Source: Edaphobacter flagellatus (GTDB lineage: Bacteria; Acidobacteriota; Terriglobia; Terriglobales; Acidobacteriaceae). Taken from it: DNA of 64,000 nucleotides. Below, in pieces: positions 1 to 64,000 of this stretch. Both the position numbers and the translations under genes were made by a program. Every line of letters starts with the position of its first letter. Position 1 is the first letter of the stretch. Location: positions 1,674,001 to 1,738,000 of the forward strand of contig NZ_CP073697.1 of the NCBI RefSeq assembly GCF_025264665.1. Reading direction: 5' to 3'. The notes beneath the pieces were generated by a model. The model saw nothing but the letters and a program-made list of their open reading frames with translations. It had not been told where the DNA came from and ran no database searches.

Positions 1-16
1 TTCCCTTCGGACCGGG

Positions 17-1396
17 CTAGAGTCCTAGCTCTGCCCGAATGGCGTTAGCAATGGTATCAGCGTGACGTCGCATGAGTGGCTCGGATTCGGCCTCGATCAT
101 AACGCGGGCGAGGGCCTCTGTGCCGGAATATCGAATGACGACACGGCCGGAGTCGGCCAGCTCCTGCTCGGCAGCAGAGATGGCGCTGGCGACAGAGGGA
201 ATGGAGTCGAGAGGCTTCTTCTCGCGGACTTTGACGTTGACGATAACCTGCGGGAAGACCTTGAGATCGCCGACAAGCTCCGAGAGAGACTTGCCCGAAC
301 GGTGAACGATGTCGAGGAGGAGGAGCGCGGTGAGGAGGCCGTCGCCAGTCGTGGAGCGGCCGGAGAAGATGATGTGGCCGGATTGTTCTCCTCCAAGTGC
401 GGCGTTGGTGGCGCGCATCTGCTCGAGGACGTACTTGTCGCCGACATTGGCGCGAAGCATCTGGATGCCGGAGCGCTTCAGAGCAGCCTCAAGCCCCATG
501 TTGGACATGGTGGTGGCAACGACGGTGGAGTTGGTAAGCAGGCCGCGGGTTTGGAGATCGCGGGCGGCAAGCAGGAGGATAGCATCGCCGTTGACGACAT
601 TTCCGTGCTCGTCGGCAAAGAGGGAACGGTCGGCATCGCCGTCGAAGGTGATACCTAAGGCGGCTTTTTGGTGCTTCACCTGAGCAGCGACGATCTCGGG
701 GTGGAGAGCGCCACAGTGCTCGTTGATGTTGCGACCGTTGGGAGAAGCGTGGGTGATGATGACATCGGCACCGGGAATCTGCGCGAAGAGCTCGGGGGCT
801 ACAGCAGACGCAGCTCCGTTGGCGCAGTCGACGACGATGCGCTGGTTGCCGAGAGAGAGGCCAGGGACAGCGGCAAGGAGGAAGCGGATGTAGTCTGCGC
901 GGTCGGCTTCGTTGACGGGAGGTGCTGCGTTAATGCCTGCGGGAGAGAAGTGGATCTCTCCACTCGCCGCTTCGTTCGAGATGTGTTGTGTCGCCTCAAG
1001 GAATTTGAATATCTCTTCTTCGATAGCCAGCTCGGTGGAGTCCGGGAGCTTGTAGCCGTCGGAGCCGAAGACTTTGATGCCGTTGTCTTCCCATGGATTG
1101 TGCGAGGCCGAGATGACGATACCGGCAGAGAAGCTATGAGCCCGAGTGAGGTAGGCAATGGCGGGTGTAGTAATGACACCGGCGCTTTCGACCGTTGCAC
1201 CGCCCTGTGTGAGGCCCGAGGTGAGCTGTGCGGCGATGGCCGGGCCGGACTCGCGGGTATCCATGCCCAGGATGACACGCGGGGTGGCTCCGAGATGATG
1301 GGCGAGAGCGAGGCCAATAGCATGGACGGTGCCTGGATCGAGGGGATACTGGCCCGCGACGGAGCGGATGCCGTCGGTCCCAAAAAGCTTTTTCAT
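17..1396 (-). CDS. glmM: Phosphoglucosamine mutase
   Basis: Converts glucosamine-6-phosphate to glucosamine-1-phosphate, a cytoplasmic step toward UDP-GlcNAc for peptidoglycan and LPS. The 459-residue protein has the family's usual length and begins with the typical MKKLFGTDGIR. The phosphoserine loop reads ISASHNP (catalytic Ser about 98) and the metal-binding loop DGDADR lies near residues 252-257. The C-terminal RYSGTE phosphate-binding loop is present. The ATG at 1396 is the natural start because the conserved FGTDG motif follows at once; no strong Shine-Dalgarno sequence is seen. It lies downstream of xseA on the same strand with a 67-base gap, so co-transcription is possible. The stop lies 17 bases from the window edge. 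Confidence 0.97.
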   Translation of the reverse strand: MKKLFGTDGIRSVAGQYPLDPGTVHAIGLALAHHLGATPRVILGMDTRESGPAIAAQLTSGLTQGGATVESAGVITTPAIAYLTRAHSFSAGIVISASHNPWEDNGIKVFGSDGYKLPDSTELAIEEEIFKFLEATQHISNEAASGEIHFSPAGINAAPPVNEADRADYIRFLLAAVPGLSLGNQRIVVDCANGAASAVAPELFAQIPGADVIITHASPNGRNINEHCGALHPEIVAAQVKHQKAALGITFDGDADRSLFADEHGNVVNGDAILLLAARDLQTRGLLTNSTVVATTMSNMGLEAALKRSGIQMLRANVGDKYVLEQMRATNAALGGEQSGHIIFSGRSTTGDGLLTALLLLDIVHRSGKSLSELVGDLKVFPQVIVNVKVREKKPLDSIPSVASAISAAEQELADSGRVVIRYSGTEALARVMIEAESEPLMRRHADTIANAIRAELGL

Positions 1397-1463
1397 AGAT
1401 ACAGGGTACTAGGTGCCGAGAGGCATGGGAGATACAAAGTATCTGGGTTCGTAAAGTGGTCGA

Positions 1464-2987
1464 TTACGCTTCGTTATGTTGTTTAGTCGTCAGGACTTGT
1501 GCAGCCAGGCTCCCCTTGGCTAAACGAGCCTGGATTGTTTGCCCTGCGGTAGTTTCTGCTGCAGAGCGGAGGAGCGTTCCATCGGCGTTATAGACGAGGG
1601 CATATCCCCGAGCGAGAACATTTAAGGGGGAGAGCGCTTCAAGCCGTGTGGTGATGGATTGTAGTCGGGCACGCTGGAGGGCGAATGCGGATGATGCAGC
1701 GCGGTCTAGTCTGAGGTTTGCGTGCTCAAGACGGCGATGCGAGGTGGCGAGACGCAGAGTCGGCTCCTGAGGGCGCAGGCGTTCGATGAGGGCGTGCAGG
1801 TGATCGGAGTGAGAGCGGAGACGACGCTCAATGGCTCGGTCGAGGCGATGAATCAGCTCGTCGGTGCGCTGGGCGCGGCGGTTGATGGAGTGGGTAACGG
1901 AGCGCAGAACCTGGACAGCCGAAAGGCGATCGTAACGCTGCCGGGTCTCGATGAGAGTCAGCCGGACGGCGCGGCGGAGACGATGGTCGAGTTGGCTGAC
2001 GCGATCTTCGATGCGATGCTGTGCGGCTGTGATGATTTCGGCGGCAGCGGAAGGGGTGGGAGCACGGAGGTCGGCGACGAAGTCGGCGATAGTGAAGTCG
2101 GTCTCGTGTCCGATGGCGGAGACGATGGGGAGCTCAGAGGCGGCGATGATGCGGGCGAGCGCCTCGTCGTTAAAGCAGGCGAGGTCTTCGAGCGAGCCGC
2201 CGCCGCGAGCAATGAGGATGATATCGACGTGCTTGGGATTGCGGTTGAAGAAGCGGATACCTGCGGCGACAGAAGACGGCGATGATACTCCCTGCATGAC
2301 GGCGGGGTAGACGAGAAGGTTAAGCGGCGCATGACGTCGGCGGATGACGATAACGATGTCGCGGATGACAGCTCCGGTGGGCGAGGTGATGACGCCAACG
2401 GTGCGCGGAAAAGCAGGGAGCGGCTGTTTCCGTGAGGCGTCAAAGAGCCCTTCAGCGAGAAGACGGGCTTTGAGTTGTTCGAAGGCGAGCTGGATGGAGC
2501 CTGCGCCGCGTGGCTCGAGGGTTTCGGCGATGAGCTGGAGTTGGCCACGGGACTCGTAGACGGAGATACGGCCGCGGGCAAGGATGGCGAGACCGTCGGC
2601 GGGGCGGAAGCGAAGGAGTTGGGCCTGACGGCGGAAGAGGACGACGGGGAGTTGAGCCTGAGCGTCTTTGAGGGTGAAGTAGATATGACCTGAGGGAGCG
2701 ATGCGACAGTTGGAGATTTCGCCCTCGACCCAGGTATCGGCGTAGTTGGATTCGACTTGGAGGCGGATGCGGTTGACGAGTGCGGCGACGGTCCAGATAT
2801 GGCGCTCGATGACAGATGCCGGTTTTACCGGAGCCGTCTTTGGGGGCTCAGGCTCTTCAGGCTCGGTGGCGGGGAAGAAGAGGTCGGATTGCAGGGCGTT
2901 GGTATCTTCGTTGCGCGAGGAGCGTGCGAGTGCCCGGCCTGCGCGAAGGCTGGCGAGAGTGGGCGGCTTCTGCTCGGGGGAGGACAT
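1464..2987 (-). CDS. xseA: Exodeoxyribonuclease VII large subunit
   Basis: Catalytic subunit of the single-strand-specific exonuclease VII, acting in DNA repair with the small subunit XseB. The 507-residue protein has an N-terminal extension of about 60 residues, then an OB-fold (about 66-160, WVEGEISNCRIAPSGHIYFT), then the nuclease domain with the family motif ARGGGSLEDL and the IGHETD segment, and a C-terminal coiled-coil-like Arg-rich region. It is somewhat longer than the E. coli enzyme (456) because of the N-terminal tail. No xseB is visible next to it. Function is assigned from strong family motifs. Confidence 0.95.
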   Translation of the reverse strand: MSSPEQKPPTLASLRAGRALARSSRNEDTNALQSDLFFPATEPEEPEPPKTAPVKPASVIERHIWTVAALVNRIRLQVESNYADTWVEGEISNCRIAPSGHIYFTLKDAQAQLPVVLFRRQAQLLRFRPADGLAILARGRISVYESRGQLQLIAETLEPRGAGSIQLAFEQLKARLLAEGLFDASRKQPLPAFPRTVGVITSPTGAVIRDIVIVIRRRHAPLNLLVYPAVMQGVSSPSSVAAGIRFFNRNPKHVDIILIARGGGSLEDLACFNDEALARIIAASELPIVSAIGHETDFTIADFVADLRAPTPSAAAEIITAAQHRIEDRVSQLDHRLRRAVRLTLIETRQRYDRLSAVQVLRSVTHSINRRAQRTDELIHRLDRAIERRLRSHSDHLHALIERLRPQEPTLRLATSHRRLEHANLRLDRAASSAFALQRARLQSITTRLEALSPLNVLARGYALVYNADGTLLRSAAETTAGQTIQARLAKGSLAAQVLTTKQHNEA

Positions 2988-3132
2988 CAGAGGTTGAGTC
3001 TAGCAGGTGGATCTGAGTGGTGTTTGCGGTGGCATGAACGAAATCAGGCTCCCTGGCTTCGCGAGGGATAGCGCATATTTGCGAAGGAGCGATCCGCGAT
3101 CTAGCGTCGAAAGTAATTGATGATCCAGAAGA

Positions 3133-3546
3133 TCAGGCACAGCGAAGGAGTGAATTCACTTCGCGGAGGAGTTCGGAGGGCTGGCAGGGTTTGGTGAGGA
3201 TCGCTGGTGGCCGTGGCAGACTACGGGTCTGACTTTTGAAGACTTCGACCGTGGGTTGAGTGCCGGTGAAGATAAGCACCTGGCAGGCAGGGAGCTCGCC
3301 CGATATCTGGCGAACGAGCGTGTAGCCGTCTGTGCCGGGCAACAGAACATCACAGAGGAGAAGATCGGGGAGGAAGGCGCGGGCACATGGCAGTGCGTCC
3401 TCCGCGGAGTAGCAGGTGCGGACGTCGAACCCTTTCTTGCTGAAGACGAGTGTGAGGGTATCGGCCACGAGCTGGTCGTCATCCACGATAAGGATGCGAG
3501 AGGGGGTCCCGGCCTTTTTCGGCGTGCTCATGACGTGCAGAGCCAT
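3133..3546 (-). CDS. Single-domain response regulator
   Basis: A 137-residue stand-alone receiver (CheY-like) domain. The acidic pocket is VDDD (about 21-24), the phospho-acceptor is Asp66 in CDVLLPG, and the conserved Lys is in LTKPCQP near the C terminus. There is no output domain, so it probably acts by binding a partner or as a phosphorelay intermediate. No histidine kinase lies beside it. Start uncertain: MALHV at 3546 or MSTPKK at 3531, since only about 15 residues precede the receiver fold. It diverges from the channel-like gene at 3750. Confidence 0.88.
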   Translation of the reverse strand: MALHVMSTPKKAGTPSRILIVDDDQLVADTLTLVFSKKGFDVRTCYSAEDALPCARAFLPDLLLCDVLLPGTDGYTLVRQISGELPACQVLIFTGTQPTVEVFKSQTRSLPRPPAILTKPCQPSELLREVNSLLRCA

Positions 3547-3749
3547 CCTGGCTGTAAGTTGAGACCTGGGAAGAGCAGATTATTCAATACTGCAGAAAAT
3601 GTCTAATGAAAATCCCGGTATTTTTACCGTAGAGAAGATGGGCTGGGCAATCTGTTGGTCCGGAGGTGATTCCTGAGAGGTGACAAAACCATCTAAACGG
3701 CGGATCGTTTCCGTAAGAAAGATTTTATAACGAGACAGAGGGACACAGG

Positions 3750-4925
3750 TTGCGCATAGTTGCTTTGATTACGGGATTGCTGTGCTGCATGGCAGTGTTT
3801 GTGGACGCTTTTCAGACGATCATTCTGCCACGGCGAGCGACGGGACGGTTCCGCATCACGCGGTTCTTCTTCATCACGACGTGGCATCCGTGGACAGTGA
3901 TTGGCGGAAGGATGAAGAACGCCAGAGCGCGCGAACAGTTTTATAGCGCGTATGGGCCGCTATCGTTGATTCTGCTATTGCTGCTGTGGGCCTTGCTGCT
4001 GATCGTTGGATTCGGAATGTTTTACTTCGCGCTGGGGACTCCGTTTACGGATGTGATGGGGGTGCAGACGGCGGCGGGGTTGTCGAAGGTGCGGACGGCG
4101 CTGTATGTGAGCGGAACGACGCTGTTTACGCTTGGGCTGGGCGATGTAGTGCCCCACAGCATGGCAGCGCGGACGCTGATTATCTGCGAGTCTGGGGTGG
4201 GGCTGGGATTTGTAGCTTTGGTGATCGGCTATCTGCCGGTGCTGTATCAGGCGTTCTCTCGACGAGAAGTGAATATTGCTCTGCTGGATGCGAGGGCGGG
4301 ATCGCCTCCAACGGCGACGGAGCTGCTGCGGAGGCATGGATTCGAGGGTGGCGATGTGGCTCTGACGGAGCTGCTGGTGGAGTGGGAAAAATGGGCGGCG
4401 GAGATTCTGGAGTCGCATATCTCGTACCCGATTCTCTGCTTCTACCGGTCGCAGCACGATAGCCAGAGCTGGCTATCGGCACTGGTAGCGATTCTGGATA
4501 CCTGCTCGCTACTGATCTCGGTGCTGGAAGGGCCCGCATCACGGCAGGCCCAGCTTACGTTTGTGATGGCGCGGCATGCGCTGATCGACCTGGGCAATGT
4601 ATTTCATGTGCAGGAACAGAGGGCCTGGACGATACAGAGCGCGGTGGATCGACTTCCTGAAAGCGACTTCGGGCGGTTGTGCGAAGTGTTGGGAGATATG
4701 GGCCTGCGACTGTGCGGGGATCAAGCCTCGGCGGACAGACTACGGACGGTGCGCGAGCTTTATGAGCAACATGCGAAGGCGCTTTCGCAGTATCTGCGGA
4801 TGCCGCTGCCTGCGTGGGTTCCGGCGAAGAAAGAGAAAGACCAGTGGACCTTACTAACAAAGTTGCGGACGGAAGCGGAGGCTGGACGGGTGGCTTCGCT
4901 GCTGCGCAATGAGCGTGGGCATTGA
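3750..4925 (+). CDS. Two-TM ion-channel-like membrane protein
   Basis: 391 residues. Membrane segments are predicted at about 3-22, 70-93 and 143-165; between the last two lies a pore-loop-like sequence containing TLGLGD (about 127-132), resembling the TVGYGD selectivity filter of PF07885-type potassium channels but with Leu-Gly-Leu. The rest (about 170-391) is a soluble, mostly helical region with no recognised regulatory domain. The start is TTG at 3750, preceded by a purine-rich GAGGGACACAGG; no in-frame ATG fits the first membrane segment. Transport function is an inference from the pore motif; ion selectivity cannot be predicted. Confidence 0.75.
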   Translation: MRIVALITGLLCCMAVFVDAFQTIILPRRATGRFRITRFFFITTWHPWTVIGGRMKNARAREQFYSAYGPLSLILLLLLWALLLIVGFGMFYFALGTPFTDVMGVQTAAGLSKVRTALYVSGTTLFTLGLGDVVPHSMAARTLIICESGVGLGFVALVIGYLPVLYQAFSRREVNIALLDARAGSPPTATELLRRHGFEGGDVALTELLVEWEKWAAEILESHISYPILCFYRSQHDSQSWLSALVAILDTCSLLISVLEGPASRQAQLTFVMARHALIDLGNVFHVQEQRAWTIQSAVDRLPESDFGRLCEVLGDMGLRLCGDQASADRLRTVRELYEQHAKALSQYLRMPLPAWVPAKKEKDQWTLLTKLRTEAEAGRVASLLRNERGH

Positions 4926-4961
4926 AATAGCAAAATAGCCTCCGCAAATTTCACCTTAAAC

Positions 4962-4999
4962 AGAACACCTGCAAGCATTGACTAGCTTGCAGGTGTTCT
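4962..4999. terminator. Bidirectional terminator between convergent genes
   Basis: Perfect inverted repeat with 15-base arms (AGAACACCTGCAAGC and its complement, 4962-4976 and 4985-4999) and an 8-base loop, placed between the stops of two convergent genes. The following U-tract is weak on both sides, so efficiency is uncertain. Confidence 0.7.
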
Positions 5000-5019
5000 C
5001 ATGAGATCGAAGCGGTTTC

Positions 5020-5751
5020 TTAGAGACCTGGGCCAGCCCCAGCGGGGGTTGGGTTGAGCTTCTGAGCCGCGATCGTTCCGGCTGCTCCCTTGTCCTTGTC
5101 CTTGAGGGTAGCGTAGACCTTCTTGGCCAGCTCAGGCTTGTTCTCAGCTTCATAGAGATCGGCAAGCTGAAGCTGCGCGGTGCCCGCAGGAACGGCAGTA
5201 GTGGGATGCGCGGAAATCTCGTTGTAGAGGTCGATGGCTTGGGAGTCGCGGCCGGTCTGGCGATAGAGCTGAGCCAGGCCGAGTTTGGCGAGAGAGGCGA
5301 GATCGCTGTTCCAGCTGGAAGCAACCTGCTTAAGGGTGGACTCAGCGGAAGCGTTCTGGCCAGCTTCGATGTAGGTAAGCCCAGCAAAATAACGGGCGAG
5401 GCGACCGGAGGAGGTCATGCCGTACTGATCGGCAACCTGAAGGAAAAGCTGATTGGCAGCCTTGGCACGCTCAGCAGCGCTGGGAAAGGTCTTCATGCCA
5501 GGAGGGACCTGCTGTCCAGCCGCTGCGACAGGAGCCTGATAGATCTGCATGGCGTTGCCAAAGGCGTTGTCGGCCTGCTCGCTGCGGTGGCTGTAAACAA
5601 CAGCGGAGAGGACAGCGACGAGGAGAAGAACGACGACGATGGCGCCCCAGACGATGAGGTTGCGGCGATGCTTCTCGGCCCACTCGATGCCGTGCTGGGT
5701 TGTGTCGACGAACTGGTCGTGCTTCAGAGCTTGACGGGTTTGCTGGTCCAC
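5020..5751 (-). CDS. Membrane-anchored TPR-like protein (YfgM-like)
   Basis: 243 residues with a short cytoplasmic N terminus, one membrane helix (about 31-53) and an extracytoplasmic helical-repeat domain of TPR type: repeats such as ARYFAGLTYIEAGQ, LASLAKLGLAQLYRQTG and AQLQLADLYEAENKPE. This is the layout of the YfgM/ancillary SecYEG translocon family, which helps newly exported proteins. The C-terminal tail is Pro/Gly/Ala-rich. The start MDQQTRQALKHDQF fits the family pattern. It is monocistronic, converging on the channel-like gene. The family assignment is reasonable; the cellular role is inferred. Confidence 0.78.
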   Translation of the reverse strand: MDQQTRQALKHDQFVDTTQHGIEWAEKHRRNLIVWGAIVVVLLLVAVLSAVVYSHRSEQADNAFGNAMQIYQAPVAAAGQQVPPGMKTFPSAAERAKAANQLFLQVADQYGMTSSGRLARYFAGLTYIEAGQNASAESTLKQVASSWNSDLASLAKLGLAQLYRQTGRDSQAIDLYNEISAHPTTAVPAGTAQLQLADLYEAENKPELAKKVYATLKDKDKGAAGTIAAQKLNPTPAGAGPGL

Positions 5752-6037
5752 TTTGGTCGGATCTTCCTTCTGGATCGTGCGAAAAGGGCACGAGGGATGC
5801 CATGCGAATAGGCACTCGCACGGCGGCTTTAAGTTTATCAGGCGGAGCCGAGATTACGAATGGCGGGAAACAGAACGCGGCCATTTTCACAGCAATTGTC
5901 GATAAAAGTAGAAAAACGGGATTTTAAAGAGAAAATAATGTAAGCATAAGTGCAAAAGAGTGCAGAGACACTCGTAACTTCCGGGGTACACCCGGGTTGA
6001 TTCCGATGATGGAAATGTTCCGGTAGCAGACAGGGCC

Positions 6038-7306
6038 ATGGTTATCAGCAGACAGGAAGATATCGACGTTGTAGACCGTCAGATCCGGATGTTTTCGCGG
6101 ATGCGGTTTCAATGGCCTATCTTCCCAAGCGCACTTGAAGAACGCTTTGAGCAGGACACGGCGGAGCGCCGGGGCAAGCGCTTGTGGCTGGAAGGCCTGA
6201 TTGCGATTCTGCTATTCGATCTGTTTTTAATCGCCGACTACTTCAGCTCACCGGCAGACTTCCGCCGAGCGTTTGTAGTCAGGATGCTGATCATTACTCC
6301 GCTATGCCTGATCGTAAATGCAAGCGTACTACAGCGACCGGGCAAGACGGTTCGCGAGACAAGCATCGCGTTTGCGGCTTCGCTGGCGGGGCTGACACAG
6401 CTTTATCTAGAGTCGAACAAGAGCGCGGCGGCCTCGGCATACGTGCAACCCGCGGTGCTGGCGGTAGTGCTGTTTATCAACATCGTGATGCGGTTGCGGT
6501 TTCCGTATGCGGTGGTGACCTCGATGGTGATGCTGGGTGGCGATGGAATTTTTCTGCACCTGGACAAGATGCTGACCCACCAGGAAAAGATTTTGGGAAT
6601 CGGGCTTGCCATCGGCACGATAGCGATTACGCTGGTGGCAAACTACAGCGTGAATCGCGAAGAGCGGTTGAACTACCTGCTGAAGCTACGCGATGAGTTG
6701 ATGGTCCGAGACCTGAATCGGCTGAACGCACAGTTATTGCGACGATCGGAAAGCGATGCGCTGACTGGGCTGCCGAACCGGCATTCGTTCGATACGCAGT
6801 ATGCGGAGCTGTGGAAACGATCGATTGCTTCCGGCACGGCATTATCGGTCATTGTGATTGATGTGGACCATTTCAAAAAGCTGAACGACCGGTACGGTCA
6901 TTTGTACGGCGACGAAGTGCTGCGCCGCATCGGGTCATTACTGCAACAGGCGCTTCGCGCGAAAGATGACTTCGTTGCAAGATTTGGCGGTGAAGAGTTT
7001 GTGATTCTGCTGCCTGCGACGCCCCAGATTGCCGCCGTCCACGTGGCAGAACGCGTACGGAAAATGGTGGAGTTGGCGGGCTTCCCTGCCCTGGATGCCT
7101 CGCAACAGCCGTATGACTCCAACACGGTTGCGACGGTGAGCTGCGGCATTGCGACCGCATATCCAGTGCCCCACGATGCGGCAGACCGGCTGTTGGAAGC
7201 TGCCGACAAAGCGATGTACAAGGCCAAGGCGAACGGACGCAACTGCGTATGCTGCGCGTCTGAAGAGTTGGCCCTGAGCCAAACCGAGCTCTACCTTAGC
7301 CGTTAA
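6038..7306 (+). CDS. Membrane-bound diguanylate cyclase (GGDEF)
   Basis: Makes cyclic di-GMP from two GTP. The 422-residue protein has an N-terminal sensor region with about five or six hydrophobic helices (about 50-203), a short coiled linker (about 205-235) and a GGDEF domain (about 238-405). The active-site motif is GGEEF at 317-321, an active variant. The position of the inhibitory RxxD site five residues upstream reads AKDD, so product inhibition is probably absent. The domain also contains DALTGLPNRHSF and VDHFKKLND, which bind substrate and metal. It converges on polA with only 3 bases between stops and no visible terminator. Confidence 0.93.
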   Translation: MVISRQEDIDVVDRQIRMFSRMRFQWPIFPSALEERFEQDTAERRGKRLWLEGLIAILLFDLFLIADYFSSPADFRRAFVVRMLIITPLCLIVNASVLQRPGKTVRETSIAFAASLAGLTQLYLESNKSAAASAYVQPAVLAVVLFINIVMRLRFPYAVVTSMVMLGGDGIFLHLDKMLTHQEKILGIGLAIGTIAITLVANYSVNREERLNYLLKLRDELMVRDLNRLNAQLLRRSESDALTGLPNRHSFDTQYAELWKRSIASGTALSVIVIDVDHFKKLNDRYGHLYGDEVLRRIGSLLQQALRAKDDFVARFGGEEFVILLPATPQIAAVHVAERVRKMVELAGFPALDASQQPYDSNTVATVSCGIATAYPVPHDAADRLLEAADKAMYKAKANGRNCVCCASEELALSQTELYLSR

Positions 7307-7309
7307 CAG

Positions 7310-10285
7310 CTACTTGATATCGCGCCAGTTCTGGCCAACGCCAACCTCTGCGACGATAGGCACAGAGAATTCCTGGACGTGCTCCATCTCGTGCTTGACG
7401 AGAGCTTCAACCTCTTTTGCCTCGCTGGGGACGACGTCGAAGAGAAGCTCGTCGTGGACCTGGAGGGTCATACGGGAGCGCAGCTTGCGGCGGGTGAACT
7501 CGGCGTCGATGCGAAGCATTGCAAGCTTGATGAGGTCGGCGGCAGTTCCTTGCAGAGGCGTATTGACGGCAGTGCGCTCAGCGAAGCCGCGCATGTTGGG
7601 ATTGCGGGAGTGAATGTCGGGAATAGGACGGACTCGGCCAAAAAAGGTACTGACAGACTGCTCGCGGCGCACGGTGGCCAGCGTGTCTTCGATGAAGCGC
7701 TCGACGCCCTTGTAACGCTGGAAGTAGGTCTCGATGTATTCGCGAGCCGTCTTCTGATCGATGCCGAGTTGGGCAGCGAGGCCGAAGGGAGAGATACCGT
7801 AGACGATACCGAAGTTGACCGCCTTAGCGCGGTTGCGGGTTTCTTTATCCATCGTAGCGGCGTCGACACCAAAGACCTCAGACGCGGTGAGAGTATGGAT
7901 GTCTTTGCCGGTGCGGTAGGCATCGAGCAAGAGTGGGTCCTGCGAGAAGTGGGCCATGAGACGCAACTCGATCTGCGAGTAGTCGGCAGACATCAGGAGG
8001 TTGCCGGGTGCTGCGATGAAGGCGGCACGGATCTCACGGCCTACAGCAGTGCGGATGGGAATGTTCTGCAGATTGGGGTTGGTGCTGGAGAGGCGGCCGG
8101 TCGCAGTGCCGACCTGGTTGAAGGTGGTGTGGATGCGGCCTTCGGAGTCGGCGAGGACGGGAAGGGCGTCGAGATAGGTCCCCTTAAGCTTCTGGAGCTG
8201 GCGATGCTCGATGACGAGCGCGGCGATGGGGTGGTTTTCAGCCAGCTCTTCGAGGACGTCCTGCGCAGTGGAGACGACCTTGCCCTTGCCGTACTTCATC
8301 GGCTTGGGTAGGAGCATCTTGTTGAAGAGAACATCGCCGAGCTGCTTGGGGGAGTTGATGTTGAAGCGATGGCCGGAGTCTGCGTATATCTTTTCGGCGA
8401 GGTTGTCGATCTCGACGGCGAGGCGCGTGGACATACCACGGAGAAAGTCGGGGTCGATGCGGACACCGGTCTGCTCCATGCGGAGGAGGACGGGGACAAG
8501 AGGGAGATCGAGGGTCTCGTAGACGTGCTGGAGAGTAGAGATGCTTCCCTGCTGCTTGCCTTCCGCTTTTTGTTTTTTGTCGGCGAAGAGCATCTCGGTT
8601 GTGACGGCTCCGCCGAGTGCCGGATCGTCGGCGAGAATGGCATGCTGGGTAGGCGCATAGTCGGCGACCTGTTGGCCGAGCGTAGTGGAGAGGCGAACGA
8701 TCGCGGCGGCGGCTTCAGGCAGGCGCTTGGGATCGTTGGGATTTTCTTTTGTCGGCTGATGAACGAGGGTTCGGCTGGTGCTGCGTGCGGCGATGTCAGG
8801 CAGCGTATGTGAGCCATGCGTCGGATTGACGAGATAGCTAAGCAGCATGACGTCGTTGCGAATACCCTCTAACTGAATGCCGTGTGGCTGGAGTGCGCGC
8901 AGGACGGCCTTGAGGTCGTGGATATCTTTGGGAATAGCGCTGTCGGAGAGCGCTTCCTGGATGCCTGGGGTGTCGAGTGGGACCTCAATGGCGAAGTGAT
9001 CGTTGACGGCGAGGCCGAGGCGGCGTGCTGGGTCTTCTACCGGCTTTGTCGCTGTAGGTTCAGCTATAACTACGGGTGATGCTCCGAACAGAGACATGTT
9101 TTCTGCTGGAGGCGGCTCAGGCTCAAGCGTGTCTTCGGAAGGTTCGGCAGCAATCTCTTCGGCGATGGCCTGCGCGTCTTCAAAGATAGCGAGGGCCAGG
9201 CCGTTTGCCTTGCCGGTTATTGTGTTGAGCGCGCGTGCTTCTTCGAGAAGATGCTTGATCTGGACGGTGGTGGGTTTGAGCTCGTAGGTGATAACGGTGG
9301 TGTCGGCCGCGGGCGCGAGTTCCTTGAGGAGTGTGGTGAATTCGAGTTCCGAGAAGAGGTCGCGGCAGGCGGCGAGGTCCGGAGGCTGCGTACGCATGGC
9401 ATCGAGTGAATATTCGATGGGGACCTCGGTGTGGATGGTGACGAGCTCCTTGGAGAGAAGAATATTCTCGCGGTTGTTGGCGAGGGATTCGCGGTAGGTC
9501 TTGCGCTTGATGGCTTCGGGATTTGCAGTGGCCGCATCGATGGCTGCTTCGACGGTGCCGAATTGCTGGATGAGCTCGACGGAGCCTTTATCGCCGATGC
9601 CGGGGGCACCCGGGATGTTATCAATGGAGTCGCCGCGGAGCGCCATGACGTCAATGACGCGCTCGGGGGGGACACCGAGGTTGGCCTCGACGCCTGCGGG
9701 GTCGAGGATGAGGTTGTCTTTCGTTGGATTGAGGATGGAGACGTCTTTGGTGACGAGTTGCATCATGTCCTTGTCGGAGGAGACGACATAGACGTGGTGG
9801 CCAAGGGCAGAGAGTTTGTGCGAGAGGGTACCGATGACGTCGTCGGCCTCAAAGCCTTCGTAGTAGAGGATGGGGATGCGAAAGGCCTCGAGCGCGCGGC
9901 GTATGTAGGGCTGCTGCTGGATGAGGTCGGGAGGAGTTTCGGTGCGGTTGGCCTTGTAGCCGCCGTATTCGATGGTCTCGAACTGTTGGGTTTTGATGTT
10001 GAATTTTTTGACGTCCTTCATCTGCGCGGCCATCTCGTTACGATGGACGGGGGCACCGACGTCGTAGACAGCTGCGAGGTATTCGGGCTGGAAGTCCTTG
10101 CGCAGCTTGTTGATCATGTTGACGAAGACATAGGTCGCTGCGGTGGGAATGCCGGTGCGCGTGGACATAGGGCGCGAGCGCTGCATGGCATGATAGGCAC
10201 GAAAGATGAAAGCCATCGAGTCGAGGAGATAGATGGGGGGCTTGGTGGATTTCGATTCGGAGGGCTTGGTGGGCGTCTTTGCCAT
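7310..10285 (-). CDS. polA: DNA polymerase I
   Basis: Repair and Okazaki-fragment polymerase. With the ATG at 10285 (MAKTPTK, preceded by AAAAGG) it has 991 residues; an upstream in-frame ATG at 10372 adds 29 unconvincing residues. Domains: 5'-nuclease (about 20-320, YLLDSMAFIFRAYHA, DDVIGTLS), a degenerate 3'-5' exonuclease region (about 330-580) and the polymerase domain (about 610-991) with motif A SADYSQIELR (about 764), the O-helix RNRAKAVNFGIVYG and motif C VHDELLFDV (about 942). In the exonuclease region the expected DTE metal-binding motif is not seen (it reads LGLAVNDHFAIEV), so proofreading is probably lost, as in several bacterial Pol I enzymes. Confidence 0.96.
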   Translation of the reverse strand: MAKTPTKPSESKSTKPPIYLLDSMAFIFRAYHAMQRSRPMSTRTGIPTAATYVFVNMINKLRKDFQPEYLAAVYDVGAPVHRNEMAAQMKDVKKFNIKTQQFETIEYGGYKANRTETPPDLIQQQPYIRRALEAFRIPILYYEGFEADDVIGTLSHKLSALGHHVYVVSSDKDMMQLVTKDVSILNPTKDNLILDPAGVEANLGVPPERVIDVMALRGDSIDNIPGAPGIGDKGSVELIQQFGTVEAAIDAATANPEAIKRKTYRESLANNRENILLSKELVTIHTEVPIEYSLDAMRTQPPDLAACRDLFSELEFTTLLKELAPAADTTVITYELKPTTVQIKHLLEEARALNTITGKANGLALAIFEDAQAIAEEIAAEPSEDTLEPEPPPAENMSLFGASPVVIAEPTATKPVEDPARRLGLAVNDHFAIEVPLDTPGIQEALSDSAIPKDIHDLKAVLRALQPHGIQLEGIRNDVMLLSYLVNPTHGSHTLPDIAARSTSRTLVHQPTKENPNDPKRLPEAAAAIVRLSTTLGQQVADYAPTQHAILADDPALGGAVTTEMLFADKKQKAEGKQQGSISTLQHVYETLDLPLVPVLLRMEQTGVRIDPDFLRGMSTRLAVEIDNLAEKIYADSGHRFNINSPKQLGDVLFNKMLLPKPMKYGKGKVVSTAQDVLEELAENHPIAALVIEHRQLQKLKGTYLDALPVLADSEGRIHTTFNQVGTATGRLSSTNPNLQNIPIRTAVGREIRAAFIAAPGNLLMSADYSQIELRLMAHFSQDPLLLDAYRTGKDIHTLTASEVFGVDAATMDKETRNRAKAVNFGIVYGISPFGLAAQLGIDQKTAREYIETYFQRYKGVERFIEDTLATVRREQSVSTFFGRVRPIPDIHSRNPNMRGFAERTAVNTPLQGTAADLIKLAMLRIDAEFTRRKLRSRMTLQVHDELLFDVVPSEAKEVEALVKHEMEHVQEFSVPIVAEVGVGQNWRDIK

Positions 10286-10394
10286 GGCCTTTTGATGGTA
10301 GCGCGTTGGGAGACGATTGTGACGAGCACAACATTTTGCCAGCCCATATCTCAGAATCAAGATGTGGGACACCCATTTGTAATAGGAACCAACT

Positions 10395-11501
10395 TTAGAG
10401 GATCAACATGCAGTCACCGTAAGAGAAGAAGCGGTAACGTTCACGGACGGCGTGCGTGTAGGCGGCGAGGACGGCTTCTCTTCCCGCAAGTGCGCTGACG
10501 AGCATAAGCAGCGTCGACTGCGGAAGGTGGAAGTTGGTGAGCAGGCCGTCGATGATGCGGAAGCGGAAGCCGGGACGGATGAAGATGCTGGTCTGACCGG
10601 AGTGCGGATGCAGGCGGATACCGGTGTGTGGCTCGAAGGCTTCGGTGGTTGCGATATGGGCGCAGTGCTCGAGCGTGCGTGTCGTGGTAGTTCCAGCGGC
10701 GATGATGCGGCGCCCTTCGCGTAGGGCGGCGTTGACGGCCTCAGCCGTAGCTGGGGGCAGCGTGTAGTGCTCAGCGTGGAGGTGGATGTCTTCGACGTCT
10801 TCAGTACGCACGGGCTGGAAGGTGCCGAGGCCTACGTGGAGGGTGATGGTTTCGATCTGCACGCCGCGGTGGCGGAGTTGTTCGAGGATTTCTGGTGTGA
10901 AGTGGAGGCCTGCGGTGGGTGCGGCGGCGGAGCCGGGCTCATGCGAGAAGACGGTTTGATAACGCTCACGGTCGTCCTGGGTGTCGTCGCGATGGATGTA
11001 GGGTGGGAGCGGCATGTGGCCGATGCGATCGAGGATGGCGCGGAAGTCTGGTGTGGGCGTGAAGCGGAGGATGCGCTCGCCATAGTCGGCAGCGGAGAGG
11101 ACTTCGGCCTCAAGCAGAGGAGGCACTTCGCTGGAGGCGGCGAAGTGGAGACGTTCGCCGGGCTGGACCTTGCGGCCGGGCCGGACAAGCGCAGACCATT
11201 CATTCGAGCCGAGCTGTTGGGTGAGGAGGACTTCGATGCGCCCGGTGGGGTCAGGCGAGCTTGCCTGCGTGTGGGGACTGCGGACGCGTGTGGCGTAGAG
11301 GCGCGCGGGAATGACGCGGCTGTCGTTGAGGACTAGGAGGTCGCCGGGTTGAAGGATTTGCGGGAGGTTGCGAAAGAAATCGTCGCGGTACTCGCCGGCG
11401 TGACGATCGAGGATGAGCATGCGACTGGAACCGCGGACGGGTGGGGGAGATTGCGCGATGAGTTCTTCGGGAAGGTCGAAATGGAAGTCGGCGACGCGCA
11501 C
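10395..11501 (-). CDS. queA: S-adenosylmethionine:tRNA ribosyltransferase-isomerase
   Basis: Transfers and isomerises the ribosyl moiety of AdoMet onto preQ1-modified tRNA to give epoxyqueuosine. The 368-residue protein matches the family throughout: [15 protein letters not shown] at the start, then MLILDR and [14 protein letters not shown], the segment [14 protein letters not shown] and near the end [19 protein letters not shown]. No other queuosine gene is nearby. The gene lies about 110 bases upstream of polA on the same strand, with a short AT-rich gap and no clear terminator. Confidence 0.96.
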
Positions 11502-11542
11502 TGTATTTATTTTAATGCTCCGATCCCGTTCAGTCGTGGCCT

Positions 11543-11590
11543 TCAGGCAAAATGCGGTGTTTCCTCGTCTCCGCTCGGAATGACGCCCGT
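11543..11590. repeat. REP-like intergenic repeat, copy A
   Basis: Carries the pattern CAAAATGCGG-TGTTTCCTCG-(short GC-rich centre)-CGCTCGGAATGACG shared with the elements at 60241-60296 and 63178-63226. This copy has the shortest centre. It lies between the queA start and the DUF374 gene end. Confidence 0.6.
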
Positions 11591-12232
11591 TTAAGACGTG
11601 TGAGATTCGGCTAAGCCTGTGGCTCGGTCCAATGCGTTTTGTACGGCTTGCTGTTCGGCGACAACGGGGATCGTCCAGGCGATGGTGATGCGGGAGAAGG
11701 GCTTAGGGATGAGGAAGCGATCCCAAGAGCGGAGAGCCCAGGCGCGGTGAGGGTGGAGGTAGATGGCCCCCACACGCGCGTTGACGAGAGATGCGAGTTG
11801 GGCCACGCCGGGCTTAGTTTTCTGCCTAGGGCCGCGCGGTCCGTCGGCGGTGATGGCAATGTAATTGTTCTGTAGGTAGGCCCGCTGGAGGTTGCGGAGG
11901 CCGACGGCTCCATCGCGGGAGCTGGAGCCGCGGACGGCAACGAAGCCGAGCCGCTCGACGGTGCGAGCGATCAGCTCACCGTCGAAGCTGCGGCTGATGA
12001 GGATGTGCAGGTTGGCGTTGCGGAAGCGCCATGCGCAGGCGAGGAGGCAGCGATGCCAGAGCGCGTAGATGAGCGGCGGAGGCGTTTCGTACTGCGGGAC
12101 CATACCGGGCTCGCAGATGTCTTCATAGCGCAGCGTGGCTCCAAGCAGGCAGATGATCATATACGCCAGCGGAGGAACGATGGTTAGCATGACACGCTGC
12201 TTGAAGGTGTAATGGACTGCAGGCTCGGACAC
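11591..12232 (-). CDS. DUF374 / lysophospholipid acyltransferase-like protein
   Basis: 213 residues with one N-terminal membrane segment (about 14-32). The central region contains ALWHRCLL, corresponding to the acyltransferase HxxxxD region but with a basic residue in place of the typical acid, then [27 protein letters not shown] and the DUF374 signature [14 protein letters not shown], followed by [23 protein letters not shown]. The family (PF04028) is related to LpxL/PlsC acyltransferases and is thought to act in lipid A or phospholipid acylation at the inner membrane; substrate is unknown. It ends close to the ABC permease gene upstream (21 bases), so the three genes may be one operon. Confidence 0.85.
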
Positions 12233-12253
12233 GTGAATGAGTTTACAGCGAGC

Positions 12254-13498
12254 TTAGCTGTATTTGATCCAACGTAGGATCTCAGGCAGGTTCGGGCGCT
12301 TTCCATACATGAGGATACCGACGCGATAGACGCGCGCGGTAAACCACATGACGGCCCAGATGGTCGCAAGCATCAACACAATCGAGAGCGCAATGTCGTA
12401 CCAAGGCACGTTGGAGATGGAGATACGCAGGTACATCAGCAACGGCGTGCAGGTAGGGATGAGCGACATGATGCGCGAGAAGTTGGAGCTTGGGTTCGAG
12501 ATGACCGGACCAAGTACGAACATGCAAACGGCCAGCGGCATCGCGATGACGAGATTGAACTGCTGCAGCTCCTGTTCGGAGTTGACCATTGCGCCGATGG
12601 CTGCGGCGATACCTGAGTAGAGCAGGAAGCCGAGGATGAAATAGCCGATGAACGCAATGATCTGCGGCGCGGAAAAATGGATCCGCAAGGTGCCTGCTCC
12701 CACAGCCGATACGATGGCCTGCGAGGAGAGCAGCATAGCGGCCGCAACCCAGATTCCGATTTGCGTGAGGCCTACGGCTCCGACGCCGAAGAGTTTGCCC
12801 ATCATCATCTCTTCCGGCTTGACAGTGGCGAGCATGACTTCGAAAACGCGGGAGGTCTTTTCTTCGATGATGGAGCGGGCGACATTCATGCCGTGCAGCA
12901 TGACGGCCATGTACATCAGGAAGAAGAGAATGTAGGCACCGAAGAAGGCGGTTACAGTGTCTGATTTGGAGATCTCGCCATTCTTGATGGTGTCAGTCTC
13001 CACCTCGACGGGGTCCATCATCGTCTTGATATCGCCCGCGTTGAGACCGCGATGTTGGAGGCCCTGACGCATGACGACGCGACGAAGTGCGGATGAGATA
13101 GTGCCGGTGGTCGAGATGTCGCCGTTGCTAATGGAGGTGTAAACAGCCTTAGTCGCTCCATTTGTCGAGTCGATCCAGAGGAAACCATCGATCTGTTTAT
13201 TGACGGTCTCGTTGACAACATCCTGCCGGGTGGTGCTGGTCGCAGGCGAGATGAGATCGACCTTCATGGCAGAATCCTTGCCATGCTCGAGCTCGTTTTG
13301 CAGATCGAGGCCGAAGTCGGCATCGGGAGCGATGACGGCAATGTGCGAGGCAGGCTTGGAGCTTTTGGATTTAAGCACTGAGAAGAGGATGCCTCCGCCC
13401 ATCAGTGCAGGGATGAGCAGCGTAGTGATGACGAAGGCTTTGGTGCGGACGCGCTCGAGGTACTCGCGCTTGGCGATAAGAAGCGTATTGTTAGGCAT
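12254..13498 (-). CDS. ABC-2 type transporter permease (NatB-like)
   Basis: 414 residues from the ATG at 13498 (MPNNTLLIAKREYLERVRTKAF); an upstream in-frame start at 13564 would overlap far into the ATPase gene and is not preferred. One membrane helix lies at about residues 18-40, a large extracytoplasmic domain follows (about 45-190), then five or six helices to the end, the ABC-2/NatB permease layout. The start codon overlaps the last 8 bases of the ATPase gene, which indicates translational coupling and a common transporter. The substrate is unknown; NatAB-type exporters move Na+ or small molecules. Confidence 0.9.
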   Translation of the reverse strand: MPNNTLLIAKREYLERVRTKAFVITTLLIPALMGGGILFSVLKSKSSKPASHIAVIAPDADFGLDLQNELEHGKDSAMKVDLISPATSTTRQDVVNETVNKQIDGFLWIDSTNGATKAVYTSISNGDISTTGTISSALRRVVMRQGLQHRGLNAGDIKTMMDPVEVETDTIKNGEISKSDTVTAFFGAYILFFLMYMAVMLHGMNVARSIIEEKTSRVFEVMLATVKPEEMMMGKLFGVGAVGLTQIGIWVAAAMLLSSQAIVSAVGAGTLRIHFSAPQIIAFIGYFILGFLLYSGIAAAIGAMVNSEQELQQFNLVIAMPLAVCMFVLGPVISNPSSNFSRIMSLIPTCTPLLMYLRISISNVPWYDIALSIVLMLATIWAVMWFTARVYRVGILMYGKRPNLPEILRWIKYS

Positions 13499-14399
13499 CG
13501 ACTCTGCCCCCTCGGCTGACTTCCTCGATGAAAATCTCTTCGAGGGTTGGCTCCATGACTTCAAAACGGGTTACTTTGGCTCCGGAAATGGCCTTGGCGA
13601 GAATCTGCTGTGCGGCCGATTCGTCGCGAAGCTTAATTTCAGCGGAGCTATTGTAGAGCTTGTACTCTTCGATTCCGGGATTTTGCAGGAAGGCGTTACT
13701 TCCTTCAAAGGTGATCTGCACGCGATTGCGCGGGTAGCGTGATTTGATCTCGCGCATCGAGCCGGAGAGTACTTGCTGACCGCGCGAGATGAGGCAGATG
13801 GCGTCGCACATCTTTTCTACCTGGTCCATGCGATGCGTGGAGAAGAGGATCGCACGGCCTTCTTTGCGCAGATCGATCAGCGTATCGATGAGCAGCGTGG
13901 CATTGACTGGATCCAGACCGCTGAAAGGCTCGTCCATGATGATGAGCTCGGGCTCGTGCAGCAGCGCGGCGATGAACTGAATCTTCTGTTGCATCCCCTT
14001 GGAGAGCTCTTCGACCTTCTTGGGGATTGCCTCAGTGATCTCCATGCGTTCGCACCAGGCGTGGGCGCGGCGGGTTGCGATGTCGACGTCCAACCCGTGG
14101 AGTTGGCCCATGAATACGAGTTGATCGATGACCTTCATCTTCTTATAGAGCCCCCGCTCTTCGGGCAGATAGCCGACCCGGGTGAGGCTTTTGCGGTCGA
14201 ACGGCTGGCCGAAGAGCTCGACTGTACCGGAGTCGGGTACGGTGATACCGATCATCATGCGGATGGAGGAGGTCTTACCGGAGCCGTTTGGCCCGAGGAG
14301 GCCAAACATGGTGCCTGGCTCAATGCGGAAACTCAAATCTTCGACAGCGATTTTTGTGTCGTAGGCTTTGCGGACATGCTGAAGCTGGACGATTGCCAT
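13491..14399 (-). CDS. ABC transporter ATP-binding protein (NatA-like)
   Basis: 302 residues. Walker A is GPNGSGKTSS (about 36-45), signature LSKGMQQKI (about 130), Walker B ELIIMDEPFSGLDP, followed by the switch His in STHRMDQ. The C-terminal 80 residues form the extension typical of DrrA/NatA-type ATPases. It pairs with the overlapping permease gene at 12254-13498. The divergent gene recG begins 88 bases away, so both promoters lie in that short gap. Confidence 0.94.
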   Translation of the reverse strand: MAIVQLQHVRKAYDTKIAVEDLSFRIEPGTMFGLLGPNGSGKTSSIRMMIGITVPDSGTVELFGQPFDRKSLTRVGYLPEERGLYKKMKVIDQLVFMGQLHGLDVDIATRRAHAWCERMEITEAIPKKVEELSKGMQQKIQFIAALLHEPELIIMDEPFSGLDPVNATLLIDTLIDLRKEGRAILFSTHRMDQVEKMCDAICLISRGQQVLSGSMREIKSRYPRNRVQITFEGSNAFLQNPGIEEYKLYNSSAEIKLRDESAAQQILAKAISGAKVTRFEVMEPTLEEIFIEEVSRGGRVDA

Positions 14400-14487
14400 G
14401 GATTCTCGCGAGGGTTTGTAAAGGTCAGTTTATCAGGACGGCTTGACGGTCGAGGAGTTTCAGCTTTGCTCTTGATAGCATCGGTCT

Positions 14488-16875
14488 GTGCTGGAACTTT
14501 CGACTCCAATTAAATACGTCAAGCGTGTAGGCGAACGCGTATCTGCGGCCCTGGCGCAGCGTGGAGTCGAGACGGTAGAAGATCTGCTGTACCACCTGCC
14601 GTTCCGGTATGAGGATCGGCTAAATCCTGTGCCGATCCGCGAACTGAAGGCGGGCGCGATGGCTTCGATTATTGGCGAGGTACGTGGTGCGGTATTGCTG
14701 CGGACGCGTTCGATGCCAATCTTTGAGATGACGGTAGGTCAGGGGCTCGACACAGTAAAATGCATGTGGTTCCACGGTACTTATCTAAAGGACAGATTCA
14801 AAACCGGGCAGATGGTCGCCCTGTACGGCAAGCTGGAAGCTTCGCGCTCAACTGCGGGCAAGTTCAAGATGATTCAGCCGCAGTTTGAGATTTTGCCGTC
14901 GGCAGATTCTCCTGAAGCTGAGTTTGTTTCGCTGGAAGTGGGCCGTATCGTTCCGGTGTATGAATTCCTCGGCGGAACGACGGCCTGGGGTGCGAAGCTG
15001 ACTTCGCGGTGGCTACGACGGGTGGTTTGGGGATTGCTCGAGGAGCTCGGGGGGGAGGAGCGAGTCAGCAAGATAGTGAGTCAGCAAGCCAACGCAGTAC
15101 CAGAGACTTTACCAAGGGCTATGCTTGAGCGACTAGGATTGCCAGCAAGACTGGATGCATTGCGGGCAGTGCATTTTCCTGAAGCAGGGACTCCGATGGT
15201 AGAGCTGGTGTCAGCAGCGACACCGGCGCACCGACGCTTGATTTTTGAGGAACTGTTTTATCTGGAGTTAGGGCTGGAACTGAAACGTCGTCGTCTGCGC
15301 GAGCGTGAGGGAACAGCTTTTATTACAGACGAGAAGGTGCGGCGAGCGCTGAAACAGATACTTCCATTTCACCCGACATCTGCACAGAAACGCGTGCTTG
15401 GCGAGATTGCCACAGATATGCGGCGCAGACAGCCGATGCGCAGGTTACTGCAGGGTGATGTTGGTTCGGGCAAAACGATTGTCGCGATGCAGGCGGCATT
15501 GATTGCGATCGAGAACGGCTATCAGGTTGCGATGATGGCTCCTACGGAGATTCTTGCAATGCAACATTATCTTTCTGCACGCAAGCTGTTGGATGGCGCG
15601 ATTTCGCCACGCACGGGAAAGCCGTATCGTGTGACGCTGCTGACCGGCTCTCTGGATGATGCGGCAAAGCGCGAGGCGCGAGGAAAAATCTATCGCGGCG
15701 AAACAGAGCTTGCGATTGGGACACACGCGTTGATCGAGGAGAAGGTGGACTTCGACAATCTGGGACTGGTGATCGTCGATGAGCAGCACCGGTTTGGCGT
15801 ACAACAGCGATTCAGGTTGATGAAGAAACCCGGGCCGGACGGACGGATGGCTGAGCCTGATGTGCTGGTTATGACGGCCACACCAATTCCGAGGACGCTT
15901 GCGCTGACGCTGTACGGCGATCTGGAGACAAGCGTAATCGACGAACTGCCGCCGGGAAGAACTCCGATAGTGACTCGGAGGACAACCGAAGAACGCGCAG
16001 AGGACGTCTGGGAGTTTGTGCGAAAGCAGGTGTCTGCGGGACGGCAGGCTTACATCGTATATCCCGTAATCGAAGGTGTTCGGGACGATCAGCCGGAGTT
16101 GGACTTTGCTCAGGAAGAGACCGCAGAAGAATTAGTGACTGGGAAGCGAGCCGCGGGTACTTCAGCCGCGCTACGTTCTACGCAGGATGGCACTTCTTCT
16201 AAAGCAAAAACAAAGAAGAAGCCTGGAAAGAAGACTGAGGCTGAGAAGTTGTTTCAGAAGAAGGCTCTACGTGCCGCAAGCGATATGTATGAGGAGCTTC
16301 GCGCAGGTGCCTTAAAAGGGCTGAGGCTTGGACTGCTGCATGGAAGACTGAATGCCAATGAGAAGGACGTTGTGATGCGGCGATTCCAGCGTGGAGAGAT
16401 TGATGTGCTGATCGCAACGACTGTTATCGAAGTTGGCGTCGATGTTCCGAATGCCTCGGTGATGGTGATCGAACATGCGGAGAGGTTTGGGCTCGCTCAG
16501 ATGCATCAGCTGCGCGGTCGTGTAGGCCGTGGGGGGGCAAAGAGCTACTGCATTCTGATGACTGGAGAGCGTGTCAGCGAACAGGCGGAGGCTCGCCTGA
16601 ATGCAATGGTGACGACGCAGAATGGTTTCGAGCTGGCTGAGTTGGATCTTGAGCAGCGTGGGCCCGGCGAATTTTTTGGCACTCGCCAGGCTGGCATGCC
16701 TGAGTTTCGCGTTGCGAACCTGTTGCGTGATCGACAGGTGCTGGAGCTAGCAAAAGTCGAAGCGGCTCGGTTCGCTGAAACCTCGGATAACACGACCCCG
16801 CACGAAGAGCGTCATGTTGTGCGGGAACGGCTGAAGCTCCAGTGGCAAAGACGGTACGGGCTGATAGAGGCTTAG
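14488..16875 (+). CDS. recG: ATP-dependent DNA helicase RecG
   Basis: Branch-migrating helicase that processes stalled forks and Holliday junctions. The 795-residue protein has the N-terminal wedge/OB region (about 1-260), helicase lobe 1 with Walker A GDVGSGKT (about 322) and DEQH (about 429), and lobe 2 with QLRGRVGRG (about 674) and the C-terminal RecG segment. The start is GTG at 14488. It is about 100 residues longer than E. coli RecG; part of the excess is a low-complexity Lys-rich insertion at about residues 548-590 between the two lobes (AALRSTQDGTSS followed by KAKTKKKPGKK). Confidence 0.95.
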   Translation: MLELSTPIKYVKRVGERVSAALAQRGVETVEDLLYHLPFRYEDRLNPVPIRELKAGAMASIIGEVRGAVLLRTRSMPIFEMTVGQGLDTVKCMWFHGTYLKDRFKTGQMVALYGKLEASRSTAGKFKMIQPQFEILPSADSPEAEFVSLEVGRIVPVYEFLGGTTAWGAKLTSRWLRRVVWGLLEELGGEERVSKIVSQQANAVPETLPRAMLERLGLPARLDALRAVHFPEAGTPMVELVSAATPAHRRLIFEELFYLELGLELKRRRLREREGTAFITDEKVRRALKQILPFHPTSAQKRVLGEIATDMRRRQPMRRLLQGDVGSGKTIVAMQAALIAIENGYQVAMMAPTEILAMQHYLSARKLLDGAISPRTGKPYRVTLLTGSLDDAAKREARGKIYRGETELAIGTHALIEEKVDFDNLGLVIVDEQHRFGVQQRFRLMKKPGPDGRMAEPDVLVMTATPIPRTLALTLYGDLETSVIDELPPGRTPIVTRRTTEERAEDVWEFVRKQVSAGRQAYIVYPVIEGVRDDQPELDFAQEETAEELVTGKRAAGTSAALRSTQDGTSSKAKTKKKPGKKTEAEKLFQKKALRAASDMYEELRAGALKGLRLGLLHGRLNANEKDVVMRRFQRGEIDVLIATTVIEVGVDVPNASVMVIEHAERFGLAQMHQLRGRVGRGGAKSYCILMTGERVSEQAEARLNAMVTTQNGFELAELDLEQRGPGEFFGTRQAGMPEFRVANLLRDRQVLELAKVEAARFAETSDNTTPHEERHVVRERLKLQWQRRYGLIEA

Positions 16876-16906
16876 AGAGCAAGACATGCATAGCTACTCT
16901 CTAAGC
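16870..16906. terminator. Terminator-like hairpin between recG and response regulator
   Basis: Inverted repeat GCTTAGAGAG / CTCTCTAAGC with a 17-base loop, including the recG stop codon and ending just before the stop of the convergent regulator gene. No long T-run follows. Confidence 0.45.
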
Positions 16907-16913
16907 CAAGCTA

Positions 16914-17345
16914 TTACGAAGCAACCGCAGAGGTAAGAGTAGGCTGTGGCACTGGATACGCTTTACGCGGACCGCGCTTGCGGGCCACGAGGACGCGAAT
17001 GCGCTCGATCATCTCGGCGGGCGAGCAGGCTCCCTTCGGGAGGAAAACATCTGCAGCACAGGCGCGATCAAAGGATGAGACCGTGTTCGAGACAATCATC
17101 GCGGGGAGCATGGGTTGGATATGCTTGGCACGGCGTACAAGCTCGTTACCGTTCATCTGGGGCATCACGAGATCACAGAGTAAGAGGTCGAGCGAACCCG
17201 GAGCAGACTGTTCAATTATTTCAAGAGCGTGCTGCGGCGAGAGAGCCGGAATCACACGATAGCCACGGGTTTCGAGGAGGAAGGTCCGAACGGAGAGGGC
17301 TTGTTCGTTATCGTCAACGCAAAGGATCGTCTTCTTAGGCCGCAA
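16914..17345 (-). CDS. Response regulator receiver protein
   Basis: The conserved part is a single receiver domain: KKTILCVDDNE, phospho-acceptor Asp in CDLVMPQMNG, and conserved Lys in FLPKG, followed by a basic C-terminal tail without an output domain. The reading frame is open back to an ATG at 17621, but the extra 92 residues show no domain pattern (Pro/Arg/Ser-rich, several Cys). I prefer the in-frame TTG at 17345, directly before the receiver (143 residues); a GTG inside the extension is a further option. No partner kinase is adjacent. The partner and output are unknown. Confidence 0.72.
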   Translation of the reverse strand: MRPKKTILCVDDNEQALSVRTFLLETRGYRVIPALSPQHALEIIEQSAPGSLDLLLCDLVMPQMNGNELVRRAKHIQPMLPAMIVSNTVSSFDRACAADVFLPKGACSPAEMIERIRVLVARKRGPRKAYPVPQPTLTSAVAS

Positions 17346-17974
17346 TGATGTCTCACTTCTGCCGGTGGTATCCGGCTGATGGGCGGACTTAAGCCGGCTG
17401 GTTGGCCGGATTTGGGTCCGAATTTCAGGCACACCCCCGCTGGTCCGGCCAAAAAAGTGGTTCTTTGGCGCAGAACGGTCGTGCTGTTTCCCTGAGCAGC
17501 AAGTAAAAGACAATAGTCTACTTGCTGCCCCGGGAGGAACAGTGCCGTTATCCGGCCAGGCCGGACAGCGGGGTAGAGAGATGCGACGCCAGTGCAGGTT
17601 GCCACGCAAGACTCTCATCATGCGCAGAAATCAATGTCGCGAATGTAGCCGATGCCGATCAAATACAAACGATCATGCGGCTGCGTGTGCAGACAGCGAT
17701 GTTGCGTCATGAAGGAGATCGCGACTGCCGAGCAGTTACGACATCTCTCAACTCAGGTTGTCAGTAATACAGGCGAAAGAACTCATCAGCGATGTTGTGC
17801 ACGTTACGTGCACAACATCGTTAACGCTTGCCAAGAGTATGAAGAGTTGAGCGCCAACGCAATGGCGAAGTTAGGGCGAAAAGGAAAGAGATTTGGACTT
17901 GCACATCCACCGAATTGCGAATCAGCGCGAATTCATTGGTGATTCACATAAGAGCTCTGTTGAAATCGCGTGCA
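17346..17974. other. Intergenic stretch with a long perfect hairpin
   Basis: No convincing gene on either strand apart from the possible N-terminal extension of the regulator up to 17621. A 96-codon frame at 17652-17942 (+) has no recognisable protein features. The stretch contains the inverted repeat at 17790-17820 described separately. Confidence 0.5.
17790..17820. repeat. Perfect inverted repeat, 14-base arms, 3-base loop
   Basis: Arms CGATGTTGTGCACG (17790-17803) and its exact complement (17807-17820) around TTA. The next two outward positions could still pair (G-T, A-T). No T-run follows on either strand, so it is not an obvious terminator. It could be a protein-binding site or an RNA element. 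Confidence 0.8.
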
Positions 17975-18922
17975 TCACGGCAGGAAAAAGCGTCCCATTG
18001 CAACAGGAATGGTGCGCCCTCCCACGAACACATTTGTGACTTTGTCACCAACTCGGGCAGCAGAGACGTATAGGCGGCTTGGACGAAGCATCTCGACACC
18101 CTGCTCGATGACGATGCGCCGTTCACTTTCCACTACGCCGTGCTTCACCAACCACGCTATGGATGGGCCAGCTGCCGAACCTGTAGCGGGGTCTTCGCCG
18201 TTATAGAACTGCATGCGGGCGTGCCAGTCAGCACCTGATCCGCTCTCAGCCCGCGTAAGAAAATAGAAAAACTTTGCTTTGTTATGGCGGAGGTATTCAC
18301 TGACTTGCTGCGTCTGCGGCACGCGAAGTTGCGCAGACGCAGCGAGAGATTTCAGTGGAACGATGCAAAAAGGATTGCCCGTACTGACTGTCTGTATGGG
18401 CAGAGCTGGATCGAGGTCATCGACTGAGATTTGAAGAACCTTTGCGACCGTGGCGTGATCTTGTATCTCACCAAAGATGGGATCGTTCTGCCGCATCGTT
18501 GCGAAAACGCCTTGCTCGCCAGGCTTTGAAGGAGTGAAGCGAACAGGAATTGGGCCGACATTCAGATCGAGCACGATCTCTTCGGCAGCACGCAGCCAGG
18601 GATGATGCCAGTAGAGCCAGCTAGCTGTACCGAGAGTGGGATGTCCGGCGAAGGGGAGTTCTTCAGCAGTCGTAAAAATACGAACACGCACGCCGTGGTG
18701 GTGCTCAGCCTCGGGATCGCGGGGAAGGATGAAGGTCGTCTCGGAAAGATTAGTTTCGCGAGCAAGTGACTGCATCTCCGTGTCGGTGAGTCCGCGAGCA
18801 TCGGTAAAGATCGCAAGCTGGTTGCCTTCAAGGGGTCGCTCGGCGAAGACATCGGTTAGGGCATAGTCATAAGCAACGTGTGCGGTGGTTGGAGGAGCTG
18901 CAACAGGGGGCAGATTTGACAT
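17975..18922 (-). CDS. PhzF-family epimerase/isomerase-like protein
   Basis: 315 residues of the PhzF superfamily, which has a diaminopimelate-epimerase-like two-lobed fold. The family Glu is present in NLSETTF (about residue 61) and the nearby segment GNQLAIFTD matches the family N terminus; the C-terminal lobe has GEDPATGSAAGP, which binds the substrate. No other phenazine genes are near, so this is one of the many PhzF relatives with unknown substrate, not evidence of phenazine production. It is divergent from the peroxiredoxin unit. Confidence 0.9.
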   Translation of the reverse strand: MSNLPPVAAPPTTAHVAYDYALTDVFAERPLEGNQLAIFTDARGLTDTEMQSLARETNLSETTFILPRDPEAEHHHGVRVRIFTTAEELPFAGHPTLGTASWLYWHHPWLRAAEEIVLDLNVGPIPVRFTPSKPGEQGVFATMRQNDPIFGEIQDHATVAKVLQISVDDLDPALPIQTVSTGNPFCIVPLKSLAASAQLRVPQTQQVSEYLRHNKAKFFYFLTRAESGSGADWHARMQFYNGEDPATGSAAGPSIAWLVKHGVVESERRIVIEQGVEMLRPSRLYVSAARVGDKVTNVFVGGRTIPVAMGRFFLP

Positions 18923-18978
18923 ACGGAACTCCGAGACTTATGTTTTCTATAGACCGCAATCGGGCCAATCAGCTTGAT

Positions 18979-18993
18979 GCTAGCTTAGCTAGC
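18979..18993. promoter_or_regulatory. Repeated GCTAGC motif in the divergent control region
   Basis: GCTAGC-TTA-GCTAGC. Each half is itself palindromic. It lies between the divergent PhzF gene and the polycysteine leader, near a weak promoter-like pair (TTGATG at 18974, TACAAA at 18999). A regulator site is possible; this is inference. Confidence 0.35.
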
Positions 18994-19017
18994 TGCGGTA
19001 CAAAGATTTTTGAATCC

Positions 19018-19104
19018 ATGATGATCATGCCCAACACGACCTCGATGCGCTGCTGCTGTTGCTGCGACCCGGTGGGGGGTGCGTGGATAAGCAGATCGAA
19101 GTAA
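19018..19104 (+). CDS. Polycysteine leader peptide
   Basis: A 28-codon frame beginning MMIMPNTTSM, followed by Arg and five consecutive Cys codons (TGC TGC TGT TGC TGC, 19051-19065), then Asp-Pro-Val-Gly-Gly and a TAA at 19102-19104. It ends 17 bases before a strong terminator hairpin and 110 bases before the peroxiredoxin start. Nearby ATG codons at 19021, 19027 and 19045 are in the same frame, so the exact start is open; a Shine-Dalgarno sequence is not clear and a weak promoter just upstream would give an almost leaderless transcript. By analogy with amino-acid attenuators, translation speed at the Cys run would sense charged tRNA-Cys. No protein-level function is implied. Confidence 0.55.
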   Translation: MMIMPNTTSMRCCCCCDPVGGAWISRSK

Positions 19105-19153
19105 GCATCTTCGAGTAGCGGAACCCACCCACCCACATAGCGGGTGGGTTTTT
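19066..19153 (+). promoter_or_regulatory. Candidate cysteine-responsive attenuator
   Basis: The hairpin has 9-base arms AACCCACCC (19122-19130) and GGGTGGGTT (19142-19150), and a T-run follows: an intrinsic terminator in front of the peroxiredoxin gene. Immediately downstream of the Cys codons, GGTGGG (19071-19076) can pair with CCCACC in the terminator's 5' arm (19124-19129 or 19128-19133), giving an antiterminator. A ribosome paused at the first Cys codons would leave GGTGGG free; one that reaches the stop at 19102 would cover it and allow termination. Geometry is read from sequence; regulation is inferred. Confidence 0.5.
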
Positions 19154-19214
19154 CATTCGCACGATAGATACATTCTAAAAATGGGTATGAATCCCCGAAA
19201 GGTACGCACATCCT

Positions 19215-19871
19215 ATGTCACTCCGGATCAACGATGTAGCTCCAGACTTTACCGCAGAGACAACCCACGGCACGATTCGTTTCCACGAGTGGATCGGCGA
19301 CAGCTGGGCAGTCCTGTTCTCGCATCCTAAGGACTTTACCCCCGTGTGCACAACGGAGTTGGGTGCTGTTGGATCGCTCGAGAGTCAGTTCGCAGCACGC
19401 GGCGCCAAGGTAATTGGCCTGAGTGTCGATCCGGTCGAGAATCATGGTAAGTGGGCAAAGGATATCGAAGAGGTCACCGGGTCGCCCGTAAACTTCCCTG
19501 TCATTGGCGATACGGAGTTGAAGGTTGCGAAGCTATATGACATGCTGCCGGGCGATGCTGGCGACAGCTGTGAAGGACGTACGCCTGTCGACAATGCGAC
19601 TGTGCGCATGGTCTTTGTAGTTGGCCCCGATAAGCGAATCAAGCTCACTCTGGCATATCCGATGACAACGGGACGCAACTTCGATGAAATTATTCGGGTT
19701 CTGGATTCCATGCAGCTGACGGCAAAGCACAAGGTGGCTACGCCAGCAAACTGGAAGCAGGGCGACGATGTCATCATCACTGGAGCGGTTTCCAACGATG
19801 AGGCGGATAAGATCTTCCCGGGATATAAGACGCTGAAACCATATCTCCGCACGACAACCCAGCCGAAGTAA
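19215..19871 (+). CDS. Peroxiredoxin, 1-Cys Prx6 family
   Basis: Reduces peroxides through a peroxidatic cysteine. The 218-residue protein shows the Prx6 pattern: HPKDFTPVCTTELG with the peroxidatic Cys at about residue 45, VIGLSVDPVENH, YPMTTGRNFDEI, and the family C-terminal arm (KVATPANWKQGDDVII, FPGYKTLKPYLR). There is a second Cys in GDSCEGRTP but no standard 2-Cys resolving site. GAAAGG lies at a good distance before the ATG. It follows the polycysteine leader and terminator and precedes tRNA-Cys, so its expression may depend on cysteine supply. Confidence 0.95.
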   Translation: MSLRINDVAPDFTAETTHGTIRFHEWIGDSWAVLFSHPKDFTPVCTTELGAVGSLESQFAARGAKVIGLSVDPVENHGKWAKDIEEVTGSPVNFPVIGDTELKVAKLYDMLPGDAGDSCEGRTPVDNATVRMVFVVGPDKRIKLTLAYPMTTGRNFDEIIRVLDSMQLTAKHKVATPANWKQGDDVIITGAVSNDEADKIFPGYKTLKPYLRTTTQPK

Positions 19872-19914
19872 GATAATCTTTACAAACTCCGCAGTTATTC
19901 TTGCGGGGCCAGAT

Positions 19915-19990
19915 GCACCGATGGCGAAGTGGCTAACGCGCTGGTCTGCAAAACCAGTATTCGAGGGTTCAATTCCCTCTCGGTGCTCCA
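19915..19990 (+). tRNA. tRNA-Cys (GCA)
   Basis: Cloverleaf with acceptor arms GCACCGA / TCGGTGC, anticodon stem CTGGT / ACCAG, loop CTGCAAA with anticodon GCA, T arm GAGGG-TTCAATT-CCCTC, discriminator T and encoded CCA. U73 is the expected Cys identity base. It begins 43 bases after the peroxiredoxin stop on the same strand and may share its transcript. Confidence 0.95.
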
Positions 19991-19995
19991 AGCTC

Positions 19996-20030
19996 AATAA
20001 CAAAGCCAGCTCAAGGCTGGCTTTGTTATT
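19996..20030. terminator. Bidirectional terminator after tRNA-Cys
   Basis: Perfect 15-base arms (AATAACAAAGCCAGC, 19996-20010, and complement, 20016-20030) with a 5-base loop; the 3' arm ends in a T-rich run. It overlaps the stop codon of the convergent GH39 gene and so can serve both directions. Confidence 0.85.
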
Positions 20031-21534
20031 TTGGAGAAATTTTGATCAAGGCTAACGCGTTCGGTTCAAGCTGTATTGCGAGCTGCCCTTTATCAAGATG
20101 CACAACCTCAGGTTTTTGCAGAGATGTTTCCCTATTCATCTGATCAACCTGGGAAGGAGAGGGATACTTCGGCTTTCCCATCGCCGCATAAATTGGAAGT
20201 ACGTTACTATGCTCGTTATCGACTCGTTGTATGGTGGCTCTTGCGATAGGAGTGACACCGTCTATGGAGAGCATAATCGTACGGGTGTGCGCTGGATTCT
20301 CTGGTCCAGAGTCAGGCTCTGCCAGGTTCCATACAGCAATGGAGAGCATGCCGTTCGCGTCTTTCGTCACAATCGCATTCGGTGATGGATTCGAAATACG
20401 CCGATCTCCAAGCATATGGAGCAGAGCGAATGCATAGTAACTCGGTTTATTGATTCCAAACTCTGCACGCAAACCGAATTGACCAATAAATGGCTGCGGC
20501 CCAGGACCACCTTCTTCAAACACATCAGAAAATGTCCAGAAGGACATCATGTCGACCATACCATCGCACTGCCTTATCGTGTTCGCTAAAGCAGCTCCGA
20601 CATAGGTGGTATCACGTACCTTATTCATTCCCGATACATTCCACTCCGTCCAGAACAACGGCATATTAATCTTGCCGGCCGACTTCATCTGCCCTCTCAC
20701 CTTTGCGATAGCGCGGCAGACACGTTTGCTCATTGGAATCTCTTCGTTCGTTCCAAACATGTTTTCAACGGTGTCATCGGCATAACCATGAGTTGATACA
20801 AAATCGACAGGGATATTTTTGTCTGCCGCATGTTTCAGAAAGGCATCTATCCACTGAGCGGCCGCAGTAGCAGGCCCGCCAACACGCAGTCGAGGATCGA
20901 CCGCCTTCAAATCTCTCGCCGTGTGGTCATACAGTTCGAAATAACTGCGTTGCCTTGGAATGCCGCCCCAAAAATCGATGTTCGGCTCATTCCACACCTC
21001 GAAGTACCACTGAGAGATTTCTTCAATGCCATAACGTTCTACTAAGTGATGAGCAAATGCAGTAATAAGGTCATCCCATCTTTCTATTGACTTTGGAGGA
21101 GAGACATTGGGCTTATACCAGAAGGGATGTAATGCATCAGGATTGAAGGCGAGTTTCTTCGGCATAAAACTAATTTCAACTACAGGGCGAACGCCGTTGG
21201 CGAGCAAACCATCGTATATCTGATCAACGTATGCAAAATTATAGACAGGATTCCCATGCTCGTCCTCGTTGTAGACACCCACCTCGTCATGAAGGATCGC
21301 ATGAAAGCGGACATAGCGAAAATTCGTAATCTGTTTTACAGCGCGTAGATCGCTGCGATAACTCTCGCGCAGCGAAAGAATCGCGCGGCCGGAGCCAAAC
21401 ATCTGCTCCCAGAAGTGGGGAAATGGAGTACCAGAAGAGTTCGCATCGATCACGATGTGCTCCTGCGCTCCTAACTTAGATGCGATAAGCAGAAGAAGGG
21501 CTAAAGCAGAAAATGCTCGCAAAAAACAGCGCAT
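20026..21534 (-). CDS. Secreted GH39-family glycosidase (beta-xylosidase-like)
   Basis: 502 residues with a signal peptide (about 1-23, ending in KLGAQ) and one (beta/alpha)8 catalytic domain plus a C-terminal beta region. The acid/base Glu is in FEVWNEPN (about residue 183) and the likely nucleophile in FWTEWN (about 297), the two GH39 landmarks. Family members release xylose or other sugars from xylan and related glycans; substrate here is inferred. GGGGAGCGATC precedes the ATG. It lies just downstream of the TonB receptor gene but is separated from it by a terminator. A paralogue is at 36503-38101. Confidence 0.9.
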   Translation of the reverse strand: MRCFLRAFSALALLLLIASKLGAQEHIVIDANSSGTPFPHFWEQMFGSGRAILSLRESYRSDLRAVKQITNFRYVRFHAILHDEVGVYNEDEHGNPVYNFAYVDQIYDGLLANGVRPVVEISFMPKKLAFNPDALHPFWYKPNVSPPKSIERWDDLITAFAHHLVERYGIEEISQWYFEVWNEPNIDFWGGIPRQRSYFELYDHTARDLKAVDPRLRVGGPATAAAQWIDAFLKHAADKNIPVDFVSTHGYADDTVENMFGTNEEIPMSKRVCRAIAKVRGQMKSAGKINMPLFWTEWNVSGMNKVRDTTYVGAALANTIRQCDGMVDMMSFWTFSDVFEEGGPGPQPFIGQFGLRAEFGINKPSYYAFALLHMLGDRRISNPSPNAIVTKDANGMLSIAVWNLAEPDSGPENPAHTRTIMLSIDGVTPIARATIQRVDNEHSNVLPIYAAMGKPKYPSPSQVDQMNRETSLQKPEVVHLDKGQLAIQLEPNALALIKISPK

Positions 21535-21560
21535 GATCGCTCCCCTGGTACAGATATGAA

Positions 21561-21592
21561 GAAGGAGCGCTCCATAGCCAAAGCGCTCCTTC
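21561..21592 (-). terminator. Terminator after TonB-dependent receptor gene
   Basis: Arms GAAGGAGCGCT and complement (11 bases each, 21561-21571 and 21582-21592) with a 10-base loop, followed on the minus strand by TTCATATC. It lies 21 bases after the receptor stop. Confidence 0.7.
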
Positions 21593-21612
21593 GGGGCAAG
21601 ACTTTACAGTCA

Positions 21613-24600
21613 TTAGAAGCTGAAGCGTCCCTGAAACTCGATGACTCGAGCCCCAAGAGCACCGCTTGATCTACCAAAGTTCGGCGAGGTAATTTGGATA
21701 TTTGAATCAGCTCCACCCTGGTTTCCTGCAGAATTGCCATTCGCATCAAAGGGAGTCAGGTTGGTTTGATTAAAAATGTTGAAGAACATCGCCCTCACCG
21801 TCAACCCAGCGCTATCGCCGAAGATGCGAGTACGGGGAATGCCGAAAGTTTTTTGTGCATCCATATCGGTGTCGAAGTAGTTCGGCCCGCGCAAGCTGTT
21901 GCGGCCTACCCCCGGGGGCGGAGGCGCTCCGGTAGCGGGAACAATTGGAGCAGTAAAATATGCTAGGCCGCCATTCGGAAACGCTCCGCCAGGACGCTTA
22001 AATGTACTGTTGCTTGTGTCGCCGCTACCTTTGGCAATTTGTGCCGCAGGACGCAGGTTGCAATAGCCACTTCCAATAAAGACGACATTACATTGCGTGT
22101 TGCTGTAAACAGGTGTCCACGGAAAGCCGGTGTGATACTGAATGATGCCACTGAGCTGGATTCCTCCGAAGATATCCTCCATGATTCTGTTCTTTGCAAA
22201 GAGCTTCGGGGACCAGGTGCCGAATAGTTTCATATTCTGTGCTACGTTGTAATCGGCGGGCCCATAAGCATAGCGGTTATCGTACGGATACTGGCTGACA
22301 TAGTAATCTTGCGACCCTGTATCCATGATCTTGCCCCATCGATACTGAGCGTTTAGCGAGAAGCTGCGCGAGAACGTATGCTTGGCTTCGGCCAGTAGGG
22401 CATGTGAGCTTGCGCTGACATCATTTAAGTAATAAGCGAATGAACTAACAGTAGGATTCAGGTTGGGATAGTAAATCCAGTTGAGATTGGTCTGCCGTGT
22501 GTAATGGCGTGAAATACTGCCCTGATAGCCGACACTAACAATCCAGTGCTGGCTAACAGCGTATTCAGTACCAAGCGAAGTTTTGTATGTCATTGGTGTT
22601 GGCAGATTCTGCTGAATGGCCTGGAGATTAATTGGAGCGCCGCTGGTTGGTAGGCCGTTGGCTCCAAAGGAAACCTTTGCGGCTGGGTTGGACGGATAGC
22701 CGTTAATATTCGTGGCGCTGCTTGAGGCTGCATAAAGGACCCCCGGGCAGTTGGTAAGCGCGGTATCGGTACATGTCGCGTTGAGGGTCGTTACCAATGG
22801 CGGATTCGAGCGCCCATTAAGGGTGATCGCTTCCTGCATACGGTTGTAGGCAATGCCAAAGCCTCCACGGACAACGAACAGATGTGTTGAATTTGGATTC
22901 ACACTATAAGCAAAGCCGAATTGGGGACCCCAATTATTTTTGCCGGTTGCAAAAAGATCACCACCCGTCTTGATATAGGCACCAGTGAGTGTCTGAGCGC
23001 CAGTTCCAAGTACAACGTTGCTGATATTTCCATCCTTCTCAGTAATTGGCGTAAAGTATTCCCAGCGCAGGCCGGCGTTGAGAGTGAGGTTGGCGTTGAG
23101 GCGCCAATCGTCCTGGATATAACCGGCATAAATATTGGAACGGATGTGCTTCGTAGCAGAGGTTGGCGCCCCAGTGCGTGGATCGAAGGAGCCGGTTTCG
23201 AGCCGGGGCTTGTCATTAGCAAACTCCCATAGATTTCGGAAAGTGTACGAGGGAATAGCTGAGCCTGTTTGCGTATCGTTATCGAGCTCGCGATAGCCGT
23301 CAAAGCCGAAGCGGATATTATGCGAGCCCCAGGTCTTCGTCATGGTATCTCGTATGTTGTACGTAGTCTGTGCGAAATTTCCCGGACCAGGCGCGCCGAA
23401 GTACTGCAGGTTGCTTATGCCGCCCATGTTGTCGATATGTCCCTGCGGGAGACCGAATGGCTCTTGCGGATTCGAAGCGACTTCGTTGAAATACCAACGC
23501 ACACCATTAAGGCGGAACTCATTAAGGAGTGTAGGAGTGAAGATGTGATTCCAAAGCGTGGCGTGAGAGTAAGCCAGCCTGTCGGAATGCCACAAATTGG
23601 CCGTACGATTTGGCCCATTAAAAGAAGTTGTAGACGTTGGTACCCAGTAAATCGTGTAGGCCACCAAGTCACGTGGGTTGAGCTGCCAATCGAGACGTCC
23701 GTTGTACTGTTGCGCCGTATTGCGTGTGGGATTGAGCCAATTTACGCGAAATACATCGGGGACACCATCGAATCCTCCTCCTATGCCGGGATGAGCGTTG
23801 TCGATATAGGTTGGATCTGTCGTTCCCAGAGCGGTTTTCAAAGGTGAACCGAGATCGAGAGCCGTACCTCCCATATAGGGGACATCACGACAGTAAGCCG
23901 GACTAAGGCCAACAAAAGCACAATTGGCTCCCGAGGCAACTGACTTAAAATTCACGCTTTCTCCCGGGTAACCTGCAATTGCTCCTGAGATTCCATTCTT
24001 TGTTTGAGAAGCCATCTGATCAAAGGCTGGGGTTTCATACCAATCTGCTCCGGGAGTAAGGCTGCTATTACGCAACTCCTCGTAGGAGAAGAAGGCGAAT
24101 ATATGATCTTTCCAGACAGGGCCGCCGATACTACCTCCAATTTGATTGAATCGATTGTTATCTCGCTGGGGACTATCTGTTGGTCCGTTATAGCGTTGAT
24201 AGGCGTTCAAACCCGGACGATGAAATTTGAAAAACGCACTGCCGTGGATTTGATTGGTGCCATTCTTGGATACCACCAGAACCTGAGCGCCACTATTGCG
24301 TCCATAAGTTGCATCATAAGGACTAGTTTGCGTTTGAACCTCTTTGACTGATTCCTGATTCGGCGTAATGACAGCCCCACCACCCCATGCCAGAGAATTC
24401 ACTTGGCTTCCATCAATCTGAAAAGAATTGCCTGAGGTGCGAACTCCGTTAGCCTGAGTCTGTGCGCGGTTCTCTACTTGGAAAATACTTCCTGTAGCAG
24501 AGCTTCCACCAATGCCGCCGTTACCGGGAGAGGAGAAACTTCCTCCGGCACCACTTTGTGCACCATCACCAAGCGCCCCAGGAGTAAGCCTTAGTAGTTG

Positions 24601-25092
24601 ATAAGGGTCACGATTTGAAGAAGGAAGCGACTGCAGCTCTCCGCTCGAGATAGTCGCCGAAATGGTTGCAGTCGAAGTATTGATTGCTGGCGAATTATCC
24701 GTCACCGTGATGGATTGCGAAGACCCAGCTGCTTCAAGAGTGATATTGAGTCCCTGCAGTATCTCACCTGAGATCTTAACCTCATCAATGGTCTTCTTCG
24801 CGAATCCTTGCGCATCAATAGAAACTGAGTACGAGGCTGGAGCCAGACGGTTAAATGTGTAGGTACCCGCACCATCAGTCTTTACGGACTGAGATTGATT
24901 TGTCTCTCTATCGAGAATCGTTATTGTTGCTCCCGGTACAACGGCTCCCGTGGAATCGGTCACCGTCCCCTGCAAGCCAGCGCGATATTGGGCATAGGCG
25001 AGGCGCGCTGGAAGGAGTACGCAGGTAAAGATAGCGAGGGCTAAAGTGCACTTTGAGTACACGTAGAAAGGAATAGCTTGTTGCGTCTTCAT
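21613..25092 (-). CDS. Oar-like TonB-dependent outer-membrane receptor
   Basis: 1159 residues. A signal peptide (cleavage after about residue 34, RLAYA-QY) is followed by a carboxypeptidase-regulatory-like beta domain (about 38-130: GTVTDSTGAVVPGATITI, GTYTFNRLAPASYSV), a plug domain (about 135-270) and a long 22-strand-type barrel ending in the terminal Phe of RVIEFQGRFSF. This Oar/SusC-like layout is greatly expanded in Acidobacteria and usually imports glycans or oligosaccharides with energy from TonB. No SusD-like partner is adjacent. AGGAGCCGCG precedes the ATG. The nearby GH39 gene suggests a plant-polysaccharide substrate, which is inference. Confidence 0.93.
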   Translation of the reverse strand: MKTQQAIPFYVYSKCTLALAIFTCVLLPARLAYAQYRAGLQGTVTDSTGAVVPGATITILDRETNQSQSVKTDGAGTYTFNRLAPASYSVSIDAQGFAKKTIDEVKISGEILQGLNITLEAAGSSQSITVTDNSPAINTSTATISATISSGELQSLPSSNRDPYQLLRLTPGALGDGAQSGAGGSFSSPGNGGIGGSSATGSIFQVENRAQTQANGVRTSGNSFQIDGSQVNSLAWGGGAVITPNQESVKEVQTQTSPYDATYGRNSGAQVLVVSKNGTNQIHGSAFFKFHRPGLNAYQRYNGPTDSPQRDNNRFNQIGGSIGGPVWKDHIFAFFSYEELRNSSLTPGADWYETPAFDQMASQTKNGISGAIAGYPGESVNFKSVASGANCAFVGLSPAYCRDVPYMGGTALDLGSPLKTALGTTDPTYIDNAHPGIGGGFDGVPDVFRVNWLNPTRNTAQQYNGRLDWQLNPRDLVAYTIYWVPTSTTSFNGPNRTANLWHSDRLAYSHATLWNHIFTPTLLNEFRLNGVRWYFNEVASNPQEPFGLPQGHIDNMGGISNLQYFGAPGPGNFAQTTYNIRDTMTKTWGSHNIRFGFDGYRELDNDTQTGSAIPSYTFRNLWEFANDKPRLETGSFDPRTGAPTSATKHIRSNIYAGYIQDDWRLNANLTLNAGLRWEYFTPITEKDGNISNVVLGTGAQTLTGAYIKTGGDLFATGKNNWGPQFGFAYSVNPNSTHLFVVRGGFGIAYNRMQEAITLNGRSNPPLVTTLNATCTDTALTNCPGVLYAASSSATNINGYPSNPAAKVSFGANGLPTSGAPINLQAIQQNLPTPMTYKTSLGTEYAVSQHWIVSVGYQGSISRHYTRQTNLNWIYYPNLNPTVSSFAYYLNDVSASSHALLAEAKHTFSRSFSLNAQYRWGKIMDTGSQDYYVSQYPYDNRYAYGPADYNVAQNMKLFGTWSPKLFAKNRIMEDIFGGIQLSGIIQYHTGFPWTPVYSNTQCNVVFIGSGYCNLRPAAQIAKGSGDTSNSTFKRPGGAFPNGGLAYFTAPIVPATGAPPPPGVGRNSLRGPNYFDTDMDAQKTFGIPRTRIFGDSAGLTVRAMFFNIFNQTNLTPFDANGNSAGNQGGADSNIQITSPNFGRSSGALGARVIEFQGRFSF

Positions 25093-25359
25093 CGCGGCTC
25101 CTGAAAGAGGAGCGGCCCTGCTTACACGACCGTTTTCTCCTGCTCGGTTAGTGGTTTATATGCGTTGCGTTCGCTTCTTTACCCCTCCTCCTGATAGAAG
25201 GCGAATAAAACACGCGAAGCAACACCTACTCCCTAATTCAGAGAACCAAATCAAAAGCGAACAGTTGGAGGGGACGAGCGACTTGCACAATCGATGCAAG
25301 AAACCCCATCATCAACGGATGCATAAATTTGCTCTAAGGTAGGATGCGAAGAAAGAAAA

Positions 25360-25905
25360 TTAAAATGCTTGCGCTTGAAGCATCAGGACTCCTGAATAGG
25401 TCCCGGCTGGGAGCTGCGGGATACTCGTGAGATCAATCTCCAAGGTAAGATTGTCTACGTGGCTGCCCCCAAGACTTAGTATTGCGCTTGTTGAATACAG
25501 GTGAAGACTTGCCCCGGCAGTGGGTGTTCCTTGCGTAAAGGGTGTAAATCCTGTTGGCAAGCCTGCAGTATCTTTCCCTAAAACGTTGGCTGAAGGAATA
25601 TGCACAACGGGGCTTCCTCCTGAGAGTGCTGCAGTGGAGCTTGAGAAAAATGCATAGAGATCGAGCGATGACAGCAAACTGATCCCCGACCATACAGTCG
25701 TTACTGTAATAGAGCTTGTCCCTTGGGCTACACCACGCGATACAAGAGCAAAATTCACGGTTCCCGGAGATGCCGTTACTGTGATGGTGTCCCCAATCGT
25801 AATACGTGGATTTGGCCGCAGAGCTCCGATATTTCTTGTCTGTCCGCCCGCTTCTACACTTAGCAAGCACCCCACTAACACCCCAGCCAAGCGTGAAAAA
25901 TGCAT
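25360..25905 (-). CDS. Pilin-like secreted beta protein 2
   Basis: 181 residues with a signal peptide (about 1-22) and a beta-rich mature chain without Cys. It aligns with the product of 28307-28879: ITIGDTITVTASPGTVNFALVS here against TLGETLTISATPGAVNFSLVS there, and both end in an alternating hydrophobic strand (YSGVLMLQAQAF against YTGTLTIQAQAL). A short N-terminal strand plus an alternating C-terminal strand is what is expected of chaperone-usher pilus subunits, and the pattern recalls the spore-coat-U/archaic pilin type. It begins 3 bases after the stop of the usher-like gene, with GAGGTCGTAACA before the ATG. Confidence 0.7.
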   Translation of the reverse strand: MHFSRLAGVLVGCLLSVEAGGQTRNIGALRPNPRITIGDTITVTASPGTVNFALVSRGVAQGTSSITVTTVWSGISLLSSLDLYAFFSSSTAALSGGSPVVHIPSANVLGKDTAGLPTGFTPFTQGTPTAGASLHLYSTSAILSLGGSHVDNLTLEIDLTSIPQLPAGTYSGVLMLQAQAF

Positions 25906-25907
25906 TG

Positions 25908-27542
25908 TTACGACCTCGCAACGATTACTCGTTGAACCACCACGAGTGTCTCGGTTTGGCTATTGGAACTGCTTCTAACCTCATTCGGAGAGGAAACTAC
26001 TTTATAGAGACTGCCATCCAGAAATTGATCAATCAAAACCGTAAACGGATGAAGGCGAGGTTTGCGTTCATGAACATAGAAGTATCCTTGCGAGTCTGTA
26101 TAAACAGAAAGCTGGTCTACCAGTAGTGCTGCTCCCATGATTGGCTGACCATCAATATCTACAACCCTGCCACGTATCACCATGTCGCCAATGGCGCTGC
26201 GCATCCCCACTGCTCCTCTTGTCGCCACCTCACGAGAGATCGTCCCCTTTCCCCCGGCAGTATAGAGAAGGCTTCCGTCAGGAGCGACAAATGTCCCACC
26301 ATTTAAACTCAAGCGTCCTAAGATATTGATCTGGGCATTCACGATAAGAGCTTCTTCAAAAGGTGCATTAATTCGCGCAGGCACGTAAAAAGTTTGGTAG
26401 TTCGCACTCAGTGTGGCCAGATTTGAAAGGAACGATGCGCCACACCCAAAAGCTTTTTGACCATTAGTTGTATTGAACATCTGAGAAATGCTCCAACGCG
26501 GCGTCAAATTTTCCTGAACATTACCAACAACAGAGGCGGTTTTAGGCGAATTTTCGGGATTACTAACAAGATAGGATGCCTGCGCATAGATACGCGATCT
26601 GATGGAGCGGCTAGCAGAATAGGCTGTTGCGATGTTCTCTCCCCCTCCATATTTGGATTGGAAGATTGAGGCGGTAAGCCCCGAACCCAACACCTGGATA
26701 CTCGCGGATCCTTGATTTACAGTGCTGCGAATCGTATTTGAAGATTGATAAATTGGCGTTAAATAATTCTGCCTGCCTGCTGTAAAGCTCGCCCAAGACG
26801 TGGGCCGATAAGTAAACAGAACATTGTCGCGATCTGGCTCTGCAGTTAATGGTACGGCTATATTGGCACGCCTAAACTGCGATGATGATTCGATGTACGC
26901 AGCTTTGAGATCGTACTTCTTTCGCTCAATTGAAAGGCTGGATGCGAAGTAAAGCTGTCCGGTCCCCAGGCCACCGGAAAGAGCAAACTGTACGCCATCG
27001 CCTGCATCGTATGCCATGCTATGGATAATCGTGGCGCGGAACGAGTTAGGGATAATAACGCGAGTCGCCGCTGTCCACTGAGGACTCACTTTGCCCGAAG
27101 CAAACAGAATGACAGCGGGTTTTTCCGCGCTGGTCCCCGTAAAGAAAGGGCTATTGAAGCTCGTTGACGTCTCCCCTATAAAACCATAAACATCTGCATT
27201 ACTTATCTTCTTCCGCAAACCCAACCCGACTACGGTCAAATAGTGCCCTCCCTGAAAGATATCGGTTGGGAGATCAAACGTTACATTGTCCGTTCCTGCT
27301 GTCAGAGAGGCGCTCTCGAACGCTTTCACAAATTGAGCGCCGCCATAGAATTTTCCATTGATCATGCCTCCACCTGTAGCTGCACTATACCCCTTGCCAC
27401 GCACTGTCACCTCTCCACCCTGCGACTGGAACAAAGTGGAAGTGCCGCCTCCTAGCTCAATCACTTGCGCGCTCAATGGAGCCACACAAGCAATTACGCT
27501 TAAAAGGATCACGGCCTTTTTTTTCACCTGAACAGGGGACAT
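25908..27542 (-). CDS. Usher-like outer-membrane barrel protein
   Basis: 544 residues from the ATG at 27542; a TTG at 27572 would add 10 residues and overlap the chaperone gene. A signal peptide (about 1-24, ending PLSAQ) is followed by many amphipathic beta strands with alternating aromatic/hydrophobic residues, consistent with an outer-membrane barrel, and a C-terminal carboxypeptidase-regulatory/usher-C-terminal-like domain (RGRVVDIDGQPIMGAALLV, YTDSQGYFYVHE). It sits between a PapD-like chaperone and a pilin-like gene, which is the reason for the usher call. Classical ushers have about 800 residues, so this is either a compact usher or another secretion barrel. Confidence 0.55.
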   Translation of the reverse strand: MSPVQVKKKAVILLSVIACVAPLSAQVIELGGGTSTLFQSQGGEVTVRGKGYSAATGGGMINGKFYGGAQFVKAFESASLTAGTDNVTFDLPTDIFQGGHYLTVVGLGLRKKISNADVYGFIGETSTSFNSPFFTGTSAEKPAVILFASGKVSPQWTAATRVIIPNSFRATIIHSMAYDAGDGVQFALSGGLGTGQLYFASSLSIERKKYDLKAAYIESSSQFRRANIAVPLTAEPDRDNVLFTYRPTSWASFTAGRQNYLTPIYQSSNTIRSTVNQGSASIQVLGSGLTASIFQSKYGGGENIATAYSASRSIRSRIYAQASYLVSNPENSPKTASVVGNVQENLTPRWSISQMFNTTNGQKAFGCGASFLSNLATLSANYQTFYVPARINAPFEEALIVNAQINILGRLSLNGGTFVAPDGSLLYTAGGKGTISREVATRGAVGMRSAIGDMVIRGRVVDIDGQPIMGAALLVDQLSVYTDSQGYFYVHERKPRLHPFTVLIDQFLDGSLYKVVSSPNEVRSSSNSQTETLVVVQRVIVARS

Positions 27543-27552
27543 GAAGCGCACT

Positions 27553-28242
27553 TCAATTTCTCGCTGTGGCAACCGAACGTTTTACGTTGAAATGCTCAAA
27601 GCGAAAATCGATCTCAGATGGTGGAGAATTCGACTTCCAATCCATTTGGATATGCCGATAGCCCCCGGGCAGCAGTGGGAACCCCGACAAATCACCCGAA
27701 GCATGATCGCCCAGTGCACGAACGGACTGAATTCTAGTGAGCTCCGCACTATCGTTTTCTATCGTGCAGGTAAGCTGACGTGTCTCACCGTCATAAGACA
27801 GATCCTTCACTTGAACATTCGCTTCCAGCATCGGTTGCTTTTGATAGAGGTACACGGTATGCGGCAGCATCAGCCGTACATCAAGTCCATCGCTATGTTT
27901 TGGAGAAGAGAACGTAGCATAAATTGTGAACCATGCTGGCAGCTTATCCGCGGTGGCCTTATAGAAGACATAATAGGTCTGTTGAGGTTGCAGCTTGACG
28001 CTCATGGACGAGAGGTCCACATGAATGGAGCTATCCAAATCGCGATAGATTCCCTTCCCCTCCGGGGTGATGTTGAAGCTCTTGGGCTCCAACACCACCA
28101 CCATAGGTGACGATGAGTTATTCGTTAGGGCAATTTTTCCGTCTGCTTTCCCTTTGTACTCAACGATCACAGGTTGAACGCTCTGCGCGAGCGCACTTCC
28201 AGCCATGAGCAGGAGCAGATAGAAGATGGGTTTTCGATACAT
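27553..28242 (-). CDS. PapD-like periplasmic chaperone
   Basis: 229 residues from the ATG at 28242 (AGGAG eight bases upstream); a TTG two codons earlier is possible. Signal peptide about 1-20 (LLLLMAGSALAQ). The mature chain looks like two Ig-like domains: VQPVIVEYKGKADGKIALTN, then SMSVKLQPQQTYYVFYKA, then LDVRLMLPHTVYLYQK (like the strand and linker joining the two lobes of fimbrial chaperones), and a second domain from about residue 140. Sequence identity to known PapD chaperones is low, so the call rests on strand pattern, size and neighbours. It lies 10 bases upstream of the usher-like gene. Confidence 0.6.
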   Translation of the reverse strand: MYRKPIFYLLLLMAGSALAQSVQPVIVEYKGKADGKIALTNNSSSPMVVVLEPKSFNITPEGKGIYRDLDSSIHVDLSSMSVKLQPQQTYYVFYKATADKLPAWFTIYATFSSPKHSDGLDVRLMLPHTVYLYQKQPMLEANVQVKDLSYDGETRQLTCTIENDSAELTRIQSVRALGDHASGDLSGFPLLPGGYRHIQMDWKSNSPPSEIDFRFEHFNVKRSVATARN

Positions 28243-28306
28243 AGACAAGTCTCCTGAATTCAGCGGATCGACTCATTCATCGACCTTTTAGCCAACAAAG
28301 CTCCAT

Positions 28307-28879
28307 TTACAGAGCTTGCGCTTGAATTGTGAGAGTACCTGTATACGTTGCAGAAGGTAGCTGTGGTAACGACGAAAGGTCTATCTCCAGATTTAGATTA
28401 TCCGTTCGCGTCGATGCCCTGTTTACAGAACTAAGCGACTGCGTAAATAAAGTAAGGCCGGCACCAGCGGTACCAAGTGCCGCAGTCTGAGTAAATGGTG
28501 TAAACGTTGTGGGAGTGCCCGTCGTCATCTGCCCAAGCACTGCCGAAGTTGGAATGTTTGAGGCCGGAGGACCTGCGAAGGTTAGAGCAGCGGTACTGGA
28601 GAAATATGCATCCAAAACAACATTTGCCCGGCTGGCACCGAGAACCCAGGTTGTTGTGATCGCGACTGGGGCGCTACCGGTCGCGACACCACCTGAAACA
28701 AGAGAAAAGTTTACTGCGCCTGGCGTTGCCGAAATTGTCAACGTTTCGCCTAGTGTCGCAGTCAATACAACGCTGGCTGTGTTGGAATTCAGTGCCTGGG
28801 AGAATGCTGCGGAGGCAGGTATAAACAAGGTCGCACATGCGCAAATGCAAAGCAGAATACTATTCTTACTTCTCAACAT
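28307..28879 (-). CDS. Pilin-like secreted beta protein 1
   Basis: 190 residues from MLRSKNS at 28879 (GGAG upstream); an in-frame ATG at 28915 adds 12 residues that spoil the signal peptide. Signal peptide about 1-29 (ending AAFSQA). The mature protein is Ser/Thr/Ala-rich and beta-type, lacks Cys, and starts with an alternating strand (NTASVVLTATLGETL) that could act as a donor strand. It is paralogous to 25360-25905. It is the first gene of the four-gene cluster and probably the major subunit, as first and strongest-expressed genes often are; that role is inference. Confidence 0.7.
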   Translation of the reverse strand: MLRSKNSILLCICACATLFIPASAAFSQALNSNTASVVLTATLGETLTISATPGAVNFSLVSGGVATGSAPVAITTTWVLGASRANVVLDAYFSSTAALTFAGPPASNIPTSAVLGQMTTGTPTTFTPFTQTAALGTAGAGLTLFTQSLSSVNRASTRTDNLNLEIDLSSLPQLPSATYTGTLTIQAQAL

Positions 28880-29111
28880 AGGGATACTCCGAATAACTGC
28901 TCTGTTCGGCGTCATAGGATATGCATCGATGGCTAAGGCCTGCTGGCATAGCCTGCGACGCGGAAATTAGGTTGTAGTTGATGCACAAAACACACCAACC
29001 CGAACTGGTTACCGGCTAGATACTAGGCCGCCAACTCAACGAACTGACATACAACTAACGTTGTAACTGGCTTGACATATTCGTCATCATGCGATTTTTC
29101 GGAACAAGCCT

Positions 29112-30179
29112 ATGATCCATACCATGCCATGCAAGTTATCCATGCAAATACTTGTAAAAACTACTACTTGGCAGTTGTACTTTTCTCTGCCAATACTTGT
29201 ATCGATTTCTATTCTGTCCTTAGGAATCTCAATTCATGCTCAAAATCCAAGCGAAATGGATGCTATCGACCGCATAAATCCTCCTATATTTGGCTTTTAC
29301 GTGAAGGCAATGCATTGCGGCGGAATCACTGTTCGCGGGAGTGCTCATCTACGCGACGATTCCATCCTTACTATTTGCAATCGGGCAAAACAACTTCTAT
29401 CGAAATCGGATTCTCTTCAACAGAACATGGCGCAGCGAGGAGTTGAGCTACATGTTGTAGCTATAGGCGAAGCAATGTCTCTGCTTCCAGAGCTTAGCGG
29501 GAAAGACGAAAGTAATTCTTCGAACCGCTCTTTATTTCAGCCTGGCTTATATCGTGTGTGCTTTGAAACTGAGGATGAACGTACGATGCTGAATCAATGT
29601 ACGAGCCAAATAGCATTAAGCATGATGTTGTATGGATTTGATTCGGCAATGAGAAGGAACATTCAAGCTCAATTTCAGAGTACACGAACGCAGCATTTAT
29701 GGAACGGGCTTGAGGCTGGTGTCGATGCTCAGGAATACTGGTCACAACTTTCAGCATGGTATTTCGGCGGAAGAGGCAATTGCCCAGACACATCTCAGAT
29801 ATGTCCTGAGAGTGGAGTCGAAGCCTTAAAAAGCTACGACCGTGGCGGCTATCTGCTGCTCCACCAGCTTTATGAAGGTATTGAAAGGCCTAAAGCCGTC
29901 ACCGTTATGCGGGCAAGAAGCGTCTCCAAACTAGCGATCTCTTCTATGAATCCCGTTCCTGCGGAACTGCAGGTTGTGAATAACAGCGGACATTTACTCT
30001 ACCTCTCGAAGATGGACCCTTATGGGCATATCATTCAGGCGGGTGAGCTTGGTCCATTCAATCGAACGGTTTTAAGCACATCTCTTTTTCAAGTATGGAT
30101 AGTAAGCAACCAGAAGAAAATTGAATTAGATCGCTTCATCGTAGAAGACTCTCTAAGCGAATATATTTCAGAAAACTAA
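29112..30179 (+). CDS. Secreted protein of unknown function
   Basis: 355 residues. An internal ATG at 29142 (MQILVKTTTW) gives the best signal peptide (hydrophobic run then SIHAQ), so the true start may be there. The mature protein has several Cys (CGG, CNRA, CFET, CTSQ, CPDTSQIC), a segment GVELHVVAIGEAMSLL, and a central LWNGLEAGVDAQEYWSQLSAWYFGG. I do not recognise a characterised family and see no complete catalytic motif. The base composition is clearly AT-richer than the housekeeping genes. It is divergent from the fimbrial-like cluster, which suggests but does not prove a link. Confidence 0.65.
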   Translation: MIHTMPCKLSMQILVKTTTWQLYFSLPILVSISILSLGISIHAQNPSEMDAIDRINPPIFGFYVKAMHCGGITVRGSAHLRDDSILTICNRAKQLLSKSDSLQQNMAQRGVELHVVAIGEAMSLLPELSGKDESNSSNRSLFQPGLYRVCFETEDERTMLNQCTSQIALSMMLYGFDSAMRRNIQAQFQSTRTQHLWNGLEAGVDAQEYWSQLSAWYFGGRGNCPDTSQICPESGVEALKSYDRGGYLLLHQLYEGIERPKAVTVMRARSVSKLAISSMNPVPAELQVVNNSGHLLYLSKMDPYGHIIQAGELGPFNRTVLSTSLFQVWIVSNQKKIELDRFIVEDSLSEYISEN

Positions 30180-30219
30180 CTATCCTGGATTGCCGCATTT
30201 TCAAGACAAGTGCACAGCT

Positions 30220-30858
30220 CTATAGGGCTATCACCACGTCAACAAACCTTGGCCCGTGAACTCCTTTAATGCGGGTCATCTCAATATCCGCGGTAGCGGA
30301 AGGACCGCTGAAGAACGTCGTCGGTAGATTCTTTGTTGCCTCCAGAATATGCATTCCTTCAACAACGGTCTCCACGACCTTGCTCGCAGGCAGAATGCAG
30401 AGATGATAATCGGGCACGAGAGTGATGGCTCGTCTTCCCTGGCCCGGCAAAGTTTGCAAAACGATGGTTCCGGTCTCAGCGATGCCAAGTGTTGCTGTCG
30501 TCATCACTGAGGTGAATTGATCAAGCTCAGTCGGAGTAAATCCACGATCGACAATGAACTCTGCTCCAACCTGCCATTCTGCGGGCAGCCCTTCAGGGAC
30601 CAGCACACGCTGAATATTTCGATCACGGAGGACAGCAGCTACAGTAGAAGCGACCTGCTGGCTATCGACACAATAGACATTTGCATCGTAATCGCGAAGA
30701 CGATCTTCAAAGAGATGGAGTATCTTTTCGCGCGAGAAGCTCGCTACGGATTGATAGTCCCGCTGGATGCTGCTGTATGACTGGTTTACTGCCTCCGCCG
30801 GTGAGGTTCCCTTGGCGACTCGTATGCGGTTGAGGATCACTTCACGCGCGGTGCTCAT
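30220..30858 (-). CDS. lutC: LutC-like lactate utilization protein (LUD domain)
   Basis: 212 residues of the LUD/YkgG family, the smallest subunit of the LutABC complex that oxidises L-lactate to pyruvate. Features: MSTAREVILNRIRVAK at the start, a Rossmann-like core with RVLVPEGLP, and the family segment TTATLGIAETGTIVLQ followed by LVPDYHLCIL. The start overlaps the lutB stop by 4 bases (ATGA), which indicates translational coupling. Confidence 0.9.
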   Translation of the reverse strand: MSTAREVILNRIRVAKGTSPAEAVNQSYSSIQRDYQSVASFSREKILHLFEDRLRDYDANVYCVDSQQVASTVAAVLRDRNIQRVLVPEGLPAEWQVGAEFIVDRGFTPTELDQFTSVMTTATLGIAETGTIVLQTLPGQGRRAITLVPDYHLCILPASKVVETVVEGMHILEATKNLPTTFFSGPSATADIEMTRIKGVHGPRFVDVVIAL

Positions 30859-32324
30859 GCTTTACCTCGCTTTTCCCACCAGTCGCGGAAGGTCTCTTTT
30901 GGCATGGCCTGCAGGTCGCGCGTGTCGGTCCATCCGCCGAGAAGTCCGGGAAGCCAGCCAATCCAGCCGGACTTTGTGGCTTCTTCCTGATCGAGAATGG
31001 GGAACGTCGACTTCTCTCTTTTAACGAGAGGCGACTCTGCTATGCGGCCCAGTCTCTGCGCGGCGCGAAAGCGGCGTTCTGAACGAAAGACGAATGCTAC
31101 CGCCTTCATCGCGAGGCTCTCGGGCGCGTACCATCCGTTCTGCTCAACAACCTTGTTGCGGAGGTGGATGAGGACTTCGGGGATGTTGATCTTGACCGGG
31201 CAAACCTCGTAGCAGGCTCCGCACAACGACGAGGCATAAGGCAGTGTCTGCGAGTGATCCATGTGCATCAGCTGCGGCGTAAGGATGGCTCCGATCGGTC
31301 CGGCATAGACGCTCCCGTACGCGTGACCGCCGGTCTGACGGTAAACGGGACAGGCGTTTTGGCAGGCTCCGCAACGGATGCACTGCAAGGTCTGCCTTCC
31401 TTCAGCGTCGGCGAGAACATCGGTGCGGCCGTTATCGAGGAGGACAACGTGCATTGTCTGCGGGCCGTCGCCGGGATGAATACCGCTCCAGAAGGAACTG
31501 TAGGGGTTCATGCGCTCGCCCGTTGCGGAGCGTGGGAGAAGCTGAACCAGCGCCTCAAGATCGCTCCAACGCGGAATGACCTTCTCAATCCCAACGACTG
31601 AAATCAGCGTCTCGGGTAAGGTAAGGCACATGCGGCCATTGCCTTCGCTTTCGACGATGCAGATTCCGCCAGTCTCGGCGATGAGGAAGTTGGCTCCGCT
31701 TACTGCTGTCTTTACGCGGAGGAACTTCTCGCGGAGAAACCTGCGTGCTGCGTCGGCGAGGTCGGCTGGCTTGTCGCCAAGATCGGGAAGATCCATCGCT
31801 TTGCGAAAGATCTCACGAATCTGAGCGCGATTCTTGTGCAGCGCGGGAACAACGATATGTGAGGGTTGATCTTCGCCAAGCTGGATAATCAGTTCGGCCA
31901 GATCGGTCTCGTAGGCGCGAATGCCCGACTCTTCGAGAGCGTTATTGAGATGAATCTCCTCGGTCGTCATCGATTTGATCTTGATGACTTCGTTTGCGCC
32001 AAGCTGCTTTACCAGACCGACAACGATGCTCTGTGCCTCGCGCGCGTCACGCGCCCAATGAACGACTCCTCCTGCGCGCGTGAAGTTGCGCTCAAACTCT
32101 TCGAGATAGACATCGAGATGCTGAAGCGAATGGGCACGAATCTGGCGCGCGCTTTCGCGAAGCTGCTGCCAATCCTGCTTTTCTTCGACGAGCTTGCGAC
32201 GCTTGGCCTGAATAACGTCGGTAGCGTGGCGAACATTTTTGCGTAGCTGCGCGTCACCCAGAAGCGTCTTCGCTGCCTGCTGAAAAGTTGGCGCAGTGCG
32301 AGGGTCGAGAGGGACGCGGCTCAT
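30855..32324 (-). CDS. lutB: LutB-like iron-sulfur lactate utilization protein
   Basis: 489 residues. An N-terminal LUD domain (about 60-300) is followed by a ferredoxin-like region with CIRCGACQNACP (Cys315, 318, 321 and 325) and CGACYEVCP (Cys368, 371 and 375), ligands for two 4Fe-4S clusters, and a C-terminal domain ending in FRDWWEKRG. It is the electron-transfer subunit of the LutABC L-lactate oxidation system. It overlaps lutA by 4 bases and lutC by 4 bases, so the three are one translationally coupled operon. Confidence 0.93.
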   Translation of the reverse strand: MSRVPLDPRTAPTFQQAAKTLLGDAQLRKNVRHATDVIQAKRRKLVEEKQDWQQLRESARQIRAHSLQHLDVYLEEFERNFTRAGGVVHWARDAREAQSIVVGLVKQLGANEVIKIKSMTTEEIHLNNALEESGIRAYETDLAELIIQLGEDQPSHIVVPALHKNRAQIREIFRKAMDLPDLGDKPADLADAARRFLREKFLRVKTAVSGANFLIAETGGICIVESEGNGRMCLTLPETLISVVGIEKVIPRWSDLEALVQLLPRSATGERMNPYSSFWSGIHPGDGPQTMHVVLLDNGRTDVLADAEGRQTLQCIRCGACQNACPVYRQTGGHAYGSVYAGPIGAILTPQLMHMDHSQTLPYASSLCGACYEVCPVKINIPEVLIHLRNKVVEQNGWYAPESLAMKAVAFVFRSERRFRAAQRLGRIAESPLVKREKSTFPILDQEEATKSGWIGWLPGLLGGWTDTRDLQAMPKETFRDWWEKRGKA

Positions 32325-33121
32325 AGCTTGACCTCAGCTTGAACAGCGTCGAGCTCATCCTCTTCGGTGTGCGCGAGGATTTCGGCGATGTGGCGTGTAT
32401 TGACGCCGGTTCGCTGGCGGTGAAGCGCTCCCTGAATGTGCATGAGGCACGAGTTGTCGCATGCGGTGCATTCTTCGGCGCCTGTATTCAGGACGGCGCG
32501 CGATTTTTCAGCGAGCATGGCACTGGAGACATCTGCATTTTTTACAGCGAAGGTTCCGCCGAAGCCGCAGCATTGTTCGAGATTGGAAATCTCGACGAGA
32601 TCAAGTCCGCGCACTGCTTTGAGCAGACTTGTGGGGCCATCGCCGAGGCCTAGCGAGCGAAGACCGTGGCAGCTTGCGTGATACGTGACGCGATGCGGAT
32701 AGTAGGCGCCGACATCGGTGAGGCCGAGTTTTTTACTGAGGAACTCGGAGAACTCCCAGACGCGCGGCAATAATTCAGCGACACGGTGCGGCAGAGAGGC
32801 ATCGCCTCCTTCGGAGGCGATGCGCTCGGCCATGAGGGGATAGTGCTCTCGCATCATGGCGACGCAGGACGATGACGGAACGACGACGGCTTCGGCATGC
32901 TCGAACTGCGAGAGGAAGCGCGGCAGGAGCGGCAGAGCTTCCACCTGATAACCGGTGTTCCAGTGCATCTGACCGCAGCAGGTTTGGCCAGCCGGAAACT
33001 CGACCGTGTGTCCAAGCCGTTCGAGCACTTTGACTACGGCTTTTCCGGTAGAGGGGAAGAGCGTGTCGTTGTAACAGGTGATAAAAAGCGCAACCCTCAA
33101 GCCGCAACTCCCAGATTCCAA
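32321..33121 (-). CDS. lutA: LutA-like Fe-S oxidoreductase (CCG domains)
   Basis: 266 residues with two cysteine-rich CCG domains: QTCCGQ (Cys48-49) and EQCCGFGG (Cys184-185), plus Cys in ITCYND, SSSCVA and ASCHG, the heterodisulfide-reductase/GlpC-like arrangement. It is the first gene of lutABC. The ATG at 33121 gives nine residues before LRVALFITCYND. No lactate permease or GntR regulator is adjacent, unlike Bacillus. Confidence 0.92.
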   Translation of the reverse strand: MESGSCGLRVALFITCYNDTLFPSTGKAVVKVLERLGHTVEFPAGQTCCGQMHWNTGYQVEALPLLPRFLSQFEHAEAVVVPSSSCVAMMREHYPLMAERIASEGGDASLPHRVAELLPRVWEFSEFLSKKLGLTDVGAYYPHRVTYHASCHGLRSLGLGDGPTSLLKAVRGLDLVEISNLEQCCGFGGTFAVKNADVSSAMLAEKSRAVLNTGAEECTACDNSCLMHIQGALHRQRTGVNTRHIAEILAHTEEDELDAVQAEVKL

Positions 33122-33205
33122 TAGAGATTATATTTCCGAGGATTCGCTCGATACGGAAGCGACGTTCCAGCCGCATTGCGAAACAATCTCTTCGTCTCTC
33201 TATAT

Positions 33206-33223
33206 TGTCTTTTGTATCAGACA
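33206..33223. promoter_or_regulatory. Possible operator upstream of lutA
   Basis: Inverted repeat TGTCT-N8-AGACA about 85-100 bases upstream of the lutA start. Placement suits a regulator of lactate use, but the arms are only 5 bases long. Confidence 0.3.
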
Positions 33224-33322
33224 GCCGACCGAAGAGCTTTGCCCCACTCCATAGCGACTCCACCCCCCTGGTGGTATCTGGCTAAGGCATTTATTTGCAG
33301 CATGTTGCAAGATTTCAACAAG

Positions 33323-33367
33323 GCAAAATATAGAAACGAAACGAGTTAGAACTAAAAATATTGATTC
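33323..33367. repeat. Intergenic repeat GCAAAATAT...AAATATTGATTC, copy 1
   Basis: Aligns over its whole 45 bases with 59408-59451: GCAAAATAT, then CGAAACG, GTTA and AAAATATTGATTC in the same order and spacing, with a variable few bases between. Confidence 0.7.
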
Positions 33368-33376
33368 TAAAGGAGA

Positions 33377-33401
33377 AACCCCTGAGCCATGCCAAGGGGT
33401 T
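33377..33401. terminator. Terminator downstream of amidase gene
   Basis: Arms AACCCCT / AGGGGTT with an 11-base loop; TTTCTCCTTT follows on the minus strand and CTTTGTTTG on the plus strand. It lies about 125 bases after the amidase stop. Confidence 0.6.
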
Positions 33402-33526
33402 CTTTGTTTGACCTCTATAACCAGTATAGCGAATGGGACGGGGTGAATGCGCAAATACATCTATCTGATTACAAACGGGATAGGGCAAAACAGGGCTTGA
33501 CAGAATTTCTGTGGAAATCGTGCCCG

Positions 33527-35221
33527 TTACTGCTTCGCCTGCTCGACCAGTTCGGGAAGATGGCGATTGTGCGTGGCCTGCTGGTAGGCGTAGGCATAGC
33601 CCAGCAGATCGCCATCGTGCCAACGGATGCCGGAGATCTCGAGTCCGAATGGGAGACCGTTGGCGTAGAACCCTCCGGGGATGGAGACAGCGGGGACACC
33701 GATGCGGTTGACCCATCCGGTTTCGCTGTATGGGCCTGCTTTCGAGGCTCCGGGCAGGGTCTCGTCGTAGGTGGGGATCTGAAGGGCGGGGTACACGAAG
33801 CCGTCGAGATGCCACTTCTTCAACGTGTCCTCATAGATGGCGAGGGCCTCTTTCTGCGGTCCGTAGTAGTTGCTGTCGCGATTGGGATCGTTGTCGATGC
33901 TGCGTTGTTCAAGAGGCCCGCCGGTGTCTTTACCAGGGCGGATGCCACCGATCATGAAGGGAGGAAACTGCTGCCCGGTTGCGGACTCATACTCCGCAAC
34001 GGAGTGGTATGAGGAGGGGCCGAAGTCGCGGAGAAAGAGGTCGACGCCTTCGCGGCGATAGGGGCGGGTGTTCATGCGGCGCGCGGTGATGAAGAAACTT
34101 TCGGGTAGGATCTGTTTGTCGATGATGACAGTCGCACCGGCAGCGCGCATCTGGTCAATTGCTTTCATGAAGGCGGCGCGCGTTTCCGGAACGACACCGC
34201 CATCGAATGGTGGCGCGTCGGGCTGGCCACGATAGACAGACGGCGAACCTTCGAGAATGAACCAGGGGACAGCGAAGCGTTTGCCTTTGAGTGCGCCGGG
34301 GTTGAGGTATTTCGTATACGGTCCTCGTTCGGCTTTTGCAGAGGAGCCCTTCGTCCAGGGATCGAGCGGGTCTTCGGCCTGCATGACTTCGAGCGCGATG
34401 GCTGCGCTTGTGACATCGCGTGCGAGCGGGCCGGTGTTGTCGCGCAACCAGTCCAGAGGATGGATGCCTGCGATACTGGTGAGTCCGCGTGTGGGAAGGA
34501 AGCCGACGAGGCTGTTGTTGGCGGCAGGCTGGCGGATGGAATTGGCGGTATCGGTGCCGGTGCCGAGGACGGCGAAGTTTGCTGCGACGGCAGTGGCGGT
34601 TCCCCCTGAAGAGCCTCCTGGGGAGAAGCGTACGTCATAGGCGTCGCCGGTGCGTCCGCCGGCAGTGCTGATGTTGGTATCGCTGGCAGCGAAGTCGGGC
34701 ATGTTGGTTTGGCCAAGCAGGATGGCTCCAGCGTCGCGCAGGCGCCTGACGACGAGTGCGTCTTTAGGCGAGATCAACTGCTTGCCTTCGAAGGTGTATC
34801 CCTTCCATCCGGCACTGGTGAGCCACCCTTGAACGCTGGTGTTGGCTTTGATGACGATGGGGACGCCCCATAGCAGACCGTGCTTTTGGGAGGGAGGCTC
34901 GGCGTCTTCCTGCGCGGCGCGCGCGAGTGCTCCTTTTGCGTCGACATACAGGAGGGCGCGATATGTGCCGTCATAACGGGCGATGCGATCCAGATACCAC
35001 TGCGTGACCTGGGTTACGGTGTAACGGTGCTGCGCGTAGAGCTGATGCAGCCGAGGGACGGTGACCTCCATCAGGTCGCGATCCATGGCGGAGGGCGCAA
35101 CGTCCGGTGTTTTTTGCGCCGTAGCGGGGAGTGTGGTCGAGAGCAGGAACAGAGCCGCGACGATCGCGATCAACAGGTTTCTCCGGTTCCACAGACACCG
35201 ATTTCGCACAAAGCATTTCAT
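33527..35221 (-). CDS. Exported amidase-signature hydrolase
   Basis: 564 residues. A signal peptide (about 1-36, with hydrophobic LLIAIVAALFLLSTT and ending TATAQ) precedes an amidase-signature domain: the catalytic Lys in VPIVIKAN, the GGSSGG loop carrying one catalytic Ser, and TDTANSIRQPA carrying the nucleophile Ser. It hydrolyses an amide bond in the periplasm; the substrate is unknown. It is not GatA, because it is exported and there are no gatBC genes nearby. GGAGAGCGAAAG precedes the ATG. Divergent from the LacI-type regulator, which may control it. Confidence 0.92.
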   Translation of the reverse strand: MKCFVRNRCLWNRRNLLIAIVAALFLLSTTLPATAQKTPDVAPSAMDRDLMEVTVPRLHQLYAQHRYTVTQVTQWYLDRIARYDGTYRALLYVDAKGALARAAQEDAEPPSQKHGLLWGVPIVIKANTSVQGWLTSAGWKGYTFEGKQLISPKDALVVRRLRDAGAILLGQTNMPDFAASDTNISTAGGRTGDAYDVRFSPGGSSGGTATAVAANFAVLGTGTDTANSIRQPAANNSLVGFLPTRGLTSIAGIHPLDWLRDNTGPLARDVTSAAIALEVMQAEDPLDPWTKGSSAKAERGPYTKYLNPGALKGKRFAVPWFILEGSPSVYRGQPDAPPFDGGVVPETRAAFMKAIDQMRAAGATVIIDKQILPESFFITARRMNTRPYRREGVDLFLRDFGPSSYHSVAEYESATGQQFPPFMIGGIRPGKDTGGPLEQRSIDNDPNRDSNYYGPQKEALAIYEDTLKKWHLDGFVYPALQIPTYDETLPGASKAGPYSETGWVNRIGVPAVSIPGGFYANGLPFGLEISGIRWHDGDLLGYAYAYQQATHNRHLPELVEQAKQ

Positions 35222-35272
35222 CTTTCGCTCTCCTTCACAGGGCGATTGGCCATTCTTCGCTTGATCCCGATT

Positions 35273-35302
35273 GTCTGAAATTATCGCTCGCTTCTTTCAG
35301 AC
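35273..35302. promoter_or_regulatory. Inverted repeat between amidase and LacI genes
   Basis: GTCTGAAA (35273-35280) and TTTCAGAC (35295-35302), 8-base perfect arms 14 bases apart, in the 118-base gap between divergent genes. Centre-to-centre spacing of about two helical turns fits a dimeric regulator such as the adjacent LacI protein. Confidence 0.5.
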
Positions 35303-35339
35303 GTGTTGATAAGCTTGGACAGGAGCCGTCTGCGCTCGT

Positions 35340-36392
35340 ATGAAAAAACGCCCTTCTCCACCAGCACGTCCTCGTCAGGTCAGCCTAAAAATGCTAGGCG
35401 AATACCTGGGGCTAAGTCCATCGACCGTCTCGTTTGTGCTGAATAATACGCCGGGAAGAGCGATCCCTGAGGCCACGCGCATGCGCGTGCGAGAAGCAGC
35501 GCAGAAGTTCAACTATCACCCCAGCATGATCGCGCGCTCGCTGCAGGGGAAACGCATGCAGACGATCGGCATCCTTTTACCGGAGCTGGGTGAGGGATAT
35601 CACTCGCAGGTTCTTTCGGGAGTGGGTGATCTGCTGGTGCAGCGCGGGTATTTTTACTTCACGGTCCATCATCGCCATCGCAAAGACCTTGTCTCGACGT
35701 ATCCGAATCTGCTTGGACTGCGTGGAGTCGATGGCATTCTGGCGATCGATACACTGCTCGAGACGGCGCCTGCACTGCCGACTGTCACTGTAGCCGGGCA
35801 TACGACTCTTCCGGGGATCTCGAATGTTCTGCTGGATGAAGAACGCGGGGCGCGGCTCTCGCTGACACATTTGCGCAAGCTGGGGCATCAAAAGATTGCT
35901 TTTATGCATGGACAGCCGTTCAGCTCGGACGCGGATACGCGCTGGATCGCAACGCTAAAAGCGGCCAAAGAGTTGGGCGTAGAGATTCATGATGACCTGA
36001 TGATCTATCTCTCGAAGGATTCGCATTCGCCAGAGATCAGCTATCCGGGCATTCGCAAGCTGATTCAAAGCAAGCATGCGTTCACTGCGGTGCTCTGCTT
36101 CAACGATGTTTCGGCGATGGGAACGATACGCGCTCTGCATGAGGCCGGGTTGCGCGTGCCGGACGATGTGTCCGTTATAGGCTTCGATGATATTCAGTCT
36201 GCGGCTTACCAGATTCCGAGCCTTACGACGATTCGGCAGCCGCTGCAGCAGATGGGAAGTACTGCTGCGGAGATGCTGCTGAAGAAGCTGGCAGGAGAGG
36301 CGATTCCAGATGTGGTCCAGGTGGAGCCGGAGCTGATCATCCGCGAATCGACGGCCCCTGCGGCCCACAAAAAAGCAAAGACCATGCGATAG
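35340..36392 (+). CDS. LacI-family transcriptional regulator
   Basis: 350 residues with an N-terminal helix-turn-helix and hinge (LKMLGEYLGLSPSTVSFVLN, then NYHPSMIARSLQGKR) and a periplasmic-binding-protein-like sensor domain (about 72-335) with IGFDDIQSAAYQIPSLTTIRQP. LacI proteins are repressors or activators that bind sugars. It lies between the divergent amidase and a co-directional GH39 glycosidase whose start is 110 bases downstream, so a carbohydrate effector and control of the GH39/PF10091 genes is likely but inferred. Confidence 0.93.
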   Translation: MKKRPSPPARPRQVSLKMLGEYLGLSPSTVSFVLNNTPGRAIPEATRMRVREAAQKFNYHPSMIARSLQGKRMQTIGILLPELGEGYHSQVLSGVGDLLVQRGYFYFTVHHRHRKDLVSTYPNLLGLRGVDGILAIDTLLETAPALPTVTVAGHTTLPGISNVLLDEERGARLSLTHLRKLGHQKIAFMHGQPFSSDADTRWIATLKAAKELGVEIHDDLMIYLSKDSHSPEISYPGIRKLIQSKHAFTAVLCFNDVSAMGTIRALHEAGLRVPDDVSVIGFDDIQSAAYQIPSLTTIRQPLQQMGSTAAEMLLKKLAGEAIPDVVQVEPELIIRESTAPAAHKKAKTMR

Positions 36393-36502
36393 AAGATCGC
36401 TGATCTGGCTTAATGCTGCATCTAAATTGGCAGTGTTTTTTAACGACAGATCAACAGGAATTCAGCGTTCAAAGCATGATCAACTACTGTCCAGAAAATT
36501 TT

Positions 36503-38101
36503 ATGCGGAGACTCTATTCCGTTGCAGCTTACTTCCTATTAGGCGCTGTTCCCCTGCTTGCGCAGGGTCAGCGGGAGCAGCCGATTCTTATCGATGCGCA
36601 TGCAGAGGGCACACCCTTTCCTCATTTTTGGGAGACGATCTTCGGCTCGGGGAGGGCGATCCTTTCACTGCGCGATAGCTACCGGCGTGATCTGCAGGCG
36701 ACAAAAAAAGTGACAGCGATTAAAGCCGTACGCTTTCACGGCATCTTTATGGACGAGGTCGGTCTTTACGATCCTGACCGGCGCCCCATTCAGTTTGCGC
36801 AGATGAAAGATGCAACTGCGAGCTCGTCGACAAATACCGGGATTTATAACTTTTCGTACATCGATCAGATCTATGACGGTTTGCTGGATGAAGGTGTGAG
36901 ACCTTTTGTCGAGCTGAGTTTTATGCCGAAGAAACTGGCATCCGATCCGGCAGCTTTGCACGCGTTCTGGTACAAGCAGAATGTCTCGCCGCCGAAGGAT
37001 TATGCGCAATGGGACGCGATGATCGCAGCGTTTGCGAAGCATCTGGTGGAGCGCTACGGTATCGAGGAAGTTTCGCAGTGGTACTTCGAGGTTTGGAATG
37101 AGCCGAACATCGACTTCTGGGCGGGAAAGCCAGCGCAGGCGTCTTATTTTGAGCTGTACGACCATACGGCGAAGGCACTGAAGAGTGTCAGCGATCGGCT
37201 GCGTGTTGGTGGGCCCTCGACAGCACAGGCGGCGTGGACGGGAGAGTTTCTTCGCCACTGCAAAGAGAACAACGTACCAGTGGATTTCGCTTCCAGCCAT
37301 GTTTATGCGAACGACACGGCGAAGGATGTTTTCCATAGCGATGAAGTGATTCCTCGCGACCGCATGGTATGCCGCTCCGTTCGCAAAGTGCATGATGAGA
37401 TTGCCGCTTCGCCGCTGCCGTCGACTCCGCTCATCTTCAGCGAGTACAACGCCAGTTATGCCAATGAGCCGAATGTGACCGATACGATTTACATGGGACC
37501 ATGGCTCGCAACGACGATCAGTCAGTGCGATGGGCTTACGGAGGGGATGAGCTACTGGACCTTCTCAGACGTTTTTGAAGAACAGGGCGTGGTGCGAACT
37601 CCGTTTTACGGCGGATTCGGCATCCTTGCGGAAAACAATATTCCCAAGCCTGCTTATAACGCATTCGCCATGCTGCATGAACTGGGCGACAGACGGTTGC
37701 CGGTTGCATCGGACTCTGTACTTGCGACGCGGCGGCCTGATGGCGCACTTGCTATTGCGCTTTGGAATTATGCTCCGCCAGATGGAACGGGAGCCTCGTA
37801 TACGCCTCCGCCGGCGAGTCGCGGGCCGTCGAAGGTTTTTCATCTGCATCTTGCGGGAGTTGCGGCTACTGCGCAGGGTTCCCTTCTGCGTGTCGATGAG
37901 GACCACGGCAATGTGATCAAAGCCTATGATGCGATGGGCCGTCCTGCTTTTCCGTCGCGCGAACAGATTAAGAACCTTCGCGCGGCAGGACAGGCAGCGG
38001 CTCCCAAACAAATATCCTTACAGAACGGCGACCTGACGATCGAGGTTCCTCCACAGGGTCTGGCCGTTGTCATTGTCAGAAAGAACAGGACGGCGCGATA
38101 A
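36503..38101 (+). CDS. Secreted GH39-family glycosidase, second copy
   Basis: 532 residues from the ATG at 36503, which gives a proper signal peptide (RRLYSVAAYFLLGAVPLLAQ); an upstream ATG at 36413 would add 30 residues and hide it. Catalytic pair: Glu about 200 in FEVWNEPN and Glu about 314 in IFSEYNASY. It matches the protein of 20026-21534 along its whole length (for example GTPFPHFWE, DEVGLYD against DEVGVYN, SFMPKKLA), with an insertion of about 20 residues near position 95. Follows the LacI gene and precedes a PF10091 enzyme; the three may be one operon. Confidence 0.9.
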   Translation: MRRLYSVAAYFLLGAVPLLAQGQREQPILIDAHAEGTPFPHFWETIFGSGRAILSLRDSYRRDLQATKKVTAIKAVRFHGIFMDEVGLYDPDRRPIQFAQMKDATASSSTNTGIYNFSYIDQIYDGLLDEGVRPFVELSFMPKKLASDPAALHAFWYKQNVSPPKDYAQWDAMIAAFAKHLVERYGIEEVSQWYFEVWNEPNIDFWAGKPAQASYFELYDHTAKALKSVSDRLRVGGPSTAQAAWTGEFLRHCKENNVPVDFASSHVYANDTAKDVFHSDEVIPRDRMVCRSVRKVHDEIAASPLPSTPLIFSEYNASYANEPNVTDTIYMGPWLATTISQCDGLTEGMSYWTFSDVFEEQGVVRTPFYGGFGILAENNIPKPAYNAFAMLHELGDRRLPVASDSVLATRRPDGALAIALWNYAPPDGTGASYTPPPASRGPSKVFHLHLAGVAATAQGSLLRVDEDHGNVIKAYDAMGRPAFPSREQIKNLRAAGQAAAPKQISLQNGDLTIEVPPQGLAVVIVRKNRTAR

Positions 38102-38145
38102 ACTCGAGTGTCGATAGGTTTCAATCTCCTGATGGTGGCTTCTGC

Positions 38146-39462
38146 ATGAGGGCTGGCCCGACACACGGTATCACGCGTCGCGAAGCAACTCGTCTGCTTG
38201 CGGGCACATTCGCAGGTTTGTCCGTGCCTCAGTTTGCCAGCCAACCGCTGTTCGCAGAACCGCATCCGACGCAACTGAATGAGGCCGATGCGGCGTTCCT
38301 TGATGAGATGGTGCGCCAGGCGTGCCTCTATTTTTACGAGCAAGCTGATCCCGCAACAGGGCAGGTGCTGGACCGGGCGAATAATCGAACTACCAATGGG
38401 CAGATGGATTCACGCTTTGCTTCCAGCATTGCAGCAACGGGCTTCGGACTTACGGCACTCTGCATCGCAGACAGCCGCCGCTATTTTCCTACCGATAAAA
38501 TTCGCCGGCGCGTGCTCGCAACGCTGCAGTTCCATCTACGGCCGATGCCGACGGAGCATGGCTTTTACTATCACTTCAACGATGTGAAGACGGGCCTTCC
38601 TCTTTTGAATATCGAGGTGTCGCCGATCGACACGGCAATTCTGCTTTGCGGAGTTCTGACCTGCCGCGCTTATTTCAAGGACGCGAAGATCACGGACCTC
38701 GCAACGCAGATCTACAACCGGGTCGACTGGCCCTGGATGCTGAACAACAGCAAGACATTCGCGCTTGGCTGGCTTCCGGCGACCGGATTTCTTTCGCAGC
38801 ATTGGGACCACTATGCCGAGATGATGATGCTGTATCTGCTGGCTATTGGCTCGCCGACGCATCCGATCGACCCCTCGTACTGGAATAACTTTTCCCGGCC
38901 GCGTGTGCGATTCGACAAGTTCAACTTCATCAGCGGACACGATCCTCTATTTATTCATCTCTACTCGCATGCGTGGTTTGACTTCTACAGGAAGCGCGAT
39001 GCGTACACGGATTACTTCGCGAACTCCGTTCTGGCGGTACGAGCGCACAAGGCCTTCTGCCTCGGCCTGAATCGTGGATACAGCGAAGACTACTGGGGCA
39101 TTACAGCATCGGACTGGATACATGGCTACACCGCGTGGGGAGGCCCACCGCTGATGGGTCCCATCGACGGATCCGTTGTTCCGTGCGCGACGGCAGGCTC
39201 GTTGCCTTTTTTAGCGAAAGACTGTTTGCGCGTTCTTCGTTCGCTCAAAGCGAAATATGGAGAGTATGCCTGGGGGCGCTATGGGCCATGCGATGCTTTG
39301 CACCCTAGTCTGTCGTGGTATGACGCCGATGTTCTGGGTATCGACCTTGGAATCAGCCTGCTAATGGCAGAGAATCTGCGCACGAGTTTTGTGTGGAAGA
39401 CCTTTATGCAGAACGCCGAAACGACAAAGGCCATGAAGCTGGCGGGGTTCCGCAGTTATTGA
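38146..39462 (+). CDS. Exported PF10091-family glycoside hydrolase
   Basis: 438 residues. The N terminus has a twin-arginine-like signal (ITRREATRLLAGTFAGLS). The rest is an (alpha/alpha)6-type domain with YYHFNDVKTGLPLLNIEVS, LGWLPATGFL, and YSEDYWGITASDWIHGY, the landmarks of PF10091 (annotated glucoamylase; family GH144 members include endo-beta-1,2-glucanases). The convergent gene carries the same domain at its C terminus and is a beta-1,2-glucan synthase relative, which strengthens beta-1,2-glucan as candidate substrate. That substrate is an inference. It lies 44 bases after the GH39 gene. Confidence 0.85.
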   Translation: MRAGPTHGITRREATRLLAGTFAGLSVPQFASQPLFAEPHPTQLNEADAAFLDEMVRQACLYFYEQADPATGQVLDRANNRTTNGQMDSRFASSIAATGFGLTALCIADSRRYFPTDKIRRRVLATLQFHLRPMPTEHGFYYHFNDVKTGLPLLNIEVSPIDTAILLCGVLTCRAYFKDAKITDLATQIYNRVDWPWMLNNSKTFALGWLPATGFLSQHWDHYAEMMMLYLLAIGSPTHPIDPSYWNNFSRPRVRFDKFNFISGHDPLFIHLYSHAWFDFYRKRDAYTDYFANSVLAVRAHKAFCLGLNRGYSEDYWGITASDWIHGYTAWGGPPLMGPIDGSVVPCATAGSLPFLAKDCLRVLRSLKAKYGEYAWGRYGPCDALHPSLSWYDADVLGIDLGISLLMAENLRTSFVWKTFMQNAETTKAMKLAGFRSY

Positions 39463-39469
39463 TTTCTAT

Positions 39470-39495
39470 GCAGCTACACCTCAAGATGTAGCTGC
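39470..39495. terminator. Hairpin between convergent genes
   Basis: Arms GCAGCTACA / TGTAGCTGC with an 8-base loop, overlapping the stop of the NdvB-like gene; moderately T-rich downstream on the plus strand (AATCTTTG). Confidence 0.55.
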
Positions 39496-42400
39496 AATCT
39501 TTGCGGGAGCGGCTTCTTCCAGAGCTTCGCGCGACTGCTTGCTCAGCGGCTTTTCATGCAGCAAAAGTTCTGTAGCACGCACAATCGCGTTTGCATGGAA
39601 CCACCGCTGGAAACATGAATCGCGCAGAAGGTTAGCCAAGGCCAGCAGGCTCATTCCCTGATGGTGGGCCATCCATGAGCGCACGAGCTGCGGCTCGCGC
39701 CCTTCGGTGTAATCGATGGCTTCGTAAAAGCCGTAGTCGCCAACCCAATTCATCGATTCCATGCGCCGAAGATTTTCAATCGCAGCATCGCGCAGCATCG
39801 GTAACGCTAAAAACGTGGAATAGGGCGAGATGACCGGACCGTCCTGCGCTCCGTATTTAAGTGCAAGCTGTGGAATGCCCCAGGCCTGGTATCCATATCT
39901 CCCAGCTGGATCCGTTTGGGCAAAACCAGACTCCGAGATGCCCCAGGGAATATGTTTTACATGATCGCGCTGAATGCGCACGGCGGACTCAAGCGACCTT
40001 GTGATCAATGTATTGGCGTAAGACCGCATCCAGAGCGCAGGCATCATGTACTCGAACATGGTTCCAGTCCATGAGACCAGACATGCGCGTCCTTTGACCA
40101 AAACATGCGATCGATCGAGCTTGAACCATGACTCCTGATCGATATCTCCCTTGGCTACTGCAAGAAAGAAAGCCATGCGGGCCTCGGATGCCAGCAGATC
40201 GTAGCAAGCGTTGTACAGCTGGCCGGAGACGCCGTCATACCCGATTGAGAGAAGCTTTCGCGATTCGACCAGAAGAAACCCATACTGCATGGCATTTGCG
40301 TAACGATCGGCACGCTCGGCAATCTCCAGAAGATTATGGATGAGCTTTGTGAGCCGCTCTCGCGCCGATGGCAACAGAGATCGCAACTCAGCCGCAAGCG
40401 GGCCCAGATCGGAGCCATCCGCATTTACTCCGGAGAATTCGGCTAGTCGGCGCTCCAGTTCTGCAACAAATTTTGCGCTTCCACCTACCGCAGGAATCTT
40501 GTGAATCTCGGCGAGTGAAGCGTGATGCAACAACACGCTGAACTTCGCATCGAGCCAGGGTGCATAGGATTCGATGAATGCTGCCCCTTTTTCTCGTGAG
40601 CGACGGCGTTCCTCGTCAACCCAATCTCCCGCTTTGCTCTTCGCACCAAACACCTGTTGCCGCAAAACTTCTTCTCGCAAAAGGGGTGATTTCAGCAGGT
40701 CTAACGTACCGGCGTGCAGCGAATAAAAAGAAGCAGCGAGATTTCCGCTATCTACGGCAGAGACAATCTTCGGCATGATCGGCTCCAGCCGTTCGATGTC
40801 GTACCAGTTATAGATGTGGCCGTTCATCTTCTCGAGGCGCTCATAGGTGTTCAGCGTGCCAAGCGTTGCCTCAGCGAATGCATCGAGCGTAATGAAGTTA
40901 AACTCGCAGGCTGCTTGCCGCGCGTTGAGAAGCATTCCAAGGTTCGTCGGCGAAAGCTTCCTCACCTGGAATGTGCCAGACTCTTCGACATTGTCAGGAA
41001 TCAGCCAGTGATTTTCGGGGCCTCCGAATTCAGCGAAATAGCGCCAGATTAACAGGGCCTGCCTCTCCAGAAATTCCCGGTCAACAGCCTTCAGCGGTCC
41101 TTCTTCGGAGCGAGGTGATGAGTTCAACCATGAAGCGACCGCGGGGGCGAGCGCCCACAGGATCAGTACAGGAGCGGCAGCGAGCAGCGCCTGCGGTCTT
41201 GCCAGAAGGAGACCTAAAGCAATCGTCAAAGCGATGACGGGTGAGAGCTTCAGGTACATATCGAGTGAACCGCGCTTGCTCCCTGATTCAGACTGAGCGG
41301 CAGTTTCCCAATCCAGCAGGTTCCTCCCCGAAAGATAGGTTCGGCTGAGCGAGCGGATGATGGCATCGAGCGAGAGCAACATGTGATGCGGAAGAAAGAT
41401 CAGATTCAGCAGCGTGATGCCGAGTGACGACCACAACGTTGCGAATGCATCACGCAACACCGCCAGGCTTCCATTGAATACGGCTCGAATGAAGTTGAAG
41501 CCGAACTGAATGATTCCCGGGAGCAATACCAGCAACAGTACGGTTGCGGTCCAATACATGGGGCCGCCGGGCAGAAAAAACCAGCCGAAGACGAATAACA
41601 GAAAAGCTACCGGCTCAATCAGGCTGCGACGCAGATTATCCAGAATTTTCCAGCGTGAGATGGTACTGATGGGATTGGGAACGATGCGTCCGTATTCATC
41701 GGGCACGGAGTTGAAGAGCCAGCGAAGAATCTGCCAATCACCGCGCAGCCAGCGATGTTTACGTCGCGTGTGCGCCGAATAATGCGACGGGTAATCGTCA
41801 ATGACTTCGATATCCGACACCAGACCGGCACGCGCGTAGGCCCCCTCGATCAGATCGTGCGAAAGCAGAGCGTTTCGCGGGAACCGGTGATCGAGCACCT
41901 GATGGAATGCGTTCAGATCATAGATGCCTTTGCCTGTGAAGATACCCTCGCCGAAGAGATCCTGGTAAGCGTCGGAGACGGCACGAGCATAGACATCGAA
42001 ACCTGTCTCTCCAGAGTAGAGAGCCGCGAGACGTGAGCGCGATGCCGACGAGACACTGACGCCGACTCGCGGTTGCAGAATGCCATATCCAGCTGTGACG
42101 ATGCGCAGACGTGGATGGATGATCGCACGATTCAGCGGATGCGCCATCGTCCCCACCATGCGGGCGGCTGTTCCTCGAGGGAGTTGCGTATCTGAATCCA
42201 GCGTAATGACGTAGTGAATGCGCTCCAGCGTAGCGAGCGGACCGACTTTTCGGGGAAAGCTGTCCAGTTCGCCAAGAAGTAGCTTATTAAGATCAAGCAG
42301 CTTGCCGCGCTTACGTTCCCACCCCATCCATGCGCCTTGACGCGAGTTAAACACGCGATGCCGGTGCAGGAGAAAGAATGATCCGCCTTTACGTCCTGCA

Positions 42401-43845
42401 TACTTTTTGTTCAACGTAGTAATCGCACGCGCCGCCATATCCACGAGAGGACCCTCGTCCGGATCGAGCGGGCGTATGGAGGTATCGGGAAGATCGGTCA
42501 ATAGAGCGAAATGCAGGTTTGGATCTTCATTGCACAGATAGCGCGCTTCCAGCTCTTCCAGCAGCTCTTCCACCTGGCGTTCATGCAATAGCAGGGTTGG
42601 AACAACGACGAGGGCCGCTGCATCACTCGGAATACCCTTTGAGAAATCGAGTTTCGGCAGTGCTTCTGTCTTCATGAGGGCGGAGATACTTCCGTTCACA
42701 AGATCAACGGCGCCCTGCGTTGCAGGCAACATTGCCAGGAGAAGCGCTGCCATAACAGACCAGAAATCGTTATGGGGCACCAGAGGCAGAATGATTGCGG
42801 TAATCAGCAACAAGGCCAGCACAAAGGTGCCGAGGATATAGAACTCCTCGCTGTAGCTGCGCACAATATCTCGCAAGCGTTCGAGCGCAGGAGGATGATA
42901 GCCAATACGCGCCTTCAGTTCGCGCAGGCCTTCAGCCATCAGATAATAGCCAATGTGCGATTTACGCAGGGCCATCGTCGCATCGTCGTGGCTGGCTCGC
43001 GAGGCCATATGCGCAAGGTCCAGAGCGACCTGGGTTGTTTGCAGCTCACTGGTATCCGCATGACGTGCAAGCTCGGCTACACGCAGCTGATAGGCTGCGC
43101 GCGTCTCCTCTTCCATCGAGGCATAAACACCTGCGGGATCCTGACGAAGCACGGCATCGAATGCAATCAGCGGCTCCAGAACCTCGTGCCATTCTGTCTG
43201 ATTCAGACGCCTCAGGCTATGGATTGGAGCGGAGAATGGCGACTGCTCTATGGGAGGCATCTGGCCGCTTGCAAAAACCTCTTCGGCGCGATTGAGTATG
43301 AACTCCAGTTGCGCCAGCTTCAAAGCGTCCGGCAACAGTTGAATCTCGCGTAGCGTCAGCGCTTCATGTCGCTGGAACTGATCGATCAAGGCTGTCAGCG
43401 ATTTCGTGGACCAGATTCCATCTGCGCTCGCAATATAACCTCTGGCTACATGAATCACTCTAGGCAGATTTCCTGTGGGCGGCAGGTTCACGAAGGGTAA
43501 TTTCGCAAACATCTCCTTGCCACCGCTGCCCCGCGGAACAACAGACTCAAACATCCGTGTGCTCTCGACCAGCTCCAGCTTCGGTGTCAGCTCAGTTGTT
43601 GAAGTGCCGATCTTCCACTGAGGTGCCGACTTGCTCAAGCGAGACTGCAAGCCTTCCAGATAACGCACGAGATCTTCGCTGCTCTCGACAGAACCGCCGG
43701 ATCGCAACCTTTGCGCAAGCTCGTCGCCTGCTCGGCGCAGATCCGCCTCAGACGTAACCGGTTCTTCCGGGAGCCCCGCGGACGCCGTCTCCTGCACAGG
43801 AGCCGTTAGCGGCGAGGTATGCGTATCTTCTGAGGACAACGCCAT
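39481..43845 (-). CDS. NdvB-like glucan synthase lacking the phosphorylase end
   Basis: 1454 residues, about half of NdvB/ChvB/Cgs. In order: soluble N terminus (1-330), membrane helices (about 335-390), a GT84-type transferase core (about 400-730) with LDSDTQLPRG (about 549-558) and HRWLRGDWQ (about 698-706), more helices (about 740-830 and 870-905), and a PF10091/GH189-like domain (about 1200-1420: WGISESGFAQTDPAGRYGY, MAHHQGMSLLAL). The C-terminal GH94 phosphorylase of full NdvB, which sets chain length, is missing; the frame simply ends, with no remnant downstream. Likely makes beta-1,2-glucan. It follows an ABC exporter gene after a 44-base gap. Confidence 0.82.
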   Translation of the reverse strand: MALSSEDTHTSPLTAPVQETASAGLPEEPVTSEADLRRAGDELAQRLRSGGSVESSEDLVRYLEGLQSRLSKSAPQWKIGTSTTELTPKLELVESTRMFESVVPRGSGGKEMFAKLPFVNLPPTGNLPRVIHVARGYIASADGIWSTKSLTALIDQFQRHEALTLREIQLLPDALKLAQLEFILNRAEEVFASGQMPPIEQSPFSAPIHSLRRLNQTEWHEVLEPLIAFDAVLRQDPAGVYASMEEETRAAYQLRVAELARHADTSELQTTQVALDLAHMASRASHDDATMALRKSHIGYYLMAEGLRELKARIGYHPPALERLRDIVRSYSEEFYILGTFVLALLLITAIILPLVPHNDFWSVMAALLLAMLPATQGAVDLVNGSISALMKTEALPKLDFSKGIPSDAAALVVVPTLLLHERQVEELLEELEARYLCNEDPNLHFALLTDLPDTSIRPLDPDEGPLVDMAARAITTLNKKYAGRKGGSFFLLHRHRVFNSRQGAWMGWERKRGKLLDLNKLLLGELDSFPRKVGPLATLERIHYVITLDSDTQLPRGTAARMVGTMAHPLNRAIIHPRLRIVTAGYGILQPRVGVSVSSASRSRLAALYSGETGFDVYARAVSDAYQDLFGEGIFTGKGIYDLNAFHQVLDHRFPRNALLSHDLIEGAYARAGLVSDIEVIDDYPSHYSAHTRRKHRWLRGDWQILRWLFNSVPDEYGRIVPNPISTISRWKILDNLRRSLIEPVAFLLFVFGWFFLPGGPMYWTATVLLLVLLPGIIQFGFNFIRAVFNGSLAVLRDAFATLWSSLGITLLNLIFLPHHMLLSLDAIIRSLSRTYLSGRNLLDWETAAQSESGSKRGSLDMYLKLSPVIALTIALGLLLARPQALLAAAPVLILWALAPAVASWLNSSPRSEEGPLKAVDREFLERQALLIWRYFAEFGGPENHWLIPDNVEESGTFQVRKLSPTNLGMLLNARQAACEFNFITLDAFAEATLGTLNTYERLEKMNGHIYNWYDIERLEPIMPKIVSAVDSGNLAASFYSLHAGTLDLLKSPLLREEVLRQQVFGAKSKAGDWVDEERRRSREKGAAFIESYAPWLDAKFSVLLHHASLAEIHKIPAVGGSAKFVAELERRLAEFSGVNADGSDLGPLAAELRSLLPSARERLTKLIHNLLEIAERADRYANAMQYGFLLVESRKLLSIGYDGVSGQLYNACYDLLASEARMAFFLAVAKGDIDQESWFKLDRSHVLVKGRACLVSWTGTMFEYMMPALWMRSYANTLITRSLESAVRIQRDHVKHIPWGISESGFAQTDPAGRYGYQAWGIPQLALKYGAQDGPVISPYSTFLALPMLRDAAIENLRRMESMNWVGDYGFYEAIDYTEGREPQLVRSWMAHHQGMSLLALANLLRDSCFQRWFHANAIVRATELLLHEKPLSKQSREALEEAAPAKIAATS

Positions 43846-43889
43846 TCGAAACTTTTCTCCTCTATGATTTCCAGATAAATAATCGAGCT

Positions 43890-45716
43890 CTATCTATAAC
43901 TAGCCGCCTGCATCTCGAACATGCCAGCGTAGACGCCGCCCGCCGCCATAAGCTGCTGATGGTTACCTTCCTCAATCAGGCGGCCACCCGACAAGACAAC
44001 AATGCGGTCTGCCATACGAACAGTTGAAAAGCGATGCGAGATCAGCAGAGCCATCTTTCCTTCGGTGAGCTCAGCAAAGCGTTCAAAGACCTCAAGCTCA
44101 CTGCGTGCATCAAGAGCCGCTGTCGGCTCGTCAAGTATAAGCAACTCGGCATCGCGCAGATAAGCTCTTGCTAATGCAATCTTCTGCCACTCTCCTCCAG
44201 AAAGCTCAACGCCGCCTTCGAATCTGCGGCCGAGCATCTGATCATAGCCACCCGCAAGTTTTCCGACGACCGTGTCTGCGAGGCTCTTCTGCGCGGCGGA
44301 CTCAAGTTCCAACTGCGTGTGGGGCTTGTCCACACGTCCGACAGCAATGTTCTCTCGCGCTGTCATCTCGAAACGCACAAAATCCTGAAAGATGACGCCG
44401 ATATGACGATGCAGATCTTCCAGCGAGTATTCGCGCAGATCGACGCCATTCAGCAGAATCTGGCCTTCGGTCGGATCGTAGAGCCGCGTAATCAACTTCA
44501 CCACGGTCGTCTTGCCTTGCCCGTTTTCTCCAATCAATGCGATGCGCTCACCGGGACGCAGCACCATATTGAAGTCTTTCAGCACGCGGCGTGTCGTACC
44601 GGGATACGCAAACGAGACATTGCGAAACTCAAAACCTTGAACAATCGCAGCAGGAAATCGGTGACCTTGCGGGTTTGCATCGACAGTTGGCTCCATCTGG
44701 AAGAACGCCAGCAGATCGGTCAGGAACAATGCCTGATCTGCAATACCGGATGCGGTCGAGAAGACCTGCTGAAGATTTGAGCTGGCTTGCTGAATCGCTG
44801 TTGTCAAAAAGAAAAACTGGCCGATGTCATATCCTCCGCCGAGAGTGCGCCAGATTACGTAAACATAAGCGCCGTAGTAACCCAGTGTGCCGATTGTTCC
44901 AAGCAGGCCACCGAGAAACAGCTTCTTTTGCGCGAGTGCGACATCTTCGCGATAGATTCGATCGGCAAGCGCTTTGAATCTGTCGGTAAAGAAGCGATGC
45001 AAGCCGAACAGCTTGACCTCTTTCGCACCTTCACGGCTGCCGGCGACCTGTCGCAGGTAGTCCATCTGCCGCTTGGCCGGAGTCTGACGAAAATTCTTCG
45101 CATATCCCAAAAAGGCAAAGTGCGTCTCGCCTAAAAATGACGGAAGCACGCCGAGCAGCAGCAACAACACAAGCCACGGCGATGCCCAGGCAAGCGCAGC
45201 AGAAAAAGCGATGGTGGTAATGACCTGCTGCACGAGACGCCCCATCTGCTGAATCATCACCAGGCGGTCGGTCGCCTGCACACGCGCTCGCTCCAGGCGG
45301 TCATAGAAAGCAGGATCTTCGTACGTCGTCAGATCGAGCCGCGATGCCTGATCCATGACGCGCACGCTTACCAACTGCGTGTAGCGGTTCGCCAGCAACG
45401 CATCGGTGTAATCGATCACACGCAGCAGGAGACCAAGAAGAACATTGAGCACCACCTCTGCGACCACCAGCGTCCAGAAATTCGGAGCGAGCGGATGCCC
45501 ATGCAGTGCAATGGAGATGTCATTGAGGATGTATTGCGCAACCTTCGCGATACCAAAGGGCAGAACCGCGACAAAACCACGTAATATCAGCCCCCATGTC
45601 ACCACCCACGGGCCAGAGTCCCAGAGAATACGGAGCACGGGCGGCACATTACGCAATGCGCGTACGCGTTCCAGCCACGGGCTCTGGGGTTTTGCAGGGT
45701 ATTGACGGTCGCTCAT
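43890..45716 (-). CDS. ABC exporter, fused membrane and ATPase domains
   Basis: 608 residues: six-helix membrane domain (about 40-330) then an ATPase domain with Walker A GENGQGKTT (about 398), signature LSGGEWQK and Walker B LLILDEPTAALD, and ISHRFSTV. Size and layout match half-transporters such as MsbA and the cyclic-glucan exporter NdvA/ChvA. It is first in an operon with the NdvB-like synthase (44-base gap), the same pairing as ndvA-ndvB in rhizobia, so glucan export is the best guess. Sequence alone does not separate this from other exporters. Confidence 0.88.
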   Translation of the reverse strand: MSDRQYPAKPQSPWLERVRALRNVPPVLRILWDSGPWVVTWGLILRGFVAVLPFGIAKVAQYILNDISIALHGHPLAPNFWTLVVAEVVLNVLLGLLLRVIDYTDALLANRYTQLVSVRVMDQASRLDLTTYEDPAFYDRLERARVQATDRLVMIQQMGRLVQQVITTIAFSAALAWASPWLVLLLLLGVLPSFLGETHFAFLGYAKNFRQTPAKRQMDYLRQVAGSREGAKEVKLFGLHRFFTDRFKALADRIYREDVALAQKKLFLGGLLGTIGTLGYYGAYVYVIWRTLGGGYDIGQFFFLTTAIQQASSNLQQVFSTASGIADQALFLTDLLAFFQMEPTVDANPQGHRFPAAIVQGFEFRNVSFAYPGTTRRVLKDFNMVLRPGERIALIGENGQGKTTVVKLITRLYDPTEGQILLNGVDLREYSLEDLHRHIGVIFQDFVRFEMTARENIAVGRVDKPHTQLELESAAQKSLADTVVGKLAGGYDQMLGRRFEGGVELSGGEWQKIALARAYLRDAELLILDEPTAALDARSELEVFERFAELTEGKMALLISHRFSTVRMADRIVVLSGGRLIEEGNHQQLMAAGGVYAGMFEMQAASYR

Positions 45717-45727
45717 ATCTTATTGAT

Positions 45728-45751
45728 TCGCTTTATTTTGATCGCTTTATT
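45728..45751. repeat. Tandem TCGCTTTATT upstream of ABC exporter
   Basis: Two exact copies of TCGCTTTATT, 14 bases apart (45728-45737 and 45742-45751), beginning 11 bases upstream of the exporter start. On the coding strand each reads AATAAAGCGA. Possible regulator or RNA-binding site. Confidence 0.5.
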
Positions 45752-45864
45752 GGAATGCATCAAGAAAGATTGCGCGCTCGCCGGCTACTGCATCATTCCT
45801 GTTAAGGATGGATGCGCGATATCCCGCGCACGTTGGATAGCAGCACACAGGTAACTGCTTGTTC

Positions 45865-45900
45865 CAAAAAACGAAAGCGGCTGGTGAGCCCCAGCCGCTT
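45865..45900 (-). terminator. Terminator after DUF937/OmpA gene
   Basis: Arms AAGCGGCTGG / CCAGCCGCTT with a 6-base loop; on the minus strand the hairpin is followed by TTCGTTTTTTGG. A textbook intrinsic terminator 23 bases after the stop. Confidence 0.85.
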
Positions 45901-45922
45901 CGTCCCAATTCAACGTTTCAGT

Positions 45923-47119
45923 CTACTTTGCTGTGACCCGCATCGCGATCCTGCGATTCTGCTGGCGTCCTTCCTCTGTTGCGTTGTCACCCACCGGGTA
46001 TTGATCGCCGTAGCCCTGGGACTCGAGACGCGAAGCATCGACCCCCTTGGCGACCAGTTCATTCATGACATTCTTCGCACGCTCTTCCGAGAGTTTCTGG
46101 TTTGCTGCGGCATCCCCTGTATTGTCGGTATAACCGCCAATCTTCAGGTGAACATTTGGGAAGGCCTTAAGAATCTCTGCAATGTTATTCAGCTGCTCTT
46201 GTGAAGCTGGCTGAAGCGTCGCTTTTCCGGTGTCAAAAGTGAGGCGATCAAAATTGAACCAGGTCGTCGAATCCACCGGTTTCGAGCTGTCCTGAATAAA
46301 CGCAAGCAGCTTGTTCTCGACACCAAATTGCGGGATGTTCAATTCAACGCCATCCGGCAATTTTGTCTTGAAGAAGTCACCCAGCGCCGATGCAGCTGAA
46401 GAGGCTGCAGAGGAGGCAGTGTTCGCTGCGTTCTGCATCGTCTCGGTCACGGGCGCTTTGGAGCGATTGAAGAACCAGAGGCCTGCCAACAACAAGGCAG
46501 CAAGCACGATCACAGGCCACAGCCAACGGCTGGTCGATGCAGCTGCAGCCGGTGCCGCCGCCGCGAGACTGGGAATTCCTCCGCCCAGCAAATTACGGAA
46601 CCCCGCAGGCAAAAATCCTTGCAGACTCGGCGCTTCGCTCTTCAACGAAGAGAGCAACCCTGTGGCGCTCACGTTATTGTCGCGGACAAATTTGCTCAAG
46701 CCTCCGAGCACCAAGGGAGCTGCCATTGTCAGAAGGCTCGATGCTTTGCCTGAGCCTATTCCAGCGGCTTGACCGATTGAGTCCGTTATCGATCCCAGAC
46801 GAGAGCCAAAGAGCATGGAGAGGAACTTCCCGCCGAGATCGCCGAGAGGCGATCCAGCCACTGCAGTCGTAATTGCCGAAGGGTTAGAAGCTAAACCAGA
46901 AAGCGCGCTTGTTGTAGACGGGTTCGTGAGCATGCTGAAGATCTGGCTTAAAAATCCAGGCTCATCGGCTTTCGCGATCAGGCCAGACAGCATTGCCGCT
47001 GCACTGCCCTGCAAGCCTTGCTGTACAACCGCGCTCGATTCGCCCAATTGAGAGGCAACGGCACCCGTCACCTGAGGCCCAATGAAACCCATAACACTAT
47101 CGATGATTGAGCTGGACAT
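45923..47119 (-). CDS. DUF937-OmpA fusion protein
   Basis: 398 residues: an N-terminal DUF937-like region (about 1-150, Gly/Ala/Ser-rich helices such as GFIGPQVTGAVASQLGES), a second short segment, one membrane helix (about 199-217, WLWPVIVLAALLLAGLWFF) and a C-terminal OmpA-type peptidoglycan-binding domain (about 275-398: LKIGGYTDNTGDAAANQKLSEERA, QNRRIAMRV). No signal peptide is seen, so the N-terminal region should be cytoplasmic and the OmpA domain periplasmic, anchored to the cell wall. AGGAGGATTTTC precedes the ATG. Role unknown; DUF937 is poorly characterised. Confidence 0.85.
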   Translation of the reverse strand: MSSSIIDSVMGFIGPQVTGAVASQLGESSAVVQQGLQGSAAAMLSGLIAKADEPGFLSQIFSMLTNPSTTSALSGLASNPSAITTAVAGSPLGDLGGKFLSMLFGSRLGSITDSIGQAAGIGSGKASSLLTMAAPLVLGGLSKFVRDNNVSATGLLSSLKSEAPSLQGFLPAGFRNLLGGGIPSLAAAAPAAAASTSRWLWPVIVLAALLLAGLWFFNRSKAPVTETMQNAANTASSAASSAASALGDFFKTKLPDGVELNIPQFGVENKLLAFIQDSSKPVDSTTWFNFDRLTFDTGKATLQPASQEQLNNIAEILKAFPNVHLKIGGYTDNTGDAAANQKLSEERAKNVMNELVAKGVDASRLESQGYGDQYPVGDNATEEGRQQNRRIAMRVTAK

Positions 47120-47307
47120 GAAAATCCTCCTCTTTTCTTTTCGTGTGTGTCTCTCTTTCGCGGCCCAAATTCTTCTTTCAACACAAACTGAACTCGCAAC
47201 GACCTTTGCATGGAGACGTCAAGATTGTTGCGGTCTCCCATCATAGACTCAATCCACATCATTGCATCCCGAAGAGGGCAGGTTTTACCTGACTTTAACT
47301 CGCCATG

Positions 47308-49473
47308 CTATTCCTCCTCGTCGCCTACAGGCCGCTTCGCCGTCGCCATAATCTTCTCCGAGAGGTGCTGCGGCACGACATCGTAGTGATCCATATCCAT
47401 ACGAAAACTTCCTCTTCCCTGCGTGATCGAAGTCAGCGAGGACCCATAATTCAACATCTCCGCCATTGGGACCTCCGCTCGGACAACCGTTCCCGTGTCT
47501 GAGCTATCCATGCCCTGCACGCGACCACGCCGGCTGTTGAGGTCGGCCAGCAGCGCTCCGGAAAACTCATCCGGCGCTTCAATCTCAACACGCATCACCG
47601 GTTCAAGAAGCGAGGGCTTTGCCTGTTCCATACATTTTCGGAAGGCAATTCGCGCGGCCAGCTTGAAGGACATCTCGCTTGAATCCACATCGTGATAACT
47701 ACCGTCGAAGACCGTCACCTTGAAGTCCACTACGGGATAGCCTGCGAGAAACCCTCTCGCAGCCGACTCATGAATTCCCTTTTCGACTGCTGGCACAAAT
47801 TGCCGTGGAATCGCGCCGCCGAAGATCTCATTTGCGAACACAATACCACTTCCGCGCGGCAGAGGCTCCAACCTGATCTTGCAGTCGCCAAATTGCCCAT
47901 GCCCTCCCGTCTGCTTTTTGTGTCTTCCCTGCGCCTCGGCGCATCCGCGAATCGTCTCGCGATAAGGCACCTTCGGAGCCTTCAACGTTACCTCCGTGTG
48001 GTAGCGCTTCTTCAGCTTGGAGACGATCGCCTCGATGTGCGTCTGCCCAGAGCCCGCTACGAGAAATTCGTTCGTCTGGGGATCGCGATAAAAACGCACC
48101 ATCGAATCCTCCTCCATCAATTTATGGAGCGCGGGTGCAAGCTTGTCCTCGTCTGCACGCGATTTTGGCTCGATGGCATAGGTCATCACAGGCTCAGGCG
48201 CAGTGACAGCCTCAAGAAAGATCTCGTGCTGTCGATCGCCGAGCGTATCGCCGCTCAGCGTCGAACGCAGCTTCGGCACTGCTCCAAGATCACCCGCATG
48301 GAGCTCCGGGATTTCTGCGGGCTTCCTTCCCTGCATTACAGACAAATGCGCTAACCGCTCCTGCTCGTGCCGCGTAAAGTTCTGTACCGTCATATCGTTC
48401 TTCACCACGCCACTTACAACCTTGAAGAACGAGATCTTTCCAGTAAATGGATCGGACATGGTTTTGTAGACATAGAGAGCGAGCGGCTCCTTGTCATCCA
48501 TGCGCCGCATCACCATCTCTTCATGCGCCAGCGCAGCAAGACCGTCACCAGCCTTCGCTTCTCCGTTGCCGTTTGTGGCCGTAGTGCGTGCCGCGCGGGC
48601 GGCAATGGGAACACGCTCTGCCGGAGCTGGTGCATATATCTTCAAGAAATCCAGCAGATGATCTGTACCAACGTTTCTAAGTCCGCTGGTGTACAGCACG
48701 GGAAAGATGCGATCCTCGCGAATGGCCTCATGCAAGGCAGCGATCAAATGCTCCTCGGGAATTGTGCCTTCGCGGAAGAACTCCTCCATCAGCTCATCCT
48801 TGCCCTCTGCCACCAGCTCCACCAGAGCTTCATGTGCCTTCTGGGCATCGTTTTCAAGAGCGGGTGGAATGGGTCCGGGCTCTCCACGACCGTTGCCGTT
48901 CGGTTGATATAGATAGGCTTTCATCGTGACCAGATCGACGACGCCATGAAAGCCCTTTTCGTCCACAATCGGAAGCTCGATAGGAACAACCTGCCTTCCC
49001 CATCGCGCCTGCATCGCTTCGATCATCTGGTCGCGCCCGATGCGGCTGTCGGCCTTGGGATGGTCGAGCTGATTTACGACGATGGCACGAGGCAGCGCCA
49101 CCTCCGTCGCATACTTCCATACCCTATCCGTCATCGTCTCGACACCAGAGCAGGCGTTGACGACCACCAGCGCCGATTCGACGGGCATCATCGCCGTCCG
49201 CGCCTCATGCACAAACATATGGAATCCTGGCGTATCGACGAGGTTCACCTTGACTCCGCTCCACTCCGCGAAGGCCACGGCGTTCGACATTGTTGTCTGC
49301 CGGGCCACTTCTTCGTCGTCGTAAGCCGTAACGGCAGAGCCGTCTTCCACACGCCCAAGCTCGGGAGTCATCTTTGCTGCGTGCAGCATGGCGGCAATCA
49401 ACGATGTCTTTCCGCTGTGCGCATGACCCACCACGGCCACATTGCGAATATCGCTTCCTGTATAGACCCTCAT
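47308..49473 (-). CDS. EF-G-like translational GTPase (EF-G2 type)
   Basis: 721 residues from the ATG at 49473, which has a strong GGAGGAATCCGT ahead of it; the frame is open 65 codons further up without protein-like sequence. GTPase domain at the start (GHAHSGKTSL, DTPGF, NQLD in place of NKXD), then domains II-V with TGGHGQFGDCKIRLEP. It resembles the FusA paralogue EF-G2 found besides the main EF-G, whose role is not settled. The Asn-Gln-Leu-Asp G4 motif and a divergent switch region distinguish it from housekeeping fusA, usually located with rpsLG and tufA. Confidence 0.9.
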   Translation of the reverse strand: MRVYTGSDIRNVAVVGHAHSGKTSLIAAMLHAAKMTPELGRVEDGSAVTAYDDEEVARQTTMSNAVAFAEWSGVKVNLVDTPGFHMFVHEARTAMMPVESALVVVNACSGVETMTDRVWKYATEVALPRAIVVNQLDHPKADSRIGRDQMIEAMQARWGRQVVPIELPIVDEKGFHGVVDLVTMKAYLYQPNGNGRGEPGPIPPALENDAQKAHEALVELVAEGKDELMEEFFREGTIPEEHLIAALHEAIREDRIFPVLYTSGLRNVGTDHLLDFLKIYAPAPAERVPIAARAARTTATNGNGEAKAGDGLAALAHEEMVMRRMDDKEPLALYVYKTMSDPFTGKISFFKVVSGVVKNDMTVQNFTRHEQERLAHLSVMQGRKPAEIPELHAGDLGAVPKLRSTLSGDTLGDRQHEIFLEAVTAPEPVMTYAIEPKSRADEDKLAPALHKLMEEDSMVRFYRDPQTNEFLVAGSGQTHIEAIVSKLKKRYHTEVTLKAPKVPYRETIRGCAEAQGRHKKQTGGHGQFGDCKIRLEPLPRGSGIVFANEIFGGAIPRQFVPAVEKGIHESAARGFLAGYPVVDFKVTVFDGSYHDVDSSEMSFKLAARIAFRKCMEQAKPSLLEPVMRVEIEAPDEFSGALLADLNSRRGRVQGMDSSDTGTVVRAEVPMAEMLNYGSSLTSITQGRGSFRMDMDHYDVVPQHLSEKIMATAKRPVGDEEE

Positions 49474-49796
49474 ACGGATTCCTCCATCGGCTCTGCCTCT
49501 ATTGCAAACAGAAGGAACGCAGCTCGATTCCGCTGCGTCGTATTTATCGTTTTGCTTTTGAGCGGATTCTGATACGTGCTGCAAAGCGCAGGGAATGCGC
49601 TGCGCCCCGGATGCACCGGTCGTCTCTGCCAGCGCTGGGTCACCGGCATCGTCGGTTTGCTCATCCATTCCATGGATGGAGGCACCCCAAACTCAGATGT
49701 TTCGCCGTTACGGGCCAATCGACCCGTTCAACGAGACACGGATGCTATCACATATCGAGACGGCGGCGTCAATGGGCGAGTTTCAGCTCGCCACGG
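49474..49796. other. Gene-free stretch between ligA and EF-G2
   Basis: 323 bases. I see no gene with protein-like sequence. It holds a small hairpin (GGCGAG / CTCGCC, 49774-49791 region) after the ligA stop and AT-rich sequence near 49535-49560 that could hold the EF-G2 promoter. Confidence 0.5.
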
Positions 49797-51962
<2,166 letters not shown>

Positions 51963-51966
51963 TCAC

Positions 51967-52398
51967 TCAGTCCAACGGCTTCAAGACAGGCTCAACCCAA
52001 CGCAGCCGCGCCTCCGTGGAGGCAACGACATCGAAATCGTAATAGTCGCGGAATATATCTCTGCGCGCAGCAAAGTAGCTGACGGCAAGCGCTGCGAACG
52101 AGGCCCGATCCATCGTGCCCGCCTCGCGCCTGAGACGATCCAGCAGACGTATCCACATCACCGTGATCGTCTCGTGATATCCGCTCGTCTCTGTATTCTT
52201 TCCGCCTACCGATTCGTTGTACCGCCGGACGCATTCACGCATCCTGCAAAGCGCCGCCTCGCGGTCCATCGCATGCACATAGCAGGCGCCCGTCAGCAGA
52301 TGCGCGGCATGGGTCCACTGCTCCTTTGGGAGAGTGCATCCTTCAAAGGCCGCAAGAAATGCATCGATCTCCGGCTCAGTCACTGGCAATGCAGGCAT
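51967..52398 (-). CDS. Conserved hypothetical protein
   Basis: 143 residues, soluble and helical. It has the conserved-looking segment EQWTHAAHLLTGACYV and, later, GYHETITVMWIRLLDRL, with several His residues. I do not recognise a named domain. It lies 52 bases upstream of ligA and 25 bases downstream of the HxlR regulator gene, on the same strand as both. Confidence 0.75.
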   Translation of the reverse strand: MPALPVTEPEIDAFLAAFEGCTLPKEQWTHAAHLLTGACYVHAMDREAALCRMRECVRRYNESVGGKNTETSGYHETITVMWIRLLDRLRREAGTMDRASFAALAVSYFAARRDIFRDYYDFDVVASTEARLRWVEPVLKPLD

Positions 52399-52423
52399 AC
52401 AAACAGAATACGGGAGAGGATCC

Positions 52424-52768
52424 TTATTCGCTTGCCGGGACGTTCTGCTGTCTTGCGATATGGATGCGGCCCCAGGCGCATATCGATTCCAGCACCGGCA
52501 GCATCGTCATTCCGTACTCAGAGATGGTGTACCTTACGGTCGCGCCTCTCCTGGTCTTATCGCGCACAAGAATTCCATCGTGAGTCAGTTCCTTAAGATG
52601 ACGGATCAACATACGTTCCGTGATCTGGGGAATACTGCGTGCCAACTCACTCGTTCGCATAGGCCCATCAAGCAGCCTCCAAAGAATCGTCCCCTTCCAA
52701 CGGCCATCGATCACGGAGAGCATGGCATCAATCGGGCAAGGTGAGATCTCTTTCTTTGAAACCGCCAT
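52424..52768 (-). CDS. HxlR-family transcriptional regulator
   Basis: 114 residues, winged helix: CPIDAMLSVIDGRWKGTILWRLLDGPMRTSELARSIPQITERMLIRHLKEL and the wing RRGATVRYTISEYG. The Cys in the N-terminal segment is where several HxlR regulators sense oxidants or aldehydes. Divergent from the DUF1772 gene, with a perfect 16-base palindrome between, so control of that gene and of itself is likely. Confidence 0.92.
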   Translation of the reverse strand: MAVSKKEISPCPIDAMLSVIDGRWKGTILWRLLDGPMRTSELARSIPQITERMLIRHLKELTHDGILVRDKTRRGATVRYTISEYGMTMLPVLESICAWGRIHIARQQNVPASE

Positions 52769-52782
52769 CCAATCACCTCACA

Positions 52783-52798
52783 CTGACAAATTTGTCAG
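52783..52798. promoter_or_regulatory. Perfect 16-base palindrome, likely HxlR operator
   Basis: CTGACAAATTTGTCAG, symmetric without a spacer, between the HxlR gene start (52768) and the divergent DUF1772 gene (52869). Only 15 bases from the regulator start, so binding would block its own transcription. Confidence 0.65.
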
Positions 52799-52868
52799 GT
52801 TCACTTTATGAACCAGAATAGGCGATTCTCCCCTCTCATCTGAAGCACCAGAACAGGAGTCAGCTTGT

Positions 52869-53312
52869 ATGTCTATGCTTGATATCGCCACGATCGTCAT
52901 CATCGGCCTTATGGTCGGCAACGAACTCACCGTATCTCTATTTATCAATCCAGCGATGCAGCAGCTGGAGCCTGGCGCGAGGGCAAAAGCAGTGAGTCTC
53001 TTTGCGCGCTCGCTTGGGCGAGTCATGCCCTTCTGGTACAGCGCGTGTCTCATCCTGCTGATCGCCGAAACTGTTCTGCGAAAAGCACAGGCCGCATTCG
53101 CGCCCCTGTTAACTGCTTCCGCACTCTGGGCCGCGACGATTCTCTTCTCTGTTCTTCTGCTGGTGCCCATCAACAACCGCATGTCTGCACTCCAGCCCGA
53201 CGATTCGCCGCAATGGGTCGTCGAGCACCAGCGGTGGGAGAACCTCCACCGCCTGCGAATTTTGCTCCTTGTGGTTGCCATGATTCTCGTCGTACACAGC
53301 CTGCTGCGATAG
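52869..53312 (+). CDS. DUF1772-family membrane protein
   Basis: 147 residues with four hydrophobic helices (about 5-22, 55-75, 82-100, 128-146). Pattern MLDIATIVIIGLMVGNELTVSLFINPAMQQL and LLVPINNRMSALQ fits DUF1772 (anthrone-oxygenase-like) proteins. Function unknown; genes of this type are often paired with HxlR or TetR regulators and respond to small aromatic or oxidising compounds. Regulated probably by the divergent HxlR. Confidence 0.82.
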   Translation: MSMLDIATIVIIGLMVGNELTVSLFINPAMQQLEPGARAKAVSLFARSLGRVMPFWYSACLILLIAETVLRKAQAAFAPLLTASALWAATILFSVLLLVPINNRMSALQPDDSPQWVVEHQRWENLHRLRILLLVVAMILVVHSLLR

Positions 53313-53339
53313 TTTGCAGGCGCGGTATGCTGGAACCAC

Positions 53340-54380
53340 ATGGATCCTGTAACGCATTTCATGACCGGCGCTGTTCTCGCGCGCGCCGGCTTCAATCGGA
53401 AGGCGGCCTATACAACGCTTGCTATGACGCTCGCCGCCGAAGCGCCGGACCTCGACGTTCTCTGGAGCCTGAAAGGGCCTGTCGCCGCCTTTGAGCATCA
53501 TCGCGGCTGGACGCATACCCTGATCGGCATCCCGATTGAAGCCACCATCGTCACCGGCTTTGTCTGGCTCCTGCATCGCTGGTTCTTGAAGCGCGACGCG
53601 AACAAACATCAGGCTGCACCGGTTCGCTGGCTACTCCTCTATCTCTTCTCCATCCTTGCGCTGCTCAGCCACATCCTTCTCGACTGGACCAATAACTACG
53701 GCGTCCGTCCTTTCTTCCCGTTCAATCCGCGCTGGTACGCCGGCTCATTCGTCTTCATCTTTGAGCCGCTAATCTTTTTCTTCCTCCTCGCCGCATTGAT
53801 CGGGCCAGCACTGTTCGGACTCGTTGGCAGCGAAATCGGCGCGAAGCGCCAGCCCTTCCGCGGACGCGGCTGGGCCATCAGCGCACTGGCCGCCATCGTC
53901 GCTCTGTGGGGAGTTCGCTTCATTCAGCACAACAAGGCTGTGAACCTTGCGCGCGCGGCTGAATCTGATCCAGCGGCGGTCGCCCGCGCAACCGCCGATC
54001 CCTACCCGCTGAACCCCTTTCGCTGGCAGACCATTGTCGACACGCCGCTCCTCTACCGGCTCTCCACCGTCACCACCCTCACCGGCGAGGTCTTATCCAG
54101 CAACCAATCCGACATCTATTACAAGCCTCCCAGTACCCTGGCCGCCCTGGCAGCCAAGCGAAGCTGGCTGGGCCACATCTATCTCGACTGGTCGCAATAT
54201 CCCCTGGTGAATGAGACGGGAACGGACAATGACGGTTTGACGACCGTCACCTTCCGCGACCTTCGCTTCGTCTACTCCAGCGGCTTTCTGGCAGGACGAA
54301 CGCCGTTGATGGGCGTCGTCGTCATCAACAGCGACCGCCGGGTCGATCACATGGAGATGGACGGCCGTACACAACCCTGA
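53340..54380 (+). CDS. YdjM-like membrane-bound metal-dependent hydrolase
   Basis: 346 residues: the family motifs DPVTHFMTGAVLAR, EAPDLDVLW and HHRGWTHTL at the N terminus give the His/Asp metal ligands; several membrane helices follow (about 60-85, 95-118, 138-165, 185-205), then a soluble C-terminal domain of about 140 residues. The PF04307 (YdjM) family is LexA-linked in E. coli. Substrate unknown. Confidence 0.85.
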   Translation: MDPVTHFMTGAVLARAGFNRKAAYTTLAMTLAAEAPDLDVLWSLKGPVAAFEHHRGWTHTLIGIPIEATIVTGFVWLLHRWFLKRDANKHQAAPVRWLLLYLFSILALLSHILLDWTNNYGVRPFFPFNPRWYAGSFVFIFEPLIFFFLLAALIGPALFGLVGSEIGAKRQPFRGRGWAISALAAIVALWGVRFIQHNKAVNLARAAESDPAAVARATADPYPLNPFRWQTIVDTPLLYRLSTVTTLTGEVLSSNQSDIYYKPPSTLAALAAKRSWLGHIYLDWSQYPLVNETGTDNDGLTTVTFRDLRFVYSSGFLAGRTPLMGVVVINSDRRVDHMEMDGRTQP

Positions 54381-54470
54381 ACCCACCGGAACCTGAAAGG
54401 TTGACCGCGCCGCTGCGAAGTCTGAGAATGATAAAAGCCGTTACTGGCGCAATTTTTGAGGTCGTTCACC

Positions 54471-55019
54471 ATGTCAGCCTATCTTGCACTTATTGTCGCG
54501 GTTCTCAGCCGCATTCTCCCGTCGGCCTTTCATTCCACAGGGATCGGCTTTACCGCCGTCGGCGGTGGCCTGCTCTTCTTCGGCGCGCGACGCAGCCGTT
54601 GGCAGGCGATTCCTGCGGTTATCGCGATGATGGCGACCGACTATTACCTGACAACCTTTGTCTACAACTACCCCTTCCAGATGCGCGAGTATGCTGTCAC
54701 CTGGATCTGGTACGCCGCCATCTGCCTCTTCGGCCACCAGTTCCTCGCCGGCAAGCCATCGGCATGGCGTGTTGCGGGAGCCGTGCTGGTCAGCTCGACC
54801 TCCTTTTTCCTTCTCAGCAACCTCATGGTCTGGGCTACAGGTACGATGTATCCGCACACCGCGGCTGGCCTGGGAGCCTGCTACGTTGCAGGAATCCCCT
54901 TCTACGCGAATGATGCGATGTCGACTGCGCTCACCGCAGGCGCGTTCTTCGGCCTGCCCGCACTGGCTCGCCATATTGCCTGCTCGGTGCAGGAGGCGCA
55001 CAGCCAGCGCGTGGCTTGA
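54471..55019 (+). CDS. DUF6580-family membrane protein
   Basis: 182 residues with five or six helices. The ATG at 54471 with GAGGTCGTTCACC upstream is preferred over a TTG five codons earlier. Features GGGLLFFGARR and MMATDYYLTTF match small transporter-like membrane proteins annotated DUF6580; this family is related to ECF-type S components. Function is not established. Downstream of the YdjM-like gene by 90 bases and ends before a strong bidirectional terminator. Confidence 0.75.
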   Translation: MSAYLALIVAVLSRILPSAFHSTGIGFTAVGGGLLFFGARRSRWQAIPAVIAMMATDYYLTTFVYNYPFQMREYAVTWIWYAAICLFGHQFLAGKPSAWRVAGAVLVSSTSFFLLSNLMVWATGTMYPHTAAGLGACYVAGIPFYANDAMSTALTAGAFFGLPALARHIACSVQEAHSQRVA

Positions 55020-55037
55020 TTCGAGGTTACAAAATCA

Positions 55038-55065
55038 AAGGGCTGCGAGTGATCTCGCAGCCCTT
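55038..55065. terminator. Bidirectional terminator
   Basis: Arms AAGGGCTGCGAG / CTCGCAGCCCTT (12 bases, perfect) around TGAT; TTCTTCTTTG follows on the plus strand and TTGATTTTG on the minus strand. Between convergent membrane-protein genes. Confidence 0.9.
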
Positions 55066-55083
55066 CTTCTTTGCGGCCGTGCT

Positions 55084-55746
55084 TTATTGCTGTTCCGCTG
55101 CTTCTTCCTCTGCCGGGAAGCGCGTTCCGCGCTTGCGGTCGAAGAGCTTGCGGGTCACCCACGCGGCCAGCAGCACCACCAGAATGCCTCCAATGCCCAT
55201 CACATATGCCGTGTGCGCGTGAATCGCCTGCGTGATGCTGTGCAGGATCGTCGGGCCAAAAAAGATCGTAATCAGGGCCCAGACCAGGAAACGGATAAAT
55301 TTGCCGATCATGATGGCCAGAAAAAACGACACCGTCTTCATCTCGAAGACACCGGCTGCAAACTCAAACAGCTTGACGGGCATCGGCGGAGGCATCATCG
55401 CCGGAATCATGAGCGCCAGAAACTCCTGCCGCTCGAACCTGTCCCGAAGCTGCTCATAACGCTTGCGGTTGATCCGCTTCATCAGGAAGAGCTCGCCGCC
55501 TGCCCGTCCGATAAAAAATGGCAGAAGACTGCCAACGGCCGATCCGAGTGCTGCCATGAAGCAATACACTACGAATTTCGGGCGGTCGTGGACGACGTAG
55601 TAGATCAACAACGCGTCAATCGGCAAAGGAACTGCGGCCGAGTCGATCACGGCCAGCGCACCGATTCCCCACACGCCAAACGGCTTCAGGGCCGCTAATA
55701 AAACAGCGCTCCACTTATTGATGACTGCAACTGGGGATATCTTCAC
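55084..55746 (-). CDS. DedA/VTT-domain membrane protein (YqaA-like)
   Basis: 220 residues with the VTT (PF09335) region: FGVWGIGALAVIDSAAVPLPIDALLI, then LGSAVGSLLPFFIGRAGG, then the amphipathic segment with PPPMPVKLFEFAAG and IGKFIRFLVW. DedA/VTT proteins are thought to be lipid scramblases or proton-dependent transporters of the inner membrane. Upstream gene (MoaB/MogA) ends 8 bases before its start, so they are co-transcribed, though a functional link is not obvious. Confidence 0.88.
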   Translation of the reverse strand: MKISPVAVINKWSAVLLAALKPFGVWGIGALAVIDSAAVPLPIDALLIYYVVHDRPKFVVYCFMAALGSAVGSLLPFFIGRAGGELFLMKRINRKRYEQLRDRFERQEFLALMIPAMMPPPMPVKLFEFAAGVFEMKTVSFFLAIMIGKFIRFLVWALITIFFGPTILHSITQAIHAHTAYVMGIGGILVVLLAAWVTRKLFDRKRGTRFPAEEEAAEQQ

Positions 55747-55754
55747 GGGTGAGT

Positions 55755-56291
55755 CTATTCTACCTGTTCCGATGTTCCATCCTGATGAATGTTCCCGTGG
55801 TGCGCCGTATCGCCTGCCAGTAGATCCAGCGCATGGGGCAGCAAAGGCAGAATCGACTGAAGCGACTCCGTAGCACCCGACGGACTTCCCGGCAGGTTCA
55901 CGATCAGGGTCTGCCCCAGCGTTCCGCAGACGGCTCGGCTCAGGGCAGCCAGCGGAGTCTTTTTTGTTCCTTCGGCACGCATCCTCTCGGCCAACCCCTC
56001 CACCAGCCGCTCGCTGACCATCCGGGTCGCTTCAGGAGTCACATCGCGAGCGGCGAGTCCCGTACCGCCGGTGGTCACCACGAGCGCGGCGGATGTTGCA
56101 GCCCGGCGCAGAATGGCCGCAATCTGATCTACCTCATCGGGCACGATCTCTCTGGCTACGTCGTCCAGCCCTGCCTGCTGCAGCAGGACAGCAACTGCCG
56201 GGCCGGAGAGGTCCTCCCGCTGGCCGTGAAAGCAGCCGTCGCTGACCGTAATCACCACTGCTTTCAGCTTTTTGTGGAATGTTTTCGCCAT
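55755..56291 (-). CDS. MoaB/MogA-like molybdopterin adenylyltransferase
   Basis: 178 residues of the molybdopterin-binding family: [24 protein letters not shown] at the start, the [17 protein letters not shown] loop and [16 protein letters not shown] at the end. The proteins adenylate molybdopterin before molybdenum insertion. No other moa/moe gene lies in the window. It heads a two-gene unit with the VTT membrane protein. Confidence 0.9.
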
Positions 56292-56476
56292 TCCGCCAGT
56301 CTAACTAATCGTGGGAGATACCACCTTAGCGGTATCCGCTGAAAAAGCACCTAAACCTTGTAAAGATGAGAAAATAAGGCTGGACGATGCAACCTCGGGA
56401 CATCGAGCCGGGTTAACCACCTCATCTCAGGAAAGAAACTTCCGTCTCCGCTATTCGTCTGACCAAAGATAACCCG

Positions 56477-57535
56477 ATGCCATCGCTCGAGACCCCACCC
56501 AACGACGCACCGCCGACACAACCGGTACGGGTGCGCACGAACCGGTACGGTGATCTCGAAGAGCATGAACTGATTCACCTTCTCGACGCCCTGGACGACG
56601 AGCGCGCACGCGCCCGGTTTCGCGAGGCCGTCTACATCTCATTCATTATCTGGCTGGGTATCGCCTGGTTCGTCCTCTACGGCCCGCAGGTGATATTCCA
56701 TCAACCCCGGCTCATCAACCCGGCTGATGTGCTGAAGCAGCGCGACAAAGAGCTGACCTACCTGGACATGCCTTCGGACATCGGCAAGCAGCTTCCGAAG
56801 AAGCCAACTGACGTAATCAGCGACAAGGACCGTCGCCAGCAGACCTCCAAGCCCACGATCGACAAGAAGACGCTGGAGCAGCTTCAGGCGATGCGCAAGG
56901 CAGGCGCTCCAGGAGCCAGCACGCCCGCTCCGACGCCGCAGCCTCCGGCTCCACAACCAACGCAACCTCAACAGCAGCAGCAGGCGCAGCAACCGCCTCC
57001 TGCTCCTTTGCCACAACATCCTGTACAGCAGGCAACGGTTGAAGCGCCACGACCCGCTCCTACGCGGCCCAACTTCGGCAATCAGAGTGTGTCCGCCGGC
57101 GATGCTATCCGTCAGGCTGCACAGGCAGCAGCACAGAACCGCGGTGGCGGCGGCGACTACGGCGCCAGCATCCCCGTTGCGCACCAGGGAATGAACACCG
57201 GCGTCGACATCCTCTCGGATACGATGGGTGTCGATTTCAACCCTTACCTGCGCCGCATCCTTCACGACATCTACGTCACCTGGCTTCCGCTGATCCCGGA
57301 AGAGGCGCGACCGCCGTTGAACAAGCAAGGCGAGACGCTGATCCGCTTCACGATCCTTCCAGATGGCAGAATCGGCGCAATGCATCTCGACGGCTCGACG
57401 CAGGATCAGGCGATTGACCGCGCAGCCTGGGGCTCGATTACGGGTGTCGGCCAGTTCCCGCCGCTGCCGAAGGAGTTCCACGGGCCGAACCTTGAGCTGC
57501 GCATTCACTACTACGTCAACAAGAAGCCGGAGTAG
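56477..57535 (+). CDS. TonB-like energy-transducing protein
   Basis: 352 residues: short N-terminal cytoplasmic segment, single membrane anchor (about 51-69), a long periplasmic linker rich in Pro and Gln (about 145-205), and a C-terminal TonB-type domain (about 255-350: FNPYLRRILHDIYVTWLPLIPEE, GETLIRFTILPDGRI, IHYYVNKK). It would couple the proton-motive force to TonB-dependent receptors such as the one at 21613-25092; no exbBD is adjacent. Divergent from the MoaB gene, 185 bases away. Confidence 0.85.
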   Translation: MPSLETPPNDAPPTQPVRVRTNRYGDLEEHELIHLLDALDDERARARFREAVYISFIIWLGIAWFVLYGPQVIFHQPRLINPADVLKQRDKELTYLDMPSDIGKQLPKKPTDVISDKDRRQQTSKPTIDKKTLEQLQAMRKAGAPGASTPAPTPQPPAPQPTQPQQQQQAQQPPPAPLPQHPVQQATVEAPRPAPTRPNFGNQSVSAGDAIRQAAQAAAQNRGGGGDYGASIPVAHQGMNTGVDILSDTMGVDFNPYLRRILHDIYVTWLPLIPEEARPPLNKQGETLIRFTILPDGRIGAMHLDGSTQDQAIDRAAWGSITGVGQFPPLPKEFHGPNLELRIHYYVNKKPE

Positions 57536-57544
57536 ACCGGCACG

Positions 57545-57724
57545 ATGCCTCCGCCCGCACGATCCTCACAGTCGAGTCCAGCTTCGCGCGAGAAGAATCT
57601 CCAGCTTGAGCGTCTTCGTCAGCTTCGCGGGCTGATGCTTCTGGCCTTCGCGGTCATCGCATTCAGCATGTGGCGGTTCGGCTTCAGCCACATCTTTACG
57701 CCGGGATGGTGGCGGCTTTGGTGA
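57545..57724 (+). CDS. Small membrane protein
   Basis: 59 residues starting MPPPARSSQSS and ending in TPGWWRLW. A basic/charged segment is followed by one hydrophobic helix (LMLLAFAVIAFSMWRFGF, about 31-48). It begins 9 bases after the TonB-like gene stop, and its stop TGA overlaps the GTG of the next gene (GTGA), so it is translated with miaA. Unknown function; a role with the TonB-like protein or a coupling sequence is possible. Confidence 0.6.
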   Translation: MPPPARSSQSSPASREKNLQLERLRQLRGLMLLAFAVIAFSMWRFGFSHIFTPGWWRLW

Positions 57725-58674
57725 AGATTTCTCACGAGAAACCTCTGATTGTTCTTGCCGGGCCGACGGCAAGCGGCAAGACTTCGCTGGCGATTCGGCT
57801 TGCGGAAGAGTTTGGCGGCGAGATTGTGTCGTGCGACTCGGTCGCGGTGTATCGCGGGATGGAGATCGGCACGGCGAAGCCCTCGATTGAAGAGCGGGCG
57901 ATGGTACCGCATCACTTGATCGATGTTGCGTGGCCGGATGAGCAGGTGACGGCGGGCGACTACAGCCGACTGGCTCGCGAGGCGCTTGCGGGAATCAGCG
58001 GACGTGAGCGGCTTCCCATTGTTGCTGGAGGAACAGGACTCTATCTGCGGGCGCTGATCGAAGGGCTGTTTCCGGCTCCTGCGGCGCGTCCAGAGCTGCG
58101 TGAGAGATTGCGTAAGCGGGCGGAGAAGCGCGGGCCGGAGCATCTGCATCGCGTCCTGACGCGGCTGGATCGTGCGGCGGCGCAGGCGATTCATGCCAAC
58201 GATGTGCCGAAGGTGATTCGCGCGATCGAGGTTTCTCTGACTTCGGAGGATGCGAAACGCAGTCCGATGACGGAGCAGTGGCAGAAGGGCCGCGACCGGC
58301 TGGAAGGCTATCGGATTCTGCGGCTGGGGCTGAATCCTGAACGGGCGCGGCTGTATGAGCGCATCAACCAGCGTGCGGCGGCGATGTTCGATCGCGGGCT
58401 GGTTGAGGAGACGGCGCGGCTGATCGAGCGCTACGGACGCGAGTGCCGTGCGTTGCTGTCGCTAGGTTATGCGCAGGCCGCAGCGATGCTCGCGGATGCG
58501 TTGACGCGCGAGGAGGCCGTCGCGGCGGCGCAGCAGGGACATCGCAACTATGCGAAGCGGCAGATGACGTGGTTTCGCCGCGAGCCGGAGATGCACTGGC
58601 TGAACGGACTGGGCAGCGATGACGGCGTTGTCGATGAGGCGATGCGGCTGGTTGCAGCGTTCATCAAGGGCTGA
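57721..58674 (+). CDS. miaA: tRNA dimethylallyltransferase
   Basis: Adds a dimethylallyl group to A37 of tRNAs reading UNN codons. P-loop LAGPTASGKTSL, DSVAVYRGMEIGTAKP, and GTGLYLRALIEG are all present. The GTG at 57721 is chosen because it makes a 4-base GTGA overlap with the upstream small gene and has GGTGG eight bases ahead; an ATG at 57706 (five residues longer) is equally possible. About 317 residues, the usual length. Confidence 0.94.
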   Translation: MKISHEKPLIVLAGPTASGKTSLAIRLAEEFGGEIVSCDSVAVYRGMEIGTAKPSIEERAMVPHHLIDVAWPDEQVTAGDYSRLAREALAGISGRERLPIVAGGTGLYLRALIEGLFPAPAARPELRERLRKRAEKRGPEHLHRVLTRLDRAAAQAIHANDVPKVIRAIEVSLTSEDAKRSPMTEQWQKGRDRLEGYRILRLGLNPERARLYERINQRAAAMFDRGLVEETARLIERYGRECRALLSLGYAQAAAMLADALTREEAVAAAQQGHRNYAKRQMTWFRREPEMHWLNGLGSDDGVVDEAMRLVAAFIKG

Positions 58675-58729
58675 GTCCTTTCGCACTCACTCGCAGCTTT
58701 CTCTCTCGCTCGCCTTCTACAATGAAGCG

Positions 58730-59338
58730 ATGAGCTACTTTGAGGTCTTTTCGCTCCCGCCAAAGCTTCACATCGATACCGCTGCGCTGGAGAAGCATTT
58801 TTATGCGCAGAGCAGAAAGCTGCATCCGGACCGTTTCGCCTCACGGCCTCAGGCGGAACAGGAGGAGGCGTTACGTCAGTCGTCGCTGCTGAACGATGCG
58901 TATCGCACGCTGAAGGATCCGATTCTGCGGACGCAGTATCTGCTGAAGCTCGAAGGGATCGAGCTGGAGGAGCAATCGAAGGCAGCGACGGATGCGGCGC
59001 GCGCGTCGGGCGCGGAGAAGAAGCAGGTTGTACCTCCGGAGCTGCTGGAGGAGGTCTTCGAGCTGAACATGCAGCTGCAGGAGATGAAGATGGCGAAGCA
59101 GATGGGCGAGGACGAGCCCGAGCTGCGGCGCGATCTGATGACGGCCAAAGACGCCTTCGACGCCCGCATGGTGGAGACGCAGGCCGAGCTTGAAGGCCTG
59201 TGGACGCGCTGGGACATCGCGGTCGATGCGGGCGACGATGCGGGCAAGGCGTCGGCCCGCGATGCGATGGTTGCTCTGCTGAATAAGCGGAGCTATCTGC
59301 GGAACCTGGTCAGGGATGTGAACGAGGCCCTCGAGTAG
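58730..59338 (+). CDS. hscB: HscB-like Fe-S co-chaperone
   Basis: 202 residues from MSYFEVFSLPPKLHID. An N-terminal J domain with LHPDRF (His32-Pro33-Asp34) is followed by a C-terminal helical domain with DPILRTQYLLKLEG and LLEEVFELNMQLQEM, the site that binds the IscU scaffold. Length is close to the E. coli HscB (171). No isc/hsc operon is near, so the gene stands apart from its usual partners. An upstream in-frame start at 58619 lies inside the miaA end and is not used. Confidence 0.9.
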   Translation: MSYFEVFSLPPKLHIDTAALEKHFYAQSRKLHPDRFASRPQAEQEEALRQSSLLNDAYRTLKDPILRTQYLLKLEGIELEEQSKAATDAARASGAEKKQVVPPELLEEVFELNMQLQEMKMAKQMGEDEPELRRDLMTAKDAFDARMVETQAELEGLWTRWDIAVDAGDDAGKASARDAMVALLNKRSYLRNLVRDVNEALE

Positions 59339-59684
59339 GGCCCCCCTCCCCCCACTCTGTTTTGCGCAAAATATTGATTCTCTGGACGTTATGCAGGGAG
59401 TCTTTCTGCAAAATATTCCATCGAAACGGGTTACGGGTAAAATATTGATTCCGTTACGGTTATGCCATCCCCTATAGAGCTCTGTGATCCGCCAGCATGC
59501 GTATAGACGCAGGTGGCTTCTCTGACCGGCTACAGCCCTTCTGATCTTCGCGCTTCTTTGCGGGAATGGCCTTCCTCTAGAACTACTTCCATTTTACAAA
59601 ACGGCATAAAACTAATCGGCAGCTTTTTATGCCTTTATCTTATTGAACAGCAGCAAGTTACAAAAGGAGGGGGCTTGACAGATT
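59339..59684. other. Gene-free stretch with intergenic repeats
   Basis: 346 bases with no convincing gene. A C-rich run is followed by a partial repeat copy at 59364-59380 (AAAATATTGATTC) and a full copy at 59408-59451. The remainder has an AT-rich segment and leads to the DinB-gene terminator. Confidence 0.6.
59408..59451. repeat. Intergenic repeat GCAAAATAT...AAATATTGATTC, copy 2
   Basis: Matches 33323-33367 in order and spacing. A shorter related piece (GCAAAATATTGATTC) lies 28 bases upstream. Confidence 0.7.
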
Positions 59685-59693
59685 TCAAGCCCC
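59670..59693 (-). terminator. Terminator of DinB-like gene
   Basis: GGGGCTTGA / TCAAGCCCC arms around a 6-base loop overlapping the gene's stop; on the minus strand followed by CCTCCTTTTG. Confidence 0.65.
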
Positions 59694-60164
59694 GGCGATG
59701 CGTTCGAGCTGCTGGAGATGGTTGATGTCGTGTCCGCCCATGGTCTCGATGATGGTCCAGAAGGTCATGGTGCCGCGCTCGGGATGGGTGGTGGGCCGGT
59801 GGCGGTCGGCCTCGGTCACTGTGGTGAGGAGCCTGAGGTTCCAGTTACGGACGGCGGAGAAGGTGGCAAGGCCGGAGGCGATGTCGTAGGCGGCGTAGCG
59901 CTCGCCCCAGACGCCCTGGTCGAAGGGCTGGATGACGGGATGGTCAGCGGCGAGGGCCTGACGGAGGCGGAAGGCAAAGACCAGCTCGCAGTCGGCCAGG
60001 TGGGCGACGATCTCGCGAATGGACCACTTGCCCGGTGCGGGAGCGTGATCGATCTGGGCGGCGGAGAGTGGAGCGATGAGGCTGCGAATGCGATCGGGAG
60101 TGGCCGTGATGACGGGGACCGGGTCCTGGTCGCCGAGATAGGAGGCGTAGGGATTCAGTTCCAT
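59685..60164 (-). CDS. DinB-family putative metal-binding protein
   Basis: 159 residues from MELNPYASYLG at 60164; the frame extends upstream to 60488 but that part is an unrelated Pro/Thr-rich translation through the REP-like element. The helical bundle has the three family His positions: WSIREIVAHLADCE, HPVIQ, and GGHDINHLQQ. DinB/YfiT-type proteins bind metal; some are thiol transferases. Precise function unknown. Confidence 0.85.
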   Translation of the reverse strand: MELNPYASYLGDQDPVPVITATPDRIRSLIAPLSAAQIDHAPAPGKWSIREIVAHLADCELVFAFRLRQALAADHPVIQPFDQGVWGERYAAYDIASGLATFSAVRNWNLRLLTTVTEADRHRPTTHPERGTMTFWTIIETMGGHDINHLQQLERIAGA

Positions 60165-60240
60165 GCTTGTGACGGTACCATGCCGGAATGTGGGTTTCCG
60201 TCCGGCTTGTGACGGGCTCCTGATGATGGCGTGCCTGTGC

Positions 60241-60296
60241 GAGCGAAATGCGGGGGTTCCCTCGGCTACGTGCTTCGCACTTCGCTCGGAATGACA
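60241..60296. repeat. REP-like intergenic repeat, copy B
   Basis: GAAATGCGGGGGTTCCCTCG, then a GC-rich centre with hairpin potential, then CGCTCGGAATGACA. Lies between the DinB-like and VOC genes. Related to copies A and C. Confidence 0.65.
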
Positions 60297-60345
60297 CCTT
60301 GTTGAGAGTGTGGAAGGGTTGTTGGCTCCCCCTTGCCCAATTGCT

Positions 60346-60774
60346 CTAGTTCTCGGGTTGCCAGGGGTCGTAGGAGCCGATGCTCCAGAGGTGGCCCTCG
60401 AGGTCGCGGCAGGTGAAGCCGCGGCCGCCGTAGTCCATGTCGCGGATGTCGAAGACCATCTCGGCCCCGGCGGCTTTGGCGGTGGCATAGGTGGCGTCGG
60501 CGTCGGGGACGACGAGATAGATGCCTTTGGTTTCGCGGTGGCCGATCTCGTCGGGCTGCACCATGAGCTTGCCGTATTCGGAGCCGTTGTCGACGGAGCC
60601 GAGCATGATCATGCCTCCGCCGTAGGTGAGCTGAGCGTGGGCAACGGTGTCGTTCTCGCCCATGTAAACGGCGTTTTTCTGGAGGCCGAAGGCGCGGCCC
60701 AGCCAGTCGATGGCGGCGACGGCGTTGCGATAGCGGAGACTGGGAATGAGTGTGGAGCGCGTTTGTGTTGTCAT
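60346..60774 (-). CDS. VOC/glyoxalase-superfamily protein (PhnB-like)
   Basis: 142 residues with two beta-alpha-beta-beta-beta halves: [39 protein letters not shown], and [40 protein letters not shown]. Same layout as glyoxalase/bleomycin-resistance proteins. Substrate unknown; could bind a metal through His and Glu. Confidence 0.85.
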
Positions 60775-60846
60775 GCGAGAAGCATGCTACAGCCTGACGG
60801 TGAGCGTCTTGGAAAAATCGGCAGCATTGTGGAGGAAAATGAAGAG

Positions 60847-61176
60847 ATGAACTATCTATGGCTTGCTGGAGCGATCCTGAGCGAGGTGATTGGCACCTCT
60901 TCCCTTAAGGCTTCGGAGGGGTTTACGCGGCTGCTGCCGTCGGTTGTGGTGGTGATCGGGTATGGTCTGGCCTTTTACTGCCTGTCGCAGACGCTGAAGA
61001 CGATGCCGGTGGGCGTGGCCTATGCGATCTGGTCGGGGCTGGGGACGGTGCTGATTGCGCTGGTGGGACTGGTGCTCTACAAACAGAAGCTCGATTCGGC
61101 CGCCATCGTGGGGATGGCGCTGATCATCGCGGGCGTACTGGTGATGAATCTGCTCTCGAAGTCAGCGGCGCACTAA
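60847..61176 (+). CDS. SMR-family multidrug efflux transporter
   Basis: 109 residues, four helices, with the proton-binding Glu in [19 protein letters not shown] (about residue 14) and [17 protein letters not shown]. This is the EmrE/SugE size and pattern; acts as a dimer exchanging cationic compounds for protons. The ATG at 60847 fits the conserved start. A hairpin around its stop could terminate it. Confidence 0.92.
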
Positions 61177-61189
61177 AGGCACCGCTGAC
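61161..61189. terminator. Hairpin at end of SMR gene
   Basis: GTCAGCGG / CCGCTGAC arms with a 13-base loop containing the SMR stop; followed by GGTTCTTCTC. Weak to moderate terminator between convergent genes. Confidence 0.45.
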
Positions 61190-61207
61190 GGTTCTTCTCA
61201 AGGATTT

Positions 61208-61822
61208 TCAGTTGCTGAGCCCGACGAACTGGTGGACGTAACGCGGTGCTACGGCTTCCTTGAGCATGAAGTTGGCTACGTCGGCGCGGGAGATGGTGTA
61301 GGCGCTTTTGGGGAGTCCGCCTGCGACGACGCGAAGATTGCCACTGGCGGGTTTGTCGAGCAGGCGCGGCGGACGAAGAATGGTCCAGTCGAGATCGGAC
61401 TGCGCCATCTCGTTGTCGGCGTCGCAATGGTCGTCGGTGACGTTGCGAAAGAGTGTGTTGGTCATGACGGAGTAGAGCAGGCCTCCCTGGCGGAAGCAGA
61501 AGGCGCTGGAGACGTGAATGAAGCGGGAGACTCCGGAGAGATGCATCGCACGGACGAGGGTGCGGCCGAAGTCGCGACGCAGGTGGGTGCGGCGGAGGGT
61601 GGTGGGGCCGAAGGCTGAGAGGACGGCGTCGGAGCCGTGGATGGCCTGAGCCATCTGCTCGGCATCGTAAAGATCGCCGCCGATGACCTGGAGGCGCGGC
61701 GCAGAGATGCCGATCTTCTGGGGAGCGCGGGCGTAGGCGGTGACGTTGTGTCCCTGATCGAGAGCGTGGGAGAGAAGCAGGCGGCCTATGCCGCCTGTGG
61801 CTCCGAGGATGGCGAGTCGCAT
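61208..61822 (-). CDS. NAD(P)-binding reductase-like protein (NmrA/atypical SDR)
   Basis: 204 residues: Rossmann motif GATGGIGRLL near the N terminus, then GSDAVLSAFG and RFIHVSSAF, and the downstream DLDWTILRPPRLLD of atypical short-chain dehydrogenases. No YxxxK catalytic pair is obvious, as in many NmrA-like proteins that use NAD(P) as a regulator. Lies 30 bases downstream of the SnoaL-like gene in one operon. Confidence 0.87.
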   Translation of the reverse strand: MRLAILGATGGIGRLLLSHALDQGHNVTAYARAPQKIGISAPRLQVIGGDLYDAEQMAQAIHGSDAVLSAFGPTTLRRTHLRRDFGRTLVRAMHLSGVSRFIHVSSAFCFRQGGLLYSVMTNTLFRNVTDDHCDADNEMAQSDLDWTILRPPRLLDKPASGNLRVVAGGLPKSAYTISRADVANFMLKEAVAPRYVHQFVGLSN

Positions 61823-61852
61823 GGAAAGAACCTCCGTAGGTATAAACGAGAA

Positions 61853-62416
61853 TTAGTGCGCTGCTGGTGCGGACTGGGCTCCGGGGAGTGGAACGCCGAT
61901 CTGGCGGAAGATGCCGACCTGGTCCATCTGCAACCAGGACTCGGCGATCTTGCCATCGCGGAAGCGGTAGAAGATGACGGCACTGTTGGTGATGGGCTTT
62001 CCGGTAGGTGGGACACCGGCGATGGGAGCGGTGTTGGTGGCGGTCATGCTCCAACGAGCGGCGCCTTTGTCGCCGTTGATGACGATGTCTTCGACGACGA
62101 AGTGATGGTCGGGGAAAAGAGCGCGGACGCGATCGGAGGCCTGACGGACTCCCGCATAACCGGAGGCATCGCCGGTGGGGGCATGGAAGACGATGTCGGG
62201 GGTAAAGATCTCGGGGATGAGCTCAAGGTGATTCTGGTTGAGGCACTCCTCGTAGTAGCGGCGGATGACGGTTTCCTGCGGGGTGGCGGGCATGGTGGCT
62301 CCTTGGTGATGGCTGGATTGGGTAGGCGTGCGGCGAGTCTGCGCGTGAATCGAGGCCGGGCTGGGAAGAATGAGGGCGAGAAGGGCGATGGGGAGTGGTT
62401 TGGGGCTGCGCTTCAT
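61853..62416 (-). CDS. Exported SnoaL-like/ester cyclase-family protein
   Basis: 187 residues with a signal peptide (about 1-26, PIALLALILPSPASIHAQ) and an NTF2-like fold: TVIRRYYEECLNQNHLELIPEIFTPDIVFHAP, RVRALFPDHHFVVEDIVI, and DGKIAESWLQMDQVGIFRQIG. The SnoaL/ester-cyclase family has small-molecule isomerases and cyclases of unknown substrate. AGGTGAAC precedes the ATG. Divergent from a TetR regulator. Confidence 0.85.
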   Translation of the reverse strand: MKRSPKPLPIALLALILPSPASIHAQTRRTPTQSSHHQGATMPATPQETVIRRYYEECLNQNHLELIPEIFTPDIVFHAPTGDASGYAGVRQASDRVRALFPDHHFVVEDIVINGDKGAARWSMTATNTAPIAGVPPTGKPITNSAVIFYRFRDGKIAESWLQMDQVGIFRQIGVPLPGAQSAPAAH

Positions 62417-62424
62417 AGAAGTTC

Positions 62425-62460
62425 ACCTATTCAATATATGAACAACTATCGAATAGATGA
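62425..62460. promoter_or_regulatory. Divergent promoter region with inverted repeats
   Basis: Contains CTATTC and GAATAG half-sites 18 bases apart, and between them TTCA-N5-TGAA. Lies in the AT-rich gap between the SnoaL-like gene and the TetR-type gene; likely operator for the regulator. Confidence 0.45.
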
Positions 62461-62488
62461 CTATACTGTCGGAAAAGTAGCAGCGAAG

Positions 62489-63148
62489 ATGCAGAAAAAA
62501 ACGGTGAAGAAGCGCGCAGTGGCAAAGGTGCCGGAGAAGAGGGTGTATGAGTCTCCGGCGCGGCAGCGGCAGGCCGACGAGACGCGGGCGAGGATTGCGG
62601 CGGCGGCGCGGCGGTTGCTGGAGAAGAACGGCTATGCGGGAATGACGATTCCTGCAGTGGCCAGGGCGGCGGGTGTGGCCGTGCCGACGGTGTATGCTGC
62701 CTTCGGCTCGAAGAAGGGCATTGTCTCTGAATTGCTGGACGCGGCGCGGTTCGGCGAGGCGTATCAGTCATTGCTCGGTGAGGCGCGGAAGGTGACGGAC
62801 CCGATGGAGCTGATGCGGTTTCCGCCACGGTTTGCGCGCCAGATTTACGAAGCGGAGATGCCGGTGGAGAACCTACTGCGAGGCGCGGGGATGGTGGCTC
62901 CCGAGCTGGCGGCGGTGGAGGATGAGCGCAACTGCCAGCGGTACGATTCGCAGCTGATGGTGATCGATGCGCTGGAGAAGGCGAAGCTGCTGAAGGCCGG
63001 GCTGACGCGGGAGAGGGCACGGGCGATTCTGTGGTCGCTGACGAGCAGAGAGTTGTTCAGGATGCTGGTTCGGGAACGGGGCTGGTCGGGTGATGAGTAC
63101 CAGGCGTGGTTGGAAGATGCGATTCGGCGGGAGCTGGTGGGAGAGTGA
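62489..63148 (+). CDS. TetR-family transcriptional regulator
   Basis: 219 residues from the ATG at 62489 (MQKKTVKK); an in-frame ATG at 62438 would place the operator-like repeats inside the gene. A Lys-rich tail precedes the helix-turn-helix (TRARIAAAARRLLEKNGYAGMTIPAVARAAGVAVPTVYAAFGSKKGI), followed by a ligand-binding domain. Divergent from the SnoaL-like/reductase operon, which it probably represses. Confidence 0.88.
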   Translation: MQKKTVKKRAVAKVPEKRVYESPARQRQADETRARIAAAARRLLEKNGYAGMTIPAVARAAGVAVPTVYAAFGSKKGIVSELLDAARFGEAYQSLLGEARKVTDPMELMRFPPRFARQIYEAEMPVENLLRGAGMVAPELAAVEDERNCQRYDSQLMVIDALEKAKLLKAGLTRERARAILWSLTSRELFRMLVRERGWSGDEYQAWLEDAIRRELVGE

Positions 63149-63177
63149 ACGGCCCGCTGGATGTGATGGCTCTCCAG

Positions 63178-63226
63178 GCAAAATACGGGGGTTCCTCGAC
63201 TCGCTGCGCTCGCTCGGAATGACGCT
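63178..63226. repeat. REP-like intergenic repeat, copy C
   Basis: GCAAAATACGGGGGTTCCTCG, then CTCGCTGCGCTCGCTCGGAATGACG. Related to copies A (11543) and B (60241). The centre can fold on itself. Lies between convergent genes. Confidence 0.7.
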
Positions 63227-63264
63227 CTCGAACGACATCCTTCTTTATTGCGAACGATGATGTA

Positions 63265-64000
63265 TCAGTCTAGGGCGATGTGGTTGCTCCAGGGGCGGGA
63301 GGCGGCGGAGTAGGTGGTGGGGCTGATGCCGGAGAAGGCGCGGAAGTCGTTCGCGAAGTGAGACTGGTCGTAGTAGCCGCAGGTGAGGGCAAGTTCGGAC
63401 CAGGGAACTTCGGTGCCGCGGTGGAGCATCTGCACGGCCAGCTGGAAGCGCTGGATGCGGGCGTAGAGCTTGGGGGAGACGCCGACGTGCCGGGAGAAGA
63501 GCTCGGAGAAGCGGCGCGGGCTTAGGCCGATGGAGCGGGTGAGCTCGGCGACTGTGGTTGTGCCCGGAGCGGCGTCGAGGGTTTCGAGAGCGTAGCCGAT
63601 GAGCGGGTGGGGCGTGCTGAGCTTGTTACGGCGCAAGCGGAGGAGGAGATGGGCTTCGAGGGCGTCGAACCTGGCCTGTGGCGTGGGGGCTTCGCAGAGC
63701 TGGTCGCGGAGAGAGCGGGCGTTGGTGCTCCAGATATCTTCAAGCGAGGTCTCGAGATTGGTGAAGAGGTGGCTGCAGGTGGAGAAGAAGGGCGTGGTGC
63801 CGCCGGGGCGGAAGACGATGCCGATGAGGTGGGCGAGGTCGGCGGAGTCGATGACCTGGTAGCGGGAGAACATGCCCGTGAGGACGGCGAAGGCCTGCGG
63901 CTGGGTGGGCGCGGTGAGTCCGGCGGAGCAGTCGTTGAGGGGAGCGTCTGTCAGCGAGATGACAACCTGCATGTGGCCGGAGGGCAGGATGATCTGGCGG
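63265..64000 (-). CDS. AraC-family regulator, N terminus outside window
   Basis: The frame is open to the window end; the residues just before the first ATG (63972) read RQIILPSGH and continue smoothly into MQVVISL, the start of the N-terminal sensor domain of AraC relatives (compare ILPDGxxxLxxxL). So the true start lies beyond 64000 and the gene is partial here. The C-terminal DNA-binding region has two helix-turn-helix motifs: TTVAELTRSIGLSPRRFSEL and WSELALTCGYYDQSHFANDF. Effector unknown; the end is close to a repeat at 63178-63226. Confidence 0.85.
   Translation of the reverse strand, partial: RQIILPSGHMQVVISLTDAPLNDCSAGLTAPTQPQAFAVLTGMFSRYQVIDSADLAHLIGIVFRPGGTTPFFSTCSHLFTNLETSLEDIWSTNARSLRDQLCEAPTPQARFDALEAHLLLRLRRNKLSTPHPLIGYALETLDAAPGTTTVAELTRSIGLSPRRFSELFSRHVGVSPKLYARIQRFQLAVQMLHRGTEVPWSELALTCGYYDQSHFANDFRAFSGISPTTYSAASRPWSNHIALD

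Follow-up and report, generated by a model that had tools for sequence, protein, structure and literature searches.

The window, a stretch of 64,000 nucleotides (64 kb) from Edaphobacter flagellatus, holds at 18916-20030 of its plus strand a compact unit comprising, in order, a promoter-like site, an RNA predicted to fold as a three-way junction, a short leader ORF, an intrinsic terminator, a gene for a 1-Cys peroxiredoxin (hereinafter Prx) and a tRNA-Cys gene. Its individual elements are:

18916-18944, plus strand: promoter-like site TTGACA-17-TATGTT, from a motif scan and present at the same place in relatives
18953-18999, plus strand: conserved 5′ RNA of 47 nt, a predicted three-way junction (MFE fold and 20-leader alignment)
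19018-19104, plus strand: leader ORF, from ATG 19018 to TAA 19102-19104, an open frame with Cys-rich leader ORFs as counterparts in relatives
19051-19065, plus strand: run of five Cys codons (TGC TGC TGT TGC TGC), the putative control codons
19071-19086, plus strand: region 2, the predicted antiterminator arm GGTGGGGGGTGCGTGG, complementary to the terminator 5′ arm by pairing computation
19096-19114, plus strand: mid hairpin TCGAAG/CTTCGA, lying within the predicted antiterminator (fold)
19123-19153, plus strand: predicted intrinsic terminator (arms 3 and 4 with the T run), from scan and alignment
19215-19871, plus strand: 1-Cys type Prx with AhpC-TSA and 1-cysPrx_C domains
19915-19990, plus strand: tRNA-Cys(GCA), a second, divergent isodecoder (hereinafter tRNA-Cys2), from ARAGORN and the Rfam tRNA model
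19996-20030, plus strand: 15-bp hairpin 3′ of the tRNA, read off the sequence, the probable end of the unit

An earlier note on this DNA had pointed to the five Cys codons, terminator, Prx and tRNA-Cys as a single arrangement, and all four are found at the positions it gave and recur in relatives. The terminator arms are ACCCACCC (19123-19130, with an alternative register at 19127-19134) and GGGTGGGT (19142-19149), followed by a T run reaching 19153. A simple scan of 18850-20080 returns one promoter-like site and two terminator-like sites, as against a chance expectation of 1.0 for each; with counts this near to chance, the case for the unit is carried by conservation and not by the scan. TTGAC[AC] occurs at the equivalent place in all 23 leaders of Prx loci, and transcription probably starts at about 18951-18953, such that a start downstream of 19104, which would have undercut the attenuator proposed in the earlier note, is not favoured. 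The -35 box TTGACA is overlapped (18916-18922) by the start codon of a divergent phzF-like gene on the minus strand (17975-18922), and the TTGACAT at this overlap recurs in most of the listed genus leaders. At the other end of the unit, the hairpin at 19996-20030 went unflagged by the terminator scan, as it falls short of the T-run rule. A further hairpin without a T run occupies 19872-19914, between Prx and the tRNA, where several relatives also seem to have hairpins, albeit of different sequence; it is possibly a processing site. NCBIfam offers no family above cut-off for the Prx of the window and nothing useful for the leader peptide.

TGY runs of at least four codons are found at three places in the 64 kb, counting both strands. 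Of the 46 tRNA genes of the genome, just two have a short polycysteine ORF in the 950 nt upstream, namely tRNA-Cys2 and, as a weak instance, a tRNA-Gln. Among random 950-nt segments, 24 of 1000 contain a short polycysteine ORF and 7 of 1000 one with CCCC, the segments having been sampled from the same 64 kb and hence including the tRNA-Cys2 leader itself.

The Rfam tRNA model has 47 matches in the genome, at which ARAGORN recognizes 46 tRNAs, two of them tRNA-Cys(GCA). An initial blastn impression that the tRNA-Cys of the window is the only one in the genome was thereby overturned, the other being an ordinary copy that stands after tRNA-Gly(GCC) and lacks a leader. The two differ in their acceptor, D, anticodon-stem and T-stem sequences. 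The ordinary form is nearly universal, being detected at E<=1e-8 in 35 of 37 genus genomes (33 at full length, at least 97%) and in 58 of 61 across all genomes searched (17/17 genera), and none of 10 such loci has a polycysteine ORF within 950 nt upstream. For tRNA-Cys2, matches at E<=1e-9 occur in 109 of the 300 genomes of the family and in 22 of its 79 genera, a few of them incomplete or with less than 85% identity; in the 24 relatives from outside the family the matches are weak, and the 12 of these that were inspected are the ordinary form. Hence, the link to "tRNA-Cys itself" suggested in the earlier note stands insofar as the gene encodes a tRNA-Cys(GCA), but it concerns a second, divergent copy, with the ordinary one elsewhere and leaderless. 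tRNA-Cys2 displays the cloverleaf, GCA anticodon and U73 of a tRNA-Cys, and both GCA and U73 are constant in 32 distinct 76-nt copies picked by their first six letters. U73 is an identity element for CysRS. Given this constancy, and as one cysS in the genome exceeds the cut-off, the single CysRS most likely charges tRNA-Cys2.

We compared 30 Prx loci, i.e., the one in the window and the 29 next best matches. The upstream unit is present in 23, degenerate in one (L022) and absent in six, and ARAGORN finds a tRNA-Cys in exactly the 23 with the unit and in none of the other seven. A covariance model built from 20 leaders recovers the leader at E<=1e-4 in 33 of 37 genus genomes, and tRNA-Cys2 is likewise present in 33 of 37. 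Both occur together in 32, with the tRNA downstream on the same strand in every case (in one, G016, it is cut by the contig end). The exceptions are G018, with a leader and no tRNA match (an assembly of 550 contigs), G013, with tRNA-Cys2 and no leader, G008 and G020, with neither, and G022, with a degenerate leader and no tRNA. The slot between the leader and the first tRNA is more variable: among the 32 genomes it holds Prx type A in 22, type A together with type B in two, type B alone in four, and nothing in four (G007, G011, G021 and G035, the leader of G011 having one Cys codon).

Across the family, the leader model at E<=0.01 matches 87 of 300 genomes from 26 of 79 genera. Leader and tRNA-Cys2 co-occur in 71 genomes, with 16 having the leader alone, 38 the tRNA alone and 175 neither (Fisher p 1.9e-25, computed, like all genome counts in this work, on related genomes without kinship correction). 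In an order-level draw of 298 genomes, all 88 with matches at E<=0.001 belong to Acidobacteriaceae, though the share of the draw from outside the family is not stated, and 24 relatives outside the family yield two weak partial leader matches (E 0.06 and 0.09). Searches covering more than 40 genomes ran under the stricter filters of Infernal; family leader loci were inspected to E of about 1e-4, and some weaker matches span only the terminator part of the model.

In the inspected leader loci, tRNA-Cys2 lies downstream in 52 of 58. The remaining six lead instead to a CysK-like enzyme (L225), sulfite reductase (L226), Prx and a CysK-like enzyme (L235), Prx and tRNA-Sec (L231), a pyridine-nucleotide oxidoreductase (L221) and a TonB-receptor-like protein (L228); Pfam is the basis for L221, L225, L226 and L235, while L228 was assigned by likeness to L067. 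Conversely, a polycysteine ORF lies upstream in 25 of the 27 best-matching tRNA-Cys2 loci, and of 20 loci chosen for having no model leader, 19 were readable, with such an ORF in 12 and none in seven. L231 (G089) carries a leader and Prx type B, and its tRNA-Sec gene takes the place of tRNA-Cys2; this 96-nt tRNA-Sec had at first been suspected to be a tRNA-Cys2 variant with a UCA anticodon. L067, L075, L076 and L228 have Cys-rich leaders with terminators of the ACCCACGC..GCGTGGGT type, the protein downstream of L067 being an outer membrane beta barrel protein (Pfam) and those of the other three looking similar.

In 10 genomes (G007, G021 and G035 of the genus, and G288, G161, G141, G252, G239, G299 and G226 of other genera) a Cys-run leader is followed immediately by tRNA-Cys2, without an intervening protein gene, and the same layout is seen in G011 and in G315, which has a weaker Cys cluster (MTSALNNPAFRRCCTLPCVSWC). 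In such tRNA-only units the promoter-like site, Cys ORF, terminator and tRNA follow one another consecutively; as they have no protein gene, the attenuated product would be the tRNA. These units bear directly on the alternative that the Cys leader is a switch for Prx, with the tRNA a bystander that has its own promoter or forms a processed 3′ end. It is true that Prx is the first gene past the terminator in most inspected loci and that leader and Prx occur without tRNA-Cys2 in L235 and L231 (followed by the CysK-like and tRNA-Sec genes, respectively). However, the tRNA-only layout with a Cys run occurs in 10 genomes, the six leaderless loci among the 30 Prx loci are also without tRNA-Cys, and the scan of 18850-20080 finds no promoter-like site between Prx and the tRNA. 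We therefore consider a Prx switch unlikely. Prx as the conserved target of the leader was accordingly rejected upon finding leader–tRNA units that lack it: on these comparisons, the constant partner of the leader is tRNA-Cys2, and Prx is an optional passenger. The peroxidase link drawn in the earlier note thus survives in that a Prx belongs to the unit of the window, but not as a general feature, since the slot holds different paralogues or none.

The leader ORF itself has the composition of a control peptide in being short and rich in codons for the presumptive regulating amino acid. Among 87 leaders Cys makes up 30% of codons, with 4 to 11 per leader, and the clusters mix TGC and TGT (322 and 172, respectively), while the peptides vary widely across the family outside the Cys cluster. 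In the window three further in-frame ATGs occur (19021, 19027 and 19045), and the G run has one more base than in most relatives; as a result, the peptide ends in ...GAWISRSK at 19102 and not at the TAA 19088-19090, which is the counterpart of the stop codon of relatives and lies 14 nt before the end of the window leader. L015, a leader of a different genome, terminates in the frame used by the window leader.

The scan for stems and ORFs took 93 leaders, with the degenerate L022, the six leaderless loci, and L183 and L186 (contig-edge coordinates) excluded beforehand. A stem with a T-rich tail lies 3′ of the leader ORF in 89 of the 93, a count that keeps the best stem per leader and has no shuffle control behind it; the other four gave no qualifying ORF (L004 contains N letters, L006 is MRCRCSPARVCG, L021 is MACCRICCVAAWPVCG and L068 has one Cys only). 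The terminator arms are conserved in alignment A1. Accordingly, an intrinsic terminator is predicted between the leader and the first gene, as in leader-peptide attenuators. This is of consequence for a second alternative, in which the leader acts on translation or Rho-dependent termination and the hairpin is incidental, as has been proposed for mycobacterial polycysteine ORFs. It draws on the absence of a clear terminator at the cysD leader of this genome (see below), on the Cys leaders without terminators that PMC1262725 describes for Mycobacterium, and on the mention of translation attenuation for M. smegmatis in PMC13236596. Besides the recurrent T-tailed stem and the conserved arms, the tRNA-only units argue against it: as these have no translated product, control would have to fall on transcription or RNA stability. 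Taken together, we judge it very unlikely that translation or Rho is the point of control.

For the pairing analysis, the 89 leaders were reduced to 87 distinct ones by removing duplicates. The median distance from the end of the Cys cluster to the stop codon is 21 nt, and from there to the terminator 5′ arm 37 nt. The stretch complementary to arm 3 starts a median of 28 nt past the first Cys codon, its end lying 4 nt short of the stop; by this position, a ribosome on the first Cys codon would free the stretch, whereas one at the stop would cover it. The pairing of the G-rich stretch after the Cys run with the terminator 5′ arm, which had been read off the window in the earlier note, is possible in all 87. 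Region 2 pairs with its own arm 3 at a mean of -15.1 kcal/mol, versus -11.5 for shuffles and -4.2 for the segment preceding the Cys run, and it outdoes the latter in 87/87 leaders. Yet no more than 30 of the 87 leaders rank above 95% of their own shuffles, and the comparison of means is weak by itself, since any C-rich arm is a good partner for a G-rich stretch, as the energy of the shuffles indicates. A swapped-partner comparison is informative only for the seven leaders with another arm 3. In the five with a CACGC-type arm, their own region 2 gives -19.1 as compared to -14.0 with the common arm, and in the two with a CGCCAG-type arm the values are -16.3 and -10.1, respectively; for the common region 2, the CACGC arm (-14.7) is about as good a partner as the common arm (-14.8).

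If the ribosome is held at the first Cys codon and arm 4 has yet to be transcribed, the computed probability that arm 3 pairs with region 2 exceeds 0.5 in 84 of 87 leaders (mean 0.75); a stall on the last Cys codon gives a weaker antiterminator (mean 0.62). For the window, stalling at the first Cys codon leaves the terminator a probability of 0.05, which climbs to 0.53 for the last Cys codon and to 0.87 for a ribosome that has reached the stop, where the masking of region 2 is an assumption built into the computation. As the stop codon of the window lies about 15 nt beyond region 2, masking by a terminating ribosome would be looser here. With arm 4 present, most leaders favour the terminator at equilibrium despite a stalled ribosome (median 0.94), and the switch would thus have to be kinetic. 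Across the genus, pairing in the antiterminator helix reaches 91.7%, and its covariation is no higher than in shuffles. Within these limits, the antiterminator is computed to be exclusive with the terminator and to be freed by a stall, as the attenuator model requires.

The 5′ RNA invites a third explanation, namely that the conserved entity is a structured RNA with a three-way junction, possibly a ligand sensor, to which the Cys codons are incidental. In the 20-leader alignment, 95.4% of cells in the junction and terminator are paired, and two-sided changes, mainly in helix P2, speak for conservation of the junction in the genus. Further, in L068 (G011) the leader RNA stands directly before tRNA-Cys2 with its Cys run decayed to RRRRC, one Cys codon remaining; this locus is a natural variant on which the role of the Cys codons could be tested. 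Against this, L019 has lost the junction and kept the Cys ORF and terminator, the peptides diverge outside the Cys cluster while the clusters mix synonymous codons 322 to 172, and an Rfam search at gathering scores matches tRNA alone, with no family for the leader or the junction. A purely structural RNA is the least probable of the alternatives considered here.

Polycysteine leaders in this genome extend beyond the Prx–tRNA unit. An ORF MVFAAQRMCCCCRMLPCPCVRCCC (L253) lies upstream of cysD, with no clear terminator, and MANGRICRTTACRMCCCDAVCCCLCPTS with its own terminator upstream of sulfite reductase (L404; Pfam). Under a script rule covering 26 of 28 cysD loci, 15 of 19 genus loci and two of seven from a sister family (L247 and L256) have a Cys-rich short ORF upstream of cysD. 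As leaders of this kind precede cysD and sulfite reductase, and the theme common to the leader-bearing genes is cysteine supply, the signal for the Prx–tRNA unit is most likely a shortage of cysteine or Cys-tRNA as well. With Prx optional and the tRNA divergent, the peroxide link would then be one output of a wider cysteine regulon and not its core.

Hence, we propose, with a probability of about 85%, that the unit is a ribosome-mediated transcription attenuator responding to charged tRNA-Cys. The joint conservation of Cys run, terminator and tRNA-Cys in relatives speaks for the cysteine attenuator suggested in the earlier note, and comparison of sequences shows the conserved parts and their order, the mutually exclusive pairing, and the linkage to tRNA-Cys2 and sulfur genes; from these we infer that the ribosome stalls, that transcription terminates, that Prx and the tRNA are co-transcribed, and which condition induces the unit. 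RNA polymerase would start near 18952, with a ribosome trailing on the leader ORF. When Cys-tRNA is ample, the ribosome would pass the Cys codons and region 2, allowing the terminator to form and transcription to stop near 19153. When it is short, owing to cysteine starvation or to oxidant loss of cysteine or of the tRNA, the ribosome would stall on the Cys run, leaving region 2 free to pair with arm 3, and the polymerase would read through the resulting antiterminator into Prx and tRNA-Cys2. The output would be peroxide removal and more tRNA-Cys, the latter feeding back on the molecule sensed.

In the trp/his-type leader-peptide attenuators, control codons are combined with regions 2, 3 and 4 that form mutually exclusive hairpins. 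The present unit resembles them in both respects, and differs in amino acid, phylum and tRNA output. T-box elements also sense tRNA charging and control termination, but do so by binding the tRNA directly, whereas here a translated ORF would be the sensor; Rfam shows no T-box match in the window at the gathering threshold. Leader-peptide attenuation is already known, also for cysteine. A 2020 study by Canestrari et al., going by its title, reportedly concerns cysteine-responsive attenuation by polycysteine ORFs of mycobacteria. Several papers place such short ORFs before mycobacterial sulfur genes (PMC1262725, PMC4633059, PMC13236596, PMC9094748), which is the likeness to our leaders, and two of them describe the sulfur operons as having Cys leaders without terminators (PMC1262725, PMC4633059). 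Unlike those ORFs, which are leaderless and, according to the 2005 analysis, without terminator hairpins (PMC1262725), ours are preceded by about 65 nt of conserved, structured RNA (given the predicted start site), are followed by terminators, and have a tRNA as target in place of sulfur operons alone. A further related system is the uORFC-8-2 motif, which PMC8632094 presents as a predicted cysteine attenuator of cysS in Rhodobacterales, with two conserved Cys codons and a terminator. It shares with our unit the ribosome-mediated mode, tandem Cys codons in a short ORF and the terminator, and its output likewise restores Cys-tRNA; as described there, it is confined to cysS and Rhodobacterales, in contrast to the 4 to 11 Cys and the tRNA, Prx and sulfur-gene output in Acidobacteriaceae. 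In the window the target is the Prx–tRNA unit, and the cysS of this genome has no Cys leader upstream.

In searches of the open-access literature, outside which most subscription papers lie, judged by titles and the openings of abstracts, we found no case of a tRNA gene under a leader-peptide attenuator, nor one in Acidobacteria that combines Prx with a leader peptide or involves cysteine attenuation. Within the reach of these searches, the tRNA target, the second tRNA-Cys, the Prx link and the cysteine regulon of Acidobacteriaceae appear to be new. In textbooks, leader-peptide attenuators govern genes for biosynthesis and for synthetases. What this unit switches on would be the adaptor RNA whose own charging is sensed, and it is apparently the sole product in 10 genomes. 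The unit therefore offers a clean natural case for asking whether bacteria increase a single tRNA species according to need, and it brings Prx into the cysteine regulon. Acidobacteriaceae, which according to a 2010 survey have almost no predicted attenuator of known function, would gain a regulon that can be read from sequence.

The unit also poses the question of why a cell should produce a second isodecoder while the cognate amino acid is in short supply. Tentatively, and at somewhat less than even odds, we suggest that tRNA-Cys2 is a condition-specific tRNA that outperforms the ordinary one under starvation or oxidants, with the leader closing a tRNA-on-tRNA loop; as part of this suggestion, its advantage might lie in charging at low cysteine, in resistance to damage, or in supplying Cys for a special use. 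The settings of tRNA-Cys2 show some further variety. In L317 (G086) it begins right after siroheme synthesis genes, with no polycysteine ORF in the inspected stretch. G247 has three copies (L310, L311 and L312), two of which follow a short Cys-rich ORF, with no evident terminator in L311 and L312, and a protein gene, the latter being a radical SAM/SPASM gene in L312 and Cons_hypoth698 in L311.
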